Part shown: one piece after another, positions 1 to 64,000 of the stretch
Layout: each line of letters starts with the position of its first letter
Position numbering within the stretch: position 1 is the stretch's first letter
NCBI GenBank assembly: GCA_001783715.1
Contig: MFNF01000001.1
Coordinates: 186,001 to 250,000, forward strand
DNA: 64,000 nt
Direction: 5' to 3'
Origin: Candidatus Lambdaproteobacteria bacterium RIFOXYD2_FULL_56_26
Lineage (GTDB): Bacteria; SAR324; XYD2-FULL-50-16
The notes under the pieces: model-generated
Told to the model about the DNA's origin: nothing
Seen by the model: only the letters and a program-made list of their open reading frames with translations
Databases searched by the model: none
Made by a program: the position numbers and the translations under genes

Positions 1-56
1 TCAAAAGGAAGGGCGAAGTTTGGGTCTGAAATTTTTAAGCAGCAACCGTCCCTTTC

Positions 57-830
57 CTAACGCAACCGAAATTTGTCGATCAGCTCGTCCATCAGCCTGA
101 TGTAGGCGGAAGAGCCTTCGGATTTTAGGTCGTAGGTGATCACCGAACGGCCCAGGGCGCTGGATTCGGTGATCTGGGCGTTTTTGGGGATGACGGTTTT
201 GAACACCGAGCCCCCCAGGGCTTTGTTGATTTGTTGGGCCACCTTTTTGTGGATCTCCAGGTCCTTGTCGAACATGGTCAACAAGATCCCGGCAATCTTT
301 AATTCCCGGTGAGGCAACTTTTTTTGCAGTTCGTTGAAGCTGACCAAAAACCGTTTGAGCGACTTGACGGCCAGGGACTCGCACTGGAGGGGCAGGATGT
401 TCAAGTCGGCGGCACAAACAGCGTTGAGGGAGAGCGGCCCGGTGGCGGCCGGGGCATCGATCAGGATAAAGTCATAGGTCAGGTAGGCCTCTTCGAGCCG
501 ACGGCGCAGGAACCCATCGTCTTCGGCGACGTGGCTGATCAGTTGCTCTTCATGCAAGGTCATCTGGTTGGAGAAGATGAAGTGCATGTTCTCCTGGTCC
601 GTCCGGCGAATCAGGCGCTGCAAGGGCAGGTCGGGCTTGAGGAAGAGTTCCTTGGTGCCCAGGTCCACCGGGTTTTTGACCCCAAAGGAGAACCGCACCG
701 AACTTTGGGGGTCCAGGTCGATCAGCAGGACCTTGTATTCGCCAAAGGCGAAGGCCGTAGCTAGGTTGACGGCACTGGTGGTTTTGCCCACCCCGCCCTT
801 TTGGGACACAAACGAAATAACCGTGGTCAT
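57..830 (-). CDS. parA: ParA/Soj-family partitioning ATPase
   Basis: A 257-residue deviant-Walker ATPase of the ParA/MinD group. The N-terminus carries KGGVGKTT, followed by the LIDLDPQ motif of a ParA switch and a DAPAATGP segment. Family members bind DNA non-specifically as ATP dimers and move chromosome or plasmid origins together with ParB. I start it at the ATG at 830 rather than at the upstream in-frame start at 851, because AGGA lies about 8 bases before it and the protein then begins directly at the ATP-binding strand. A parB would be expected beyond the left edge (downstream) but is not in view. No plasmid genes are near, so a chromosomal role is likely but not proven. Confidence 0.9.
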   Translation of the reverse strand: MTTVISFVSQKGGVGKTTSAVNLATAFAFGEYKVLLIDLDPQSSVRFSFGVKNPVDLGTKELFLKPDLPLQRLIRRTDQENMHFIFSNQMTLHEEQLISHVAEDDGFLRRRLEEAYLTYDFILIDAPAATGPLSLNAVCAADLNILPLQCESLAVKSLKRFLVSFNELQKKLPHRELKIAGILLTMFDKDLEIHKKVAQQINKALGGSVFKTVIPKNAQITESSALGRSVITYDLKSEGSSAYIRLMDELIDKFRLR

Positions 831-871
831 GCCAGATTCCTGTAGGTTCAAAATAACCTGTACCGCCGTAA

Positions 872-900
872 ACTTTAACCTTGTGTCTCCAAATAGTCAA
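872..900 (-). promoter_or_regulatory. Predicted sigma-70 promoter of parA
   Basis: On the minus strand TTGACT (895-900) is followed after exactly 17 bases by TAAAGT (872-877), pointing at the parA ATG 42 bases downstream. The rest of the 831-1076 gap between parA and the divergent aminotransferase shows nothing else I can name. Confidence 0.55.
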
Positions 901-1076
901 AGAAAGAACAAAAAAAAGCCGGGCCTAAGAGACAAGCCGATTCCCAGGCGCTTCCCAGCCCCGGATTCGGCCAGACCGGGCTCCCGCTACCGGTTGACAA
1001 CCTCGAAGGTATAGCCTCAGAATCCCCTTGGCCTAAAACGACCTTTGCACCCTAAACCCCTTTGGAGTTGAGCCCT

Positions 1077-2381
1077 ATGAACCCCTTGGCCACCGAGTTG
1101 AATCAGCAGATTGAAAAGGCAGCCCCGGCGGTTTCAGGCCTGCTCAGCGATTTGGGCCAGAGGATCTACTTCCCTAAGGGCATTTTGTTCCAGTCCGCCC
1201 AGGCAAAGGAAAAGGCCCACAAGTTCAACGCCACCATCGGGACGGCGATCGAGAACAACGGACCGATGCACCTCAAGGTGACCGAGCGGTACTTCAACCT
1301 TCCTCCGGCCGAGGTTTATCCATATGCCCCTCCGGCCGGTCGGCCCAAATTGCGGGAAGCTTGGCGGGAGAAAATGCGCAAACAAAACCCTAGCTTGGGT
1401 AAAAAACCGGTCAGCCTGCCGGTGGTGACCAGCGCCATTACCCACGGTCTTTCGGTGGTCGGGCAGATGTTCCTCAACCCTGGGGACGTGATCATCTCCC
1501 CCGACAAGCTTTGGGGCAACTACCGCCTGACCTTCGAGACCGTCTTGGGGGCCAAGATTGCGACCTTCGGGATGTTCAACGACAAGGGCGGGATGGACGT
1601 GGGGGCGTTCAAAAAACTGGTGACTGCCGAAGGGAAACGGGCGGGCAAGGTGGCGGTGATCCTCAACTTCCCCAACAACCCCACCGGCTATACCCCGACC
1701 CAAAAGGAAGCGGACCAGCTGGGCAAAGTGCTGATTGAGGAAGCCAAAAAGGGCACCAAGGTTTTGAGCATCCACGATGACTCTTACTTTGGCCTCTTTT
1801 ACGAGGACAGCACCAAAGAATCCTTGTTCGGTCAATTGAGTGATGCCCACCCCAATCTCCTGGCGGTCAAGCTGGATGGTGCGACTAAAGAGTATTATGC
1901 TTGGGGCTTTCGGACCGGCTTTATCACCTTCGGTCACCCGGCCGGGGAAGCCTTGTACGGGGCCTTGGAAAAAAAGGTGATGGGTACGATCCGGGCGATG
2001 ATCAGCAATTGCAACCATGCCAGCCAATCGGTGGTGGAACATATCTTGGCCGATGCCGAACTGGCCGCCGATTGGGAGCGGACCTTCGAGGTGATGAAAG
2101 GACGGGCGCTGAAGGTCAAAGAGATATTGGACCGCCCGGCTTACCAAAAGGTCCTGGCTTACTACCCCTTCAACTCCGGTTACTTTATGTGCCTCAAGTT
2201 GGATGGGGTGGACGCTGAGGCGTTGCGGGTACACCTGTTGGAGAAGTACGGGGTGGGTACCATCTCGGTGAATGCCACCGACCTGCGGGTGGCCTTCAGC
2301 TCCATCGAGGAAAACCAGCTGGAAGAGCTGTTTGAGCTGATCAAAAAAGGGTTTTTGGAGCTGAAGAAGGAGGCCAAGTAA
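1077..2381 (+). CDS. PLP-dependent aminotransferase, class I/II
   Basis: A 434-residue fold-type I aminotransferase. The middle region has the NFPNNPTGY substrate/PLP motif, then HDDSYFGL, and the Schiff-base lysine lies in LDGATKEYYAWGFRTG with the following arginine for the cofactor phosphate. The likely reaction is amino transfer between an amino acid and a 2-oxo acid in the cytosol; the substrate cannot be read from the motifs, although the family includes aspartate and aromatic aminotransferases. The ORF track begins at a TTG at 1062, but GGAG nine bases before the ATG at 1077 supports that start. It is monocistronic, with a hairpin terminator just downstream. Confidence 0.88.
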   Translation: MNPLATELNQQIEKAAPAVSGLLSDLGQRIYFPKGILFQSAQAKEKAHKFNATIGTAIENNGPMHLKVTERYFNLPPAEVYPYAPPAGRPKLREAWREKMRKQNPSLGKKPVSLPVVTSAITHGLSVVGQMFLNPGDVIISPDKLWGNYRLTFETVLGAKIATFGMFNDKGGMDVGAFKKLVTAEGKRAGKVAVILNFPNNPTGYTPTQKEADQLGKVLIEEAKKGTKVLSIHDDSYFGLFYEDSTKESLFGQLSDAHPNLLAVKLDGATKEYYAWGFRTGFITFGHPAGEALYGALEKKVMGTIRAMISNCNHASQSVVEHILADAELAADWERTFEVMKGRALKVKEILDRPAYQKVLAYYPFNSGYFMCLKLDGVDAEALRVHLLEKYGVGTISVNATDLRVAFSSIEENQLEELFELIKKGFLELKKEAK

Positions 2382-2412
2382 CCTCAGTCCTTCAATTCCT
2401 TCAAACCAGGGG

Positions 2413-2436
2413 GGAGGGGCTTTGGCTCCTCCTTTT
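2413..2436 (+). terminator. Intrinsic terminator after the aminotransferase
   Basis: GGAGGGGC, a TTTG loop, then GCTCCTCC form an 8-bp stem (one G-T pair) followed by TTTT, 31 bases after the aminotransferase stop and before the convergent anmK stop. Confidence 0.6.
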
Positions 2437-2489
2437 GGACACCCCGCCGGACTCAATTAAAACTAAACCCATCGAGCTTCTACCCCGGA

Positions 2490-3632
2490 TCAGTCCGGCA
2501 GAGTGATTTTGCCCATTGAGACCAGCCGTTTGGCCCCGGTGACCTCTCTCAAATTGGTGGGGTTGCCGTTGGCCCGTTCGTGGGCAAACAGGGCGAAGGC
2601 TGCCGCTTCCTTGGAGTCGCTGGAGAAGGCGGCGATCTTGGGCAAGACCTCGACCTTGGTGGAGGCCAAGGCGGTTTGGATCCGTTGGACCAACTGGGGG
2701 TTTGAGGCTCCCCCGCCGCTCAAATAGACCCGGTCCAAGGGGGGCAAAAAATCCCTGTAGGCCCGAGCCAGACTTTGGGCTACTCCTTCCACCAAGGTCG
2801 CCAAAAGGTTGGGACCGGTGACCTGGGGGAACCTGCCGATCAGGCTTTGTACGTAAGGGCGACCAAAGTCTTCCCGGCCCGTGGATTTGGGTGGGGTCCG
2901 GGCAAAATAGGGGTGGCCCAAAAATTCCTGTAACAGTGGCTTGAGTACTTGCCCTTGGGCGGCCAGTTTTCCGTCCAAATCAAATTCCTCCTTGCCCAGA
3001 GTGGCCCACCGCACCGCCTCGTTGAGCACCCCGTTGGCCGGACCGGTGTCAAAGGCCAGAACCGGAGCCTGGGGGTCTTTAGAAAGATAGGTGACGTTAC
3101 CGATCCCACCCAGGTTTTGCAGCGCCCTGGACTCCTTTGGGTCGGAAAAAAAGACCCGGTCCAGGTAGGGCACCAGCGGGGCACCCGAGCCCCCCGCCGC
3201 AATGTCCGAAAGCCGAAAGTCCGAAACCACCGGCACCCCTAACACCTGGGCGAGCACCGCTGCTTCCCCGGTTTGCAGGCTCGAATGGCCGTGGATGTGG
3301 TAGATCGTTTGGCCATGGTGGCCCACCAAGTCCAGGCGGTCCCGGTAGCCGGTTTGGGCCAAAAAGTCCTGGCAGGCATGGGCATAAAACCAACCCAAAT
3401 CGAGGTTCAACCGGCAAAGGTCCGCAACCGAGCCTTCCAAGGACTTGGCAATGGACTGCCGCAGTTCCTTGGGGTAAGGTAAGGTCGAAAAGGCCAGCTC
3501 GGTCATCTGGACCCCAAGTCCGGCCCCCCGGATTTGGTACAGCCCCAGGTCCAGCCCGTCCAAGGAGGTGCCGGACATCAGGCCCAAAACGATCCGAACC
3601 GGCTTTTGCACCAAGGCGACCCATCGATCCAT
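2490..3632 (-). CDS. anmK: Anhydro-N-acetylmuramic acid kinase
   Basis: A 380-residue sugar kinase of the AnmK family. It opens with LGLMSGTSLDGLD, the ATP/substrate signature, and has GHHGQTIYH and the NLGGIGNVTYL and AFDTGPANG blocks typical of the family. AnmK hydrolyses and phosphorylates anhMurNAc to MurNAc-6-phosphate during cell-wall recycling. The ORF track extends upstream, but the ATG at 3632 gives a normal N-terminus. It is divergent from nagZ with only 18 bases between the two start codons, so each promoter must lie inside the other gene or be shared. The two genes act in the same pathway, which strengthens both calls. Confidence 0.93.
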   Translation of the reverse strand: MDRWVALVQKPVRIVLGLMSGTSLDGLDLGLYQIRGAGLGVQMTELAFSTLPYPKELRQSIAKSLEGSVADLCRLNLDLGWFYAHACQDFLAQTGYRDRLDLVGHHGQTIYHIHGHSSLQTGEAAVLAQVLGVPVVSDFRLSDIAAGGSGAPLVPYLDRVFFSDPKESRALQNLGGIGNVTYLSKDPQAPVLAFDTGPANGVLNEAVRWATLGKEEFDLDGKLAAQGQVLKPLLQEFLGHPYFARTPPKSTGREDFGRPYVQSLIGRFPQVTGPNLLATLVEGVAQSLARAYRDFLPPLDRVYLSGGGASNPQLVQRIQTALASTKVEVLPKIAAFSSDSKEAAAFALFAHERANGNPTNLREVTGAKRLVSMGKITLPD

Positions 3633-3650
3633 TTTTTCTCTTTTGGTTGA

Positions 3651-5069
3651 ATGGCTAAAAAAGTTCCTTTGATCCTCGGGTTCGAGGGGTTGACCTTGGA
3701 CCGGGACACCTGTGACCACCTCCTGGAGGTGAATCCCTGGGGAGTGATCCTGTTCAAACGGAACCTCCGGGACCTGGAACAGGCCAAAGCCTTGGTCGGC
3801 GAGTTAAAAGCCCTTTTGGGGCCGATCCTGGTCTCCATCGACCACGAAGGCGGTTTGGTCAACCGCTTTGGCCCCCAGTTTCCGGTCCCTCCGGCGGCCT
3901 TTGGGCTCCACTTTAGGCCCAAGGCAGAGTTAAGGCAAGCGGCGCAAATGCTAGCCGCCCTGCCTGCCGCCTTGGGGTTTAACCTCAACTTTGCCCCGGT
4001 GCTCGATCTGTACCATCCCGGCTCCAAGGCCATCGGGACCCGAGCCTTTCACTCCGACCCGGCCCCGGTGGCCGATTGGGGAAGGTTGGTGGTTGAGGCT
4101 CATGAACAGGTAGGGGTGGCCAGCACGGCCAAACATTTCCCCGGTCATGGCCGGGTCACCCAAGACAGCCATTTTGAGATCGGCCGCCTGGATTCGGACT
4201 TGGCCGAACTGGAGGCTTTGGACCTCCAAGCCTTTGCCGGGCTGACCGCTCCTTTGGTGATGACCTCCCACCTCTATTACCCGGCCCTGGACCCGGTGCT
4301 TCCCGCCAGCCTCTCCCGAAAAATCATCACCGGGCTGCTGAGGGAAAAGCTGGGGTACTCCGGGCTGGTGGTCAGCGACTGTGTAGAGATGGAAGGGCTG
4401 GCAAGAAACTTTAGCCCCCAAGAAATGGTGGAATTGGGGATCCGGGCGGGTTTGGACCTGTGGATCAGCAGTTTTTCCCTCAAAAAAAGCCGCCCCTTCC
4501 AGCTCCAACTGGCCCAAGCCTTGAGGGATCAGGGGCAAGAAGGGGACCACCCCAAGATTGAGGGTTTGATCCAAAGGTACCGGCCCCATCAGGTCTCCCT
4601 GCCTCCGGTGGAAGAGGCGGTAGCGCTGCGCCAAAGGTTGATCCAAAAAACCGGAATTTTACCTCCTGGCCCCTGGGACTTGGTGGAGATGGAAAACGCC
4701 GTTTTTACCGGGGCGAACCTGGGGGAAGCCCAAGGGGGCTTTTTGGCCCAGATGAAACAGGGGCACAGTGAGATCAAGGGGACTTGGGGCTTTTCCCTCT
4801 CCGACCCCAAAAGCTGGACCGAGTTTTTCCAAAGCCGGACTTCCCAAGGAAGGAGCCTGCTGCTGGCCACCAAAAACGCCCGGTTTCACCCCCAAGGGGC
4901 CAAGTTGGCCGAAGGGGCGGCATCCCTCCCTGGCATATTACACCTTGACCTGGGTGACGGAGCAGATATGCTCTCGCCAGAAGTACCAAAATGGAATGTC
5001 TTTGGAAGTGATCCCTTGACAGTTCAGGCAATTTGTAGAGAATTGAAGCAGGGTGCGAATCGGGGCTAG
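3651..5069 (+). CDS. nagZ: Beta-N-acetylhexosaminidase, GH3 (NagZ)
   Basis: A glycoside hydrolase family 3 enzyme of 472 residues. It has the KHFPGHG loop followed by DSH (the catalytic histidine-aspartate dyad of NagZ) and VVSDCVEMEG with the nucleophilic aspartate. NagZ removes GlcNAc from GlcNAc-anhMurNAc peptides imported from the wall; AnmK, encoded divergently 18 bases away, uses the freed anhMurNAc. At 472 residues it is longer than the common one-domain enzyme (about 340): the last 130 or so residues form an extension after the barrel that I do not recognise as a full GH3 C-terminal domain. No signal peptide is seen, fitting cytosolic recycling. Confidence 0.9.
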   Translation: MAKKVPLILGFEGLTLDRDTCDHLLEVNPWGVILFKRNLRDLEQAKALVGELKALLGPILVSIDHEGGLVNRFGPQFPVPPAAFGLHFRPKAELRQAAQMLAALPAALGFNLNFAPVLDLYHPGSKAIGTRAFHSDPAPVADWGRLVVEAHEQVGVASTAKHFPGHGRVTQDSHFEIGRLDSDLAELEALDLQAFAGLTAPLVMTSHLYYPALDPVLPASLSRKIITGLLREKLGYSGLVVSDCVEMEGLARNFSPQEMVELGIRAGLDLWISSFSLKKSRPFQLQLAQALRDQGQEGDHPKIEGLIQRYRPHQVSLPPVEEAVALRQRLIQKTGILPPGPWDLVEMENAVFTGANLGEAQGGFLAQMKQGHSEIKGTWGFSLSDPKSWTEFFQSRTSQGRSLLLATKNARFHPQGAKLAEGAASLPGILHLDLGDGADMLSPEVPKWNVFGSDPLTVQAICRELKQGANRG

Positions 5070-5168
5070 TTTTCCCGGGTTTGGCCCCAAGACTTATGGC
5101 CGCCTCGCTTCCCTACCCCCTCGGGGTAGTACGGGGACCACCAACTTGGATTTGCGGAGTTTAGGGAC

Positions 5169-6869
5169 ATGGCTAGCATGAAAATGGGTCTGGAAATGCG
5201 GATGAGCCAACAGCTCATCATGACCCCTCAGCTCCAGCAGGCAATCAAGTTACTCCAGCTTTCCCGGGTTGAATTGCAGGAGTTGATTGACCAGGCGTTG
5301 GTGGAAAACCCCACCTTGGAGGTGGAGGAGGACGAAAAGGACAAGGAAGCGCAGGCCGATGAAAAGGGAGAAGAGGATGCGGACGGGCCAATCGACACCT
5401 TGGTCGAGGACCAAAGCCAGCTTTCTTACGACGATGAATGGCAACATTATGTTGAGTCCGGTGCCGGAGTGATCCAAGAGGTCCGCAACCACGAGCCGGA
5501 CGAGGACTCCAACCCCCTGGAAGCCACCATCAGCCGCACCGACACCTTGATGGACCACCTGCTGTGGCAGCTTGACATCAGTCGGTTCAGCGAGATCGAA
5601 CATGAAATCGCCGAGTACCTGATCGGCAACATCGACGAAGACGGATACCTTTCCACCAGCCTGCGGGAGCTGCTGGCCACTCTGCCGGGGCTCAAGAAGG
5701 TGGTGGACAAGGCCTTGGAGGAGAGGCTGGTTGAACCGCTGCTCCAGGAAGGGGAAAACCGGTTTGAATCCCACCACGACCTCCAGGCCAAAAAAGAGCC
5801 GGTCAAAGGCAAGCGTAAAAAAGTGGTGCCCTTTGAATCGGAGGAAGAGGAAGCGGAAGAGGACCAGGACTACGGCCACATCACCGATGCCGCCTGCGGG
5901 GTGTTGGAACGGGTCTTACGCCGGATCCATTCCTTTGACCCTCCCGGAGTCGGCTCTCGGGACTTGAAGGAATGCCTGCAACTCCAACTGAAGGCTCTGC
6001 GTCTGCATGATTCCCTGGCTTACGAGATCATCGACCAACACATGCCGCTTTTGGAGCAAAAGGACCTCAAGCGGATCGCTCGGCTGACCAAGTCGGAAAT
6101 CTCCGAAGTGGTGGCCGCCCACCAGTTGATCACCGAATTGGAGCCCAAGCCGGGCCGTCCTTATGGCAAGGAAGTCACCCAATATGTCATGCCCGATGTT
6201 TTTATCTACAAACGGGGGCACGAATACGTGGTTTCCATGAACAACGAAAGCCTGCCCCGGCTGCGGATCAACCCCTATTACCAAACCTTGATGGGGGACC
6301 AGAAGACCAAGGACATCCAAACTGCGGCGGCCAACAAAAAGGCCGATCATGCCCCCGAAGGGGAGCAGGACATGACCTACCTTTACCTGCAAGAGAAGAT
6401 CAAGGCCGGGGACTGGTTGATGAAGTCGATCGAACAACGGCAAAAAACCATCTACCGGGTGGCCAAGTCGATCCTCAAGTACCAGTATGAGTTCTTCGAG
6501 AAAGGGATCGACTACCTCAAACCCTTGGTCCTCAAGGACGTGGCCGAAGACATCGAGGTCCACGAATCCACGGTCAGCCGGATCACCACCAACAAGTATG
6601 TTTATACCCCTCAGGGGATCTTCGAGCTGAAGTACTTTTTTACCAGCGGCATCGACCAAGGGGACGGAGACATCATCAGTTCCAAGAAGATCAAGGATTA
6701 CATCAAAAAATTGATCGACAACGAGGAAAGGAAGAAACCGTTGACGGACTTGCAGATCAAGAACATTCTCAAGGACAAGGAAGGAATCAAGGTGGCCCGA
6801 CGTACGGTAGCCAAGTACCGGGAAGCAATGAACATCTTGCCTTCAAACAAACGTAAGCAACTTTTTTAG
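5169..6869 (+). CDS. rpoN: RNA polymerase sigma-54 factor
   Basis: RpoN, 566 residues. The N-terminal activator-interacting region I is glutamine/leucine rich (LIMTPQLQQAIKLLQLS), followed by an acidic region II, the core-binding domain, a helix-turn-helix, and the RpoN box ARRTVAKYREAMNI near the C-terminus, which reads the -24 element. It directs transcription that needs an AAA+ enhancer-binding protein; one such activator is encoded in this window (35184-36614). It is longer than usual (about 480) because of a very acidic stretch near residues 55-80 and a second charged insert near 195-240. The gene next to it is a YbjN-like gene, not the lptB/hpf seen in many proteobacteria. Confidence 0.96.
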   Translation: MASMKMGLEMRMSQQLIMTPQLQQAIKLLQLSRVELQELIDQALVENPTLEVEEDEKDKEAQADEKGEEDADGPIDTLVEDQSQLSYDDEWQHYVESGAGVIQEVRNHEPDEDSNPLEATISRTDTLMDHLLWQLDISRFSEIEHEIAEYLIGNIDEDGYLSTSLRELLATLPGLKKVVDKALEERLVEPLLQEGENRFESHHDLQAKKEPVKGKRKKVVPFESEEEEAEEDQDYGHITDAACGVLERVLRRIHSFDPPGVGSRDLKECLQLQLKALRLHDSLAYEIIDQHMPLLEQKDLKRIARLTKSEISEVVAAHQLITELEPKPGRPYGKEVTQYVMPDVFIYKRGHEYVVSMNNESLPRLRINPYYQTLMGDQKTKDIQTAAANKKADHAPEGEQDMTYLYLQEKIKAGDWLMKSIEQRQKTIYRVAKSILKYQYEFFEKGIDYLKPLVLKDVAEDIEVHESTVSRITTNKYVYTPQGIFELKYFFTSGIDQGDGDIISSKKIKDYIKKLIDNEERKKPLTDLQIKNILKDKEGIKVARRTVAKYREAMNILPSNKRKQLF

Positions 6870-6942
6870 GTCCCTTTGGCCCACTGTTCTTGAGCTTGCT
6901 CCAGACTGGACTGAACCAATCGATTTTTCAACCGGTTAGCCG

Positions 6943-7335
6943 ATGAAGACCTTAGAAGACCTGATCGACTACAGCCACAAAATGGGGCTGACCCTCCTCA
7001 AGACCGACCTCGAAGAGCGGTTGATCGTTGTCAACGCCGAACACCGGGGTATCCATCACTTGGTGATCGACTGCGAAGACTCCATCGCGATCCTAGAGCA
7101 GCCGCTCTACAAGATGGCCAACGAAAACACCGCCCACTTCAAGCGTTTGTTGATGATCAACCGGCAGTTGGTCCATGGGGCCTTTGTGCTGGACCCCAAG
7201 GGGGAATGGATTTTGTTCCGGGACACATTGGAACTGGAAAACTTGGACTTCAACGAATTCGAGGGCAGCATCAATGCGCTGACCTTGGGGATCGCCGAGT
7301 TTTCCGGGGAACTGTTGGCACTCAACCAAGGGTAA
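6943..7335 (+). CDS. YbjN-like/T3S-chaperone-fold small protein
   Basis: A 130-residue cytosolic protein without signal or membrane segments. The alternating strand/helix pattern, with segments such as HHLVIDCEDSIAIL and GAFVLDPKGEWILFRD, resembles the YbjN/CesT-like fold (about 120-150 residues). It sits 3 bases before a PspA/IM30 homologue, a pairing that recurs in bacteria, so it probably assists or regulates the PspA-like protein in membrane stress. Family assignment is by fold-like pattern, not by an invariant motif. Confidence 0.55.
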   Translation: MKTLEDLIDYSHKMGLTLLKTDLEERLIVVNAEHRGIHHLVIDCEDSIAILEQPLYKMANENTAHFKRLLMINRQLVHGAFVLDPKGEWILFRDTLELENLDFNEFEGSINALTLGIAEFSGELLALNQG

Positions 7336-7338
7336 ACC

Positions 7339-8076
7339 GTGGCAGGATTTTTTCAGCGTCTTTTTCGGATCGGTAGTGCAGAAGCCAACTCCCTGGCGGA
7401 TCGGCTGGAAAACCCGGTCAAAATGACCGAGCAGGGGATCCGGGAACTGGAAAAACATTTCCAGGAATCGGTCACCTCTCTGGCGGAATTAAAGGCCCAG
7501 GTCAACCGACAACGGGCTGACTTGGAAAAAGCGACTACCGAAGCCAAAGATTGGGAGGCTCGGGCCATGGCCCTTTTGAGCCGCGGCCAAACCGGCCAAA
7601 TTGATGCGGCCCAGGTGGATAACCTCGCCCGCCAAGCTTTAGCCAGAAAGGCCGAAGCGGAAAAAAGGGCGGTCATCGCCAAAGGGGTGATCGACCAACT
7701 TTCCGGCACCGTAGTCAGGGTGCAAGCCAAGGTTGACAAGCTCAATACTCAGATTGATCTTTACAAAAATGAGCTGAAAACCTTAAAAGCTCGCAGTAGC
7801 GCCGCAAAAGCCACCACCAAGTTGGACAAACAACTTGCCGGAGCTGACCCCAGTGGCACCATTGCCATGTTGGAACGGATGCGTGAAAAAGTGGAGGACC
7901 AGGAAGCATTGGCCTTGGCATATTCCGATCTCGCCGATCGGCCTATGTCTTTGGACGATGAGATCCAAAGGGTCCTTGCCGATGATCCGATTGCCAAGCA
8001 GTTGCCCCCAGGGGCCGGTTCGCTCAAGGAAGACGACGAGCTGGCCGCTTTGAAGGTAAAACTTGGTTTGAAGTAA
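7339..8076 (+). CDS. PspA/IM30 (ESCRT-III-like) family protein
   Basis: A 245-residue, almost fully helical coiled-coil protein starting at a GTG only 3 bases after the preceding stop. The N-terminus, FFQRLFRIGSAEANSLADRLENP, matches the amphipathic helix and first hairpin of PspA/IM30 proteins, which polymerise on the cytoplasmic membrane and protect it under stress. It is translationally coupled to the YbjN-like gene. PspA genes in enterobacteria are sigma-54 dependent; rpoN is just upstream here, but I found no -24/-12 promoter in the 73 bases between rpoN and the YbjN-like gene. Confidence 0.82.
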   Translation: MAGFFQRLFRIGSAEANSLADRLENPVKMTEQGIRELEKHFQESVTSLAELKAQVNRQRADLEKATTEAKDWEARAMALLSRGQTGQIDAAQVDNLARQALARKAEAEKRAVIAKGVIDQLSGTVVRVQAKVDKLNTQIDLYKNELKTLKARSSAAKATTKLDKQLAGADPSGTIAMLERMREKVEDQEALALAYSDLADRPMSLDDEIQRVLADDPIAKQLPPGAGSLKEDDELAALKVKLGLK

Positions 8077-8107
8077 CCATAACCCCAAACACCCACCGGA
8101 GAACCCG

Positions 8108-8458
8108 ATGAAGATGAAAAAATCCCAGCTGATTGAGCAGTTGGTACAGGAGATGGAAAATTTCTCTTTGGACAGCAACTCCAAGCAAAAAACCGAGATT
8201 GCCCGGGAGACGGTCAACCTGTTTTTCTCTTCGATCAAAGACGCTGTCACCAACGACGATCGGGTGGAGATTCGGGGTTTTGGCAGCTTTACCACCAAAG
8301 AATACGGTGAATACACTGGCCGCAACCCCAAGACTGGCGAGCGGGTCCGGGTTGCACCCAAGAAGTTGCCGGTCTTTCGGCCTGGTCGGGAACTGCGGGA
8401 GATGGTCAACGAAAACCTGCCCAAGGCAGCCAAGCCGAAGGCCAAAAAAGGCAAGTGA
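8108..8458 (+). CDS. HU/IHF-family DNA-bending protein
   Basis: A 116-residue member of the bacterial histone-like family: VEIRGFGSF followed by GRNPKTGERV, the beta-arm that enters the DNA minor groove, and a lysine/alanine-rich tail beyond the usual 90 residues. GGAG lies 8 bases before the ATG. It binds and bends DNA as a dimer. The lysine-rich tail resembles extended HU proteins and may add non-specific binding. HU versus IHF cannot be decided here. Confidence 0.93.
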   Translation: MKMKKSQLIEQLVQEMENFSLDSNSKQKTEIARETVNLFFSSIKDAVTNDDRVEIRGFGSFTTKEYGEYTGRNPKTGERVRVAPKKLPVFRPGRELREMVNENLPKAAKPKAKKGK

Positions 8459-8482
8459 GCCTTTGACGGGCCAGCAGGTATT

Positions 8483-9709
8483 TCAGTTGGTAGATCGCTC
8501 CTGACGGAGCGGCAGGGTGTATCCGGGCTCCAGCGAGAAGTGGGGCTCGGCCCCTTCGGTCCTTCCCTTCAGTTCTTCGTAAAGCTTTGCAGACAGGGCC
8601 GGGTAGTCGGCCTCCTTGATCTTGGGGTCCACCGAAAATTCAAAGTGGAGCCTACAGCCTCCCTCCAAATCCCGAAATTGCAGGTCATGCCACTCCAGTA
8701 GCTCCTGGTGGGATTGCACCAACCCTTTGAGCAGGTCGGCGATCCTTTGGAACCTTGGGTCCTGGAAATCCACCGGGTCCACATGGACCGTACAAGCCCC
8801 GCCAAAGTGTTCCTCAATCCTCCCTTGGACCATCGCAGAAATGTCGTGCATCTCGATCGGCGACAGACTGCTCAGGATCTCAACATGGAGAGTGATGAAG
8901 TGTTGTTGGCCGTACTTGTGCACATAAATGTCATGGGCGTTGTAAACATCTTCGTGGCACAAGGCGAGGTCCACGATCCGGCGGACCGTCTCGGTGTTTA
9001 CGTTCTCCCCCAGCAAAGGGGAAATGGACTTTTTGGCAATCTCGACCCCGCTCCAGATCACCGCCAAACTGACCAATACCCCCACTGCCGGGTCGAACCA
9101 AGCAAACCCCGCTTGGTTGCCCAGTAGGCCCAAGATTACCGCTACGGTGGTCAAGGAGTCGCTCCGGTGGTGCCAAGCGTCAGCGGCCAAAGCGGTGCTG
9201 TTGATGGCCAGCCCCATCGACTTGGAAAGTACAAACAGCCATTCCTTGGCCACAATGGTGCCCCCCAGGGCGGCCAGGACGATCCAGTTGGCATCCAGGG
9301 TTTTAAATTCCTGCCGCCAAAGGATCAGGCTGCTGTCGAGCATCAATTCAAAACCGGCGACGATCAACAAAACCGCCATGATCAACCCGGCCACCAACTC
9401 CGCATTGGCGTGCCCAAAGGGGTGTTCCTGGTCCCGAGGTTTTTTGGCCACATAAAACCCAAAGATCACCAGGATCGAGGTCAACATGTCGCTGGCCGAA
9501 TGGAACCCATCGGCAATCACGGCGTAAGACCCGATCCAAATCCCCAGGGCGATCTTGAGCAGACTTAACACCAAGTTCACCCAAACGGAGATCCAGCCCT
9601 CCAGGTATCCATACCCCGCCCGGACCTTCTCGTCGGTCACTGCCAGGTGATTTTTCACAAACCGACGGACCAAAAAGCCGGTCAATCCTTTGAGCACTAC
9701 GGGTTCCAT
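8483..9709 (-). CDS. Cation diffusion facilitator transporter
   Basis: A 408-residue CDF-family metal/proton antiporter. Two metal-site motifs are visible: ADGFHSASD in TM2 and ADAWHHRSDSL in TM5, with about six membrane helices and a cytoplasmic C-terminal domain. The D/H pattern fits divalent transport (Zn, Fe, Co, Cd or Mn); the metal is not predictable by eye. The C-terminal part, about 200 residues, is longer than the usual 90-residue domain and contains a further domain after it. AAAGG precedes the ATG. It is convergent with the HU-like gene with 24 bases between stops. Confidence 0.9.
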   Translation of the reverse strand: MEPVVLKGLTGFLVRRFVKNHLAVTDEKVRAGYGYLEGWISVWVNLVLSLLKIALGIWIGSYAVIADGFHSASDMLTSILVIFGFYVAKKPRDQEHPFGHANAELVAGLIMAVLLIVAGFELMLDSSLILWRQEFKTLDANWIVLAALGGTIVAKEWLFVLSKSMGLAINSTALAADAWHHRSDSLTTVAVILGLLGNQAGFAWFDPAVGVLVSLAVIWSGVEIAKKSISPLLGENVNTETVRRIVDLALCHEDVYNAHDIYVHKYGQQHFITLHVEILSSLSPIEMHDISAMVQGRIEEHFGGACTVHVDPVDFQDPRFQRIADLLKGLVQSHQELLEWHDLQFRDLEGGCRLHFEFSVDPKIKEADYPALSAKLYEELKGRTEGAEPHFSLEPGYTLPLRQERSTN

Positions 9710-9763
9710 GGTTTTTCCTTTAGGTTCGGATAGGACAGCGTTTGCGGTTGTGCAGGTTAGGGG

Positions 9764-10777
9764 TTACTTCCCCCGGCGGACCATGGTTTCAGTGATTACG
9801 TCGGTCAGGAGTTTGGCTTGTTCGGCCAGATTCGTTTCGTTCCACTTGATGTACAGGTGGTGATTTACGTCAAAATGAGGTTTGTGATTCTCCCCTTCCT
9901 TTTCTTCCTTAAAAACATAGATTACCGGCACCCCTACACCCTCGGCAAAACCGGCCTCCCAATAGGCCCCCTGGTTTCCTCCGGTAAGGTCGCAAAGCAT
10001 AAATTTAGCTTTACGAATTCTGGACCGGATGTGGTCATCGATCAACCCCGCCGAAGGGCGTTCGTCCACCCGCTCCAATCGGTATTTCACTTTTTCCGCT
10101 GCCGGTTTCCAAAAATCTCTAAAAACTTTGTCAAGTTCTTCATTGCCAAAGGGCATGGCCATAAAAGCCTCGTTGCCCTCTCCTTCGCCTTCGCAGATTT
10201 GTTCGTAACGCTCCCAGCCTTGGAGGCTCAACTCAAAGGAACTGCATGTGGGCGTTCTACCGAATTTAGAACGATATGTTTTTTCCACCCCACCCAAAAC
10301 CACTCCAAGCTCTCGTGCAGAATCGGCAATGGCCAGGACCTCTTGCCGGTCTATAGCTCCAACTTCCCCTTGAATTGTGGCGTAATCAAAATCGTGTGGA
10401 AAAGAATGGCCAAGTTTAGTGGAGTGTTTCCCTAAAAGATAAACAAAGTTGTCAATTTTTTGTGCAACTCTTGGCAAAGAAGTCGTTTTTAGGCTTTCTT
10501 CCAACCGTTCGGTGGTTAAATCAAAACAAAACTTCTTGTTTGAGACTTTGTGCTTCGCCACAGCATGGCAAACAATTGCTCTTTGGAGAGGTGTTTTTTC
10601 AGAAATACTGTCCCTTCCCTCCATGTCATCCCCTAAGGCTTGGTAAGTACCACAATTGGGGCAGTCAAAGCGAAATTTTCTGTCCAAGAAGTCAGTAGAT
10701 TCAGCAATAGAAATCGAAAGTCCACACAGAGGACAACGTTTATTTGCTAAAAATGTATATTCGAGGTTGTTGTCCAT
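9764..10777 (-). CDS. Zinc-ribbon + deoxyribosyltransferase/TIR-like domain protein
   Basis: A 337-residue protein with a CPLC...CPNC zinc ribbon at residues 15-43, a helical middle, and a C-terminal domain from about residue 205. That domain reads AFMAMPFGNEELD, then RVDERPSAG, CDLTGGNQGAYWEAGF and GVPVIYVF. The glutamate in the WEAGF block and the D-L-T-x-x-N pattern match the nucleoside 2-deoxyribosyltransferase-like/TIR-like superfamily, members of which cleave nucleotides in bacterial immunity. The gene is visibly more AT-rich than its neighbours (20 G/C in 10441-10500) and interrupts a run of envelope genes, both signs of transfer. AGGGA precedes the ATG. A defence role is inference; a housekeeping nucleotide hydrolase is the alternative. 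Confidence 0.6.
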   Translation of the reverse strand: MDNNLEYTFLANKRCPLCGLSISIAESTDFLDRKFRFDCPNCGTYQALGDDMEGRDSISEKTPLQRAIVCHAVAKHKVSNKKFCFDLTTERLEESLKTTSLPRVAQKIDNFVYLLGKHSTKLGHSFPHDFDYATIQGEVGAIDRQEVLAIADSARELGVVLGGVEKTYRSKFGRTPTCSSFELSLQGWERYEQICEGEGEGNEAFMAMPFGNEELDKVFRDFWKPAAEKVKYRLERVDERPSAGLIDDHIRSRIRKAKFMLCDLTGGNQGAYWEAGFAEGVGVPVIYVFKEEKEGENHKPHFDVNHHLYIKWNETNLAEQAKLLTDVITETMVRRGK

Positions 10778-10844
10778 TGTTCCCTGATAAGATAGTTTTT
10801 ACGAGGTTCTATAAACTCAAAACCAAAGCCCTGCTCTTACGCCC

Positions 10845-11798
10845 TCAATCGGTCTTTTCGTAAAGCTTTACTCCCGCTTGGTCTTCTTCGACAGGTCTGG
10901 TTTTGAAGCGGCGGTTGAACCAGAAGTAGTGGTCCGGGTATTCCTTGATTTTGGCTTCCAGGGCAGAAAAGTAGCTCTGGGCGATTTGGGCGATGTCCGC
11001 TTCCAGGTCGCCGGACAGGTGGTAGTCCAGCTTGATGATGTGGCCCTTGTGCCGGGCTGCCCCTTCACGGGTGATCCAGATAAAAAAGAGCGGGCACTTG
11101 CCTTTGGCTACAAACCGCCCCAGCCCCGGACCAGCGGCGGCCTTGACCCCGAAGAAGTCCACAAAGAGGTGCTTGTGCGGTACATTCAAGTCCCCCAGGA
11201 TGCCCAAGATCCCCTGGTCTTTGAGGCACTGCAACATCTCCCGGTTACTCCTTGGGGATTTGGTGATGGTTTGCAGCCCAAAGCGGTTGCGCAGCAGGTT
11301 GATCCTGCCATCGATCCATTCGTTGGTTTGTTTCCCTGCATAAGCGGCAACAGGATAGACAAAACGGCTGATCGCCGCAGAAAGCAGTTCCCAATGGCCA
11401 AAGTGGCTGCCCGCAATCACCACGCCCTTGCCTTGGGCAATCGCCGCTTTGAGTTCCTCGGCCCCTTCGAGGGAGACCAGCCGGTCTAGGTCTTGCGGGG
11501 GCACCGAATCCAGTTTGAGGAATTCCAGCAGGTGGCTGCCCATGTTTTGGTAGCACCGCAGCGACAGGGCCTCCAGCTCCGGTTTGGAGAGTTGGGGGAA
11601 GGCAATCTCCAGGTTTCGGTCCACCACCTTGCGCCGAACCCCAAAACGGAAAAGCTGCCGCCCGATCCAACGGCCCACTGCCGCCGCCTCTTGGGGGCTC
11701 AAGGCCCGGACCAGTTCGAGCAGGAACAAAAACAAAAGCCGTTCCAGCTGGTGGCGGAGTTGGACCCACAGGGGCAAAGGTTGGATTTCTTCAGTCAA
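10845..11798 (-). CDS. Lipid A biosynthesis lauroyl/myristoyl-type acyltransferase (LpxL/HtrB family)
   Basis: A 317-residue membrane-associated acyltransferase of the LpxL/LpxM family. One N-terminal hydrophobic helix is followed by the HX4E catalytic motif in GSHFGHWELL, then the GDLNVPHK and VDFFGVKAAAGPG region. It transfers a secondary acyl chain to Kdo2-lipid IVA at the inner membrane. The start is a TTG at 11798 with AAGGAG upstream. It lies 15 bases after kdsD, so Kdo precursor synthesis and Kdo-dependent acylation appear co-transcribed. Which acyl chain is transferred cannot be told. Confidence 0.85.
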   Translation of the reverse strand: MTEEIQPLPLWVQLRHQLERLLFLFLLELVRALSPQEAAAVGRWIGRQLFRFGVRRKVVDRNLEIAFPQLSKPELEALSLRCYQNMGSHLLEFLKLDSVPPQDLDRLVSLEGAEELKAAIAQGKGVVIAGSHFGHWELLSAAISRFVYPVAAYAGKQTNEWIDGRINLLRNRFGLQTITKSPRSNREMLQCLKDQGILGILGDLNVPHKHLFVDFFGVKAAAGPGLGRFVAKGKCPLFFIWITREGAARHKGHIIKLDYHLSGDLEADIAQIAQSYFSALEAKIKEYPDHYFWFNRRFKTRPVEEDQAGVKLYEKTD

Positions 11799-11813
11799 AC
11801 TGGCTCCTTCCGG

Positions 11814-12776
11814 TCACAAACCGGCTCGGATCATGTCCTGCATGGTGATCATGCCCACCGCTTTTCCGCCGCTGACGACCGGCAGGAGGTTCAGAGGTTT
11901 GGCGCTGGTTCGCATCCGTTCAAAACATTCCATCGCCAGCATCCCCGGTTCGGTGGTCGCTGGGTTGGCAAACAGAATGTCTTGGGCCTTGAGGGTCTTG
12001 AGGTTTTCGTAGGTTTCAAAGGCATGGCGCAGGTCAAAGCCGGTGATCAGGCCAACCAACCGGTCCTCTGGGTCCACCACATTGACCGCATTAACTCCGC
12101 CGACCCCCATGGCCTTGAGCAGCTGACTGAAACTCGCTTGGGCCAGGACCTTGGGGTGGTCCGCACCTTTGCGCATCAGGTCTTCCACCTTGTACAGCAA
12201 CCGTTTGCCCAGTCTTCCGGCGGGGTGGTACAAGGCAAAGTCTTCCGAGGCAAAACCCCGGCGTTTCATCAGCGCCACCGCCAAAGCGTCGCCCAGGACC
12301 AGGGCCGCCGTGGTCGAACAGGTGGGGGCCAGATTGAGGGCGCAGGCTTCCTTTTGGATTGGTGTAAACAGCACCAAGTCGGAATTTTTGGCAATGGTGG
12401 AATCCCGGTTGGCGGTGACCGCAATGATCTTGCAGCCCATCCGTTTGAGGGAAGGGACCATGGCGATCATCTCGTCCGATTCGCCGGATTTGGAGAAAAA
12501 AACCAGCAGGTCCCCCGGCTCCACCACCCCCAAATCCCCATGCAGGGATTCGGAGGGATGGAGAAAAATGGCCGGGGTACCGGTACTGCTCAAGGTAGCG
12601 GCGATTTTGGTGGCAATGTGCCCCGACTTGCCCATCCCCGAGAGGACCAGCTTCCTGGGGGCGGCGAGGATCAGCTCTACCGCCTGTTCCCACGAAGAGT
12701 CCACCGAACGGGCCAAGTCGCCCAAGGTTGCTTGTTCCAGCAGGATGACCTGCTTGATTTCTTCCAATAAATCCAT
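11814..12776 (-). CDS. kdsD: D-arabinose-5-phosphate isomerase (SIS + two CBS)
   Basis: KdsD/KpsF family, 320 residues: an N-terminal SIS sugar-isomerase domain (GMGKSGHIATKIA, then FFSKSGESDE) and two C-terminal CBS repeats. It converts ribulose-5-phosphate to arabinose-5-phosphate, the first step towards Kdo for LPS. It begins 3 bases after the transaldolase stop, linking pentose-phosphate interconversion to Kdo supply in one transcript, and is followed by the Kdo-dependent acyltransferase. Confidence 0.93.
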   Translation of the reverse strand: MDLLEEIKQVILLEQATLGDLARSVDSSWEQAVELILAAPRKLVLSGMGKSGHIATKIAATLSSTGTPAIFLHPSESLHGDLGVVEPGDLLVFFSKSGESDEMIAMVPSLKRMGCKIIAVTANRDSTIAKNSDLVLFTPIQKEACALNLAPTCSTTAALVLGDALAVALMKRRGFASEDFALYHPAGRLGKRLLYKVEDLMRKGADHPKVLAQASFSQLLKAMGVGGVNAVNVVDPEDRLVGLITGFDLRHAFETYENLKTLKAQDILFANPATTEPGMLAMECFERMRTSAKPLNLLPVVSGGKAVGMITMQDMIRAGL

Positions 12777-12779
12777 GGC

Positions 12780-13427
12780 CTAGTGGGCAAACTTCTTGGC
12801 ATCTACGAGGAACTGGGCGATTCCCGCATCGGTCAAGGGGTGTTTTTGCATCTGCTTTAAGACCTTCTCGGGAGCGGTCAGGATATCCACGCCCATGCTG
12901 GAAAGCTCAACCATGTGCAAGGGAGTGCGGATCGAAGCGGCGATGATCTGGGTGTCCAGGTCCGGGTTGTTGTCCAGGATCGCCCGGATCTGGCCCAGCA
13001 ACTGGAGCCCGTCGTGGCCGATGTCGTCCAACCGGCCCAGGAAGGGGCAGATGTAGGTAGCCCCGGCCTTGGCGGCCAAAATCGCTTGGGCAGCCGAGAA
13101 GATCAAGGTGATGTTGGTGGGGATGCCTTCTTCCTTGAGGGTCTTGGCGGCCTTGAGGCCCGCTTCGAGCATCGGGATTTTGACCACGATGTTCTCGGCG
13201 ATTTTGGCCAGTTCCCGGCCTTCGGACAAGATCCCAGCATAATCCAAGGAGAGGACTTCCGCATGAACCGGCCCAGAGACCACTTCACAAATCTTTTTGA
13301 GGATTTCGGTGAAGCTGCCCCCTTCCTTGGCGATCAAGGTGGGGTTGGTGGTCACGCCGTCACAAAGACCCAGCTCTTTTGCCGCTTTGATTTCGTTTAA
13401 ATTGGCCGAATCTACGTAAATATCCAT
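12780..13427 (-). CDS. tal: Transaldolase / fructose-6-phosphate aldolase-type (short subfamily)
   Basis: A 215-residue class I aldolase of the compact MipB/TalC transaldolase group. It begins MDIYVDSANLNEI, has the Schiff-base lysine in VVKIPM and the block ICPFLGRLDDIG. It exchanges dihydroxyacetone units in the pentose-phosphate pathway; short members can be true transaldolases or fructose-6-phosphate aldolases. The ORF track begins about 140 codons too early; the ATG at 13427 has a perfect AAGGAG before it. Its position before kdsD fits supply of pentose phosphates. Confidence 0.92.
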   Translation of the reverse strand: MDIYVDSANLNEIKAAKELGLCDGVTTNPTLIAKEGGSFTEILKKICEVVSGPVHAEVLSLDYAGILSEGRELAKIAENIVVKIPMLEAGLKAAKTLKEEGIPTNITLIFSAAQAILAAKAGATYICPFLGRLDDIGHDGLQLLGQIRAILDNNPDLDTQIIAASIRTPLHMVELSSMGVDILTAPEKVLKQMQKHPLTDAGIAQFLVDAKKFAH

Positions 13428-13435
13428 AACACTCC

Positions 13436-14794
13436 TTAGGGGTTGGGGGACGGGGGGGTAAGCTTGCGGCCCCAGGGGTACCCTAGAACCATGTAGGCAG
13501 AGGCAAACAAAAGCACGGTCCAGTAGAGGACCTGATCGTTCCTGGTTTGGAAACCGATCAAGACCGCAACCAGGATCAAGGTCAAAAGAATCGCCTTGAT
13601 CAGCTTGGGGATGGCCGGTAAAATCACCCGGCCAAAATGGATGTAAGGGACCTTGGAGACCATCAATACCGCCGAAAGCAGGATCAAACCCGCCCGGACC
13701 CACAAGGGCAGATCGATCAACGCCGCAGTCCCGGCAATCAGGGCGGCAGCGGGGCTGGGCAGGCCCGAAAAGAGCTTGACCCCGGTCACCACCCCTTGGG
13801 CCTTTTTGTCCTTGAGGAACCGGACTAGCCGGTAAACGGTGCAACAGAAATGAACCCCGGCCAGAAAATAGGCAAAGAGGTCGCCGGAAAAGGCGTACCA
13901 GATCAGGATGGCGATGGTGCCGCCGAAGCTGGTGCCATCTGCGAGGTCATCGAGCAGCTCTCCCCTGGGGGTGCTGCCCCACTTGTCTGCCGCCCGTCCG
14001 TCAAAGAGGTCTAAAAACTGGCCTACAAATACAGCGGCGAGCCCCAGACCGGGGGCTTCAAAAGCCAGGATCAAGACCATCCCGGCCAGCCCGCAAGCGA
14101 GGTTCATCAGGCTCAAGATGTTGGCGTACCAGTAGTTGGGGATCACCTTAAAAAACATGGAGAAGAACCCCAAGAAAGTGGCTCCGTAAAGGGTCAGGGC
14201 CGAGACGTTGATCCGCCAGGGCCGGACCTCGAAGTACACGGTTTCCAAGACCAGCAGGACAATGGAGATGACCGTCAGGAAGGTTTTGGCCTTGCCGAAC
14301 AGGTTAGCCGCCTTGTGCTTGATGAAGTACCGGGAGAATTGGCCCATCAAATCGAACACCAGGAACAGACTGACCACCCAAAGGGGGATCTTTTCCAGGT
14401 AGGCAAAATAAAAGAGCGGAGGGAACAAAAGCAGTTTGTCCGAAAGCGGATCGATGCTTTCCCCCGAGTCGGTGTGGAGGTCGAAGTGCCTTGCGATGGT
14501 GCCGTCGGTGATGTCGGTGATGATCCAAAAGGCGAAGATGTAGATCCCCGCATGGTTCCAAAACCACACTGAAGGGCCGACCCAAAGGCCCATTTGGAAG
14601 ACCAGGGTCGAAATCACACCCATCGGGTAGCGACAGCGGCTGATAAAGTTGGGGTGCAGCCACGGTTGGGACTGGACCCAAGGTTTGCCCCAAGGTGCCC
14701 TGATCAGGGTCCGCATGGTCAGACGTTCTAACAGGAAAAGCACAAAGACTGGGACTACGGTCCAGTAAAAAAAGAGATTCAGGCTTTCGCTCAT
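13436..14794 (-). CDS. Tandem CDP-alcohol phosphatidyltransferase fusion
   Basis: A 452-residue polytopic membrane protein with two CDP-alcohol phosphatidyltransferase motifs. The first, near residues 95-120, is canonical: DG-x2-AR-x8-G-x3-D-x3-D (DGTIAR...GESIDPLSD). The second, near 265-290, reads DGRAAD...GELLDDLADGTSFG, which resembles phosphatidylserine synthases (SFG after the last Asp) but has Asp for the usual Arg and one residue fewer before the Gly. These enzymes replace CMP on CDP-diacylglycerol with an alcohol. The first half looks PgsA-like and the second PssA-like; the second may be altered or inactive. No Shine-Dalgarno sequence is seen before the ATG. Confidence 0.8.
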   Translation of the reverse strand: MSESLNLFFYWTVVPVFVLFLLERLTMRTLIRAPWGKPWVQSQPWLHPNFISRCRYPMGVISTLVFQMGLWVGPSVWFWNHAGIYIFAFWIITDITDGTIARHFDLHTDSGESIDPLSDKLLLFPPLFYFAYLEKIPLWVVSLFLVFDLMGQFSRYFIKHKAANLFGKAKTFLTVISIVLLVLETVYFEVRPWRINVSALTLYGATFLGFFSMFFKVIPNYWYANILSLMNLACGLAGMVLILAFEAPGLGLAAVFVGQFLDLFDGRAADKWGSTPRGELLDDLADGTSFGGTIAILIWYAFSGDLFAYFLAGVHFCCTVYRLVRFLKDKKAQGVVTGVKLFSGLPSPAAALIAGTAALIDLPLWVRAGLILLSAVLMVSKVPYIHFGRVILPAIPKLIKAILLTLILVAVLIGFQTRNDQVLYWTVLLFASAYMVLGYPWGRKLTPPSPNP

Positions 14795-14931
14795 GGGGGG
14801 CTGAAATTCAGGTTTTCTTGTACTCCCTCTCTTTAGCAGGGTAGGAAAAAAAAGGAAAGCTGGGCTTGCCCCCTTCCCAAAGCTTTGCTCCTTATGGCAG
14901 AATCAAAGACAAAACCACGGTTGAAGAGACT

Positions 14932-15657
14932 ATGTTGCCAAAAACAAAGCCCTGGATTGGGCTCCTGCTGTTCGGATTTCTGGCCGGTTGTTCCGAATCG
15001 GTCCCCAAGACGGTGGAACAAAAGTACGACTTGGCCATTGAATACATGGACAAGGCCCAGTACGCCCAAGCGACACCGATCCTGCTGGAGGTGATCGATG
15101 AGAACCCCGGCACCCGGTTCGCCACCTTTTCGCACCTGAAACTTGGGGACGCTTGGATGTCTTCGGGGGACACCGAAGACAACTTCAACTCCGCCGAGAT
15201 CCAGTACCGCATCTTCCTCAAGGACAGCCCCAGCTCCCATTTGGTTCCTTATGTTTTGAACCGGCTGATTGAGCTGAACTACCGGCGCAATATTTCTCTC
15301 TTTTTTAACGAGACCTACGCCTTTTCCCGGGACCCGGGGCATTTTCGCAAGATCATCAAGGAATACCAGCGGTTTTTCCTGCTGTACCCCGGCAGCCTCT
15401 ACCGGCAGGACTCCGTGGAATACCTGGCCAAGGCGGAGCGGGCTTTGGCTAAACACGAGTTTTTGATCGGCAGGTGGTACCTGGACCACCAGCTTTATCC
15501 TTCAGCCATTGCAAGGTTCCAAAACACCTTGCAGGTTTACCCCAACTTTGAGGACCGCCAAGAGGTTTTGGCTCAGCTGATCGAAGCCTACAGCTTCAAC
15601 CAGCAACCGGAACGGGCCAAAGAGATGCAGCGGATCTACGACCAGCACTTCAAATAA
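14932..15657 (+). CDS. bamD: BamD-like outer-membrane assembly lipoprotein
   Basis: A 241-residue lipoprotein: signal peptide with lipobox LAGC near residue 20, then tetratricopeptide helices (YDLAIEYMDKAQYAQATPIL, then FFLLYPGS and RFQNTLQVYPNFED). Length and TPR layout match BamD/ComL, the essential partner of BamA that feeds beta-barrels into the outer membrane. I start at the ATG at 14932, which gives a normal lipoprotein signal. It is followed 11 bases later by another TPR lipoprotein. Confidence 0.82.
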   Translation: MLPKTKPWIGLLLFGFLAGCSESVPKTVEQKYDLAIEYMDKAQYAQATPILLEVIDENPGTRFATFSHLKLGDAWMSSGDTEDNFNSAEIQYRIFLKDSPSSHLVPYVLNRLIELNYRRNISLFFNETYAFSRDPGHFRKIIKEYQRFFLLYPGSLYRQDSVEYLAKAERALAKHEFLIGRWYLDHQLYPSAIARFQNTLQVYPNFEDRQEVLAQLIEAYSFNQQPERAKEMQRIYDQHFK

Positions 15658-15668
15658 GACCTAAGGTT

Positions 15669-16934
15669 ATGACCCGAAACTTGTTGCGCTTCCTTTGGGT
15701 AGGTGTGTTCTTGGGGCTGATCTGGGGCTGTTCCTCCGGCCCCCCGCCGGTGGACCCCAAGGCCAAGCCCGAGGTGGACCGGGTTGCGCAACTGGCCGAA
15801 ACCAACAAAAAGCTTTTGGACCAAAACCAGGATCTTGCCGCCGAGTTGGAGCAGATCCGGGCGTTGCGGGATACGGATCGGCAGGAATTTGAAAAAAGGT
15901 TGCAAGGGATGGAGCAGACCATCAGCCTGATGGAGCAAAACCTGGAGAGCCCCCACAACCGCAAGGTTCAAGAACCCCAGAGCCCGGCAACCCAAAGCAC
16001 TGCCCCCAAAGCTTTAGCCGAGCCGCCCAAAAAAGAGTTAACCCCCGAACCTGCCGCCGCCCCTGTAGCCCCTAGCCATGGCAGTGCCGAAACCCCCGCC
16101 CCGGCCTCCGGTCCCGCCGCTTCGGCCTCCGGCAAAGGTCCTGAACTGCCGGTCATGGCTCCCCTGGAGCCGGCCCAAAAGGCAGAGATTCCCCAACCGG
16201 GCAGCCGGGTGTTTGTGGTACCTCCGGCTGCGGAAAAAAAGACCGGCAAAACCGAAAGCCCAACCCCCAAGGTGATCCCCTTGCCCGGCGGCAGCCCCCG
16301 GCCCGAAGAAATGCCCACCCCGGCCCATTCAGCGGCCATCGTCAAGGCCGATTTGACCGCCAACCAGGACAAACCTACCGATGCCCTGGTCCCCCAAACC
16401 GAGCCCACCGGTCCGGTCCGCAAGAAGCTTTTGGTGGGCGGGTCCAAGTCGGACCTGAGGGTCGAGGACAACGAGATTTGGGAAGATCCGGACCTGGAGC
16501 CGCCGGTTTCGCCGATCAAACTGACGGTTTTTACCGCCGCCAAAAAAGTTTACAACGAGGCCTTTAAAACCTACACCCGCAAAGACTACGACGGTGCCGC
16601 CGACCAGTTCGACAGCTTCCTGACCCGCTTCCCCAACGACCTGGACGCAGACAATGCCCAGTTCTGGCGGGGCATGGCCTACTACGACATGGACCGGTAC
16701 GATGAGGCGGAAGAGGAATTCCGCAAGGTCCTCAAAAACTACGAACATGGCGACACCCAGGACGGTTACAAGACCCCTGATGCGGTGCTGATGTTGGCCA
16801 AGATTTATGCCCACCGGAAAAAACCGATCCGGGCGAGGTATTATTACAACTGGATCGTCCAAAAGTTCCCGGACGGACGTTCGGCCACCAAGGCGCAGAT
16901 GGAAATGGCCAGCCTCAACGGCGGGGACCAGTGA
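15669..16934 (+). CDS. Coiled-coil/TPR envelope lipoprotein, CpoB (YbgF)-like
   Basis: A 421-residue protein with a lipoprotein-type signal (IWGC, an unusual Trp at -2), a coiled coil near residues 40-85, a long Pro/Ala-rich linker (about 95-265), and a C-terminal TPR domain with three repeats such as YDGAADQFDSFLTRFP and YDEAEEEFRKVL. Coiled coil plus TPR is the plan of CpoB/YbgF, which links peptidoglycan synthesis to the Tol-Pal and Bam systems, and bamD is the preceding gene. The proline linker could span the periplasm. No tolB or pal gene is in view, so the CpoB equivalence is by architecture. Confidence 0.65.
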   Translation: MTRNLLRFLWVGVFLGLIWGCSSGPPPVDPKAKPEVDRVAQLAETNKKLLDQNQDLAAELEQIRALRDTDRQEFEKRLQGMEQTISLMEQNLESPHNRKVQEPQSPATQSTAPKALAEPPKKELTPEPAAAPVAPSHGSAETPAPASGPAASASGKGPELPVMAPLEPAQKAEIPQPGSRVFVVPPAAEKKTGKTESPTPKVIPLPGGSPRPEEMPTPAHSAAIVKADLTANQDKPTDALVPQTEPTGPVRKKLLVGGSKSDLRVEDNEIWEDPDLEPPVSPIKLTVFTAAKKVYNEAFKTYTRKDYDGAADQFDSFLTRFPNDLDADNAQFWRGMAYYDMDRYDEAEEEFRKVLKNYEHGDTQDGYKTPDAVLMLAKIYAHRKKPIRARYYYNWIVQKFPDGRSATKAQMEMASLNGGDQ

Positions 16935-18070
16935 CCTTGGAACCTCGAACGGCGGACTGGCTGGCCTTGTGGCTGGTGCCGGGGATCGGTCCCAAGCGGA
17001 TTGCCGCTTTGCTGGATGCTCTGGGCCGGATTGAAGACATTCTGAGCGCCTCCCACTCCGCCTTGACCCAAGCCGGGCTTTCGAGCGAGCTGGCCCAAGC
17101 GGTGATGGAGGCCAGGGAAAGCATGGAGCTGAAGGCCGAGCTGACCCGGATTGAGGACCAAGGGATCACCCTGGTGGACTGGGAAAGCCCCGATTACCCC
17201 CGACTGCTGACCCAGATAGCGGATGCCCCTCCCCTGCTCTACCTCAAGGGGCAAACCCGGTTCAACGGCCCCCTGCATTTGGCTTTTGTTGGTTCCCGCA
17301 AGGCCTCCTGGCAGGGGAAAAGCCTGACCGAACGGTTGGTCAAACGGCTGGCCCAGTTGCACCCCGAGATTGTCATCGTCTCCGGTTTGGCTTTGGGGAT
17401 CGATGGAGCGGCCCACAAGGCGGCCTTGGAGGCGGGCCTCCAAACCATCGCCGTTTTGGGCAGTGGGCTGGGGGAGATTTACCCGCCCAGCCACAAAAGT
17501 CTGGCCCAAGAGGTGGCCGCCCATGGGGCCTTGGTCAGTGAGTTCCCGATGACCACCGGCCCACAGGCCCAAAACTTTCCTCTACGAAACCGCATCATCT
17601 CGGGCATCTCCCAAGGGGTCCTGGTGGTCGAGGCAGGGCAACGCTCCGGGGCCAGCATTACCGCCAATTTGGCCTTGGAACAGGGCCGAGAGGTCTTCGC
17701 TCTGCCCGGCGCTCCCGATTCCCCCTTTTCTTACGGCACCAACCGGATGATCCAGCAAGGCCGGGCCAAGCTGGTGATCGAGGCCGAAGACATGTTGGTC
17801 GAACTTTTGCCCGACTTTTTGGCCGGGTTGCCCCCGGTCTTTGATCCGCAACAAAAGGCCCAAAAACAACCGGACCTGGACCCGGAAGAGCTGGCCCTGC
17901 TTACGGTGCTGGAGTCCGGCCCGTTGCACCAAGACCAAATCGCCCAAGGGCTGCAAAAGCCGGTGCATCTGGTGCTGGCCCTCTTGACCGCCTTGGAGCT
18001 CAAGGGCGTGATTGTCAATCGTTCCGGTTCGTTGTACGAGCTCAACCACCCCAGGCTCAACCGGCCCTGA
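16931..18070 (+). CDS. dprA: DNA-processing protein DprA
   Basis: DprA/Smf, 379 residues: an N-terminal helix-hairpin-helix-like part (VPGIGPKRIAALLDAL), the Rossmann-type DprA domain with AFVGSRKAS, SGLALGIDGAAHKAAL and LGSGLGEIYPP, PLRNRIISG, and a C-terminal winged-helix segment. It loads RecA onto single-stranded DNA taken up during transformation. The GTG start overlaps the preceding stop by 4 bases (GTGA), so it is translationally coupled to the lipoprotein gene. It implies a capacity for natural competence, though no uptake genes are in view. Confidence 0.95.
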   Translation: MTLEPRTADWLALWLVPGIGPKRIAALLDALGRIEDILSASHSALTQAGLSSELAQAVMEARESMELKAELTRIEDQGITLVDWESPDYPRLLTQIADAPPLLYLKGQTRFNGPLHLAFVGSRKASWQGKSLTERLVKRLAQLHPEIVIVSGLALGIDGAAHKAALEAGLQTIAVLGSGLGEIYPPSHKSLAQEVAAHGALVSEFPMTTGPQAQNFPLRNRIISGISQGVLVVEAGQRSGASITANLALEQGREVFALPGAPDSPFSYGTNRMIQQGRAKLVIEAEDMLVELLPDFLAGLPPVFDPQQKAQKQPDLDPEELALLTVLESGPLHQDQIAQGLQKPVHLVLALLTALELKGVIVNRSGSLYELNHPRLNRP

Positions 18071-18149
18071 CCGGTTCGTTCAATACCCCCTAGCCTTATC
18101 CAAAGGGGCCTGTTAGGCTGCCCAAGAACCTCTTTGTTGGGCCTCACCG

Positions 18150-19502
18150 ATGCACAGTCAATTTGATCTTGATCTGGAAAAACTCGAAGAGTTTTTGGAA
18201 GGCGAAAAGATAGATCGGGTTAAAGACTTCCTCAAAGACCGGCACCCCTCGGACGTTGCCTACCTGACCAATCACATCGCCCCTGCCTACCGGCACATGT
18301 TGGTCCCGTTGATCAAAAAACGGTCCGACCTGGACGAGATCGTGTACCGGCTCAACCCCGACCTAGTCAAGGAACTGGTGTTGACCATGCAGGCGACCGA
18401 AGTGGGCCAGTTGTTCGACCTGTTGGATTCGGACGATGCCGTCAAGGTCTTGGACGACCTGCCCGAAGAACTGGTGGAATGGGTCATGTTGCAGATGCCC
18501 AAAAAGGACAGCCAAGAGCTGGACTTTTTGATGCATTATGAGGAAGACCAAGCGGGGCGGATCATGTCCACCGAATACTTTGCGGTCCATGAAGAGGCCA
18601 CGGTCTTTGATGCCTTCACCGCCATCCGCCAGTCCGGGGAATCGGACATGATCTACACCATCTATGTCATCGACGACCGCAGGCATTTGGTGGGGGTTTT
18701 CAGTCTCCGAGAATTGCTTTCCAAGCCCAACCACCTCAAGGTCCGGGAGTTCATGAACGAACAGGTGGTCAGCGTCAAGGATACGGACGAACAGGAATCG
18801 GTTTCCTTGGTGGTGGAACGGTTGGGCCTTTCGGTGGTGCCGGTGGTCAACTCTCACCTGCAACTGGTGGGGATCGTCACCTTGGACGACGTGCTGCGGG
18901 TGATCCGGTCGGTGACCACCGAAGACATCATGAGACTGGCGGGGACTACCGAAGAGGAATACAGCCACCCTTCCCCGCTGCGAAGCTTCCTGCGCCGGAT
19001 GCCCTGGCTTTTGGTCTCCTTTTTTGGCGGCATGATCACCATCCAAACCAATTTGTACTTCTCCAGTAAAGTTCCTCACCTTGAACTTTTGGCCTTTGTG
19101 ACCATCATTGCGGGGATGGGCGGAAACATCGCCAGCCAATCTTCGACTATTGTGGTCCGAGGTTTGGCCACCGGCAAGATTCTGACCAGTGAACTTTGGG
19201 AGGTCATGGCCAGAGAAGTGGTCACCGGCTTGTTTTTAGGGATGTTTTTTGGGGCTCTGCTGGGGGCAGTCGCCTCTTTTGAGTTCATCGAAATGGCGGT
19301 AATCGGGGTGTCGGTTGCCGTGGGCATGGTGTTTTCCATGCTGATCGCCGCTTTTGTCGGCACCTTGATGCCCATGTTGTTCCAAAAGGCCCAGATCGAC
19401 CCGGCGATAGCCACCGGTCCCTTTGTTTCCACCACCATCGACAACCTCGGGCTCTTGGGTTATTACTCAAGCACCCTTTTGATCTTACGGATGATCGCTT
19501 GA
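18150..19502 (+). CDS. mgtE: Magnesium transporter MgtE
   Basis: A 450-residue MgtE: N-terminal MgtE_N helical domain (about 20-130), two CBS repeats (about 135-255) acting as the magnesium sensor, a connecting helix, and five C-terminal membrane helices containing GGNIASQSSTIVVRGLA and the GPFVSTTIDNLGL segment of the pore. It forms a dimeric Mg2+ channel gated by cytoplasmic Mg2+. The 79-base leader is too short for a magnesium riboswitch and none is seen. Confidence 0.95.
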   Translation: MHSQFDLDLEKLEEFLEGEKIDRVKDFLKDRHPSDVAYLTNHIAPAYRHMLVPLIKKRSDLDEIVYRLNPDLVKELVLTMQATEVGQLFDLLDSDDAVKVLDDLPEELVEWVMLQMPKKDSQELDFLMHYEEDQAGRIMSTEYFAVHEEATVFDAFTAIRQSGESDMIYTIYVIDDRRHLVGVFSLRELLSKPNHLKVREFMNEQVVSVKDTDEQESVSLVVERLGLSVVPVVNSHLQLVGIVTLDDVLRVIRSVTTEDIMRLAGTTEEEYSHPSPLRSFLRRMPWLLVSFFGGMITIQTNLYFSSKVPHLELLAFVTIIAGMGGNIASQSSTIVVRGLATGKILTSELWEVMAREVVTGLFLGMFFGALLGAVASFEFIEMAVIGVSVAVGMVFSMLIAAFVGTLMPMLFQKAQIDPAIATGPFVSTTIDNLGLLGYYSSTLLILRMIA

Positions 19503-19503
19503 C

Positions 19504-21093
19504 ATGAAAAAGATTCTTATCACCGGAAAATTGCACCAAGTGGCTTTGGACAATCTGGCTGCCCAGCCGGACCTGGAGATCGACTACCGGCCCGATCCGC
19601 CCAGGGAAGAACTGCTGTCGATCGTCGGGGAGTTTGACTGCATCATCTCTCGGAGCGAAACGGACATCGACAAGGAATTGATCGACAAAGCGAGCAAACT
19701 TTCGGTGATCGCTCGGGCCGCTGTAGGGATCGGCAACATTGATGTGGACTACGCTACCCAAAAAGGAATTTTGGTGTTCAACACTCCGGCGAAAAACACC
19801 AACTCCGCCGCAGAGTTGACCTTGATGTTGATGCTCTCGGCGATGAGGAAGCTGGTGCCGGCGCACAAGTCGATGGAAGCGGACCAGTGGAACCGGCACA
19901 AGTTCACCGGCACCGAGTTGTTGGGGAAAACCATTGGGATCATTGGTCTGGGTAACGTGGGGCACCGGGTCGCTCGGTTTTGTAATTCTTTTGATTGCAA
20001 GGTATTGGCCTATGACCCTTATGTCAGCCGGGAATATTGCTCCGGCCACAATGCCGAACAGGTGACCTTTGACCGGCTGATCGCTGAGTCCGACTTGATC
20101 ACCATCCACACGCCTAAAAACAAAGAAACCGTCAACATGGTCGGGGACAAGGAAATCGCCCAGATGAAAAAAGGGGTGATCCTGATCAACGCCGCTCGGG
20201 GTGGACTGTTCAACGAAGAAGCGATGGTCCGGGGCTTGGAGTCCGGCAAGATTGCCGCCATTGGTCTGGATACTTGGGATGTGGAGCCGGTCAAGGAGCA
20301 TCCCTTAAAAAACCGGGACAACGTGGTGATGACCCCGCACATCGGGGCTTCGACCCAAGAGGCCCAATACCGGATTGGAGATACGGTTACCAAAGAAACC
20401 ATCAAAGCCCTAAGGGGGGAGATCGTCTCCACTCCGGTCAACCTGCCGGACGTTCATGCCTTTGAAAATCCGGAAGCCCAGGTTTATGCCTCTTTGGCCG
20501 CCAAGTTGGGCAGCTTTACCCGGCAGTACATCGGGGTGGGGTTCTCGCCCCAGAAGGTGGAGTTTTGTTACCGTGGGGACCTCAACCAGGGCGATTGGTC
20601 CTTGATCCGGTTGAGTTACTTGAAGGAATTGCTCCAAGGAACCGCCGAAGCCACCGTTTCTTACGTCAACGTGCTGCAAATCGCCGAGGCCAGGGGGCTC
20701 AAGATCATCGAACGGGCGGACCGGGACTTTACGGACTACGAGTCGGCCATTCGGATCATCCTGTCTGGGGACAACCAACAAATCGCCATTGGCGGGACCG
20801 TCTTGGGTCGCCAGCGGGGAAGGCTTTCTTACCTCAACGGTTTTGTGTTTGAAGTAGAACCCCAGGGGCGCATCCTGGCGGTGGAGAACCGGGACCTTCC
20901 GGGGGTGATCGGACACATCGGTACCGTTTTGGGCCGCAACGGAGTCAACATCCAGCAGTTTGAGCTGAGCCGAAACGTCAAAGGTGGCGAGGCGATGGCG
21001 CTGGTATTGGTAGATGAACCGATCAACACCCGGGTGATGGATGAACTCAAGCAGCATAACTCGATCCTCCAGGTCAAGGTTATCGAGCTGTAA
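19504..21093 (+). CDS. serA: D-3-phosphoglycerate dehydrogenase
   Basis: A long-form SerA of 529 residues: catalytic and NAD-binding domain with GIIGLGNVGHRVARF, the catalytic Arg-Glu-His set (INAARGG, then PHIGASTQEAQ), an intervening domain, and a C-terminal ACT domain (AVENRDLPGVIGHIGTVLG) for serine feedback. It oxidises 3-phosphoglycerate in serine biosynthesis. It starts one base after mgtE ends. Confidence 0.96.
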   Translation: MKKILITGKLHQVALDNLAAQPDLEIDYRPDPPREELLSIVGEFDCIISRSETDIDKELIDKASKLSVIARAAVGIGNIDVDYATQKGILVFNTPAKNTNSAAELTLMLMLSAMRKLVPAHKSMEADQWNRHKFTGTELLGKTIGIIGLGNVGHRVARFCNSFDCKVLAYDPYVSREYCSGHNAEQVTFDRLIAESDLITIHTPKNKETVNMVGDKEIAQMKKGVILINAARGGLFNEEAMVRGLESGKIAAIGLDTWDVEPVKEHPLKNRDNVVMTPHIGASTQEAQYRIGDTVTKETIKALRGEIVSTPVNLPDVHAFENPEAQVYASLAAKLGSFTRQYIGVGFSPQKVEFCYRGDLNQGDWSLIRLSYLKELLQGTAEATVSYVNVLQIAEARGLKIIERADRDFTDYESAIRIILSGDNQQIAIGGTVLGRQRGRLSYLNGFVFEVEPQGRILAVENRDLPGVIGHIGTVLGRNGVNIQQFELSRNVKGGEAMALVLVDEPINTRVMDELKQHNSILQVKVIEL

Positions 21094-21100
21094 TCCAAGG

Positions 21101-21712
21101 TTGGGTCGGTTTCTTTGGGTCTGTTTGCTCTTGGGGGCCGGTCTTTTTCCCCTGAGGGTGCAGGCCGCCCAACCGGTCCATCTGTCGGCGACCTTGGGGG
21201 CGGAAGGCCTCCAAGGGCAAAGTCCGGTTTATGACCTCAACCTGCTTTTTTTTGACTCCCAAGGGCTGCGGTTTGAGCTTTTGCCCCAATACCAGCTTTA
21301 CCAGGGTGACCTGTACTCGAAAGACGGGGAACTCAGGGCCAACCGGATCGTTGGGGATGTTTCCTCCCTCAGCTGGTTCAAGGCCTGGGATTTTCGCCGG
21401 TACAGCACCAGAGACAACCTGCCACTCAGTTTCCTGACCGCTTACACCACCTTGGGGGTCTCCCAGTCCAGTTTGACCTTAACGCAAAACCGGTACAAAG
21501 CGGTAGGTGGTGTCCTCGAATCCACGGAGGTAACCGAGACCCTTTCCCCGACCCAAGGTTTGGTGCAAATGGGACTTTATGGGGGGGATTCCTTTGCGGT
21601 AGTGGACCTGCGGTTGGGTTACCTGTTTGGACAGGCCAAAGCAAAGTTGTTGGAAAAAAAGGTGCTGCTTTCCAATTGGTCCTTGGTATTGGCTTTGGGG
21701 GTGGGGTTCTAG
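21101..21712 (+). CDS. Exported protein of unknown function
   Basis: About 203 residues with a clear signal peptide (FLWVCLLLGAGLFPL, cleavage near VQA-AQ). The mature part is rich in short amphipathic strands such as VYDLNLLFFDSQGLRFELLPQY and may be a small beta-barrel or beta-sandwich in the envelope. I use the TTG at 21101, which gives an ideal signal peptide, but the ATG at 21041 inside serA is possible. No recognised family. It precedes the potassium-channel gene, whose possible long start would overlap its end. Confidence 0.5.
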   Translation: MGRFLWVCLLLGAGLFPLRVQAAQPVHLSATLGAEGLQGQSPVYDLNLLFFDSQGLRFELLPQYQLYQGDLYSKDGELRANRIVGDVSSLSWFKAWDFRRYSTRDNLPLSFLTAYTTLGVSQSSLTLTQNRYKAVGGVLESTEVTETLSPTQGLVQMGLYGGDSFAVVDLRLGYLFGQAKAKLLEKKVLLSNWSLVLALGVGF

Positions 21713-21777
21713 GTTGGTATGAAACTTGGATTGCTTGGGTCCAGTTCACCACTATTTTTTGGCTATTGGGGGCCTTC

Positions 21778-24207
21778 ATGAAGGAAAAAATACACCAGTC
21801 GTTTCGGCTATTCCACCTTTGGTACGTCGCCTGGAAGGAAGATCCGCTTAAGTTTTTTATTGGTCTGGTCAAAAGCCCCTTTTTCAGTACCGTCTTAGGC
21901 TTCGTCACCTTCGTCTTGACTGCCGCCGGTCTGTTTCACCTGATCGAAACTCCCGCCAACAAGGGGTTCGAGACCTTTTTTTCCAGCCTTTGGTTTTCCA
22001 TTGTCACCATCACCACCGTTGGCTACGGGGACATTTCCCCTACGAGCTTGTGGGGTCGGACCTTGGCGATGGGCGTGATCTTTGTGGGGATAGGTTACAC
22101 CGGGGTAGTCACCGGTACCATCACCAGCTGGTTGGTGGAGCGAAACCAGCGCAAGGAAATGGGCTTGGTGCCGCTGAAGAATCTGGAAGGCCACTTTGTG
22201 GTTTGCGGCTGGAAACCCAACATGCCCGACCTGTTGATCGACATTTTGAGCCTTTTGGAGACCGACTCCAAAAAGCTGGTACTGATCAACCAAACCGACC
22301 CTAAGACGGTCCAAAGCCTGCGCAAAAATCCGGCCCTGGCCAACTTTCGCTTTTATTCCGGCGACGACACCAACGTGGAGGACCTCAAAAAGGCCTCCGC
22401 CCACCGGGCTTCCAAGGTGATGATCTTAGCGGACGACCAACCGGGCAAAAGCGCCGAGGAATTGGACTTCCAGTCGGTTTTGACCTCCTTGGCGATCAAC
22501 CGGATCAACCCCCAGGCCTACCAGATCGTTGAGCTGACCCTGCCCAAATTCAAGTTGTACCTCACCCGGGCCAAGGTGGAAGAGATCGTCCTCAACAAGG
22601 CTTATTCCAGGATGCTGCTTTGCAACATTGCCTTGATGAGCGGGATGTACAACGTTTTTAAGGCCTTGTTTGCCTTAGATTCAGGGCTTTTTTCCGTCCG
22701 GGCCCTTCCGGCAGGTTGGGTGGGGAAAACCTACCTGGAGGTCAAGGGTGGGATTGAAGATGCCGTGGTGGTTGGGCTTTTGGAGAACGTGGGCAACCTC
22801 AACCGTCGCAAGGCCGAGAAGATGACCGAGATCCAAAAAAGCCCTTCGATCCAACAGGCGATCGGCTCTTTGATCGAACTCAAGGGGATGCAGTCCAACG
22901 ATCCCTTTTTTAATCCGCCGCCGGACTATGTGATCCGGGAGAACACCGACCTGATGGTCCTTGAAGCCAAACCTGGAGAGATGAACCGGCTGGGCCAGAG
23001 CGCCAAAAGCAACGGGCCCCAAAAAGTGAAGTCCCACAAAAAGCTTCTGGAAGCGACGTTACACGAAAACTTGGCCCTCTCCGAAAGTTGGGAGGACTAC
23101 TTTGAAAACTTCTCCCAGCAAGGGGTGGAGTTGTTGCTTGAAAAGGATCTGGTCGTCGGATTGTTGTACCTCGATGAACCCTATCCCTTCCCGGACCTGG
23201 AAATCAACAGCGACCTCGCCAAGTTGATTGCCTACTGGTACAGCAAGGTCAAAAACCTGGGCGAAATTCGGGAAAACAAAAAACTGACTGCCCAAGCGAG
23301 CCCCAAGGAATACATGGCTACTCATCTCTTGGAAAAGCCTCTGTTCCAGGACTCCGGGAGAAAGGGGCAATTGTTGATCTTAGGTTGGAAAAAAGAAATC
23401 ATCGAGATGCTTCACGTGCTGGTGTCTCGGGAGTCCGAAGAGTTTGTCCGTTGGCAGGGGATCACCCTGGTGGCCGATGTGACCGAAAAAGAAAAGGCGG
23501 AATTTGAGGCCCACTTCGGCAAACGCAAGGGCGTGCGGCTGGTGGTCGGGGACACCAACAGCCGGGAGGTGCTGATCGCTGCGGGGGTGATGACCACCAA
23601 AAAGGCCCTGGTGCTGGCCGAAACTGGCCGCTCCAAAAGCCTCCAGGAAATGGATGCCCAGTCGGTGCTTTGTTGTATGATGGTCAACGACCTGAACAAA
23701 AAGGTGTACATTGCCGCTGAGATTTTGGACAAAAAATACCTGGAAACCTTGACCGCCGCCAACGTGGAAGAGATATTCCTGGTCGATGAATTCAGCAACA
23801 TCATGTTGGCCAACGGCAGCCACGGCAGAGGGGTTTCCAACGTGATCCGGGACGTGGTCAACCTCAAGGACAACACCATCGAGATCCTGGGCATTGAACC
23901 CAGGTTCATGGGGCTCCAGTTCGGGGAGCTGGTCCAAGAGGTGCAGGCCCCAGGAAAGATGGCTCTGGGGCTCTTGGAAGAGGCGGGCAACATGTATGTC
24001 CGCAAGTCGGAACGGATTCACCAAGCCCAGGTGTTGCCCAACATCAAGGAAAGTGTGGCCGAGCTGGTCCGGGTCAAAAGGCTGAGCGCCAACCATGTGG
24101 TTTTTGCGCCGCCGATGGATTACCTGATCAAGGAGCACAGCCGCCTGATCCTGCTCAACACCTCCAAGCCCGACCTTTGGGCCAAACCTGCGGAGCCCAA
24201 GGTTTGA
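21778..24207 (+). CDS. Two-TM potassium channel with tandem RCK domains (GsuK-like)
   Basis: About 809 residues from the ATG at 21778. A membrane helix (35-56), the pore with selectivity filter TVGYGD at residues 80-85, and a second helix (94-118) are followed by two full RCK/TrkA units in one chain. The first opens with HFVVCGWKPNMPD near 139; the second with GQLLILGWKKEIIEML near 530. Two RCK domains per polypeptide on a 2-TM pore is the plan of the Geobacter GsuK channel, gated by ligands such as Ca2+ and nucleotides. The upstream in-frame start at 21676 would overlap the preceding gene. Confidence 0.88.
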   Translation: MKEKIHQSFRLFHLWYVAWKEDPLKFFIGLVKSPFFSTVLGFVTFVLTAAGLFHLIETPANKGFETFFSSLWFSIVTITTVGYGDISPTSLWGRTLAMGVIFVGIGYTGVVTGTITSWLVERNQRKEMGLVPLKNLEGHFVVCGWKPNMPDLLIDILSLLETDSKKLVLINQTDPKTVQSLRKNPALANFRFYSGDDTNVEDLKKASAHRASKVMILADDQPGKSAEELDFQSVLTSLAINRINPQAYQIVELTLPKFKLYLTRAKVEEIVLNKAYSRMLLCNIALMSGMYNVFKALFALDSGLFSVRALPAGWVGKTYLEVKGGIEDAVVVGLLENVGNLNRRKAEKMTEIQKSPSIQQAIGSLIELKGMQSNDPFFNPPPDYVIRENTDLMVLEAKPGEMNRLGQSAKSNGPQKVKSHKKLLEATLHENLALSESWEDYFENFSQQGVELLLEKDLVVGLLYLDEPYPFPDLEINSDLAKLIAYWYSKVKNLGEIRENKKLTAQASPKEYMATHLLEKPLFQDSGRKGQLLILGWKKEIIEMLHVLVSRESEEFVRWQGITLVADVTEKEKAEFEAHFGKRKGVRLVVGDTNSREVLIAAGVMTTKKALVLAETGRSKSLQEMDAQSVLCCMMVNDLNKKVYIAAEILDKKYLETLTAANVEEIFLVDEFSNIMLANGSHGRGVSNVIRDVVNLKDNTIEILGIEPRFMGLQFGELVQEVQAPGKMALGLLEEAGNMYVRKSERIHQAQVLPNIKESVAELVRVKRLSANHVVFAPPMDYLIKEHSRLILLNTSKPDLWAKPAEPKV

Positions 24208-24965
24208 AACAGTGTAGGGAGCAGGCCTTTTTGTTGCGCTTGGTCCCCTACAAGGATCACGACCTGATCGCCCATTTTTTGGGCCAAACCTCTGGCCTTT
24301 TGGGAGCAGTTCTGTACCGAGCCCGAGGGGGAAAGGAAGGGTTTTCCTACCAACCGGGAGACAAGCTGGAATTGGACTACCTCTCCCAAGAGGGCAGCGA
24401 CCTGGTCCGGGTCAACAGCTTCAGCCCGCTGGCCTTGATCCGGCCCCACGACTTCACCTACCCCCGTTTCCTTTGCCACAGTTTTTTGGTGGATTTGGTC
24501 ACCCGGATTTCGGTTCCCGGCCAAGCCTCGCCGGGGCTGTTTGGGCTGATGGAGCGAATGGGCACCTGGGCTTGGCCGCCCCAAGAAGAGCTGAGGTTCG
24601 TGCTCTGGGCCTTGGACCGGATTGGCCAGGAAACCGGCTACCCGGTGGACCCCAAGGTCTGCGCCCAATGCGGAAAGGCGACCGTAAAACCGGGGGAAAC
24701 AGAATGGGTGGTACGCAAGGAAACCTATGAACTGGAAGAGCCGGGATTGGTTTGTGCCCTCTGTTTGGGGCACCCAGGCAGTTGGAGCGGGGCGGAGGTC
24801 AAGGCCTTGGCGCTGTCCCAGTCCGAAGCTTTTTTGGACCAAAAACAACCGATCCCGGTCCCTTTGATGGCCCAGCTTTGCCTGAAGTTGAGCCGCCGGT
24901 TGCTGGTGGCCTTGGAGCTAGCTCCCAAGAGCCTTGGCCTCTTCGAGCGGTTGCTCTTGGGTTAG
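24204..24965 (+). CDS. recO: DNA repair protein RecO
   Basis: RecO, 253 residues: N-terminal OB fold (AFLLRLVPYKDHDLIAHFL), helical middle, and a zinc site CAQCG...CALC near residues 152-190. It helps load RecA on SSB-coated gaps with RecR. I choose the TTG at 24204, which overlaps the channel stop (TTGA) and has GGAG about 8 bases before. The 3' end overlaps the convergent ABC gene by 48 bases, so the two C-termini are coded on opposite strands of the same DNA. Confidence 0.9.
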   Translation: MKQCREQAFLLRLVPYKDHDLIAHFLGQTSGLLGAVLYRARGGKEGFSYQPGDKLELDYLSQEGSDLVRVNSFSPLALIRPHDFTYPRFLCHSFLVDLVTRISVPGQASPGLFGLMERMGTWAWPPQEELRFVLWALDRIGQETGYPVDPKVCAQCGKATVKPGETEWVVRKETYELEEPGLVCALCLGHPGSWSGAEVKALALSQSEAFLDQKQPIPVPLMAQLCLKLSRRLLVALELAPKSLGLFERLLLG

Positions 24966-26702
24966 GTGGTTGAGCAGCTGTTCGTAGTAACCCCGCTGGG
25001 CCAGCAATTCCGGGTGGGTGCCTCGCTCGATGATCTCCCCTCCCTTCATCACCAAGATCAAGTCTGAATGTTCGATGGTACTCAACCGGTGGGCAATGGC
25101 GATCACGGTTTTGGTCTCGAAAATCCGAGTGGTAGCCTTTTGGATCGCCTCTTCGGTGATCGAGTCCACCGAACTGGTTGCTTCGTCGAGCAAAACCAAG
25201 TCCGCTGGTTTGGCCATGGACCGGGCAAAGCTGACCAGTTGGGCTTGGCCGGAGCTGAGGTTTTTGCCGTTGTCGGTGATCTTAAAATCGTACCCGCCCG
25301 GCAGGGCCTCGATGAAAGGATCGGCGTTGACCGCCTGGGCGGCTTCCCGGATGGCCTCTGGAGACAGCTCCAGGCCCAGGGCGATGTTGAAGCCGACCGG
25401 CTCGTTAAAAAGATAGACATCCTGCTGCATCAAGCTGGTCAAAGCGAGCATCTTGGACCGGGGGATGGTGGAAAGTTCGATCCCGTTGAGCCGGATTGAG
25501 CCCTGGTAGCCCTCGTAAGCCTTGTAGATCAACCGCAGGATCGTGGACTTGCCCGAACCGGTCGCCCCAACCAGCGCCACCCGTTGGCCCTTCTCCAGGG
25601 AAAAAGAAACCTTCTTGAGCGCAAGTTCCCCGGCTTTGCCGTACCCGAAGCTTACTTGGTCAAACACCAAACTTTCAAAGCCCCCCAGCTGCCGCTCTTG
25701 GGCCTCCGAGAGCCGGTTTTCTTGGGGCAAAGGTTCGCTGAGAAGGACCATCACCTGTTCCAAGGCGCTGAAGGCCCGCTGGATCATGGCCAGCTGTTGG
25801 GCAAATTCCCGGATGGGCACGAAGATCCGGTTTAGGGTGTTGATGAACCCCACCAGCACCCCGATCGAGACTACTCCCACCAAGATCAACCCCGCCCCGT
25901 ACCAGATCAGGGCCGCCATGGCCACCGAGGTCAACCCTTCGATCAGGGAATACAAGAGGGCATCGTAGGTGTTGTTGCGGTTTTGGGCCTGGAGGAACCG
26001 GAAGTTTTTCCGGTTGAATTGGGTCAGGACTTTTTCTTCCGCTGCAAACAGCTGGACCGTTTTGATCCCGATCAAACATTCGGCCAAGTAGGCGGTGGCT
26101 TCCGCCAGGGCTTCCCGGGCCTCGTTGAAGGTTTGGCGGAGTTTCTTTTTTAAAACCACCGTAACCCCCCAAACCGGCAGCAGGATCACCACCACCACCA
26201 AAGTCAACTTCCAGGACAGGTACAGGAGGAAAAAAAACAACCCCAAGGTTTTAACGAAGTCGCTGATCAGGTTTAAAACCCCCATGGCCAGGGATTCACC
26301 CAACGCTTCCATGTCGCTGGTCAGGCGGCTGAGGACCTTGCCCACCGGGTTGTGGTCGTAAAAGGACCGAGGCAGGGCCAAACAATGCCTAAAGACGGCG
26401 ATCCGCAGGTCGGCGATGGACTTTTGACCAGTCCGCTGTAAGGAATAGGTGTAAACCCCATCGGCAAAGTACCCCACCAGGACCGAGAGCGCCATCAGGC
26501 CGATCAGCCCCCAAAAGCCGGTGAGGTCGTGGTGGCTCAACTTTTCGTCGATCACTTTGACGATCAGCCAAGGCATGGCCAAGGTAGAGCCAATGGCAAA
26601 AGGCATGGCCAAAAGGGCAAGCCAAACCCAGCCTTTGTAGGGTTTTACAAAGGTCAGGAAGAACTTGAAGAGTTTCAGGTCGGTGGTTTTGAGCTTAGCC
26701 AC
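24918..26702 (-). CDS. ABC exporter half-transporter, subunit with intact Walker B glutamate
   Basis: A 594-residue type IV ABC exporter half: six membrane helices, then the nucleotide-binding domain with Walker A GATGSGKST, signature LSSGQ (altered from LSGGQ) and Walker B LVLLDEATSSVD with the catalytic glutamate. It overlaps the upstream ABC gene by 8 bases, so the two form a heterodimer. Its intact Walker sites would pair with the partner's normal LSGGQ, giving the hydrolytic site. Substrate unknown; candidates are lipids, peptides or drugs. Confidence 0.9.
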   Translation of the reverse strand: MAKLKTTDLKLFKFFLTFVKPYKGWVWLALLAMPFAIGSTLAMPWLIVKVIDEKLSHHDLTGFWGLIGLMALSVLVGYFADGVYTYSLQRTGQKSIADLRIAVFRHCLALPRSFYDHNPVGKVLSRLTSDMEALGESLAMGVLNLISDFVKTLGLFFFLLYLSWKLTLVVVVILLPVWGVTVVLKKKLRQTFNEAREALAEATAYLAECLIGIKTVQLFAAEEKVLTQFNRKNFRFLQAQNRNNTYDALLYSLIEGLTSVAMAALIWYGAGLILVGVVSIGVLVGFINTLNRIFVPIREFAQQLAMIQRAFSALEQVMVLLSEPLPQENRLSEAQERQLGGFESLVFDQVSFGYGKAGELALKKVSFSLEKGQRVALVGATGSGKSTILRLIYKAYEGYQGSIRLNGIELSTIPRSKMLALTSLMQQDVYLFNEPVGFNIALGLELSPEAIREAAQAVNADPFIEALPGGYDFKITDNGKNLSSGQAQLVSFARSMAKPADLVLLDEATSSVDSITEEAIQKATTRIFETKTVIAIAHRLSTIEHSDLILVMKGGEIIERGTHPELLAQRGYYEQLLNHLTQEQPLEEAKALGS

Positions 26703-28452
26703 GGTCCCCTTGGTTTTGCAGTTCCCAAATCTCTTTGTAGATCCCCGGTTGGTTCACCAAATCCCCGTGAACCCCGGCTTGCACGATCCGTCCTTGGTCC
26801 AAAACCAAGATCAGGTCCGCACCCTCCAGGGCCCGGACCCGGTGGGAGACGATCATCAGGCTTTGGGCGGTTTCCCGTTTGAGGATCTGTTCGAGCAGAA
26901 ACCGCTCGGTTTCGTAGTCCACCGCCGAAAGGACGTTGTCTAGGATCAACAGGTCGCAAGGAGCAGCCAAGGCCCGAGCCAGACTGATCCGTTGCTTTTG
27001 CCCTCCCGAAAGCATAATGCCCCGCTCCCCCACTAAGGTTTCCATTTTCAGGGGAAAACGGCTCACCTCTTCGGACAGGGCGGACTTGTAGATCAGGTCG
27101 TCCAGGTTGGGGGTTTCGGTGGGGTGGCTACCAAACAGAATGTTCTGGGTGACCGTTTGGGAAAACAAAAAGATGTCTTGGGTGACGGTCCGTACCCTTT
27201 GCCGGAGGTCTTTGGGGTTAAGTGCGGTCAGGTCCTTGTCGCCCAAAAAAACTTGGCCCGGTTCGATTTGCAGGTATCCGTTGAGACAGTTGACCAAGGT
27301 GGTTTTCCCGGCCCCGATCTTGCCCAGCACCCCTAAGCTCTGGTGGGGCTTCAGCTCAAAGTGGAGGTCTTGGATCACCGGCTGTTCGGCCCCGGGGTAG
27401 CGGTAAGTCAACCCCTTGACGGTAAGGCCGGAGCGGAAGAGGTGGTCTTTTTCCGGCTCTGCCAAACGAGGGAGGTGTTTTTTGGGGGTTTCCTGCCTCA
27501 AGATGGTCTTGAGCGATTCGATCCCCACCAACCCTTGTTGGTAGAGGGTCGAAAGCCAACCGAGCCCCATGATCGGGTGGGTCAGCAACCCGGCGTAGGC
27601 AATGAACTCGGTCAGCTGGCCGATGGTAAACTCCCCGTTGATGACCGCCAAGCCGCCAACCAGCAGCACCAGAACCTTGAGGATATGCTCCAGGTTGTTC
27701 AAGACCGGCATCATAAAGCTACGGACCAAACTGATCCGCAAGGTCTCGTCCACCAAGGAAAGGTTTTGTTCCTGGAACCGCTTGGTGGTCCACTTTTCCA
27801 GTCCAAACCCTTTGACCACGTCCACCCCGGACAAAGCGGAGACAATAAAGCCGGAAATCGCCTGGAGGAAGGATTGGCGGTTTTTGGAATGTTGGACAAT
27901 CAAGCCAATCCCCAGCTTGACCAGCCCAAAGGAGAGGATCAGAGGCAAAACGCAGTACATAGTCAAGGAGGGGCTCAAGCTCCACATCTTGTATGGGGTC
28001 AGAGACAAGGAGGTGAGGATGTTAAACACCTGCATTACTCCAAATCCGCACAACAGGCGCAGGCCAGTGATGTCGTTTTGCAGCCGAGAGATGATCGAAC
28101 CGGTGTCGGTTTGGTCGTAATAATTTTTTTCCAGGTGGGTGAGCTTGTCGAACAGCTCTTGTTTGACCTCAAACTCGATGGTCCGAGCGGGGTTAAAAAA
28201 GAGCACCCGAGACAAGGTCCGGGCCAGGATCACCGCCAAGGCGAGCATCAGGATCATGCCCAAGGCGTGGGCCAGGTCCGCCTTTTTCTCCCCCAGGCCG
28301 CCGGTGCCCAAGGAAAGAAGGTCCACCGCCCTTTGCAGGTAGCCGGGGATGGTCACCGCCATCCAGTTGGTGGCAAAAATCGCAAGTATCCCAGCCAAAT
28401 AGGTGAATTTGTGTCGGTAAACCTGGGCGAGCAAAAAAACGAGGGAAGCCAT
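26695..28452 (-). CDS. ABC exporter half-transporter, subunit with degenerate Walker B
   Basis: A 585-residue half-transporter from the ATG at 28452: six membrane helices and a nucleotide-binding domain with Walker A GKIGAGKTT, normal signature LSGGQKQRISLARAL and Walker B LLILDNVLSAVD, in which Asn replaces the catalytic Glu. This loss, together with the altered signature of the downstream partner, leaves one active and one degenerate ATP site, as in BmrCD/TM287-288-type heterodimers. It is the first gene of the pair. Confidence 0.9.
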   Translation of the reverse strand: MASLVFLLAQVYRHKFTYLAGILAIFATNWMAVTIPGYLQRAVDLLSLGTGGLGEKKADLAHALGMILMLALAVILARTLSRVLFFNPARTIEFEVKQELFDKLTHLEKNYYDQTDTGSIISRLQNDITGLRLLCGFGVMQVFNILTSLSLTPYKMWSLSPSLTMYCVLPLILSFGLVKLGIGLIVQHSKNRQSFLQAISGFIVSALSGVDVVKGFGLEKWTTKRFQEQNLSLVDETLRISLVRSFMMPVLNNLEHILKVLVLLVGGLAVINGEFTIGQLTEFIAYAGLLTHPIMGLGWLSTLYQQGLVGIESLKTILRQETPKKHLPRLAEPEKDHLFRSGLTVKGLTYRYPGAEQPVIQDLHFELKPHQSLGVLGKIGAGKTTLVNCLNGYLQIEPGQVFLGDKDLTALNPKDLRQRVRTVTQDIFLFSQTVTQNILFGSHPTETPNLDDLIYKSALSEEVSRFPLKMETLVGERGIMLSGGQKQRISLARALAAPCDLLILDNVLSAVDYETERFLLEQILKRETAQSLMIVSHRVRALEGADLILVLDQGRIVQAGVHGDLVNQPGIYKEIWELQNQGDRG

Positions 28453-28645
28453 GGACCTACAGTCTTGGTTTAAAGCATGGCCAAAGCTAACATCCCCCCG
28501 GCGGTTAGACAATGGCCCACTTTACAAGTCCGGCTGGGCCGGGAACCCGGTTGGAAAACCGTTGATCTTGGGTGCCGTTGGGTTTAACCTTGGGGCGGGC
28601 TGGAAAAATGCCCTCCAAGGAACCGGAACTACCTCAGAGAGAGCT

Positions 28646-29953
28646 ATGCAAGGGATCAGGTTAGAACAAGTACCGAGGAAGGGACTTTGGCTGTTGTGGG
28701 TCGCCGTACTGGCCCTGGTGGCCGGTTGCGATTCGACCCCGGTGCACGAAGCCTTCCCCAGCCATTTCCCCGGCGAAGACAAAGGGCTGACCGTCCTGGA
28801 GGCCGGGAGCGCCATGCCCGAAGAGGTGGTTGCTGCCCTGCCCTTGGACTTCCAACTGGCCGAACAAACCGGGAACCTGACCTTGGTCCTGGACGGCAAT
28901 GGGCTGATCAAACGGCCCTATTTTAAGATGATTGACTTTCTGGTGGTCAACCACAACCGGGCCTTCGGCAAAGCCATTTCTGGTTACAAGGACCAAGGGT
29001 TGGAAGGCTTTGCACCTGCCGGCTTTCCTTATGTTTACGTCCTAAAAAAACCGGGTCCGGCGGAGGAAGGTTTTGTGAAGTCCTCCCTGGCCTTTTGGCG
29101 GGGTTTGCAGGTCCAAAACAATCTGGTTTTGGAGCAGCTGGGCCAATTGAGCCAAGAGCTGCCCTCTAGCAAGGCCGGGGCTTTGGGGCGGTTGGACCAA
29201 AGGCTGTTGGGTTTGGACAGTCCACCAACCCCCAAGGTTTACCGGTTTGCGGTCGACCCATTGGCCGAGGTGTACCGGCTTGGTTTTGCCGACCTTTCCT
29301 CTCGTCTGGTCGCTCCCCTAGGCAATCCTTTTGGTTCCCCACTTTGGCCCCAAGCCCTGGAGCATGCGGAAACCATCTTGGCCCACCCGGAAAAACACTT
29401 TGAAGAGGTCCGGGCCAAAGAGATCAGAAGAGCCAAGTTGGGCAGTCTTCAGTTGCTTTCTGCCGCCAAGAGCTTGGTCGAGCAGGCTTCGGGGACGGAC
29501 CTGGACCTGGGCTTGGCCTTCGGTTGGAAAGTGGAGCTGCGGCTCGAAGGGACCGGGTTTGACGTAACCGGGGCCAACCCCTCCCCGGAACAGCTGGCCA
29601 ACTACCAAGCCTTGGTTGAGGCCCTTGCGCAATCCGGGGTGGTTCGGCCCAGCCCCTTTGAGGACCCAAAGGCCAGGGGCCGGTTTGTCTTGAGCCGTTT
29701 TTCCCCCCAGAAGGAAGGGGTGGCCAACCTGGGCTTTTTGACCGAAGCCAGGGACGAAGAGCTGCTGGCCTGGGTCAGAAGGTTCCGCCAAGCGGGGCTC
29801 CAGGCCCAAAAGTCCTTGGCGGCGGTAGCCCAACTCTCGGACTCGGTAGAGCAAACTCGATTGGAGGCCCGTTTTGGGGCGGACCCTTTGTTCGCCGAAA
29901 AGCTATCACTGTTGGCCCAAAAACGGGCCAAGGTTTTGGGGGCCGGTCCATGA
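28646..29953 (+). CDS. Lipoprotein of unknown function
   Basis: A 435-residue lipoprotein: basic start, hydrophobic core and lipobox LVAGC around residue 27. I use the ATG at 28646 with a GAGAGAG-type ribosome site; the ORF track start at 28451 is too early. The mature part is mixed alpha/beta with no motif I recognise and no repeats. It overlaps the NAD(P)HX repair gene by 4 bases (ATGA), so the two are co-translated, though an envelope lipoprotein and a cytosolic repair enzyme have no obvious shared role. Confidence 0.7.
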   Translation: MQGIRLEQVPRKGLWLLWVAVLALVAGCDSTPVHEAFPSHFPGEDKGLTVLEAGSAMPEEVVAALPLDFQLAEQTGNLTLVLDGNGLIKRPYFKMIDFLVVNHNRAFGKAISGYKDQGLEGFAPAGFPYVYVLKKPGPAEEGFVKSSLAFWRGLQVQNNLVLEQLGQLSQELPSSKAGALGRLDQRLLGLDSPPTPKVYRFAVDPLAEVYRLGFADLSSRLVAPLGNPFGSPLWPQALEHAETILAHPEKHFEEVRAKEIRRAKLGSLQLLSAAKSLVEQASGTDLDLGLAFGWKVELRLEGTGFDVTGANPSPEQLANYQALVEALAQSGVVRPSPFEDPKARGRFVLSRFSPQKEGVANLGFLTEARDEELLAWVRRFRQAGLQAQKSLAAVAQLSDSVEQTRLEARFGADPLFAEKLSLLAQKRAKVLGAGP

Positions 29954-31428
29954 AGTTGGTGGATTCTCGGCAAATGGAGGCTCTGGACCAACGGGCCCAG
30001 ACAGAGTTGGGGCTCAACCCTTTGGTCTTGATGGAAAGTGCCGCCCGCTCCGTGCTGGAGTCGGTGCGGGACCTGTTGGTTCCGGGGGTGACTGCCTACC
30101 TGTTTTGCGGCACCGGCAACAACGGTGGGGACGGCTACGCTTTGGGGCGGCTCTTGGTCAACCAAGGGTTTGAAGTGGTCCTGGTTTCGCTGGGCAGCCC
30201 CAAAACCGAGGCCGCCCAAGAGAACGCCCGGCTTTTCCGGTTTTTTGGCCGGGTCTTGGAGTTTGAGGATTTTTTGACCACCCTACTCCGGCCCAGACCC
30301 CAGGACCTGATTTTTGATGCCATTTTGGGGACCGGCCTGAAGTCCGAGATCCTGGGCCGGGTCCAGGCGGCGGTCCAGTGGATCAACCATGCCCAGGGGC
30401 ACAAGATTTCCTTGGACCTGCCCACCGGGATCAACGGCTCGACCGGTGACGAAATGGGCCTCTCCGTCCAGGCGGAGCGCACGGTTGCCTTCCAACTGGA
30501 AAAACTGGGCCACCACCTGCACCCCGGCAAGGCTAGGCGGGGCAAGTTGGTTTGTCAGAAAATTTCCATTGTCGAAGAGCCTCTGGAGACCCCCTACCAC
30601 CTGTTTGACGGGATCCAAGCCTTGGGCCTGCTGCCTCCCTTAGACCCATTGACCTACAAAAACCGGCAAGGCCACTTGGGGCTGGTTTGCGGCAGTCCGG
30701 GGATGATGGGGGCGGCGCTGCTCTCGGGGTTGGGGGCGATTCGTTCCGGTGCCGGGTTGGTGACCCTTTGTTTGCCCCAAGGGGAGCAAAACGCCTTGTT
30801 GGCCGCCGCTCCCGAGCTGATGACCTGCCCCAGGGAAAGCGCCTTGCCCGAACGGTTTGCCCGCTTCCAGGCCCTGGGGCTGGGCTGTGGCCTGGGTCGC
30901 AACCCGGAGGACTGGGCCAAGTACCGGAGTTGGATCACCAACTTTGTGGGGCCGGTGGTCTTGGACGCAGATGCCTTTTATGGTCTGGAAGGCTTAAAGG
31001 GCCTGGGGCCGCACCGGTTGGTCCTGACCCCCCATGTAGGGGAATTCGCCCAAATGACCGGCTGGAAGGCTCCCAAAAACAATGGGGAGCGGATCGAACA
31101 GGCCCGAGACTTTGCGATCAAGGAAGGCACCACCTTGCTGCTCAAGGGGGCTCCAACCTTGGTGGTGAACCAGGAGGGGGAATTGTGGGTCAACGAAACC
31201 GGCAACCCCGGCATGGCCACCGCCGGGAGCGGGGATGTCCTGACCGGGGTGATTGGGGCGCTGCTCGCCCAAGGACTGCCGCCCTTTGATGCCGCAAGGC
31301 TGGGCTGTTGGCTGCACGGTAAGGCGGGGGACGACTTTGCCTTGAACCATTCCCCCCAAGGGCTGACCGCTTCGGGGTTGATCCAAGGGCTGCCCGATGC
31401 CTTTGGCGCTCTGAGGCCTAAGGCCTAA
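29950..31428 (+). CDS. nnrD: Bifunctional NAD(P)HX epimerase/ADP-dependent dehydratase
   Basis: A 492-residue fusion. The N-terminal YjeF_N epimerase (1-210) contains CGTGNNGGDGYALGR. The C-terminal ribokinase-like dehydratase (220-492) contains LTPHVGEFA, GAPTLVV and TAGSGDVLTGVIGALLAQG. It repairs hydrated NADH/NADPH back to usable cofactor using ADP. The fused form (NnrE plus NnrD) is common in bacteria. Confidence 0.95.
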   Translation: MKLVDSRQMEALDQRAQTELGLNPLVLMESAARSVLESVRDLLVPGVTAYLFCGTGNNGGDGYALGRLLVNQGFEVVLVSLGSPKTEAAQENARLFRFFGRVLEFEDFLTTLLRPRPQDLIFDAILGTGLKSEILGRVQAAVQWINHAQGHKISLDLPTGINGSTGDEMGLSVQAERTVAFQLEKLGHHLHPGKARRGKLVCQKISIVEEPLETPYHLFDGIQALGLLPPLDPLTYKNRQGHLGLVCGSPGMMGAALLSGLGAIRSGAGLVTLCLPQGEQNALLAAAPELMTCPRESALPERFARFQALGLGCGLGRNPEDWAKYRSWITNFVGPVVLDADAFYGLEGLKGLGPHRLVLTPHVGEFAQMTGWKAPKNNGERIEQARDFAIKEGTTLLLKGAPTLVVNQEGELWVNETGNPGMATAGSGDVLTGVIGALLAQGLPPFDAARLGCWLHGKAGDDFALNHSPQGLTASGLIQGLPDAFGALRPKA

Positions 31429-31532
31429 GGCTTCTCAAGTCTCCGGCAAAACCGGGAGCTCAAAGGTTTGGGGGGCTGGGCTAAGAACGAAGGGCCAACA
31501 AACGGCGGGAACGGCAGGCAAAAGGAGAGCGG

Positions 31533-31558
31533 GCCGCCGCAATTCAAATTACGGCGGC
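31533..31558. repeat. Inverted repeat between convergent genes
   Basis: GCCGCCG (31533-31539) and CGGCGGC (31552-31558) enclose AATT-CA-AATT, giving a long imperfect hairpin between the nnrD stop and the YtxH-like stop. There is no T-run on either side, so it is not a standard terminator; it may protect 3' ends. Confidence 0.5.
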
Positions 31559-31575
31559 TGAAGAGAACAGGCAGT

Positions 31576-31860
31576 TTAACCGGCTTTGTGGGCCGATTCG
31601 GAGTCGCCTTCGAGGTCGTCACCAAAGCCCATCTTGCTTTTGGCGTACCGTTTCAGCTCATCTGCCTTAACACGGATGGCTTCCTCAATCCGGCCTTTCT
31701 GGGCCACCAATTCATCCAGAGAAATCCCCTTGGGCAACTTGGCCTTGGCCGCGCTCACCATTTCCTGGATTTCCTCTTGGTTCCGAGAAACCACCACCGC
31801 TGCTGCGATACCGGCGGCCAACCCGGCGGTCAGGCCAAGCAAAAAGGATCTACTGCTCAT
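31576..31860 (-). CDS. YtxH-like small membrane-anchored protein
   Basis: 94 residues: one glycine/alanine-rich membrane helix at the N-terminus (SFLLGLTAGLAAGIAAAVVV) then a charged helical tail. This is the plan of YtxH/gas-vesicle-type small stress proteins, whose biochemical role is poorly defined. The ATG overlaps the stop of the 30-residue membrane gene (TGATG), so the two are coupled. Confidence 0.65.
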   Translation of the reverse strand: MSSRSFLLGLTAGLAAGIAAAVVVSRNQEEIQEMVSAAKAKLPKGISLDELVAQKGRIEEAIRVKADELKRYAKSKMGFGDDLEGDSESAHKAG

Positions 31861-31952
31861 CACTTGATTACCTTGCTATAGAGATAAAAGGCTAAGTTGT
31901 ATGCGGCGCTGATACTGAAAAAAGTCAAAAGAATCCCGCCTTCGTGTGACAT
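31860..31952 (-). CDS. 30-residue single-span membrane miniprotein
   Basis: Missed by length in most ORF tracks. A 30-codon frame starting MSHEGGILLTFFSISAAYNLAFYLYSK has one hydrophobic span of about 17-20 residues and a basic C-terminus. AAAGGGGAG lies 4 bases before the ATG, and a good sigma-70 promoter (31996-32024) lies 44 bases further upstream. It shares TGATG with the next membrane protein gene. Function unknown; the strong signals argue that it is real. Confidence 0.65.
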   Translation of the reverse strand: MSHEGGILLTFFSISAAYNLAFYLYSKVIK

Positions 31953-31995
31953 AGTCTCCCCTTTGAGGAATAGGGTTGGGTAAAGATTTTGTTTT

Positions 31996-32024
31996 ATCAT
32001 ATTGGAATACGTCCCAAAATTCAA
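31996..32024 (-). promoter_or_regulatory. Sigma-70 promoter of the membrane miniprotein operon
   Basis: Minus strand TTGAAT (32019-32024), 17 bases, TATGAT (31996-32001). It lies in the divergent gap before frr and points to the 30-residue gene. Confidence 0.65.
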
Positions 32025-32159
32025 GTCCCTTGATGGTTTTTTTTGCATTCATCAATTTTGGACCAAGGGGCTTTTTTCTTTGCTGCAAATTGGGTAGTCT
32101 CAAAGCAACGAAGCCGGTTTTTCGTGAACCCTTTGCAACCAGAGCCGTTAAGGAACCAG

Positions 32160-32714
32160 ATGGAAGAGATCCTCAAAGAAGCCCAGCAGAAGATGGAAAA
32201 AGCCTTGGAACACATGAAACATGAGTTCGGAAAGGTCCGCACTGGCCGGGCAAACCCACAAATCCTCGAAGGGGTGATGGTTGACTACTACGGCACCCCC
32301 ACCTCGATCATGCAGGTGGGCAACGTATCGGTCCCGGATTCCCAGATGATCGTGATCACTCCTTGGGAAAAAAAGATGCTTTCGGAGATCGAAAAAGCGA
32401 TCCTGCGAGCCGACTTGGGCATGACCCCGCAAAACGACGGGAACGTGGTCCGCCTGCCGGTCCCTCCTTTGACCGAAGACCGTAGGAAGGAAATGGTAAA
32501 GCAGATCAAAAAAATCGCCGAAGATGCCAAGGTGGGCATCCGGTCGGTCCGCCGGGACAGCAACGAACGGCTGAAAAAAAAGGAGAAGGACAAGGTTCTT
32601 TCCCAGGACGATGTGAAGACGGGGGAAGCCAGGATCCAAAAGCTGACCGACGAAAAGGTGGTGCAGGTGGACAAACTGACCGGCCAGAAGGAATCGGAGT
32701 TGATGGCAGTTTAA
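32160..32714 (+). CDS. frr: Ribosome-recycling factor
   Basis: RRF, 184 residues: MEKALEHMKHEFGKVRTGRANP, VDYYGTPTSIMQVGNVSVPD and RRDSNERLKKKEKD are the family blocks. With EF-G it splits post-termination ribosomes. AAGGA precedes the ATG at 32160; the ORF track begins 39 codons early. It stands apart from the usual pyrH-frr order, as the gene before it is on the other strand. Confidence 0.96.
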   Translation: MEEILKEAQQKMEKALEHMKHEFGKVRTGRANPQILEGVMVDYYGTPTSIMQVGNVSVPDSQMIVITPWEKKMLSEIEKAILRADLGMTPQNDGNVVRLPVPPLTEDRRKEMVKQIKKIAEDAKVGIRSVRRDSNERLKKKEKDKVLSQDDVKTGEARIQKLTDEKVVQVDKLTGQKESELMAV

Positions 32715-32766
32715 CCCTTGGTGTGAAAGGAAAAAACCGCCTTCTTGTGGATTGGGGGCTGGACCT

Positions 32767-32793
32767 CTAGCACTCTTGATGATAGAGTGCTAG
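32767..32793. promoter_or_regulatory. CIRCE operator (HrcA site)
   Basis: A perfect 9-9-9 inverted repeat, CTAGCACTC-N9-GAGTGCTAG, differing from the CIRCE consensus TTAGCACTC-N9-GAGTGCTAA only at the outermost pair. It ends 33 bases before the ATG of the ClpB-like gene. Heat-labile HrcA would repress this gene; hrcA itself is not in the window. Confidence 0.92.
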
Positions 32794-32826
32794 CAAAGCC
32801 CCTGAACCCCCTGCCAACGAGCACAG

Positions 32827-35187
32827 ATGAATAACTTTGATGAGGTCGTCCAAGGTTGCATTGAGTTGGGCCAAGCCCAGGCGATCCAAAGGAAAAATCC
32901 CGAGCTGACCGAATTTCACCTCCTGTACGGGTTGTCCCACAATCCCAAGTCGGTGGCCTCCAAAGGGCTCAAGGACGAAAAGAAGCTGATCCTCGGTCTT
33001 TTGGACCAACTCCCCACCCTAGACAAAGCCGAATTTGAACGTTTGAGGCCCAGCGGCAAGCTGAGCGAGTGGTTTACCTTGGCCAGCTCCGAAGCGACCG
33101 CTTCGGGCCGGGAGGACATCGCCGAGGTGGACCTGCTCAAACACCTCAAGCGGTTTTTCCCCCAACTGAAGTTTGAAATGCCCGCAGAGGGAGAAGCCAA
33201 AGAAGTCCCGGACTTTTTGGTGGACCTCAACGCTCTGGCCTTGGCCGGAAAGCTGGACCCGGTGATCGGGCGGTCCACCGAGATCAGAAGGGTCCAGGAG
33301 ATCCTTTGCCGGAGGACCAAAAACAACCCGGTGCTGGTCGGCGAGCCGGGGGTGGGCAAAACTGCAATCATCGAAGGATTGGCCGGTCTGATCGTCGCCA
33401 ACCGGGTCCCCGACGTGATCCAAGGGAAAACCATCTACAGCCTCAACATGGGTGCCCTGATGGCCGGGACCAAGTTCCGGGGGGACTTTGAAGAGCGGAT
33501 CGAAGCCTTGTTGGGCTTTTTGAAGTCCAAGGGCCGGGACGGGATCATTTTTATAGATGAAATCCACCTTCTGATTGGTGCCGGCAAGACCGAAGGGGCC
33601 ATGGATGCGGCCAACCTGCTCAAGCCTGCCTTGGCTCGGGGAGAGCTCAACTGCATCGGTGCCACCACCTTGGCGGAGTACCAGAAGTACATCGAATCCG
33701 ACTCCGCCTTGGAGCGGCGGTTCCACCAGGTCCGGGTCCATGAGCCAACCAAGGAAGACACCATCCAAATCCTGATGGGCCTCAAGGAAAAGCTGGAGAT
33801 CCACCACGGCATCGAGATCACCGAGGAGGCTCTGGTTTCGGCGGTGTACCTGTCCGACCAATTTATCTCCGAGCGGTTTTTGCCTGACAAGGCCATCGAC
33901 ATCATCGACGAAGCCGCAGCAGGCCTCAAACTTTCGGCGGATTCCATGCCGCCCGAGCTGGAAGAGTTGAGCTCGTTGATCAGCAGCAAAAAAATCCTCC
34001 AAGGAGCTCATCCCCAAACCAAACACTTGGCCGAAGAAATCAAGGAACTGGAGACAGAGTTTAACCGTCAAAAGGCCCTGTGGGACGAAAAAATGTTGGG
34101 CCTCAAACGGGTCTCCCAGCTCAAGCAGCAACATGACAAGCTGAAGTTCCAGTTGGAACGGGCCAAGCAGGAAGGCAATTACGAAGAAGCCAGCCGCCTC
34201 CAGTACGCAGAGCTGCCCCAGATCGAAAAGCTCCTGGCCCAATCGGAGGTTTCCTGGAAACTGACCCGCAAAAACGTGGGCGAAGTCATCGCTCGGGCCA
34301 CCGGGGTCCCGGTGGAACGGGTGCTCAAGACCCACCAGGAAAATCTTCTGGGGCTGGAAGCCTTTTTGCAAAGTCGGGTCTTGGGCCAGGAGCCGGTGCT
34401 GACCGAAATCGCCGATACCCTGATTGCCGCCCATGCCGGACTTTTGGACCCCAACCGGCCTTTGGGCAGCTTTTTGCTGATGGGGCCTTCGGGGGTAGGC
34501 AAGACCGAGACCGCCAAGGCGTTGCAGGAATTTTTGTTTGAAAGCAACCGCCATTTGGTTCGTATCGACCTCTCCGAATACCGGGAATCCCACTCGGTTT
34601 CCAAGTTGATCGGCTCGCCTCCCGGTTATGTGGGTTATGACCAGGGGGGGATTTTGACCGAAGCGATTCGCAAAAACCCTTATTCGGTGGTGTTGTTTGA
34701 TGAAATTGAAAAGGCCCACCCGGACTTTTCGGACATCCTCCTCCAGGTCCTGGACGAAGGCCGGTTGACCGATACCCACGGACGGACGGCGAGTTTTAAG
34801 AACTGCATCTTGTTCATCACCACCAACCTGACCGACCCCAAAGGCTGGTTTAAACCCGAACTGATTGGCCGGATCGATGCTATCTTAGAATACCGCTCCT
34901 TGGGGCTGGAAGTGGTGCACCGGTTGATCGAACGGGAGTTGTTGTTGGTCAACGAAAAGCTGGAAGACCGGGAACTGGTCTTGGAGCTCAAGCCCGCCTT
35001 GGTGGAGCGGATCGAAGCGGCGGGGTTCGACCAAGTGTATGGGGCCAGGCCGCTCAAGTCCGCCTTTGGCCGGTTGGTGATCAAGCCGTTGTCCAAACTG
35101 CTGCTCAAACAGCCGGAGGTCAAAGGAACGGTGGTGCTGGACTTGGATGAAAACAACCAAGGGATTTTAACCGCCAAGGGGGCATGA
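32827..35187 (+). CDS. ClpB-like AAA+ chaperone with shortened inserts
   Basis: A 786-residue Clp/Hsp100 ATPase. A diverged N-domain (1-135) is followed by AAA1 with GEPGVGKTA and FIDEIHLLIGAG, a coiled-coil middle domain (about 390-490), and AAA2 with GPSGVGKTE, GSPPGYVGYDQGG and DEIEKAH. It resembles ClpB (about 860) but lacks part of the middle domain, and the stretch between TTNL and KPELIGRID in AAA2 is much shorter, with no ClpP-binding loop visible. A disaggregase role independent of ClpP is therefore likelier than a protease role. The CIRCE operator upstream marks heat-shock control. It overlaps the next gene by 4 bases. Confidence 0.85.
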   Translation: MNNFDEVVQGCIELGQAQAIQRKNPELTEFHLLYGLSHNPKSVASKGLKDEKKLILGLLDQLPTLDKAEFERLRPSGKLSEWFTLASSEATASGREDIAEVDLLKHLKRFFPQLKFEMPAEGEAKEVPDFLVDLNALALAGKLDPVIGRSTEIRRVQEILCRRTKNNPVLVGEPGVGKTAIIEGLAGLIVANRVPDVIQGKTIYSLNMGALMAGTKFRGDFEERIEALLGFLKSKGRDGIIFIDEIHLLIGAGKTEGAMDAANLLKPALARGELNCIGATTLAEYQKYIESDSALERRFHQVRVHEPTKEDTIQILMGLKEKLEIHHGIEITEEALVSAVYLSDQFISERFLPDKAIDIIDEAAAGLKLSADSMPPELEELSSLISSKKILQGAHPQTKHLAEEIKELETEFNRQKALWDEKMLGLKRVSQLKQQHDKLKFQLERAKQEGNYEEASRLQYAELPQIEKLLAQSEVSWKLTRKNVGEVIARATGVPVERVLKTHQENLLGLEAFLQSRVLGQEPVLTEIADTLIAAHAGLLDPNRPLGSFLLMGPSGVGKTETAKALQEFLFESNRHLVRIDLSEYRESHSVSKLIGSPPGYVGYDQGGILTEAIRKNPYSVVLFDEIEKAHPDFSDILLQVLDEGRLTDTHGRTASFKNCILFITTNLTDPKGWFKPELIGRIDAILEYRSLGLEVVHRLIERELLLVNEKLEDRELVLELKPALVERIEAAGFDQVYGARPLKSAFGRLVIKPLSKLLLKQPEVKGTVVLDLDENNQGILTAKGA

Positions 35188-36614
35188 AAGGGGACCTCAA
35201 GGGAGTCCAAATCCTGGTCATCGACCGGGATAGCAGTTTTCTTCGGGCGGCCAAAAGCCTTCTGGTCAGCCTGGGTGGGGTGGTGCACCTTGCCCATGGG
35301 CTAGAGGATGCCTTGGGGGTCTTGACCTCCGAGAAGATCCAAGTGGTGCTGTTTGAAGAGTCGCTGCCCTTCTCGGGGGCGGAACTCAAGGACAACTACA
35401 AGGCCTACAACCGGTCGGCCCAATTTTTTGCCCTGGCTCCCAGGGACCCCAAACGTCTGGAACCGGGGATCGATGGCTTTTTCTCCAAACCCTTGGAAAG
35501 CCTCCAGGTTCTGGACAAGTTGGGCCAAGCCCAGGCGAAGTTCGACCTGCCGGTCAGTCGGCTGGACCCGTTGACCGAGCTTTTGCGGCCCCACCTGCTT
35601 TTCCGCTCTTCGGTGATGCGCCAAAGGTTGCAGATGCTGCCCCAGATGGCCGCCTCCATCCACGGGGTGATGATCACCGGGGAAACCGGCACCGGCAAGG
35701 AAATGGCTGCCAGGGCAATCCACCACTTGAGCCCCTACCGGGACGGACCTTTTATTGCGGTCAACTGTGGGGCGATTCCCGAGACCCTGATCGAAGGGGA
35801 ACTGTTTGGCCACGAAAAGGGGGCCTTTACCGGTGCCGGGGCCAAGCACCGGGGCAAGTTCGAGCTGGCCAACGGGGGCACGCTGTTTTTGGATGAGATC
35901 GGCGAAATGCCGCTCTTGTTGCAAGCGAGGCTTTTGCGGGTGTTGGAGGAACGAAAGCTTTACCGGATCGGCGGGGAAAGCCCGGTGGAGGTGGACTTGC
36001 GGGTCCTGGCGGCAACTCGGGTGGATTTGGCCAAGGCGGTGGACAACGGATTGTTCCGGGAAGACCTTTACTACCGGCTCAACATCCTACCTTTGCACCT
36101 GCCGCCTTTGCGGGAGAGGGTGGAGGACATTCCCCTGCTGGCATGGCATTTTTTGGAACGGGCCTTTTCCGAAGCCCGGAGACCCCAGCCCTACCCCAGC
36201 TTGACCGAACCGGCCATTGAGCTGCTGGTCCACCAACCTTGGCGGGGCAACGTACGGGAGCTACGCAACCTGATGACGAGGCTGGCGGTGCTCCTTCCCC
36301 AGGGGATCGGCTACATTGAGCCCAAACATCTCCTGGCCTACTTTCCTGAAGCCCACCCGACCAATCTGGCCCCCCACCTGCGGCCAGAGCCGGACCCCAG
36401 GGACCCGGTGATCGAGCTGACCGGCCAAAGCGCCGTCTTGACGGAGCCCCCAAAAGGGGGGATTTTCATCCCCTACGGAACTTCCATGGCCCAGGTGGAA
36501 GAAAAGATGATCCAGGCGACCTTGGCCCAAACCGGGGGCAACAAGTCCGAAGCGGCCCGAAGGCTCGGACTTTCCTTGCGGAACCTGCGCCGCAAAACCA
36601 ACGAAAAGGGTTAA
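35184..36614 (+). CDS. Sigma-54-dependent activator with degenerate receiver
   Basis: A 476-residue NtrC-type enhancer-binding protein. The receiver (8-115) has VLFEESLP where the phospho-aspartate should be (Asp to Glu, which can mimic phosphorylation) and an altered acidic pair, but keeps the SKP lysine. The AAA+ domain has GETGTGKE, the sigma-54-contacting GAFTGA loop, LFLDEIGEM and the arginine fingers. A Fis-type helix-turn-helix ends the protein ([19 protein letters not shown]). The ATGA overlap couples it to the ClpB-like gene, so it would share CIRCE/HrcA control. It may be constitutively active, with activity set by abundance. Confidence 0.9.
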
Positions 36615-36629
36615 CCTTTAGGGACAGCC

Positions 36630-37565
36630 ATGAAAAAAATCTTTATCGACGGCCACTCGGGAACCACCGGTCTGGAGATCCAGGCCCGCCTGGAGGCTAG
36701 GCCGGACCTCCGGTTGCTGTTGCTTTCCGAAGGGGACCGGAAAAATCCCCAGGCGAAGGCTAAAATGGCTGCCCAGGCTGATTTGGTCATCCTCTGCTTG
36801 CCCGACGAGGCGGCCAAAGAGGCGGTGAACCTTTACCAAGGGCTGGGTACCAAAATACTGGATGCCAGCAGTGCCCACCGGGTGGACCCCGGTTGGGTTT
36901 ATGGCCTGCCGGAATTGGCACCAGGACAGCGGGAAAAGATTGCCCAAGCCCAAAGGGTCGCCAACCCCGGCTGTTACCCCACCGGGTTCCTGTTGGCCTT
37001 GGCCCCCTTGGTGCGGGCCGGATTGGTGCCCCAGGACTATCCGGTCACCATCCAGGCGGTCAGCGGTTATTCCGGCGGCGGGCGGCAGATGATCGAGGAA
37101 TACGAACGGCCCCAAGGGGAGGCTTACGCCCTGCGGGTTTATGGCTTGGACCTGAAACACAAACACCTGCCCGAAATGGCCGCCTATTCGGGGCTCAACC
37201 GCCCGCCGATCTTTGTCCCTTCGGTGGCGAACTTTCGGCAGGGGATGTTGGTAATGGTGCCCCTGGACCCCAACCGGCTCAATCTAAAGGGTGCCCAGCC
37301 CCAAGCGAGGGTGCTGGAGGTTTGGAGCCAAGCTTATGGGACGGAGGGATTCATTCGGCCCGTGGTCGGGGCCCAGTTGTTGGACCCGAAGTTTTTGCAG
37401 GCGACCTCGCTCAATGGCACCAACCAAGTGGAACTGGCGGCCTATGGCCACCAGGACCAACTGCTGTTGGTGGCTCGGCTAGACAACCTGGGCAAAGGGG
37501 CTTCCGGGGCGGCGGTCCAAAACCTGAACCTGATGCTCGGGTGTGAGGAGACCACCGGCCTCTAG
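36630..37565 (+). CDS. argC: N-acetyl-gamma-glutamyl-phosphate reductase, type 2
   Basis: ArgC of the short (about 310-residue) class: N-terminal IDGHSGTTGLEIQARL nucleotide site, ANPGCYPTG with the catalytic cysteine, and SGYSGGGRQMIE. It reduces N-acetylglutamyl-phosphate in arginine synthesis. AGGGA precedes the ATG. Its TAG stop sits in CTAG, read on the other strand as the stop of the ComFB-like gene. Confidence 0.95.
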   Translation: MKKIFIDGHSGTTGLEIQARLEARPDLRLLLLSEGDRKNPQAKAKMAAQADLVILCLPDEAAKEAVNLYQGLGTKILDASSAHRVDPGWVYGLPELAPGQREKIAQAQRVANPGCYPTGFLLALAPLVRAGLVPQDYPVTIQAVSGYSGGGRQMIEEYERPQGEAYALRVYGLDLKHKHLPEMAAYSGLNRPPIFVPSVANFRQGMLVMVPLDPNRLNLKGAQPQARVLEVWSQAYGTEGFIRPVVGAQLLDPKFLQATSLNGTNQVELAAYGHQDQLLLVARLDNLGKGASGAAVQNLNLMLGCEETTGL

Positions 37566-37852
37566 CTGTTGTGTTTGGGCCGGTCAGCAACCTGCAAGAT
37601 GGCGTAGCGGACCACGTCTTCCACGTCCGACTGGGAGACTTCCTTGTTGAGGATGATGCTTCCTGCATGGGCGTAGGTAGCCGGCAGCCTGGACAAAGAC
37701 AGGGCGTAAACGTCTTCGATGCACATGGTGCAATGGTCGAAGGAGGGGTAAAGGGGAATCAGCTTTTTGATCGACTCGATGACCATCAATTCGCAGATGT
37801 TGCGAACCGACTCCAAGGATTGTCCCAAAACAAGGTATTTCTCTGATCTCAC
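37562..37852 (-). CDS. ComFB-family protein
   Basis: A 96-residue protein with the ComFB pattern: helical N-terminus (NICELMVIESIKKLI), HCTMCIEDVYALSLSRLPATY, and a C-terminal DVEDVVRYAILQV helix. ComFB proteins are small dimeric proteins, reported in some lineages as cyclic-dinucleotide receptors linked to competence or motility. The GTG at 37852 has AGGAG seven bases before it; the ORF track start is earlier. It stands alone in the minus direction, its stop interlocked with that of argC. Confidence 0.75.
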   Translation of the reverse strand: MRSEKYLVLGQSLESVRNICELMVIESIKKLIPLYPSFDHCTMCIEDVYALSLSRLPATYAHAGSIILNKEVSQSDVEDVVRYAILQVADRPKHNS

Positions 37853-37922
37853 GAGGTCGCTCCTAAGGGGAAAAACAAATCTGTCCGGCCATTGTAGTGG
37901 ATTTCTCCCCAACCTGCAAGGG

Positions 37923-40727
37923 TTAGGGAGTTGCTCTCAAAGCGGAAGCATAATGGGCCAACAGGTCTTGCAGCAAAAAGGGGTCCACCGGTTTGGAAAC
38001 ATAAGCGTCCATCCCCGCCGCAATGTACCGCTCCTTGTCCCCCTGCATGGCGTTAGCGGTCATGGCCACGATGATCGGTCGGTCCGCCGGGGCGTAATTG
38101 GCAACCAGATGTTTGGTGGTTTCGAGCCCGTCCATCACCGGCATTTGGATGTCCAGGAGTAACAGGTCGAATTTTTGGGTTTTGATCGCCTTGAGCGCAT
38201 CGGCCCCGTTTTCGGCCAACGCCGCCTTGTAGCCCATCTTTTCCAAAAGCTTGAGGATCAACGCTTGGTTGAGGTCGTTGTCTTCGGCCACCAGGATCCG
38301 TAGCGGCAGTTCCACGCCCAGGTTGGCATTAAAGCCAGGGGTGTGCTCCATCCGAAGACTCTGCTGCAACCCAATGGCCCGCAACATCACCTGGAACAGG
38401 CTGGTCAGCCGGATCGGCTTGTTGACCAACAGACCGGGTCGGCAAAGCTCTTGGGCGGAACCGGAACTCAAAAAGCCCAGCTTGACCAGAGGCATGGATT
38501 TTTGGGTAGTCGCTTGGCAAAGCCGCTCGGCTTCCTCGAACAAAGCCTTGGAACCCGGATTGGGCAGATTGAGCAGCACCAAAGCCCCGTCCGGGGCCTG
38601 GGTGAGGCGGTCTAGGGAAAAGCCGGTCAAGGGGTAGGCCTGCAAAGTAAAGCCTTCATTGCGCAACGATTGGCCCAGATGGCTTTTGTGGATCGGATTC
38701 TCGTCAAAAAGCAGCAGGGTCCGGCGCAGCAGCTCCCTCGGCGGGGCAACCCGTTTGCGGGCCAAGGCCGGAGGCCCCGCTTGGGCGGGCAGGGTGAAGT
38801 AGAAGGTAGAGCCGCGGTTGACCTCGCTTTCCACCCAAATCTTCCCGCCCAACAGTTCCACCATCTGTTTGTTGATCGCCAGCCCCAGTCCGGTACCGCC
38901 GTATTTGCGGGTGGTCGAGCTGTCCACTTGGCTGAAGGGTTCAAACAGAGAGCTTTGTTTTTCCAAAGGAATCCCGATCCCCTGGTCCTTGACGGCAAAA
39001 AGCAACTGCAACTTGCCTTCCTTGTTTTCCTCCACCTTGACGGTGACCAGGATCTCCCCATGGTTGGAGAACTTGATCCCGTTGCCCACCAGATTGATCA
39101 GGATCTGGCGCAGCCGAATCGGGTCGCCCATCAAGACGGGTGGGACGTTGGGGTGGATGTGGTAGAGCAGCTCCAGGTATTTTTCCCCTGCTTTGGTGGT
39201 GCAGAGGCTGAAAGATTCTTCGATCAGCTCCACAATTTCAAAGGGCATGTTCTCAAACTGGATCCTGGAGGATTCCAGTTTGCTGAAGTCCAAAATGTCG
39301 TTGATCACCGTCAGCAGGTTTTCCCCGCACTGGCTGATGATGTTCACAAACTCGTTTTGTTCATCGTTGAGCCGGGTTTGGGCCAGCAGGCTGGTCATGC
39401 CCAGGACCCCGTTGAGGGGGGTGCGAATCTCATGGCTCATGGTGGCCAAAAACCTGCTTTTTGCTTGGACTGCACTTTCGGCCACCTGTTTGGTTTGGTC
39501 CAATTCCTTGAGGGTGGCGAGCCGTTCGGTGATGTCGGTGACGATCACTGCCAATTGTCCCGGTTGGGGAACGAAGGCAAAAACCTCGACCTGATGCCCC
39601 AACTGTTTCATCTCCAAGGGAAAACGGCGACTTTTACCTAGGTTGGCAACCTCCAAAAGCTGGTCAAACCACTGCCGTTCTTCGCCGAGGATCAGTCTCT
39701 TTAAGGTCAGGTGGGGTAAGTCCTCCGGTTTGACCTGGATCATCTGGAGCAAGGTCGGATTGCCTTCGATCAACTTAAAATCCGCTGGTTGCCCCTTTGG
39801 GTCCAAGAGGATTTCAAACAGAGCAAATCCATCGTCCATTGCTTCAAAAAGCATGCGGTAGCGCTTTTCCCGTTGCTCCAACTTGGTTTGCAAAGCCTGG
39901 GCTTCGGTAGCATCTACCATCACCAGGGAACTTTCCTTGACCGATTGGTCTTCCCCGAACACCGGAAAGAAAGTCAGGTTGAACCACTGGCCTTTGAGCT
40001 GCAATTGGCAAAATTGCGCCTTTTTTGAAGCAAAAACGGAATCGAAAAAGGGGCTGAGTTTTTGGGAGAAATCACTGGAGAACAGATCCCAGAACCGTTT
40101 TCCCAGTAAGTCGGCGGGGCTTTGGCTAAAAAATTTTGCACCAGCTAGGTTGATTTCCAAAAGGTTGGCTTTGTCATCCAACAAAAAAATCAAAGTTGAA
40201 GCCGCATCCATGATCGCTCGGATGCGGCTTTTTTGTTGCTCCAACAGTTGGTTTTTCTCGACCCACTCTTGGATGTCTTTGGCTACCAAAAGGAGGTGTT
40301 CCTCTTTGGCAAACACAAACTTTTTGGCCGAAATCAAGGAATAGATGACCCCCCGTTTGGCCTGAAAGCGAACCGTCCAGTTGAGAGCCTGACCACTTTT
40401 GAGCAGGGTTTGGTAAAAGGCGCTTCTCTCTTTTGGATCAAACCAAAGGCCCAAATCCTGCGAGGTTTTGCCAATCACTTCATTCCGGTCAAAGCCGCTC
40501 AAGCGGCAGAAACCCTCGTTGACATCAATGATCTTCTGGTCCCGGAGCCGAACCAGAGAGACCGAAACCGGGTTGAGTTCAAAGGCGGCATAAAACTTTT
40601 CCTCCCTCAACCCCATAACCTCGACCTTGCGGGCCAGATAGTCCCGCTCTTGGGTCAACTCCAAGACCTCTTTCTGCAAGGCTTCTAGTTGTTGTTGGGT
40701 CGGCAAAGGCTCGTTTGAATTCGACAT
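37923..40727 (-). CDS. Hybrid sensor histidine kinase (PAS-HisKA-HATPase-REC-REC)
   Basis: A 934-residue soluble kinase without membrane helices. Coiled-coil start, three PAS-like domains (about 45-160, 170-285, 290-410), HisKA with MSHEIRTPLNG, HATPase with NLVGNGIKF, DQGIGIP and GGTGLGLAI. A first receiver-like domain follows in which the phospho-Asp position reads VLLNLP (Asn), then an intact C-terminal receiver (LLLLDIQMPVMDG). The family phosphorelays through a separate Hpt protein; this chain has none, and one REC-Hpt protein is encoded at 60678. Signals sensed are cytosolic and unknown. Confidence 0.93.
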   Translation of the reverse strand: MSNSNEPLPTQQQLEALQKEVLELTQERDYLARKVEVMGLREEKFYAAFELNPVSVSLVRLRDQKIIDVNEGFCRLSGFDRNEVIGKTSQDLGLWFDPKERSAFYQTLLKSGQALNWTVRFQAKRGVIYSLISAKKFVFAKEEHLLLVAKDIQEWVEKNQLLEQQKSRIRAIMDAASTLIFLLDDKANLLEINLAGAKFFSQSPADLLGKRFWDLFSSDFSQKLSPFFDSVFASKKAQFCQLQLKGQWFNLTFFPVFGEDQSVKESSLVMVDATEAQALQTKLEQREKRYRMLFEAMDDGFALFEILLDPKGQPADFKLIEGNPTLLQMIQVKPEDLPHLTLKRLILGEERQWFDQLLEVANLGKSRRFPLEMKQLGHQVEVFAFVPQPGQLAVIVTDITERLATLKELDQTKQVAESAVQAKSRFLATMSHEIRTPLNGVLGMTSLLAQTRLNDEQNEFVNIISQCGENLLTVINDILDFSKLESSRIQFENMPFEIVELIEESFSLCTTKAGEKYLELLYHIHPNVPPVLMGDPIRLRQILINLVGNGIKFSNHGEILVTVKVEENKEGKLQLLFAVKDQGIGIPLEKQSSLFEPFSQVDSSTTRKYGGTGLGLAINKQMVELLGGKIWVESEVNRGSTFYFTLPAQAGPPALARKRVAPPRELLRRTLLLFDENPIHKSHLGQSLRNEGFTLQAYPLTGFSLDRLTQAPDGALVLLNLPNPGSKALFEEAERLCQATTQKSMPLVKLGFLSSGSAQELCRPGLLVNKPIRLTSLFQVMLRAIGLQQSLRMEHTPGFNANLGVELPLRILVAEDNDLNQALILKLLEKMGYKAALAENGADALKAIKTQKFDLLLLDIQMPVMDGLETTKHLVANYAPADRPIIVAMTANAMQGDKERYIAAGMDAYVSKPVDPFLLQDLLAHYASALRATP

Positions 40728-40905
40728 TCGTCCTGTTCAAGTCCGAGGGACCAAAAAGAAAAGCTGTGAGACCAAACCGCTCCTTGGCTTGGAGTTTAAA
40801 CCAGCTAAAAAGCAAAATCCACCGTTGTTTTGGGGCCTCTCTTGGGGGCGAGCCGCCAGAAAAACAGCAGGTTCTGAGCCGGGCTGGGGCGGATTGGAAA
40901 TGAGG

Positions 40906-41268
40906 TCACAAGGATTTTTTGAGTCGCTCCAAAATCCGTACCTCAGCCTGTTCGATTTCTTGGTCCGCCTGCATGAGGTTGGTCAAAAGTTCCAACAACA
41001 GGGATTTGCTGCCAAGGTTGAGTTGGGGGAGTATCTGGTTGAACAGTCGTTCTTCCAAATCCTCCTCGCCCAAGGTTTGGTAAAACTCCACCACATGGTC
41101 GTCCACGTCTCGCAAAAAGGTCTGTAGGGGACCCCATTCCATTTTCCAGTGATTTTGGGCAAAACCATTGATGGCCGTGATCTCGTCATCGTCAATAAAG
41201 CCGTCAACGGCGGCGGCAACAAAGGCGGTAAAGACGATTTGCTGCAATGCGGAGCGGTCAAGGTCCAT
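40906..41268 (-). CDS. TerB-like helical domain protein
   Basis: About 120 residues from the ATG at 41268, all helical, with two acidic repeats, AAAVDGFIDDDE and LMQADQEIEQAE, spaced as in TerB/DjlA-N domains, which bind metal or act as scaffolds. No membrane part. The ORF track adds ten residues from a GTG with no ribosome site. Role unknown; neighbours are a hybrid kinase and an unrecognised gene. Confidence 0.6.
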   Translation of the reverse strand: MDLDRSALQQIVFTAFVAAAVDGFIDDDEITAINGFAQNHWKMEWGPLQTFLRDVDDHVVEFYQTLGEEDLEERLFNQILPQLNLGSKSLLLELLTNLMQADQEIEQAEVRILERLKKSL

Positions 41269-41396
41269 GGTCGAAAAAAGAAAAGGGTTCAGCGGCACCG
41301 ATTGTACAAAACCAAATCCAGGAAGGAAAGAGGAACTTAGGTCGAATTCTCCGAACTCAAACGGTTTTTTCCCGCCGGACCCCTGTCAAGGGGTAC

Positions 41397-41424
41397 AAAA
41401 AAAAAGCCCGGTCTGGCCGGGCTT
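41397..41424 (-). terminator. Intrinsic terminator of the unrecognised minus-strand gene
   Basis: AGCCCGG, 5-base loop, CCGGGCT with, on the minus strand, a run of nine T. It lies 16 bases after the stop at 41440. Confidence 0.85.
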
Positions 41425-41439
41425 GGGTTTTGAGAAAAC

Positions 41440-42591
41440 CTATTCCTTCTTGAGCTCTTGCAGCTCTTCGTCTTGGGTTTCCGCACCTTCTTTTTTGCCT
41501 TTTTTGGCCACGGCCTTTTTTACCTGCGCTTCTTCCTTCGAGGGGACCCGAGTTCCGGGAGGCTCGGGGACCTTGGTGGATTCGGCCTTCATCGACTTTT
41601 CCACCGCAATGGCGCTGGGCGCACTGCCCGAACCGGGGTTGTTCATCTGAGTCATCTCGGAGCCCTTGACCATCACCGCCGCATAAAGGCTGCTGGAAAG
41701 CTGGGTGGCCTTTTTAAGCCGCTCGTCTTCCACCTTGTTCAAGGCATCATAAAGGCTGTCTCCAGCGATGGGACCAAAGGCGGTCCGGGGGTCCGGGGTG
41801 AAGACGGTGTTGAACTGGATGTTGTTCAAAATCTTCATCCGGGTGTTTTCCTTGAGCCTTGCCCGTTGCAGTACCGATTCCAGTTCCTTGAACACCAAGG
41901 TTTCGCTGACGCTCAGGTAGCCGGTGCCGGTTTCGTCGTAGGCCACAAAGTTCTGGTTGATGATTTGTTCCAGGTTGTAATAGACCAGCTCGGTGATTTC
42001 CCGGCCCGACTCCATGGGCAAAAACATCTGGGCGTGGTTGATCAGTTCGCCGTGGGCGTGGATCCGGTACCCGACATAGATGTTGAGCCCCTGTTTGATC
42101 GTTTCGGCCAAGTAATCCCGGCCTTGGTGGGCCACTTCGCTTTTGGTGGAGATGCTGACCCCTTCCAAGATGCGGGCGGCCATGTCCGGGCGGTTTTGGG
42201 TCTGGGCGAAATGCCGCTCCATTTCCCGGCGCAGCAGGCTGTTGAACTGCCCGTCCAGGATGGTGTGGCTGATACCGAAGTGGCTGGTCTTGGGGTCCGC
42301 CGAATAGTAGTAGCCCATGATCGAGCCGTAGATCGACTTGGCGAAGTTTTTTAAGATCCGGTCATGGTCGGAGATGCAGGGGATCGAAAGGATCACCCGT
42401 TCCGGGTTGGCCAGCGGCGAATCCAAAACCAACCGGATCGCCGGTTCGGCGAAAAGGTAAGGGCGAATCCCCTCTTCGATTTTGTCGATGATCGCTTGGG
42501 AGTCGGCAAACCGGGCGACGGCGGCCTCGTGGCCGAGCATGTATTGCCGACCGGTCCCGCAGGAATCAATATGCCAGGGATTCTCGTTCAT
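41440..42591 (-). CDS. Unrecognised cytosolic protein with K/E-rich tail
   Basis: A 383-residue protein I cannot assign. The ATG at 42591 has GGAG six bases before it. The body (1-310) is mixed, with no signal or membrane helix, and contains segments such as SCGTGRQYMLGHEAAVARF and YVGYRIHAHGELINHAQMF; the last 75 residues are disordered, rich in Pro then Lys/Glu. It has its own promoter (TTGACA) and terminator, so it is an independent, probably well expressed unit. Not obviously an enzyme. Confidence 0.75.
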   Translation of the reverse strand: MNENPWHIDSCGTGRQYMLGHEAAVARFADSQAIIDKIEEGIRPYLFAEPAIRLVLDSPLANPERVILSIPCISDHDRILKNFAKSIYGSIMGYYYSADPKTSHFGISHTILDGQFNSLLRREMERHFAQTQNRPDMAARILEGVSISTKSEVAHQGRDYLAETIKQGLNIYVGYRIHAHGELINHAQMFLPMESGREITELVYYNLEQIINQNFVAYDETGTGYLSVSETLVFKELESVLQRARLKENTRMKILNNIQFNTVFTPDPRTAFGPIAGDSLYDALNKVEDERLKKATQLSSSLYAAVMVKGSEMTQMNNPGSGSAPSAIAVEKSMKAESTKVPEPPGTRVPSKEEAQVKKAVAKKGKKEGAETQDEELQELKKE

Positions 42592-42659
42592 TCTAGCTCC
42601 GAAGCTCCGTTTGTGTTGGCCAGTTGAAAATGGGTTGGCACCAGTGGAGTTTTCATGCA

Positions 42660-42688
42660 GATTTAGACCTCCGTGTTTCAATTGTCAA
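42660..42688 (-). promoter_or_regulatory. Promoter of the unrecognised gene at 41440
   Basis: Minus strand perfect -35 TTGACA (42683-42688), 17 bases, then TAAATC (42660-42665), about 60 bases before the ATG. Confidence 0.5.
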
Positions 42689-42740
42689 TCAATATTCAAG
42701 ACGCTCAAGCCATGTCCCAAGCCTGTCTGAGTAAAAAATC

Positions 42741-43856
42741 ATGTTAGACCCTCTGGCCTTGACCCAGGCCTTGGTGGCCCAAAAAAGCATCAATCCTCCG
42801 GGAGACGAGGCACCGATTGCCCAGTACCTCAAAGGAATCCTGGAACCTGCCGGTTTTTCCTGTCAGGTCGTGACTTTGGGGGAAAATCGGGCCAGCCTGG
42901 TCGCCCGGTTTGGGGCGGGGAACAAACCCGCCTTGTGTCTGACCGGGCACATGGATACAGTGCCCCTGGGGCAGGCCCCTTGGTCCCGGGACCCTTTTGG
43001 CGGGCAGGTGGAAGGGGACCGGCTTTACGGGCGTGGAACTTCGGACATGAAGGGCGGCTTGGCGGTAATGGTCTGTTCGGTGGTGGAGGCAATCAAGCGG
43101 CACCCCCAATTGGAACTGGTCCTGGTGATTACTTCGGATGAAGAGGTCGGCTGCCAGGGGGCTAAGCTCTTGTGGGAGCAAGGGCACCTGGACCAAAAGG
43201 TGGGAGCGATTCTGGTTTGTGAGCCGACCGGCAACCTGCCCGACCTGGGCCACAAGGGGAGCCTGTGGCTGGAGGCGATTTGCCGGGGGGTGACCGCCCA
43301 CGGTTCCACCCCGGAATTGGGGGTCAATGCGGTTTATCTGGCCGCCCAAAAGATTTTGGTGGCCAAGGACTTGGACCTGGGGCCGGAACGGCACGAGCTT
43401 TATGGCCGCCCGACCCTCAACGTGGGCAGTTTTAAGGGCGGGCTGAACATCAATTCGGTCCCCGACAAGGCCAGCTTCACCTTGGACATCAGGACCCTGC
43501 CGTCCATGAGCCACCAGGCGGTCAAAGACTGGGTGCAACAGGCGCTGGGGCCGGAGGTCGAATTGCGCTGGATCATCGATGCCGAAGCGGTGGAGGTGGA
43601 CCCGAAGGACCCTTGGATTGAGGAATGTCTGGGGTTGTTGCAGGCCCGAAACCAAGAACCGGTACCCCAAAGGGGCGGGGTTTACGTGACCGATGCTTCC
43701 GTGTTGTGGCGGGCCTATGATCGCCCGCCGGTCATGGTGCTGGGGCCGGGGGATTTTTCGGAGGCCCACAAGACCGATGAATCCTGTTCGGTTTCAAAAC
43801 TCTACGAAGCCCAAGAGATTTACCTGGAAATCCTGGAACGTTGGGCCCGAAGGTAG
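42741..43856 (+). CDS. M20-family metallohydrolase (ArgE/DapE-type)
   Basis: A 371-residue zinc amidohydrolase: TGHMDTVPLG (first zinc histidine and catalytic Asp), DMKGG, DEEVGCQG (catalytic Glu), CEPT, a dimerisation domain (about 180-285), and the C-terminal zinc histidine in GDFSEAHKTDE. Candidates are N-acetylornithine deacetylase (ArgE) or succinyl-diaminopimelate desuccinylase (DapE). Neither argininosuccinate nor lysine genes are next to it, so the substrate is open; argC lies 5 kb away. Confidence 0.88.
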   Translation: MLDPLALTQALVAQKSINPPGDEAPIAQYLKGILEPAGFSCQVVTLGENRASLVARFGAGNKPALCLTGHMDTVPLGQAPWSRDPFGGQVEGDRLYGRGTSDMKGGLAVMVCSVVEAIKRHPQLELVLVITSDEEVGCQGAKLLWEQGHLDQKVGAILVCEPTGNLPDLGHKGSLWLEAICRGVTAHGSTPELGVNAVYLAAQKILVAKDLDLGPERHELYGRPTLNVGSFKGGLNINSVPDKASFTLDIRTLPSMSHQAVKDWVQQALGPEVELRWIIDAEAVEVDPKDPWIEECLGLLQARNQEPVPQRGGVYVTDASVLWRAYDRPPVMVLGPGDFSEAHKTDESCSVSKLYEAQEIYLEILERWARR

Positions 43857-44119
43857 GCTCTGCGGCCCAGCTGAATCCGGTAAAATCCCCTTGCAGTCTG
43901 GATCGGTTGGGCGGTTGTTGGCGGGGAATCAAACGGCGTTTGATAAACCGAAAGATTTCCCTTGAGTTATTGGCTTTATTTTGCTTAGTCTCGGTGGAAC
44001 TTTTCTATTCGCCATTTGGTGGGCAAGGCCTTTTGTCTGGGCGTTGTCCCTGGCCTCAAACGGCCACCTTGGCTGAATTCCGGCGACACAAAAACCCCAA
44101 AGAACCCGCAGGTTGTGCT

Positions 44120-44563
44120 ATGGATCAGTTGAAAAAAATTCGCAACACCCCCGTCTCTGAATTGATGGCCAAAGATGTCGTCTCCATTGATGGGAGCAAG
44201 ATGGTCTCTGAAGCCTTGGCCCTGATGAAAAAGAACGGGGTCACCGCCATCGTGGTCAACCCCAGGAACGAAGAAGACACCTACGGTATCGTGACCGAGG
44301 CGGACATCCTCAAAAAAGTGGTGGACCCGGGGGAAGAAACCTACACCGACCTTTGGAACACCCCGGTGTACTACATCATGACCAAACCTTGTATCATGGT
44401 GAACCCCGGCATGAGGGTCAAGTATGCCCTGCGCATGATGGGACGGCAAAAGATTCGCAGACTCTTGGTGGTTGACGGCAACCGCTTGGTGGGGCTTTTG
44501 GATGAAGGCCACGTACTGGCCGCCGTTCAGGCCTTGCCGGTGAACAAAGACGTAGCCCTCTAA
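44120..44563 (+). CDS. Tandem CBS-domain protein
   Basis: 147 residues made only of two CBS repeats (VSELMAKDVVSIDGSKMVSEALALMKK and VYYIMTKPCIMVNPGMRVKYALRMM). CBS pairs bind adenine nucleotides and sense energy state. The ATG at 44120 is used; the ORF track start lies in the 263-base gap, in which I see no other gene. It lies 31 bases before sdhA and may be its energy-responsive regulator or simply the first gene of that operon. Confidence 0.85.
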   Translation: MDQLKKIRNTPVSELMAKDVVSIDGSKMVSEALALMKKNGVTAIVVNPRNEEDTYGIVTEADILKKVVDPGEETYTDLWNTPVYYIMTKPCIMVNPGMRVKYALRMMGRQKIRRLLVVDGNRLVGLLDEGHVLAAVQALPVNKDVAL

Positions 44564-44594
44564 CCAAACCGTTGAACCTCAAAAAAGATTCGTG

Positions 44595-46295
44595 ATGTCT
44601 TACGATATTGTCATCGTTGGAGCAGGCGGGGGCGGGATGTATGCGGCCTTGGAAGCGGTCCGTAGAAACCCGGCTCTAAAAATTGCTGTCATTACCAAGG
44701 TCTATCCGACCCGTTCCCACACTTCGGCGGCTCAGGGCGGGGTCAATGCGGCTCTGGCCAATACCGACAAGTCCGACACCGTGGACCTGCACATCTTTGA
44801 CACCGTCAAAGGCAGCGACTACTTGGCCGACCAGGACTCCGCCGCCTACCTGTGCGAGCAAGCACCGATCCTGATCCGGGAACTGGAAAACCTGGGTGCT
44901 CCCTTTTCCCGTCTGGCCGATGGTTCTATTGCCCAGCGGCCTTTTGGGGGTGCGAGCAAGTACCGGTGCTGTTATTGTGCCGACAAAACCGGCCTGACCA
45001 TTTTGCAAACCCTGTACGAACAGTGTTTGCGGTATGGGATCCAGTTTTTCAACGAATACTTTTTGCTCTCCTTGGAGCAGGAAGACGGGGTGGCCAAAGG
45101 TGTAATCGCCTTGGACATTCGGACCTCCAAGATCCGCAAATTTGAAGGCAAGACCGTGATCCTGGCCACCGGCGGATACGGCAAGATGTACTGGCACCGG
45201 AGTTCCAACGCCGCCGGGTTGACCGGCGACGGGGGTGCCGCCTGCCTGCGGGCCGGAATGGCCCTCAAGGACATGGAATTTGTTCAGTTCCACCCCACCG
45301 GGCTGCGGAAGTCCGGCCTGCTGGTGACCGAAGGGGCCAGGGGCGAAGGGGGCTATCTGATCAACAACAAGGGTGAGCGGTTTATGTCCCGCTATGCCCC
45401 CGAAAAAATGGAGTTGGGACCCAGGGACTTGGTCTCCCGGTCGGTGGAAACCGAGATCCGGGAAGGCCGGGGCTTTGATTCCACGGCCGGACAATACATC
45501 CACCTGGACCTCCGCCACTTGGGCGCAGACCTGATCAAATCCCGGCTGCCCCAGATCCGGGAGCTTTGCATCCAGTTTGAAGGGGTGGACCCGATCAATG
45601 AGCCGATCCCGATTCGGCCTACCGCCCACTACTCGATGGGCGGGATCGACTGCAACACCGCTTGCGAAACCTCGGTCAAAGGGGTTTACGCTGTTGGAGA
45701 AGGGGCCTGCGTTTCGGTCCACGGGGCCAACCGGTTGGGCGGAAACTCCCTGTTGGAGATTTTGGTTTTCGGCAAACGGGCCGGGATGGAAGCGGCAGAC
45801 TTGGCTTCCAAACTGCCTGCCGCCAAGATCAGCGACCAACGGCTGAAAGACCAGGAAGAACACATCGCCGGTTTCTACGGGAAGAACCAAGCGGAACGGT
45901 ACGACGTGATCCGTACCGAACTGGGCACCAGTCTGGCTGACAACGCCGGTATCTACCGGAGCAAAGAGCTGGGCGAAAAGGGGCTGTCCGAGATTTTGGC
46001 TTTGCGGGAACGGTTCAAGAAAGTAAAGGTTGCCGACCATTCCAAGACCTTCAACACCAACTTGATGCAGGTTTTGGAGTTGGGCAACATGCTGGATTTG
46101 GCGGTTTGTGTGGCCAAAGGTGCAGCAGCAAGAGAGGAATCTCGAGGTTCCCATTCGAGGATCGATTTCCCGGTTCGAGACGACCAAAACTGGCACAAAC
46201 ACTCAATCTTCCACATGAACGCAGAGGGAGAGGTTTCTCTTTCCTTCAAGCCGGTCACCATGGGTAAATTTGAGTTACAAGAGAGGAAGTATTGA
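44595..46295 (+). CDS. sdhA: Succinate dehydrogenase/fumarate reductase flavoprotein subunit
   Basis: A 566-residue SdhA/FrdA: dinucleotide site IVGAGGGGMYAALEA, the FAD-attachment histidine in SHTSAAQGG, active-site FHPTG and the HRSSNAAGLTGDGG block, and the substrate-site segment RPTAHYSMGG. It oxidises succinate or reduces fumarate. No Tat signal, so the site is cytoplasmic, unlike the periplasmic Campylobacter methylmenaquinol fumarate reductase whose three-subunit plan it shares. It overlaps sdhB by one base (TGATG). Confidence 0.95.
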   Translation: MSYDIVIVGAGGGGMYAALEAVRRNPALKIAVITKVYPTRSHTSAAQGGVNAALANTDKSDTVDLHIFDTVKGSDYLADQDSAAYLCEQAPILIRELENLGAPFSRLADGSIAQRPFGGASKYRCCYCADKTGLTILQTLYEQCLRYGIQFFNEYFLLSLEQEDGVAKGVIALDIRTSKIRKFEGKTVILATGGYGKMYWHRSSNAAGLTGDGGAACLRAGMALKDMEFVQFHPTGLRKSGLLVTEGARGEGGYLINNKGERFMSRYAPEKMELGPRDLVSRSVETEIREGRGFDSTAGQYIHLDLRHLGADLIKSRLPQIRELCIQFEGVDPINEPIPIRPTAHYSMGGIDCNTACETSVKGVYAVGEGACVSVHGANRLGGNSLLEILVFGKRAGMEAADLASKLPAAKISDQRLKDQEEHIAGFYGKNQAERYDVIRTELGTSLADNAGIYRSKELGEKGLSEILALRERFKKVKVADHSKTFNTNLMQVLELGNMLDLAVCVAKGAAAREESRGSHSRIDFPVRDDQNWHKHSIFHMNAEGEVSLSFKPVTMGKFELQERKY

Positions 46296-47281
46296 TGGAG
46301 GATAAAAGAGAGATAACCTTCAACGTCCTCTGTTTTAACCCGGAGGTGGACGAGAAGGCCTACTTCAAGAGCTACGATGTGGTCTTGGAGAAGGGGATTA
46401 CGGTTTTGCGGGCCTTGAATTACATCAAGGACCATGTTGACCCCTCCTTGACCTTGCGGTTCTTCTGCCAGGCGGGGATCTGTGGTTCTTGTGCCATTCG
46501 GATCAACGGGGTTTCCAAGCTGGCCTGTACCACTCAGGTTTGGGAGGAACTGGAGGTCAGCAAGTCCAAAGACACCATTACCGTTGAGCCTTTGCGCAAC
46601 TTTGAGGTGATGCGGGACTTGGTGGTCAACATCGACCCGATGGTCGAGAAGTTGAAGAAGTACAAGAGCTGGGTCATCCCTGCCACCAAGGATGCCGACC
46701 TGGGCAAGAAGGAATGCACCGTGATGCCCGAGGAGTTTGAACCGATCAACCCGGCTACCGATTGCATCCTCTGTGCGGCTTGTTACTCCGAATGTACCAT
46801 CAACGAAGGGTCGAACCAACAGTTCATCTCTCCCTTGGTAATGCTGCGGGCCTACCGGATGAACAAGGACACCCGGGATACGGTTGGCGAAGAACGGCTC
46901 AAAGTGTTGGTTGAAGACCACGGGATCTGGGATTGCACCCACTGTTACCGGTGTGTGCAGTCTTGCGTCAAAAACATCCCGATCATGGATGCGATCCAAG
47001 GGCTGAGGGAAGAGACCTTCGCTCGGGGCATGACCAATTCCGAAGGAGCAAGGCACGCCTTGGCCTTCAAGGACGACACCATGAAGTTGGGGCGGCTCAA
47101 CGAGTTCACCTTGCCACTGCGTACCTTGGGGATGTTTGGGGCCGTCGGCCAGATTCCCTTTGCCATCAAAATGGGTCTCAAAGGAAGGGTGCCACCCCTG
47201 TTGCCTCACAAGATTTCCACCCGTAAGCAGGTGCAAACCATGCTGGAAGAAGTGGAACGAGACAGTAAAAAATCCCACTAG
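46295..47281 (+). CDS. sdhB: Succinate dehydrogenase/fumarate reductase iron-sulfur subunit
   Basis: A 328-residue SdhB. The plant-type 2Fe-2S site is FCQAGICGSCA...LACTTQ. The C-terminal half has the cluster cysteines CILCAACYSEC and CTHCYRCVQSCVKNIP. It is about 90 residues longer than the classical subunit (about 240), with a C-terminal extension typical of SdhB partnered by a CCG-type third subunit. GAGAGGAAG precedes the ATG. Confidence 0.95.
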   Translation: MEDKREITFNVLCFNPEVDEKAYFKSYDVVLEKGITVLRALNYIKDHVDPSLTLRFFCQAGICGSCAIRINGVSKLACTTQVWEELEVSKSKDTITVEPLRNFEVMRDLVVNIDPMVEKLKKYKSWVIPATKDADLGKKECTVMPEEFEPINPATDCILCAACYSECTINEGSNQQFISPLVMLRAYRMNKDTRDTVGEERLKVLVEDHGIWDCTHCYRCVQSCVKNIPIMDAIQGLREETFARGMTNSEGARHALAFKDDTMKLGRLNEFTLPLRTLGMFGAVGQIPFAIKMGLKGRVPPLLPHKISTRKQVQTMLEEVERDSKKSH

Positions 47282-47328
47282 GCAGCCCCTGGAAACTCGG
47301 GGCAAAAGGTCCAAGCAACTGGAGAAAC

Positions 47329-48189
47329 ATGAAGTACGCATATTACATCAGCTGCATCAACGAATCGATGACCAAAGAGTTGGACCAGTCCCTCTTCTTG
47401 TGGAACAGCCAATTGGGAATCGAATTGGTGCGGCTGGACGAAGGAACCTGTTGCGGCGGAAGCAACACCGACTTTGTCCATCCCAACGTCAATTTGGTCA
47501 ACAATGCCCGGAACATCGCCCTGGCCGAAAAGCTGGGCTTGGATCTGGTGACCAGTTGCAACACCTGTCTTTTGGGGATCCTGCACGTCAAGCATGAGAT
47601 TGACAGCGACCCCAAAAAGAAGGAATTGGTCAACCATTACCTGAAGAAGCAGGGGCTTGAATACAAAGGTACCTCGGCAGTCAAGCACTTGCTGTGGGTG
47701 CTCAATGAGGACTACGGCTTGGACAAGCTCAAAGCCAAGGTGAAGAAGCCCTTGACCGGGATCAAGTTTGCTTCCTTCTACGGTTGCCACATCCTGCGGC
47801 CTTCCCACCTGATGAAGGGAGGGGACAACCCCAATGCCCCCCGGTCCTTGGACATGCTGGTGGAAGCCTTGGGCGGAGAAACGGTGGAGTATGCTTCCAA
47901 CAACAAATGTTGTGGGTTCCATACCCTGCTGGTGGCCCCCGAAGAGTCGTTCAACGTGGCCGGCAAGGCTCTGGTGGAAGCGGTGGAAAAAGATGCCGAC
48001 TACATCGTTACCCCTTGCCCCTTGTGCCATATGTCCCTGGATGCCTACCAAGGGGATTCCATGGCCGCTATGGGGAAAGATGCATCGATTCCGGTCCTGC
48101 ACCTTTCCCAAGTGGTGGGAATGGCCTTGGGGCTTTCGGAGAAGGAGTTGGGCCTGGGCAAACATGTAGTGACCACCCGTTCCGCCTGA
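47329..48189 (+). CDS. sdhE: CCG-domain (HdrB-like) third subunit of succinate dehydrogenase
   Basis: A 286-residue protein with two CCG domains: GTCCGGSN with SCNTC, then YGCHILRP, KCCGFHTL and PCPLCHM. It has no membrane helix. CCG subunits (as in HdrB and SdhE/MfrE) hold an unusual iron-sulfur cluster and replace the cytochrome b anchor, passing electrons to a quinone or another carrier. GGAG precedes the ATG by 4 bases. Together with sdhA and sdhB it forms the E-type enzyme. The name sdhE here means this subunit, not the flavinylation factor. Confidence 0.85.
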   Translation: MKYAYYISCINESMTKELDQSLFLWNSQLGIELVRLDEGTCCGGSNTDFVHPNVNLVNNARNIALAEKLGLDLVTSCNTCLLGILHVKHEIDSDPKKKELVNHYLKKQGLEYKGTSAVKHLLWVLNEDYGLDKLKAKVKKPLTGIKFASFYGCHILRPSHLMKGGDNPNAPRSLDMLVEALGGETVEYASNNKCCGFHTLLVAPEESFNVAGKALVEAVEKDADYIVTPCPLCHMSLDAYQGDSMAAMGKDASIPVLHLSQVVGMALGLSEKELGLGKHVVTTRSA

Positions 48190-48203
48190 TCAGTCTTTGG
48201 AGA

Positions 48204-48236
48204 CAAAAAAACCCGGCTGGACCGGGTTTTTTTTTG
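48204..48236 (+). terminator. Terminator of the sdh operon
   Basis: ACCCGG, a 5-base loop, CCGGGT, flanked by seven A on the left and nine T on the right. It lies 15 bases after the sdhE stop. Confidence 0.9.
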
Positions 48237-48418
48237 TCCTGTTTTGAAGGTACCGCTTTTTTCTGCAGAAAACCTGAGCTTGAAGATGACCCCTCTCCTT
48301 TGTGTTCGCCGCAAAAACAAAAAGGATTGATCCTACCGGCCTAGTCGGGGACTTCGGTTCCACCGAGGACTTCTATTTTCTATTTCCAATCCAAGGCAAA
48401 AGGGTTATAAAGGTAATA

Positions 48419-48448
48419 TTGACTTGGGTTTAATTCGTATTTTATTTT
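48419..48448 (+). promoter_or_regulatory. Possible promoter of the small secreted protein
   Basis: TTGACT (48419-48424), 18 bases, TATTTT (48443-48448). It would leave a very short leader (about 10 bases), so it may be only an A/T-rich coincidence; the surrounding 48360-48460 stretch is the most AT-rich leader in the window. Confidence 0.3.
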
Positions 48449-48460
48449 AGGGGGTTTTCC

Positions 48461-48748
48461 ATGAATCGCATTGCTTGCCTCTCTGGAGGTGACCGAAAAG
48501 GACTTTTGGTTGCCTTGGTTTTGTTGTTTTTTACCGCTGCACCCGCCTTTGCCTTGATCGGCGAGCGGCCTGCTGCTCCTTATGAAAAAGTGGTCCCCTA
48601 CCGGGGGGCGTTTACCTGTTACGGCAAATGGACCACCGTCAAGCGGCAGCGGATCGCCGAGGATGGAAGTTCAGTCCCCCACATGGGTTACCGCTGTGTG
48701 GACGACAAAAAGATCCGCCGGGACATGGTGGAAGGCAAACCTCAGTAA
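48461..48748 (+). CDS. Small secreted protein of unknown function
   Basis: 95 residues with a signal peptide (GLLVALVLLFFTAAPAFA) and a mature part of about 60 residues carrying two cysteines (FTCYG and YRCVD) that may form one disulfide. AGGGGG lies close before the ATG. No known family. It is isolated between two terminators. Confidence 0.65.
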   Translation: MNRIACLSGGDRKGLLVALVLLFFTAAPAFALIGERPAAPYEKVVPYRGAFTCYGKWTTVKRQRIAEDGSSVPHMGYRCVDDKKIRRDMVEGKPQ

Positions 48749-48833
48749 CGGTGCCGTTGTTTGGTAAACCGGCGAGCCGGGCCTTGGGGGCTAGACCGGG
48801 GCAGGCTTAAGGGGGATTCAAAAACGGGCAGCC

Positions 48834-48864
48834 AAAAAAAGGTTGGGGGCAAGATGCCCCCAAC
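48834..48864 (-). terminator. Terminator of the beta-CASP RNase gene
   Basis: GTTGGGGGC, AAGAT loop, GCCCCCAAC with seven T following on the minus strand, 95 bases past the RNase stop. Confidence 0.8.
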
Positions 48865-48958
48865 TACCCTTCCTTGTTGTGTTTGCTTTTTTTAGAGACC
48901 CCCCTTTTCCAATCCGCCCAAATCCTCCCAGGCTTCTTGTGGCTGCGGCTGGCTGGAC

Positions 48959-50356
48959 CTAGAATTCGTGTTCCTCTCCTGGGGCCGGATAACAAACATC
49001 CATAAATCCCTTGGACCGGAAGGCATCGATCAGCGAATTGGCCTGCTCCGGTTCCCCATGGACCAAAAAGATCTTTTTGAGGTGCTTGGGGTCCGAAAAA
49101 TCCACATAGTCCAAGATGTTGTGCCGGTCGCCATGGGCGCTGAAGGTGTCCATGTGGGCGATTTGGGCCCGGACCTCATGTTCTTCCCCAAAAATCTTGA
49201 CCCGCTTCTCTCCGTCCATGATCTTGCGGGCCAAGGTGTTTTTGGCCGAGTAACCGACAAAAAGAATCAGGTTCTTGGGGTTTTCGATGTTGTTTTTCAG
49301 GTGGTGCAGGATCCTGCCCCCTTCGGCCATGCCGGAAGCGCTGATGATGATCGCCGGGTACACCAGCGAGTTGAGCGACTTGGATTCCTCCACCGAACCG
49401 ACATAGGTGAGCCGAGAAAACTTGAAAGGGTCCAGGTGGTCGGTCAGATAAATCCGCTCCGTTTCACGGTCCAGGTACTGGGGGTAGTCCCGAAAGATCT
49501 CCGTCGCCTTGACCGCCAGGGGGCTGTCCACATACACCGGGATGTCGGGGATGCGGTTTTGGTCAAACAGCTTGTGGAGGTGATAGACGATCTGTTGGGT
49601 CCGTCCTACCGCAAAGGCGGGGATGATCACCTTGCCGCCGTTTTGGGCGGTTTGCCGGACCAGTTGGGCCAGTTTTTCCTCTGCATCAATGGCAGGCGGA
49701 TGGGTGCGGTTGCCGTAAGTAGTTTCGGTGACCAAAATGTCCAAGTCCCGCAAGGGGTCCGGGTCGTTGATCAGGTCGATCCCGTCTCGGCCCAGGTCGC
49801 CAGTGAAACCAAACCGTAGGGAGCGGCCTTTTTCGTTGACCTCCAAGAGAATTCCTGCCGAACCTAAGATATGCCCAGCGTTACGAAAGGTCACCTTGAC
49901 ATGTGGTGCCAAAGGGTAGCTTTGGTTGTATTCGACCGGCACAAAATGGCCCAGGCAGGCCTGGACATCGGCGGAGTTGTAGATCGGCTCCACCGGAGGC
50001 TGGTGGTTTTTGGCCCGGATTTTATTGACGTGCATCACGTCCATTTCCTGGATGTAGGCGGAGTCGGGCAACATTATCTTGCACAGGTCCACCGTCGGCG
50101 GAGTGGCCAAAATCTTCCCTCGGAAGCCTTTTTTGACCAGGTTGGGGATGTTGCCACTGTGGTCGATGTGGGCGTGGGAGAGTAGCAGAAATTCCACCTC
50201 CGCCGGGTCGAAGGGGAAGTTTTGGTTTTTTTGGTACATCTCTTCCCTGCGCCCTTGGAATAGGCCGCACTCCAAAAGCACCTTGTGACCGTCCACCGTC
50301 AGCAGGTGCATGGAACCGGTCACCGTCTGCGCCCCACCGATAAACTGGATTTTCAT
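48959..50356 (-). CDS. MBL-fold beta-CASP ribonuclease
   Basis: A 465-residue enzyme of the CPSF73-like group: metallo-beta-lactamase motifs SHAHIDHSGNIP and NAGHILGSAG, then the beta-CASP domain and the C-terminal HMDTFSAHGD and LVHGEPEQ motifs that complete the two-zinc site. Such proteins cleave RNA endo- or exonucleolytically. GGGGACG precedes the ATG at 50356, and a hairpin (50370-50389) lies in its leader. The target RNAs are unknown. Confidence 0.9.
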   Translation of the reverse strand: MKIQFIGGAQTVTGSMHLLTVDGHKVLLECGLFQGRREEMYQKNQNFPFDPAEVEFLLLSHAHIDHSGNIPNLVKKGFRGKILATPPTVDLCKIMLPDSAYIQEMDVMHVNKIRAKNHQPPVEPIYNSADVQACLGHFVPVEYNQSYPLAPHVKVTFRNAGHILGSAGILLEVNEKGRSLRFGFTGDLGRDGIDLINDPDPLRDLDILVTETTYGNRTHPPAIDAEEKLAQLVRQTAQNGGKVIIPAFAVGRTQQIVYHLHKLFDQNRIPDIPVYVDSPLAVKATEIFRDYPQYLDRETERIYLTDHLDPFKFSRLTYVGSVEESKSLNSLVYPAIIISASGMAEGGRILHHLKNNIENPKNLILFVGYSAKNTLARKIMDGEKRVKIFGEEHEVRAQIAHMDTFSAHGDRHNILDYVDFSDPKHLKKIFLVHGEPEQANSLIDAFRSKGFMDVCYPAPGEEHEF

Positions 50357-50369
50357 CGTCCCCTTGGAA

Positions 50370-50389
50370 TATGGTTTGGAAAAACCATA
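50370..50389. repeat. Inverted repeat in the leader of the beta-CASP RNase gene
   Basis: TATGGTTT-GGAA-AAACCATA, an 8-bp perfect hairpin with a GNRA-like tetraloop, ending 14 bases before the RNase ATG. It would fold in that mRNA leader and could allow self-cleavage control. Confidence 0.5.
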
Positions 50390-50426
50390 ACCAGTCACTG
50401 CCGATTTTGCTAGTCCTTTTGAGGAA

Positions 50427-50464
50427 TGAAAACCCTTTTCATCTACCTTTAGCTTAGGTACAAT
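50427..50464 (+). promoter_or_regulatory. Promoter with overlapping palindrome before the monohaem cytochrome gene
   Basis: -35 TTTTCA (50436-50441), 17 bases, -10 TACAAT (50459-50464). The -35 is the right arm of the palindrome TGAAAA-CCC-TTTTCA (50427-50441), so a regulator bound there would block or aid the polymerase. The ATGAA/TTCAT half-sites resemble those of the cytochrome cluster elements, without the 11-base direct repeats. Confidence 0.45.
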
Positions 50465-50491
50465 CTAGCTGACATCCGTATAAACCAGGGT

Positions 50492-50827
50492 ATGAAATTT
50501 AGGCTGATCTTGTTTTTTTTCCTTTTGTACAGCTCCGCTGCCTTCGCCTTGGACGGGCAGGCCCTGTACTTCGAATACGGCTGTGACGGCTGTCACGGCG
50601 ACGAAGGACAGGCAAAAGAAAGGGTCTCCTTGGCGGGAAGACCGGCCTCGGAGTTGGTGGAAAAAACAATGTTGATCCAACATGACCAAAACCCGAAGGG
50701 AGCGGAATTGATCATGAAAGAAAACCCGGATTTAAACCGCTTGGAGGAAGCACAGGCACAGGCGATTGCGCTGTGGCTCTCTCAATTGCCTACCTCCAAA
50801 ACCGCTACCAAAGGAGCAACAAGATGA
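50492..50827 (+). CDS. Small monohaem cytochrome c
   Basis: 111 residues: signal peptide (LILFFFLLYSSAAFA), one haem site CDGCH near residue 31, and candidate axial methionine in LIMKEN. It is a periplasmic class I-type electron carrier. The last bases overlap the DHH gene (ATGA), an odd pairing of a periplasmic cytochrome with a cytosolic phosphoesterase. Confidence 0.85.
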   Translation: MKFRLILFFFLLYSSAAFALDGQALYFEYGCDGCHGDEGQAKERVSLAGRPASELVEKTMLIQHDQNPKGAELIMKENPDLNRLEEAQAQAIALWLSQLPTSKTATKGATR

Positions 50828-51750
50828 GGTTATTAACAAGGTCTGACTTCGACGGCTTGGTCTGCGCCGCCCTCTTGTACGAGGCGGAAATCATTACGGA
50901 CATCAAGTTCGTGCACCCCAAGGATGTCCAGGACGGCAAGATTGAGGTGACCTCGGAGGATGTTCTGGCCAACGTCCCCTATGCGGCCGGTTGCGGGCTT
51001 TGGTTTGACCACCATGCCAGCGAGGACGACCGCCTGAACCTCAAAGGGGGGATGCAGTACAAAGGTGAATCCCGGATGGCCCCCAGTTGCGCTCGGGTGA
51101 TTTTCGACTACTACGGCGGTTCCACAAAGTTTGGGGACATGGAAAAAAGCGGCCTGATGGCGGCGGTGGACAAATGTGACTCCGGCCAGTTCAGCACCGA
51201 AGACATCCACAAGCCCAGGGGCTGGGTCCTGCTCTCCTTTGTGATGGACCCCCGGACCGGGTTGGGTCGGTACAAGGACTACCATATTTCCAACTACCAG
51301 TTGATGGAAAAGTTGGCCCACAAATGTCGGCATGAAACGATCGAGGCGATCCTGGGCGACCCGGACGTGCGCCAGCGGGTGGAACGGTATTATGACCAGG
51401 AAGCGGACTACGAAATGATGATCACCAACTATTGCTCCAAAGAAGGCAACGTCTTGTTGATCGACCTGCACGATTGCCCGGAGATTGTGACCGGCAACCG
51501 GTTTAAGGAATATGTCTTGTTCCCGGAACAAAACATTTCCATGCGGGTTCTCTGGGGCTTCCAGAAGCAAAACATGGTGATCACGGTTGGCCATTCGGTC
51601 TTCAACCGGACCTCCAAAACCGACGTGGGCAAGTTGATGCTCAAGTACGGCGGTGGCGGTCACCCTTACGTGGGGACCTGCCAAGTGCCGGTGGAGAGCT
51701 GGGAACAAGCGCGGGATGAGATCCTGGCCCAGCTCAAGAAGGACGGCTAG
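50824..51750 (+). CDS. DHH-family phosphoesterase
   Basis: A 308-residue protein: N-terminal SDFDGLVCAALL and the DHHAS metal motif, C-terminal DHHA1-type YGGGGHPYVG. DHH enzymes hydrolyse cyclic di-AMP, short oligonucleotides (nanoRNA) or polyphosphate; which applies cannot be read here. AAGGAG precedes the ATG at 50824, which overlaps the cytochrome stop. Confidence 0.85.
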   Translation: MRLLTRSDFDGLVCAALLYEAEIITDIKFVHPKDVQDGKIEVTSEDVLANVPYAAGCGLWFDHHASEDDRLNLKGGMQYKGESRMAPSCARVIFDYYGGSTKFGDMEKSGLMAAVDKCDSGQFSTEDIHKPRGWVLLSFVMDPRTGLGRYKDYHISNYQLMEKLAHKCRHETIEAILGDPDVRQRVERYYDQEADYEMMITNYCSKEGNVLLIDLHDCPEIVTGNRFKEYVLFPEQNISMRVLWGFQKQNMVITVGHSVFNRTSKTDVGKLMLKYGGGGHPYVGTCQVPVESWEQARDEILAQLKKDG

Positions 51751-51770
51751 TTTGGCCTGAAGGTTTGATG

Positions 51771-51808
51771 AAAAAAGGGAAGTCCTGTGTGGCCTTCCCT
51801 TTTTTTTG
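51771..51808. terminator. Bidirectional terminator
   Basis: AAGGGAAG and CTTCCCTT form an 8-bp stem with A-run on the left and T-run on the right. It serves the DHH gene (plus) and the end of the cytochrome cluster (minus). Confidence 0.85.
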
Positions 51809-51892
51809 CCTTGGTTTTTGGGGGACTGGCCCCAGGCCCCAGGCCAGGGCCGCTTACTGCACCCCGGCAGGGTCAAAGAGGCTGAACCGGGT

Positions 51893-52228
51893 CTAATGCC
51901 ACTTTTGGCCGTGGCAGGTGTAACAGGACCTTGCGGAATCGCCGGTCAGGTCGGTGCCGTGGCAGCCGGAAAAGTTGCAGTTGCCCACCGGATTCTTGTA
52001 GTCCGTGCCGTGCCAATAACCCCCTTTGAGCTTGGTGTGGTAGGACGTGGGCGGACTGCCGTTGGGGGTCGTGGTGTCTCCGCCACCGTCCCCACCCGAA
52101 TCCCCACCATCGCTGCCCGAATCACCGCCATCGGAGCTGCTGCTGTCGGAATTGTCACCGCCCAGGTCGGATGCTTTGCAGCCCGCCAAGGCCAAGAGGA
52201 TCGCCAAGAGCAAAAACCAGTTGCGCAT
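51893..52228 (-). CDS. Small c-type cytochrome lipoprotein with Gly/Ser/Asp linker
   Basis: 111 residues: lipobox LALAGC at residue 17, a low-complexity linker of Ser, Gly and Asp (about 20-50), then one haem doublet: CNFSGCH (CX4CH spacing) and CYTCHGQKW. The doublet (CHGxxL...SCYxCHGxxW) is the same module found four times in the 8-haem lipoprotein at 56798. It would sit on the outer membrane, tethered by a flexible linker. AGGGCAGAG precedes the ATG. Last gene of the cluster, 71 bases after the regulator. Confidence 0.8.
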   Translation of the reverse strand: MRNWFLLLAILLALAGCKASDLGGDNSDSSSSDGGDSGSDGGDSGGDGGGDTTTPNGSPPTSYHTKLKGGYWHGTDYKNPVGNCNFSGCHGTDLTGDSARSCYTCHGQKWH

Positions 52229-52299
52229 ACTCTGCCCTAAAACGTTAGGAGGTTGGAAATCCGAATCAACCTTTGCCCTGGCTCGGGGCGGGAACAGCT

Positions 52300-52974
52300 T
52301 TATTTGGGGGTGGTCGTGACCATGTAACCCACACCCCTGACGGTGCTGATGTACTCTTTTGGGGTCAATTCTTCCAGTTTTTTGCGAATCGATTTGATGT
52401 GTACATCCACCACGTTGGTGGTGGGGTCGAAGTCATAACCCCAGACGTTCTCCAAAATCTGGGTCCTTGAGACTACACAGTCCTTGGCCCGGACTAGGTA
52501 TTCCAAAATCGCATATTCCTTGGGTCGCAGGACCAGTTCCTTGCCGTCCAAAAACACCCGGTGGGACAGGGTGTTGACCTCCAGGTCGCCGACTTCCAGC
52601 TTGATCATCTCGGTCTGTTTGCGCCGGAGCAGGGCCCTGACCCGAGCCAAGAACTCCTCGAAGGAAAAAGGCTTGGTCAGATAGTCATCGGCCCCCACAT
52701 CCAGCCCCTTGACCTTGTCTTGCACCGAAATCTTGGCGGTCAACATCAGGATCGGGGTTTGGATGCCGGTGTCCCGGAGCCCTTTGGCCACCTCAAAACC
52801 ACTCTTTTTGGGCAACATCAGGTCCAAGATCAGCAGGTCATACTGCCCCGTCAGCCCATGCTCCAGCCCGGCTTGCCCATCGGTGACCAGATCTACGGTG
52901 TACCGCTCCTCTTCCAGCCCCTTTTTGATGAAGTTGGCCACCCCTTGTTCGTCTTCCACCAGGAGGATTCTCAT
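52300..52974 (-). CDS. OmpR-family response regulator of the cytochrome cluster
   Basis: 224 residues: intact receiver (LVEDEQG, phospho-Asp in LILDLMLP, TKPFSFEE) and winged-helix DNA-binding domain (VDVHIKSIRKKLE, VRGVGYMV). Its ATG overlaps the YceI stop (ATGA). The sensor kinase of the cluster (58264) is its natural partner. This class binds direct repeats with 11-base period, exactly what lies before shp and before the barrel gene, so autoregulation is likely. Confidence 0.95.
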   Translation of the reverse strand: MRILLVEDEQGVANFIKKGLEEERYTVDLVTDGQAGLEHGLTGQYDLLILDLMLPKKSGFEVAKGLRDTGIQTPILMLTAKISVQDKVKGLDVGADDYLTKPFSFEEFLARVRALLRRKQTEMIKLEVGDLEVNTLSHRVFLDGKELVLRPKEYAILEYLVRAKDCVVSRTQILENVWGYDFDPTTNVVDVHIKSIRKKLEELTPKEYISTVRGVGYMVTTTPK

Positions 52975-53663
52975 TTTTGCCCGGACGGTAGATTTTTTTT
53001 GATCTCTTCACAACCAAAAAAGCCTTTTTCCATCAACACCGAGATCTTGTCGTCCGTAGCCAGTTTGGCGGCGGTTTCGGCGGAGATTTTGAGGTTGGCG
53101 TTTTCAGTGTAATATTCGCAGAAAAAGACCTTGAACTGCACGTCCAAAATGTCGCCGACCTTCATCAACCCGGCCCGGTAGGGCTTGACGTTGAAATCGG
53201 TTTGTTTGATCGAAAAGGAGCCGGTGACCTTGACGACCGGCGGGAGGTATTCAAATTGGGTGGCAATGGTGATCGGCCGGGTCGCCCCATGCATGGCCAA
53301 CTCCGCCTTGATTTCGGTCGGCTTTTTGGCCGGGGTGAAGTGGTCCAGGTCAATGGAAATGGTTGGATAGACCTTGTCGTTCATGTAGTCCGCCCGTTCC
53401 AGCACTTCCCCTACGCCGGGCAGGTCGAAGTTGAGGTCCACAAACCGAAGTAGCAGCTTGCCGGTGTAAGAACCGTCTTTCTCGACCAACTGCCCCTCGT
53501 GGCGTACTGCTTGGCCCTTGAAGTCAAACAGGTTGGTGGTCCCGGCGACCTTAATAAACCCTTTTTGCAGAATGTAATAGATCTCCTGGTCCGAGTCCTG
53601 TTCGGCCCCAAAGGCCACCAAGCCGCCCAAGGCGAAGAGGGTTCCCAAGATCAATCCTTTCAT
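52971..53663 (-). CDS. YceI-family periplasmic lipid-binding protein
   Basis: 230 residues: signal peptide, then the YceI beta-barrel pattern (GTTNLFDFKGQAV, ADYMNDKVYPTISI, HGATRPITI, SFSIKQTDFNV). The fold binds isoprenoids such as quinones. GGAGG precedes the ATG at 53663, which overlaps the 16-haem cytochrome stop. YceI proteins are frequent beside cytochrome b561 genes, fitting a quinone link here. Two extra cysteines (FFC, FGCEE) occur near the C-terminus. Confidence 0.85.
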   Translation of the reverse strand: MKGLILGTLFALGGLVAFGAEQDSDQEIYYILQKGFIKVAGTTNLFDFKGQAVRHEGQLVEKDGSYTGKLLLRFVDLNFDLPGVGEVLERADYMNDKVYPTISIDLDHFTPAKKPTEIKAELAMHGATRPITIATQFEYLPPVVKVTGSFSIKQTDFNVKPYRAGLMKVGDILDVQFKVFFCEYYTENANLKISAETAAKLATDDKISVLMEKGFFGCEEIKKNLPSGQK

Positions 53664-55111
53664 TTTTCCTCCAAAGGTACAAAGTCGCCAAACCGGTGGG
53701 TTCTCTTGAGCCGCTTTTCCTTCTCTTCTTTGGAAAGGTTGGTTTTTCTGGGGCCGTATTTCTTTTCCCGGTAGTCCCAGAGGTCGCCGAAGTGCTCGTT
53801 GTGACATTCTACACAGGCTTTGCGAACCTTGGAATAACTGATTCCTTTTTCCGTCGTTTTATGACAGGTGGCGCAGTTGAGGGTCCGAAACATCGGGTCC
53901 GGCCCCAAGGGCTGTTTCTCCTGGTTCAGCCACCGGCCTTCCATGACCGTTCTGACTTCATAATGGCAACCTTCGCAGCTGGCCTTTTCTCCCATCTGGT
54001 AGTTCCCCTTGGGGTGACAACCGGCGCACTTGACTTCGCCGTGCAGGGTTTCCAGAGGGAACTTGGTTTTTTTATGGTCAAAACCCTGCTTGAAGTTGCC
54101 CTTGAGGTTGTGGCAATCGATGCAGGTGTCCGCCGCAAATTGGCCCTGGTGTTGGTCTTTGTGGCAATCGGTACAAAGGTTGAAGCCACCGATCCGAAAG
54201 TCCTTGTGCCCCCGGTCCTTGTGGCACTTCTCGCAGTCCACTTGGCCATGCTTGCCGATCAACTTGAAACGGGTCTTGTCATGGTCGAAATTGGTCTTTT
54301 TGGTGTCCAGGAACTTTTTCCAGGACTCCGGCTGGTGGCAGGAGTTACACTCTTTTCCGCTGCGTCCTTGGTGCGGATCGAAGTGGCAGGTGCTGCACTG
54401 GCCGTCGATCTTTTCAAAGGGCGCAAAGTCCTTGTGGGTAGCGTCCTTGTGGTGGCAGGCCTTGCAGTTGAGCTTGGTGTGCTGCCCTCGGAGCTTAAAC
54501 TGGGACTGCTTTTCATGGTCGAATTTGGTCAGGCTCCAACCTCGGTCGAAGTGACAGTCGGTACAAACCTTTTCCTCAAACTGAGGACCGTGGGCCTTGC
54601 CGTGGCAGGAATTACACCCCTCTTCCAGGCCCAAGAAGGTCTGGTTTTTCTTCCTTTCCCCCTTGATCTCCAAGGACCGAATCGTTTGGGACTGGAACTT
54701 TTCTTGGTGGCATTGTTCACACTTGAGCGGCAGGTGGGCTCCGCCCAGGGGCAGCTTGAGCTTGCCGTGGTCCACCTGTCCCAGTTCGAGGATCTTGGTG
54801 TCCCGGCCCTTGTGCTCTCCGTGGCAGGACAAACATTCCTTGTCTTTGTTGAGCCCGTGGAAGCCCAGCTGTTGGTCGATCCGGCTTTTGATTTCCTGGT
54901 GGCAGTCCAGACACAAAAGGTCGCTGACCCCTTTGTTGAGACTGTGGCAGGACATGCAGCCCAAGGTGGTCTCCAGATTGGCGTGGGACTTGGACAGAGG
55001 GCCGGGGCTCAAGGCATCGCCGATCCGCTGGACCACGTTTTTTTCCACCGCCTGGAGGGAGGTTGCCCCCAACAGAGCCAACAAGACCAAACCAAACCGG
55101 AGGGCTGTCAA
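53660..55111 (-). CDS. 16-haem cytochrome c
   Basis: A 483-residue periplasmic protein with a signal peptide (VLLALLGATSLQA) and 16 CxxCH sites (CMSCH to CVECH). The region 190-385 shows three related units with FDHxKTxFxLxGxH, then a CxxCH pair and DxHQG, so it grew by duplication. There is no lipobox and no close catalytic motif; it looks like a haem wire or electron store. The TTG start at 55111 has AGGAGG upstream and overlaps the cytochrome b stop (TTGA). Confidence 0.93.
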   Translation of the reverse strand: MTALRFGLVLLALLGATSLQAVEKNVVQRIGDALSPGPLSKSHANLETTLGCMSCHSLNKGVSDLLCLDCHQEIKSRIDQQLGFHGLNKDKECLSCHGEHKGRDTKILELGQVDHGKLKLPLGGAHLPLKCEQCHQEKFQSQTIRSLEIKGERKKNQTFLGLEEGCNSCHGKAHGPQFEEKVCTDCHFDRGWSLTKFDHEKQSQFKLRGQHTKLNCKACHHKDATHKDFAPFEKIDGQCSTCHFDPHQGRSGKECNSCHQPESWKKFLDTKKTNFDHDKTRFKLIGKHGQVDCEKCHKDRGHKDFRIGGFNLCTDCHKDQHQGQFAADTCIDCHNLKGNFKQGFDHKKTKFPLETLHGEVKCAGCHPKGNYQMGEKASCEGCHYEVRTVMEGRWLNQEKQPLGPDPMFRTLNCATCHKTTEKGISYSKVRKACVECHNEHFGDLWDYREKKYGPRKTNLSKEEKEKRLKRTHRFGDFVPLEEK

Positions 55112-55797
55112 GGGGACTCCTCCTGGTGCGGGTGGTGCTCCGCCTCTGGGTTCAGCTGCAGACTGTGGTGTTCCTCAACGTAAGAGAGGGGCACTACCCC
55201 GTGAATGATGCCCCAAAAGCCCTTGCGGGTGCTGGGGTTGATGGTGGCCATAAAGATGTGGCCGCCCAAGAGCCCCATGGAGCCCAGGGCAATCAAGGTG
55301 TGTCCCCACCGGGGCAGGAGGCCTTGGGGGAACAGCCAAAGCCAGACCCCGGTCGCCTGGAGGCTCAAGGAAATCAACATCATCAGGATGCTGTTGAGCT
55401 TCTGGCCCATGTTGAATTTCCCGGCCGGGACGTGGAGGTGCTTGGGCTGCGCCTTGATCCACTCGATGTCCAGGGGGGTAATGGTCAGGATCAACCGGAG
55501 GTTGTACAGGATGATCTTGGTGTTGCCGATGACGGTAAACAACGGCGGAGCCAGAATCAACAGCACCCCGGTCAACTTGTGAAAGTCTGAGAGCAGGGCA
55601 CTCCGTTGCTGGAGAAACAGCCCCTCAACCGCTAAAACCAGCCCCGAAGCGAGCAGCAGCAAAAAGGGAAGGGCGTGCCCCCAATGGAGCAGGATCTCGG
55701 ACTTGGTGAACCGCAAAAAGGTCTTGCCCGGAACCACCTCCGGCACCCAGTCGGTGAGCCTTTCCTCGATGGTTTGGATGGGTTTTGGCGCTTTCAC
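55108..55797 (-). CDS. Membrane cytochrome b (FdnI/b561-like)
   Basis: 229 residues, four membrane helices with haem-ligand-type histidines (LLHWGHALPF, DFHKLTGVL, WGHTLIAL, GGHIFMA), as in formate dehydrogenase gamma and Ni-Fe hydrogenase b subunits. It would oxidise quinol and pass electrons to the periplasmic haems. The C-terminal tail is histidine-rich (EEHHSLQ, EHHPHQEE). GTG start with GAGG upstream. Confidence 0.85.
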   Translation of the reverse strand: MKAPKPIQTIEERLTDWVPEVVPGKTFLRFTKSEILLHWGHALPFLLLLASGLVLAVEGLFLQQRSALLSDFHKLTGVLLILAPPLFTVIGNTKIILYNLRLILTITPLDIEWIKAQPKHLHVPAGKFNMGQKLNSILMMLISLSLQATGVWLWLFPQGLLPRWGHTLIALGSMGLLGGHIFMATINPSTRKGFWGIIHGVVPLSYVEEHHSLQLNPEAEHHPHQEESP

Positions 55798-55798
55798 C

Positions 55799-56782
55799 TT
55801 AGATCCTCGAAGAGGTCAAAAAGATCACTTGGCCCAGAGAGATTCGGCTGTCCCGCCGGACCAACCGGATCTCTACAAACTCGGCTTGGGCCAGGGATTT
55901 CCTGGAGAACAGGAAGTTCTCCTGGTAGTCTTCCCCAGGTTTGAGAAATTCTTTTTTCTCTGCATGAAAAACCCGGTGCATTTCTTCGATCACCAGACCG
56001 TTGGCCGACTTGAAGGAAACCGTCAGGTCCACCGCTTTAAACCCAAAGATCCCCGAAGGAACCCCATGGGGCAGCCGGTGCCGCAAGGTCAGTTTGACCG
56101 GGATGGTTTCTCCCTGTCGGGGCATCAAGGTGGTGACCGATTCAAACCAAGGTTTCCCCTCTTCGGGCACTTGGGGCAGGGCAGTGAAGCTGTGTTTTTT
56201 CCCGTCCATCGCCCAATGGAAATACTGCATCGGTCCCGAAGTGATCAACTTTCGGTGTACCGCAGGCATGTGACAGTCTTGGCAGGTCGAGAGTTTCTCC
56301 GAACCCAACCTCGCCTTGCTGGCCTTCCATTGTTCGTAGTGGGATTCGTGGCAGGACCCGCAGAGCTTGGGGTCCAGGTAATAGGGGTCACTCATTTTGA
56401 CGAAATGGGCGGGCAACACAAAGTGTGGCCCGCCCATTTCGTTGTCCGGGGTCAGGTGGCAGGTGACGCAGGTCACCCCTTCCTTGGGATGGTTGGCCCG
56501 GACGGTGAGCTTTTCGGCTCCGTAGATTGGGTTGGCCCGGTGGCAAGCCAGACATTTTTCGACCTGGTAGTCGTCGGTTTCCTTTTTGAAGTTCTCCGAC
56601 ACCCAGGCTCGGGCATGGCCCGATTCCTTCCATTCGGCATATTCGAGTTTGTGGCACTCCCCACAAAGCTCGGCACTAGCGGTGTTGGGGGGGGATTCCA
56701 CTACATCCAAATGCAGGAAACATCCCCCCAGATTCAAGGTGACCACCATGACCAAGAAAGCCTTAATGGCCTTGAACCGCAC
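55799..56782 (-). CDS. Pentahaem cytochrome c lipoprotein, c554-like
   Basis: 327 residues. The GTG at 56782 (AAGG eight bases before) gives a compact lipoprotein signal ending LNLGGC; the ORF track start is 5 codons earlier. Five haem sites, CGECH, CLACH, CVTCH, CGSCH and CQDCH, lie in the first half, with the c554/NrfB-like arrangement and spaced histidines. The second half (about 175-327) has no haem and looks like a beta-sandwich. Likely on the periplasmic or outer leaflet side of the outer membrane. Confidence 0.88.
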   Translation of the reverse strand: MRFKAIKAFLVMVVTLNLGGCFLHLDVVESPPNTASAELCGECHKLEYAEWKESGHARAWVSENFKKETDDYQVEKCLACHRANPIYGAEKLTVRANHPKEGVTCVTCHLTPDNEMGGPHFVLPAHFVKMSDPYYLDPKLCGSCHESHYEQWKASKARLGSEKLSTCQDCHMPAVHRKLITSGPMQYFHWAMDGKKHSFTALPQVPEEGKPWFESVTTLMPRQGETIPVKLTLRHRLPHGVPSGIFGFKAVDLTVSFKSANGLVIEEMHRVFHAEKKEFLKPGEDYQENFLFSRKSLAQAEFVEIRLVRRDSRISLGQVIFLTSSRI

Positions 56783-56797
56783 CGTATTAACCTTCAA

Positions 56798-57523
56798 TTA
56801 GGGTTGGTCTCTGGACTTCATGTTGTCATCCCCGCCTAACCACTCGGCCCCATGACACTTGTAACAACTAGGAGCCTCGGTGGTGCCTCTCAGGTCTGCA
56901 CCATGGCAAGAAACACAGTAAGTATTGGGGTTCTTCAAGTCCGGCCCGTGCATTACCCCATCCTTACTTTTGGTGTGGGGGTAGCTGGAATACAACCACT
57001 TGGCCCCGTGGCAAGAGTAGCAACTGGGTGCGGAGCCCGAGCCTTTGAGGTCCGAGCCGTGGCAGTCGGTACAACCCGAACTGGTAGGGCTGCTCAGGCC
57101 CGAGCCATGGTACCTTCCGCCTTTGTTGAGGGTGTGGAGGGATAAGGCGGTCCATTTGTCGCCGTGGCACTGGTAGCAGCTCGGCCGACTGCGTTTGCCG
57201 GTCAGGGCTTTGCCGCCGTGGCATTCTGAACAATTGGCCTCGGCGTTGTAGTAGCCGGACTTGTGCATCACGCCGCTGCGGTTGACCTTGTGGTCGTCTT
57301 TGTTCCACATTACGTTGTGGCAGCTGTAGCAACTGGGGATCCAACCGTTCCCTTGCAGGGCGATGCCGTGGCAAGCGGTGCAGTTTTTGGCACCATGGTA
57401 GAGCTTTTTGCCGTGTTCGGCATCATCAAGGATGATGTTGTGGGAGGTGATCCCTTCCTTACAGCTGGAAAGAACCGTCCCCAGCGCCAGAAGCGCCAAC
57501 AGGATTAAAACAGTACGCCGCAT
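56798..57523 (-). CDS. Octahaem cytochrome c lipoprotein with four haem-doublet repeats
   Basis: 241 residues: lipobox VLSSC at residue 21, then eight CxxCH in four doublets: CTACH/CYSCH, CSECH/CYQCH, CTDCH/CYSCH and CVSCH/CYKCH. Each doublet follows the rule CHGxxL-x-G...SCYxCHGxxW, about 45-50 residues apart. It lacks any other domain, so it is probably an electron wire at the outer membrane. GGAGGGAG precedes the ATG, which overlaps the end of the barrel gene by 19 bases. Confidence 0.9.
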   Translation of the reverse strand: MRRTVLILLALLALGTVLSSCKEGITSHNIILDDAEHGKKLYHGAKNCTACHGIALQGNGWIPSCYSCHNVMWNKDDHKVNRSGVMHKSGYYNAEANCSECHGGKALTGKRSRPSCYQCHGDKWTALSLHTLNKGGRYHGSGLSSPTSSGCTDCHGSDLKGSGSAPSCYSCHGAKWLYSSYPHTKSKDGVMHGPDLKNPNTYCVSCHGADLRGTTEAPSCYKCHGAEWLGGDDNMKSRDQP

Positions 57524-58086
57524 AACAGGCTCCCTCCAATCAAACCGCCAAAGGAACTGCCGATCCCGTCACAGGTAATGAAGGACCAGGATTTGCTGAC
57601 CTTAAGCATCAAAACACCATAGTGGATGTCATTGGCCGAGAAAAAGGGGCTGGGGTCGCCCAGCTGGTTGCCGCCCGAAATGCTAAGGCCCTCGGTCGTG
57701 GTGGCCACGCCGTAGCCGACCCCAGGGCCGATCCGCAGGCCTGCGATGTCAACGGTGGCAAAATAATCCAACTCGTAGGCCACCAGAGTCACGCCCACCG
57801 TTCCGGTCACCCCGTCTCGGGTCAACTGACCGGTGCCCGAGAGGTTGTAGTAGGTCAAGGCGGTTTCAGACTTGAAGGCAGGCAGGAAGAACAGGCTGGT
57901 GTCATCGCTTTGGTAGCTCAAGGCAGCACTGGCTCCGGCCAAAGGTAGAATTTGAGTGGTAATCCCGGCACCAGCCAAGAGTTTTATGTCACCGGCAAAA
58001 CTCAAGGAGGAAGAGGCCAAAAACACCAAAGCCGACAATCCGATGAACCAAAGACGTTTCCAAAAGTACAGAGAAGTTGGGATCAT
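57505..58086 (-). CDS. Exported, probable small outer-membrane beta-barrel protein
   Basis: 193 residues: signal peptide (ALVFLASSSLSFAG), then alternating amphipathic strands rich in Gly, Ser, Tyr and aromatic residues (VGVTLVAYELDYFATVDIAG, GPGVGYGVATTTEG) and a C-terminal phenylalanine, all usual for outer-membrane barrels. About 160 residues allow 8-10 strands, too few to enclose a multihaem cytochrome as the large porin-cytochrome conduits do. First gene after the second regulatory element. Confidence 0.65.
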   Translation of the reverse strand: MIPTSLYFWKRLWFIGLSALVFLASSSLSFAGDIKLLAGAGITTQILPLAGASAALSYQSDDTSLFFLPAFKSETALTYYNLSGTGQLTRDGVTGTVGVTLVAYELDYFATVDIAGLRIGPGVGYGVATTTEGLSISGGNQLGDPSPFFSANDIHYGVLMLKVSKSWSFITCDGIGSSFGGLIGGSLLCGVLF

Positions 58087-58176
58087 TGGGTCTGAAAGTC
58101 CGTAGAGGGTTGCCAGAATAGGGAAAAGACCTGTTAAAGTACCGTTTGCCGGTAAAATCCGTCAAGAATTGCCTCC

Positions 58177-58230
58177 ACTCTAACGAAGTAAGATGAAGTT
58201 TAGATGAACCGAAGATGAAAAGAATTTCAT
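58177..58230 (-). promoter_or_regulatory. Predicted OmpR/PhoB-type regulator site plus -10, before the barrel gene
   Basis: GATGAA at 58192, 58203 and 58214 (period 11) and an inverted TTTCAT at 58225-58230. Read towards the barrel gene, three TTCATC boxes are followed nine bases later by TAGAGT (58177-58182), as the -10 follows a pho box. Same length and spacing as the element at 60581-60634. Predicted start of transcription near 58170, about 84 bases before the barrel ATG. Confidence 0.75.
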
Positions 58231-58263
58231 TCTCGCCCCTGTAGATTGAGCTTTTTGACGGTT

Positions 58264-59520
58264 CTAAAGGGAAACCAGCTGGAGGCTTTTTCCCTTGGTC
58301 GGCAGGCTGACTTCCACCCGGAATTGCCCGGATTCCTCCAGTTGGATCCGAAGTTTGCCGCCATGGGAAAGAACAATGTAGTTGGTGATGTTCAGCCCCA
58401 GCCCCTTGCCTGCACTTTGGAAGGATTCGGCGTTGCGGCCCCGGTAAAAGGGGGTGAGCAGTTTTTTGGGGTCCTCGCCCTTAAGATAGCGGCTGTGGTT
58501 GACCACCACCAGTTTGGCCTGTCCACCGTTGTTTTCCGCTTCCAGGCGAATCTCGCTGCTTTCCACCGAATATTTGACCGCATTGTCCAAGAGGTTCACA
58601 AAGGCCCGGCCAAACAGGTGGGGGTCACAAAAGAGGGTAAACCCCGGTTCCCACCGGTGGACAACGGTCAGGGACTTGGCTTCCAACCTGCCGTTGATGT
58701 CTTTGAGACTGTCGGCCAAAAGCCGGTCGAGATCCAGGGTTTCCTTGACCAGCGAGAGGGATTTAAAATTCGAGCTGGCCAAAAGGTACAGGTCTTGGAG
58801 CAGGCTGATGATCCGGTTGGCCTCTTGGAGCCCCAGGGCGATAAACTCTCGGTATTCCTCTGGGCTGCGAGGTTTACGCAGGGAGACCTCCAGGTTGCCC
58901 TTGAGGGAGGTCAGCGGGGAGTGCAGTTCGTGGGTGACGTTGCTGCTGAAGTTTTCCTGGAAACGGAAAGCTTCGGTGATCGGCCGCATGGCCAAGGAAA
59001 CCAGGATGCGACTCAAGAGGTAAGAAAGTACCAGGACACCGGGACTGGAGAGCCAGAGCAGCTTGAGAAAGTTTTGTTCGTACTTGCTCAGCTGAGTGAT
59101 CGGCTCGGAGATCCGTACCACTGCCTTGTCGTTGGGCCGAAAGTAAAGCACCAGAAACTGGCTCTGGTTGTATTCGACCAAGTCAAAGACATATTGGCGG
59201 TTTTTGCTTTCCTCAAAGGCATCGGGATTGAGGGGGGCCTGGAAGATCTCGGCGTTGTTGGTCTGGCCGGTCAAGTGGCCCGAGAGGTCGTAGATCTGGA
59301 AGACCTCGTCTTCGTCCAGCTTGCTGAAATTGCCATGGTCGCCATTGTTGTAATAACGTTCCATGTATTCTTTGTGACCGTCCTTGACTAAGTCTTCCCG
59401 GAGTCCCTCCAAGAGGGACTCGTGCAGGTAGAGGTAGCTGGTCCCCAAAATCAGGGCACAAAAAAGCGTAATCCCCAAGGCAAACAGCAGGGTCAGCCGA
59501 TTTTTGGTCGCTTGGATCAT
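58264..59520 (-). CDS. Sensor histidine kinase of the cytochrome cluster
   Basis: 418 residues: membrane helix 1 (LFALGITLFCALILG), a periplasmic sensor of about 125 residues, helix 2 (LLWLSSPGVLVLSYLL), HisKA with phospho-acceptor in NVTHELHSPL, HATPase with NLLDNAVKYS and GKGLGLNI. It starts 3 bases after dhc. The regulator of the cluster lies 5.3 kb further on, so kinase and regulator bracket the cytochrome genes. The periplasmic sensor has no haem motif. Confidence 0.93.
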   Translation of the reverse strand: MIQATKNRLTLLFALGITLFCALILGTSYLYLHESLLEGLREDLVKDGHKEYMERYYNNGDHGNFSKLDEDEVFQIYDLSGHLTGQTNNAEIFQAPLNPDAFEESKNRQYVFDLVEYNQSQFLVLYFRPNDKAVVRISEPITQLSKYEQNFLKLLWLSSPGVLVLSYLLSRILVSLAMRPITEAFRFQENFSSNVTHELHSPLTSLKGNLEVSLRKPRSPEEYREFIALGLQEANRIISLLQDLYLLASSNFKSLSLVKETLDLDRLLADSLKDINGRLEAKSLTVVHRWEPGFTLFCDPHLFGRAFVNLLDNAVKYSVESSEIRLEAENNGGQAKLVVVNHSRYLKGEDPKKLLTPFYRGRNAESFQSAGKGLGLNITNYIVLSHGGKLRIQLEESGQFRVEVSLPTKGKSLQLVSL

Positions 59521-59523
59521 CGA

Positions 59524-60033
59524 CTACTTGGGGATCTTGACGTATTCTTCTTCAAAATTCCCTTTGGCCGCATCCGGGTGGCAAGCAGCGCAGTTGGCCC
59601 AGCTTTTGATGGCCGGACGGGCCAGGGTGGCGGGGGAAATCTCATGGTGCTCCCGTTTGAAATAAGGGATGTCGGAGATTCTCAAGTAGGTTTTGTCCCC
59701 GGTGGACTGGAGCAATTTGATGGCCCGTTTGCTGTTGGAGGTTTCCCCGGCGTTGTTGAGCAAATAAGCCTTCACCGCTTCCAGACCCGGTCCTTCGAGG
59801 CTGGCATCGTCCCCAAAGTGGTCGTGTAGGTTGGACAACATTTTTTCCCAACTTCGCTTGGGCAACAGTTCGGCCTGGTAGGCAAAGTGGCAGGAACCAC
59901 ATTCTTCCAGGTATTGGGCATCGGTTACCGGTTTCAAAAAGCCCTTTTGCCCCACACTGCCGTCGGCCAATGCAGAAGTGCCGGTCAAACCAAAAGCAGC
60001 CAAAACCATCAAAGACAACGCCCGATTCAACAT
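59524..60033 (-). CDS. Dihaem cytochrome c (DHC family)
   Basis: 169 residues: signal peptide, haem 1 ECGSCHFAYQAELLP and haem 2 NCAACHPDA near the C-terminus, with RISDIPYFKREHHE between them, all as in the DHC family (PF09626). In Rhodobacter and Shewanella DHC donates electrons to SHP and is encoded next to it, as here. AGGAG precedes the ATG. Confidence 0.9.
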   Translation of the reverse strand: MLNRALSLMVLAAFGLTGTSALADGSVGQKGFLKPVTDAQYLEECGSCHFAYQAELLPKRSWEKMLSNLHDHFGDDASLEGPGLEAVKAYLLNNAGETSNSKRAIKLLQSTGDKTYLRISDIPYFKREHHEISPATLARPAIKSWANCAACHPDAAKGNFEEEYVKIPK

Positions 60034-60078
60034 AACTCTCCTGTGTGGGTAGGGTGGGGCAAAAAGGTGAAATTCCGG

Positions 60079-60519
60079 TCAAAGGGAATAAATAAACTCA
60101 ATAAAATCACCCTTTTCAAGACTCGTACATTCCCGCTCCAAGGTCCACTTGCAATTGCGGCGGAACCATTTTTCCACCTTGGCAGCCTTGGTAAAGCGGT
60201 CCCGCTGGACCTTGGGAGAAAGGGGGTCGATCTTTTTCCCGGTCACGGCGTGCTTGGAAGGCAACATCGGGTCAGACTTATGGCAGGTGGCGCAGGAACG
60301 TTTGTCCCCCTCGGCACTGTCGGTGTGCTCGAAAAAGTAGAAGGTTTTACCCCGTTCAGCCGAAAATTCCGTAAAGGCCGGGTCCTTGGCCTTGGATTCT
60401 TTGGCAAGTTCGGCCAAAACCCCTTGGATCTCGGGGTTTTTGGGGGTAAAGGCAAGAGCGGTCTGGAGGGAAACAAAACATACGATGAAACTCGCCATCA
60501 GGGCGAAACTTTTGGACAT
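60079..60519 (-). CDS. SHP (sphaeroides haem protein)-like monohaem cytochrome, DUF1924
   Basis: 146 residues from the ATG at 60519: signal peptide (LMASFIVCFVSLQTALA), one haem site SCATCH followed by KSDPMLPSKHA, and the family end WFRRNC...ERECTSLEKGDFI. SHP proteins are high-spin cytochromes able to bind oxygen or other small ligands and are reduced by DHC. First gene of the cluster; a GGGAAG site precedes it. Confidence 0.88.
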   Translation of the reverse strand: MSKSFALMASFIVCFVSLQTALAFTPKNPEIQGVLAELAKESKAKDPAFTEFSAERGKTFYFFEHTDSAEGDKRSCATCHKSDPMLPSKHAVTGKKIDPLSPKVQRDRFTKAAKVEKWFRRNCKWTLERECTSLEKGDFIEFIYSL

Positions 60520-60580
60520 AATCTTCCCTATTCGTTGGGTCAGGCGGAGGCACCAGGTAGAGCCGCTCGAAGACCCGGTT

Positions 60581-60634
60581 AAGCTATCCTCTGAATATGA
60601 ACAGAACATGAAAGGAGGATGAAATAAATTTCAT
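60581..60634 (-). promoter_or_regulatory. Predicted OmpR/PhoB-type regulator site plus -10, before shp
   Basis: ATGAA at 60597, 60608 and 60619 (period 11) and TTTCAT at 60629-60634, 10 bases after the last ATGAA start, as in the other copy. Towards shp the last TTCAT is followed by TAGCTT (60581-60586) at the same distance as TAGAGT in the element at 58177. Predicted transcription start near 60574, 55 bases before the shp ATG. Confidence 0.75.
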
Positions 60635-60677
60635 GTTTAGGAGGTTGTAACCCTTGCAACGCCCAAGGTGAAGCGAA

Positions 60678-61427
60678 TTATCCCTTGAGTTCTCCGATCA
60701 ACTTTCGGAATTCATCCAAAGTAGTTTGGTAGGATTCTTCCAGCAAGGCGATCCAGGAGGAAAGTGCGGTCTTTTGGTGGTTCTGGGCTTGTCGTTCGAT
60801 TTGGCCGATAATTTCGCTCATCCTTTTGGCTCCGACATTACCGGTCATGCCTTTAAACTTGTGGGTCAAGGCGACCAGGGCGGGGAAATTTTGGCTCAAT
60901 GCCGAGGATTTGAGGCTCTCAAGCATCGGCGGAGCGTCCAGGAAAAAAATCTCGATCAGGTGGGTGACCAAATCCGGGTCGATCTGCCGCCGAGATTCCA
61001 GCAGGACTAGGTCCAGCTCGGTTGTGGGGTGTTCGTTGAACAGACGTTTGGGGGCCTTTTGTTCCTCGATCAGCAACGAAGCCCGGCGCAGGCAGTTTTG
61101 GAAGAGTTCGATGTCCAGAGGTTTGCTCAGATACTCGAACCAACCCCCCGTTTCCAGGCCGACCAAGTTTTTTTGCTGGCCGGTGGCTACCCAAAGGGCG
61201 TTTTGGGCGATTTGGAACTTAAGGTCCGGCTGCTGCACAAAGCCCGGTTCGATTCCCGGCAGCTGGAGAGAGAGCAGGATCAGGTCAAAATGACCCTCGG
61301 TCAGGCAGCGGTTCACCCCAGGCCGGTCCTCAGCCCAGCAGGCCTGATAGCCGGAGAACCGCAAGAACCGCTCCAACACCAGTTTGTCGATGTGGCTGTC
61401 TTCACCTACAAGAATCTTTAGACCCAT
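60678..61427 (-). CDS. Receiver-Hpt phosphotransfer protein with altered receiver
   Basis: 249 residues: receiver-like domain (1-120) with VGEDSH and the SKPLD lysine, but the phospho-Asp position is Ser (LILLSLQLPG). A C-terminal Hpt domain follows (about 140-245) with ALTHKFKGMTGNVGA, the phospho-histidine motif. It could relay phosphate from a hybrid kinase such as the one at 37923, or act as a dead-receiver adaptor. ATG at 61427; no clear ribosome site. Confidence 0.82.
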   Translation of the reverse strand: MGLKILVGEDSHIDKLVLERFLRFSGYQACWAEDRPGVNRCLTEGHFDLILLSLQLPGIEPGFVQQPDLKFQIAQNALWVATGQQKNLVGLETGGWFEYLSKPLDIELFQNCLRRASLLIEEQKAPKRLFNEHPTTELDLVLLESRRQIDPDLVTHLIEIFFLDAPPMLESLKSSALSQNFPALVALTHKFKGMTGNVGAKRMSEIIGQIERQAQNHQKTALSSWIALLEESYQTTLDEFRKLIGELKG

Positions 61428-61628
61428 CACTGCACAATCCCGGTTGGTTGAAACTCTGCCTTCATTCTAGGGCCTCGACCGGGGGGCTGTCGAGAAAAAA
61501 GCTGGTTTTACTAGGGGCCAAGGGTAGTCAAATTTACGGTTCCAAAGGAGAGGCCCAAGGCCAATCGGCCCTTGGCGGCCCAAGCTGCCAGAAAGATCAG
61601 GCCGTCAACCTACCCGGGAGGTGGGTCC

Positions 61629-62093
61629 TCAAGGGTTATGGTACTTCTCTCCCTTGACCAGGGTCATGGCTCGGTAGAGCTGCTCTACCAACAGCAGGCG
61701 GATCATCTGGTGGGTGAAGGTGAATTTGGAGAAGCTGAGTTTGAGGTTGGCCCGTTCCTTGAGCGCCGGAGCGATGCCCCAGGCACCGCCGACTACAAAA
61801 TCCAGGTGGGAGGTGCCAAAGAGGCTCAACTTTTGGAAAAGCTCGGACAGCTCGACCGAACCCTTGGCGGAACCAGCTTCGTCCAGCACGACCACATAGG
61901 CTTGGGGGCCCAACTGGGCAAGGATCCTTTCCGCCTCTTGGGCCATGACCTGGGAAGGATCGCCGCTGCCTTCCTTGACCTCCACCACTTCGACCTTGCT
62001 GTAGGGCACCAACCGTTTGAGGTAAAGGTTGATTCCCTCCTTGAGGTAGGCCTCCTTGGTGCGGCCCACAAAAAACAGCCGAAAGCTCCTCAC
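61629..62093 (-). CDS. rlmH: 23S rRNA (pseudouridine1915-N3)-methyltransferase
   Basis: RlmH, 154 residues: SPOUT fold with VVLDEAGSAKGS, FVVGGAWGI and the C-terminal knot FTFTHQMIRLLLVEQLYRA...YHNP. It methylates pseudouridine 1915 of 23S rRNA in helix 69. GTG start. Last of the nadD-rsfS-rlmH unit, a conserved order. Confidence 0.96.
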   Translation of the reverse strand: MRSFRLFFVGRTKEAYLKEGINLYLKRLVPYSKVEVVEVKEGSGDPSQVMAQEAERILAQLGPQAYVVVLDEAGSAKGSVELSELFQKLSLFGTSHLDFVVGGAWGIAPALKERANLKLSFSKFTFTHQMIRLLLVEQLYRAMTLVKGEKYHNP

Positions 62094-62102
62094 CGGCGGG
62101 GC

Positions 62103-62444
62103 CTAAAGGACCCGACGGAGCTGGGCTTTTTTGTGCAGGTCTTCAATGGCATATTCCTCCCGCAGGTCTTCAAGGAAGATGTGGATGATGATGTCGTTGT
62201 AGTCCATCAGAATCCAGTCCCCTTCCTGTGCTCCCTCAACCCCCAGGGGATAAAGCCCCGTTTCCTTGAGGGCGAAGTGCAACCGGTCGTGGATCCCTTG
62301 GGCGTGGGCGGTGGAGGTGGCGCTGCAAACCACGATGTAGTCGGCCAAGGAGGATTCGCCCATCAGGTCGATCGAGAGAATGTCCAGGGCTTTGATGTCT
62401 TCTAAGGTGGTGATCACCAATTCCAAAAGGGCTTTTTGTTCCAT
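62103..62444 (-). CDS. rsfS: Ribosomal silencing factor RsfS
   Basis: 113 residues of the Iojap/RsfS family: DILSIDLMGESSLADYIVVCSATS and EGDWILMDYNDIIIHIFLEDLREEY. It binds uL14 and blocks 30S-50S joining in starvation. It lies between nadD and rlmH. Confidence 0.95.
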   Translation of the reverse strand: MEQKALLELVITTLEDIKALDILSIDLMGESSLADYIVVCSATSTAHAQGIHDRLHFALKETGLYPLGVEGAQEGDWILMDYNDIIIHIFLEDLREEYAIEDLHKKAQLRRVL

Positions 62445-62449
62445 TCCGA

Positions 62450-63040
62450 TTACTTATGGGTTGAAGGCTGTTGGAGCCAAACTTCCAGCGCCTTGGGGTG
62501 GAGCCAGGGTTTGGTTTTCAGTTCTTCGGCCGACATCGACCGAATCTCGGTGGAGGAAACTTGAGGCAGGTCAAGGTCCATCCACAACAATTTATCCCCA
62601 ACCAGGGCTTTGGACCGGGTCAGGTCGGGGGGCAAGGAGGCCCGCCGGTTGACCACCAAAAGCCGGGCCAACTCCAGGATTCGGTCCGTCCGTTTCCATT
62701 GGTGGAAAAATGCGAAGGTGTCCGCCCCCAGGATCAGGTAAAGCCGGTCGTCTGGGTAGGCCTGGGCAAAGGCCTCAAGGGTTTCGTAGCTGTAGGAAAG
62801 ACCAGCTCTTTCAAGCTCAATCCGGTTGATCCCCACGGGCCCCAACTCTTTGAAGGTCGCCGCCAACATAGCGAGTCTCAACGGTTCGGGCAAGGGGGGT
62901 TGGTCCTGTTTGAAGGGATTTAAATAGGCCGGAATCACCTCGATCCGGTCCACCGCCTTGGCAGCCAGAAGCTGGACGGCAATTTGGTAATGCCCCCAGT
63001 GGACCGGACTGAAGCTACCGCCAAAAAGACCTATGATCAT
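62450..63040 (-). CDS. nadD: Nicotinate-nucleotide adenylyltransferase
   Basis: NadD, 196 residues: GLFGGSFSPVHWGHY (the HxGH nucleotidyltransferase motif), YLILGADTFAFFHQW, and the C-terminal VSSTEIRS. It joins nicotinate mononucleotide and ATP to NaAD in NAD synthesis. First gene of the three-gene unit. Confidence 0.96.
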   Translation of the reverse strand: MIIGLFGGSFSPVHWGHYQIAVQLLAAKAVDRIEVIPAYLNPFKQDQPPLPEPLRLAMLAATFKELGPVGINRIELERAGLSYSYETLEAFAQAYPDDRLYLILGADTFAFFHQWKRTDRILELARLLVVNRRASLPPDLTRSKALVGDKLLWMDLDLPQVSSTEIRSMSAEELKTKPWLHPKALEVWLQQPSTHK

Positions 63041-63185
63041 TGGGAGGGCCGGGAGTTTGGTTCTCTTTTTGCTTGGCTGTTACCAGTTTTCCGCCCATTC
63101 TTCGCATTGGGGGCAGGACTCTTTCTCCAGGCCAAGCTCCAGGGCCAAACGGGGAGGGTAGCTACAACTTGTTCTTAAAGGCCAT

Positions 63186-64000
63186 ATGGCAATTTTTGGA
63201 TTCTTGTCAACGATAACCCGGTGGTGGGTCCCTGATCTTTATGCCGCCGTTAGACCGGACGAGGATTTTAACGTAGTTGACCCCAAAATCTTTCACTCTC
63301 CTGTTTCTTACGCCGGAGAGTGGGTTTATCTGGCCATTGCCTTTGGGTTCTTTTTGGTGATGGGGATCGTTTATTCGATCTACCAAAAAATAAAGGCGGC
63401 CCAGCTGGGCAAAAACGTAGAGAAGTACAAAGTCAGGAAAGACCAGACCAAGATGATGGCCCTCAAGATGAACGAGGAGTCCACCGAAGCTTTGCAAGAG
63501 CTGGCCAAAAGAGCGGGCAAATCCACCGATGATCTGTTGAGCGACAACCGAAACTTTGAAAAGGCGGTCAACCAGATCATCGCCAAAAACCCAGCCGACC
63601 CGATTCTGGCCCTGGTCCAGTCGATCCGGGAACAGGCGGATTTTGTTTACTCCAACCACAAGGTCGCCTTTGTGTGCACCCAGATGTTGGAAGTCGGCCA
63701 GGAATTGCGGGTCTTTGTGACCCACAAGGGCAAGGACCACAGCTTTTTGGCCCGGGTCTTGAGAGTGACCCAATCGGAATTGTGGCTCAAGCCGCCCAAG
63801 GCCAAGGGCAAGGTGATCAACCTGACGGTGTTCAAACGGTTTGAAATCCGGCTCTACCGGCCCCAGGACGGAGAGTACCATTTTTTTGTGGATCTGGTAC
63901 GCCAGGTCAAACGGCCGGTCAACGCCCTGATCCTTTCCCATGCCCTGCAGGTCACCCGGCTCAACCACCGGCAGCATGAACGGATTGCAGTGGAGCTGGA
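63186..64000 (+). CDS. Membrane-anchored YcgR/PilZ-like protein (3' end missing)
   Basis: Open to the window edge and absent from the ORF track; 271 codons are visible. One membrane helix (VYLAIAFGFFLVMGIVYSIY, near 48-67), a charged helical stretch, a beta-rich YcgR-N-like domain (about 150-250), then the start of a PilZ domain: HRQHERIAVEL carries the RxxxR signature that grips cyclic di-GMP. AAAGG precedes the ATG. A cyclic-di-GMP receptor at the inner membrane is likely; the DxSxxG half lies outside the window. Confidence 0.7.
   Translation, partial: MAIFGFLSTITRWWVPDLYAAVRPDEDFNVVDPKIFHSPVSYAGEWVYLAIAFGFFLVMGIVYSIYQKIKAAQLGKNVEKYKVRKDQTKMMALKMNEESTEALQELAKRAGKSTDDLLSDNRNFEKAVNQIIAKNPADPILALVQSIREQADFVYSNHKVAFVCTQMLEVGQELRVFVTHKGKDHSFLARVLRVTQSELWLKPPKAKGKVINLTVFKRFEIRLYRPQDGEYHFFVDLVRQVKRPVNALILSHALQVTRLNHRQHERIAVEL

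Follow-up and report, generated by a model that had tools for sequence, protein, structure and literature searches.

The sphaeroides haem protein (SHP) binds oxygen, and we know of no function that has been established for it. The part of Meyer 2010 drawn on here describes SHP operons with two-component pairs that are predicted to regulate SHP (PMC2909971). Among the regulators that offer a comparison, PhoB binds direct repeats spaced at 11 bp, with the Pho box replacing the -35 hexamer in class II activation (PMC3413638). Sites for ArcA consist of three to five direct repeats with a centre-to-centre distance of 11 bp (PMC3798270). CusR recognizes the palindrome ATGACAAnnTTGTCAT, which spans 16 bp, and has a very small regulon (PMC11195947). 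At SARP (AfsR) promoters of Streptomyces, OmpR-type domains occupy 11-bp repeats whose distance to the -10 is fixed at 8 bp (PMC10936776).

The window analysed here, a 64,000-nucleotide stretch of the genome of Candidatus Lambdaproteobacteria bacterium RIFOXYD2_FULL_56_26, contains an SHP cluster (Table 1). SHP, a dihaem cytochrome c and a cytochrome b are all encoded in it, as judged by matches to PF09086, PF09626 and PF01292. In grouping these genes with a two-component pair it resembles the SHP operons in the part of Meyer 2010 on which we draw, and it differs from them in that it also holds a barrel gene and genes for several multihaem cytochromes (PMC2909971). The listed start of the YceI-like gene is probably upstream of the real one. 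The original prediction that the cluster encodes a PhoB/OmpR-type regulator and a kinase is borne out by Pfam domains, and the regulator combines a receiver (PF00072, 3.2e-27) with a Trans_reg_C winged helix (PF00486, 1.1e-27), the domain composition of the OmpR/PhoB type. By NCBIfam score, models of the CusR/CusS type are nearest for both proteins, which nevertheless fall below the family cut-offs: the regulator scores 242.6 against the CusR/CopR/CzcR model TIGR01387 (cut-off 279.2) and the kinase 154 against TIGR01386 (cut-off 292.55). The regulator likewise lies below the PhoB model TIGR02154 (205.9; equivalog cut-off 296.2) and QseB (171.2; cut-off 345). QseC is absent from the 25 best NCBIfam models of the kinase, and the literal SK1 motifs SGVYWQ and RSRSLWD were not seen in an alignment of four kinases read by eye. 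The kinase thus differs from the sensors in the part of Meyer 2010 used here, having neither the literal SK1 motifs nor an NCBIfam assignment to QseC (SK2) (PMC2909971).

Two copies of a 54-base element, A and B, occur in front of the barrel gene and shp, with the coordinates and length originally predicted. On the minus strand, which is the coding strand of the cluster genes, both read ATGAA-N6-TTCAT-N6-TTCAT-N6-TTCAT-N10-TAGNNT (58230 to 58177; 60634 to 60581), with all features in register; on the plus strand they appear as ATGAA boxes followed by a terminal TTTCAT. The exact 11-bp period of the three boxes and the equal distance of the -10-like hexamers, TAGAGT and TAGCTT, hold in both copies. 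One detail required correction: the gap to the -10, predicted to be 9 bases, is 10 bases between the last TTCAT and the hexamer.

Table 1. Positions of the elements, the cluster genes and the sites in related genomes (window coordinates unless a locus is named).
Feature	Position	Strand	Remark
Element A	58177..58230	minus	in front of barrel gene
Element A box 0, ATGAA, inverted	58226-58230	minus	
Element A boxes 1, 2, 3, TTCAT	58215-58219, 58204-58208, 58193-58197	minus	
Element A -10-like hexamer TAGAGT	58177-58182	minus	
Element B	60581..60634	minus	in front of shp
Element B box 0, ATGAA, inverted	60630-60634	minus	
Element B boxes 1, 2, 3, TTCAT	60619-60623, 60608-60612, 60597-60601	minus	
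Element B -10-like hexamer TAGCTT	60581-60586	minus	
shp, sphaeroides haem protein	60079..60519	minus	DUF1924, PF09086, E 2.9e-35
Dihaem cytochrome c	59524..60033	minus	DHC, PF09626, E 7.6e-39
Sensor histidine kinase	58264..59520	minus	HisKA, HATPase_c
Putative outer-membrane-barrel-like protein	57505..58086	minus	no Pfam match; conserved in four genomes
Multihaem cytochrome c lipoprotein-like	56798..57523	minus	
Multihaem cytochrome c	55799..56797	minus	Cytochrome_C554 / NNT-like
Cytochrome b561-type membrane protein	55108..55797	minus	PF01292
Multihaem cytochrome c, c7/c3 type	53660..55111	minus	
YceI-like protein	52971..53807	minus	
OmpR/PhoB-type response regulator	52300..52974	minus	proposed binder of both elements
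Small c-type cytochrome lipoprotein	51893..52228	minus	
G003 sites	L016 9545; L016 11855		before shp; before barrel gene
G001 sites	L017 7479; L017 11430		before cytochrome b-shp genes; before barrel gene
G005 site	L018 2486-2433		before shp
Off-cluster site	G003, L083		before two-haem lipoprotein gene
Off-cluster site	G001, L085		before Haem_bd protein gene
Off-cluster site	G001, L086		before three-gene multihaem operon
Off-cluster site	G005, L087		before multihaem protein gene
Off-cluster tandem pair, 94 bp apart	G001, L084 4880-5130		before 31-aa membrane-type ORF (MTDILLKVYVNFLFSMMGYLVMVAVVVFVAG)
CTTCAYATTT-type arrays	L089 4886, L090 4745, L091 1368, L093 4506, L094 4808, L095 3526 and 5240, L097 2856		

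Elements A and B are identical at 38 of 76 aligned bases, boxes counted in, with little likeness outside the boxes. Given that the likeness is confined to the boxes, the two copies have a set of boxes in common and are not a recent duplication, an origin that we reject because the spacers differ. Pattern searches of the whole 3,076,372-bp genome did not reveal many random copies unrelated to promoters: the exact TTCAT triple at 11 bp occurs only at elements A and B, the full pattern with 3 mismatches allowed still finds only these two, and a relaxed pattern of two boxes plus the -10 has no match elsewhere in the genome. The exact triple was absent from five order-3 Markov genomes of equal size trained on the window, and with 2 mismatches allowed the window holds 2 copies against a mean of 0.10 in its dinucleotide shuffles. 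A functionless repeat, arisen by chance or by recent duplication, is therefore extremely improbable, given the unshared inter-box sequence, the uniqueness of the triple in the genome, its absence from the Markov genomes, the low count in the shuffles, and the retention of the element in four genera, which refutes this reading. A matrix built solely from 11 sites of the relatives and scanned over the window ranks its two elements first and second, at 57.7 and 46.7 bits, with the next position at 10.2. Outside the window, the same genome also carries an 11-bp tandem repeat, TTCATCCCCGATTCATCCCCGATTCGA, in identical form on two contigs (G000 C9:943-969; C11:7872-7898).

Across 13 sites in this genome and its relatives, the distance from box 3 to the -10-like hexamer is a constant 10 bp; the hexamer reads TANNNT except at the shp site of G003, where it is CAGTCT. 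A -35-like hexamer 16-18 bp from the -10 is present in none of the 13, and a sigma70 scan detected no full -35/-10 promoter at either element. These 13 sites have the layout of PhoB-like class II promoters, in which a direct-repeat box replaces the -35 at a fixed distance from the -10. At the phoA promoter the distance from box to -10 is 10 bp, equal to that of the elements described here. If the transcription start is set 7 bp past the hexamer, boxes 3, 2, 1 and 0 would begin near -27, -38, -49 and -60, respectively. The likeness to PhoB thus comprises an OmpR/PhoB-type regulator, 11-bp direct repeats and a box in the -35 place, whereas the half-site here is TTTCAT, with three direct boxes and one inverted box, and the regulator does not reach the equivalog cut-off for PhoB. 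The position and orientation of ArcA sites are variable, whereas the -10 distance is fixed here and box 0 is inverted; moreover, ArcA is a global regulator, whereas the regulon here is local. SARP (AfsR) promoters share with these elements an OmpR-type DNA-binding domain, 11-bp repeats and a fixed -10 distance, but they belong to another protein family, which lacks a receiver domain, and have a different spacing.

Judging from sequence comparison, we consider it likely that the elements serve the two-component system of the cluster itself as operator-promoters, with PhoB-like class II activation at promoters that lack a -35. Some signal would lead the kinase to phosphorylate the regulator, which would then bind TTTCAT half-sites aligned along a single helix face: three in head-to-tail order with an 11-bp period, and a fourth upstream of them in inverted orientation. 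Boxes 2 and 3 would sit where a PhoB-type activator stands in for the -35; with the boxes in this place and a -10 without a -35, the bound regulator would recruit sigma70 RNA polymerase. We infer binding by the regulator, activation with its positive sign, and the transcription starts from this arrangement. Sequence does not reveal whether regulation is positive or negative, and ArcA, which has similar 11-bp arrays, mostly represses (PMC3798270). The regulator might accordingly bind and either repress or mainly set a basal level, with the -10-like hexamer not used as proposed. We regard this as improbable, since the constant 10 bp between box 3 and TANNNT in 13 sites, together with the lack of a -35, is what an activator-requiring promoter would show, and a repressor does not need a fixed distance.

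The inverted box, part of the original prediction, is a real and retained part of the element: 9 of the 13 sites have it in perfect form, 2 have it with a single mismatch, and 2 off-cluster sites lack it. Together with box 1 it forms the palindrome ATGAAA-N4-TTTCAT, with a span of 16 bp. A PhoB-type site does not require such an inverted box, which is a counterpoint to the operator model. The conservation of the palindrome and its inversion relative to the other boxes would also suit a second, dimeric factor with the palindrome as its site, leaving only the direct repeats to the response regulator. This is unlikely, though somewhat less so than repression, because box 0 stays in the 11-bp register of the other boxes, box 1 belongs to the palindrome as well as to the direct array, and the half-site is again TTTCAT; in addition, regulators of the CusR type, to which the NCBIfam score comes closest, bind a palindrome of equal 16-bp span (PMC11195947). 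The system is like CusR/CopR in the family placement of both proteins, in the 16-bp span shared by ATGACAAnnTTGTCAT and ATGAAA-N4-TTTCAT and in a very small regulon. It differs in that both proteins are below the family cut-offs, the operator has extra downstream direct repeats and the cluster has no metal-resistance genes.

With at most 2 mismatches allowed, the 54-bp pattern gave 11 matches in 52 genomes of the phylum, all of them in G000, G001, G003 and G005, which belong to one family and four different genera; a reversed-pattern control on the same 52 genomes gave 0 matches. An ortholog of the regulator (69-76% identity) is found in the same four genomes only, and the next best elsewhere is at most 50% identical. 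Element and regulator ortholog are thus both present in 4 of the 52 genomes and both missing from the other 48, including the six remaining members of the family. By counting, the chance that both would fall on one and the same set of 4 genomes among 52 is 1 in 270,725, a guide rather than a P value since genomes and genes are not independent, owing to descent and linkage. Because the regulator travels with the entire cluster, co-occurrence alone does not separate it from the other cluster genes. The recognition-helix stretch VDVHIKSIRKK is identical in the four orthologs, and the conserved blocks in an alignment of the regions upstream of the barrel gene in G000, G003 and G001 are the boxes and GTTAG. 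The placement of the copies in front of shp and the barrel gene also recurs at the orthologous promoters of the relatives. No element was found upstream of SHP in other families or phyla (L011-L015, L019-L022), and other genomes showed no convincing copy close to regulators whose identity is at most 50%. An SHP search of genome contigs returned distant relatives only. Taken together, regulator co-occurrence, the orthologous promoters and the missing -35 support, on comparative grounds, the prediction that the regulator of the cluster acts by class II activation of the PhoB/OmpR type.

Sites away from the cluster were located by a pattern search that was blind to genes. Three relatives have five off-cluster promoters between them, four of which stand before genes for c-type cytochromes; the exception is the promoter of the 31-aa ORF. 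Among 104 ORFs, drawn from the off-cluster stretches together with the window's first 47 kb, only 7 encode CXXCH, and 6 of these 7 are in operons downstream of sites. Downstream of the 31-aa ORF in L084 lies a terminator-like stem.

A second type of 11-bp array, built of CTTCAYATTT repeats, also has a 10-bp gap to TANNNT and occurs in genomes without the regulator ortholog, where it precedes a TolC-like gene, ABC/FtsX transporter genes and secreted-protein genes. These arrays are probably the site of a different OmpR-type regulator. They bear on whether elements A and B might be bound by a regulator encoded elsewhere, for example another OmpR-type protein, with the linked one having other targets: related 11-bp TTCAT arrays do exist in genomes without the ortholog, and a first look at the genome lists 110 candidates for other response regulators. 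We nonetheless consider this very unlikely, since the linked regulator, the one that was compared, shows a sharp ortholog gap (69-76% in four element-bearing genomes versus at most 50%), and the second array type has different spacers and matrix scores of about 10-34 versus 47-58 for the window elements.

Returning to regulation by the linked pair, element B would drive shp, the dihaem cytochrome gene and the kinase gene, and element A would drive the barrel, cytochrome, YceI-like and regulator genes, with the small cytochrome lipoprotein gene probably the final gene of this second transcript. The predicted division into two coordinated transcripts is upheld in three genomes and fails in G005, which has the shp element only: about 60 bp separate the kinase stop from the barrel start there, with no element between them (L128 12200-12536; L018 1-180). 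One of the two promoters has been lost naturally in G005, where the cluster is probably a single transcript from the shp element. No terminators were found directly before elements A and B, so read-through from upstream genes is possible. The kinase gene would be the last of the first transcript, and the regulator gene would lie close to the end of the second; given separate transcripts, a complete system would require both, and positive feedback would be expected. Most likely, the pair of elements lets one dedicated sensor-regulator pair switch on both halves of the cluster together. Upstream of element B, a gene at 60678-61430 encodes a receiver and an Hpt domain and is nearest to the C-terminus of ArcB; its receiver has LLSLQLP at the expected phospho-acceptor Asp, and the G003 counterpart has ILDPTLP. 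Its product may be a phosphorelay part tied to the cluster.

Measured against the part of Meyer 2010 drawn on here, SHP operons with two-component pairs are known, no operator is given there, and what is new is the predicted operator, its unlinked targets and a kinase with neither the literal SK1 motifs nor a QseC assignment (PMC2909971). The regulator probably represents a new subfamily within a well-known kind. More tentatively, and with somewhat less than even confidence, we propose an OmpR/PhoB subfamily dedicated to SHP/multihaem cytochrome clusters. Its composite operator would join a CusR-like inverted pair to a PhoB-like direct array through one common half-site, so that four winged-helix domains would bind in a mixture of head-to-head and head-to-tail order, and its kinase would be a fourth type of SHP-operon sensor. 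Such a composite of inverted and direct boxes would test which arrangements OmpR/PhoB proteins can adopt on DNA. The precise predicted operator offers a way to learn when the cluster is expressed, and its presence in the relatives ties the cluster to unlinked cytochrome genes, which amounts to a list of likely partners in the same electron pathway.
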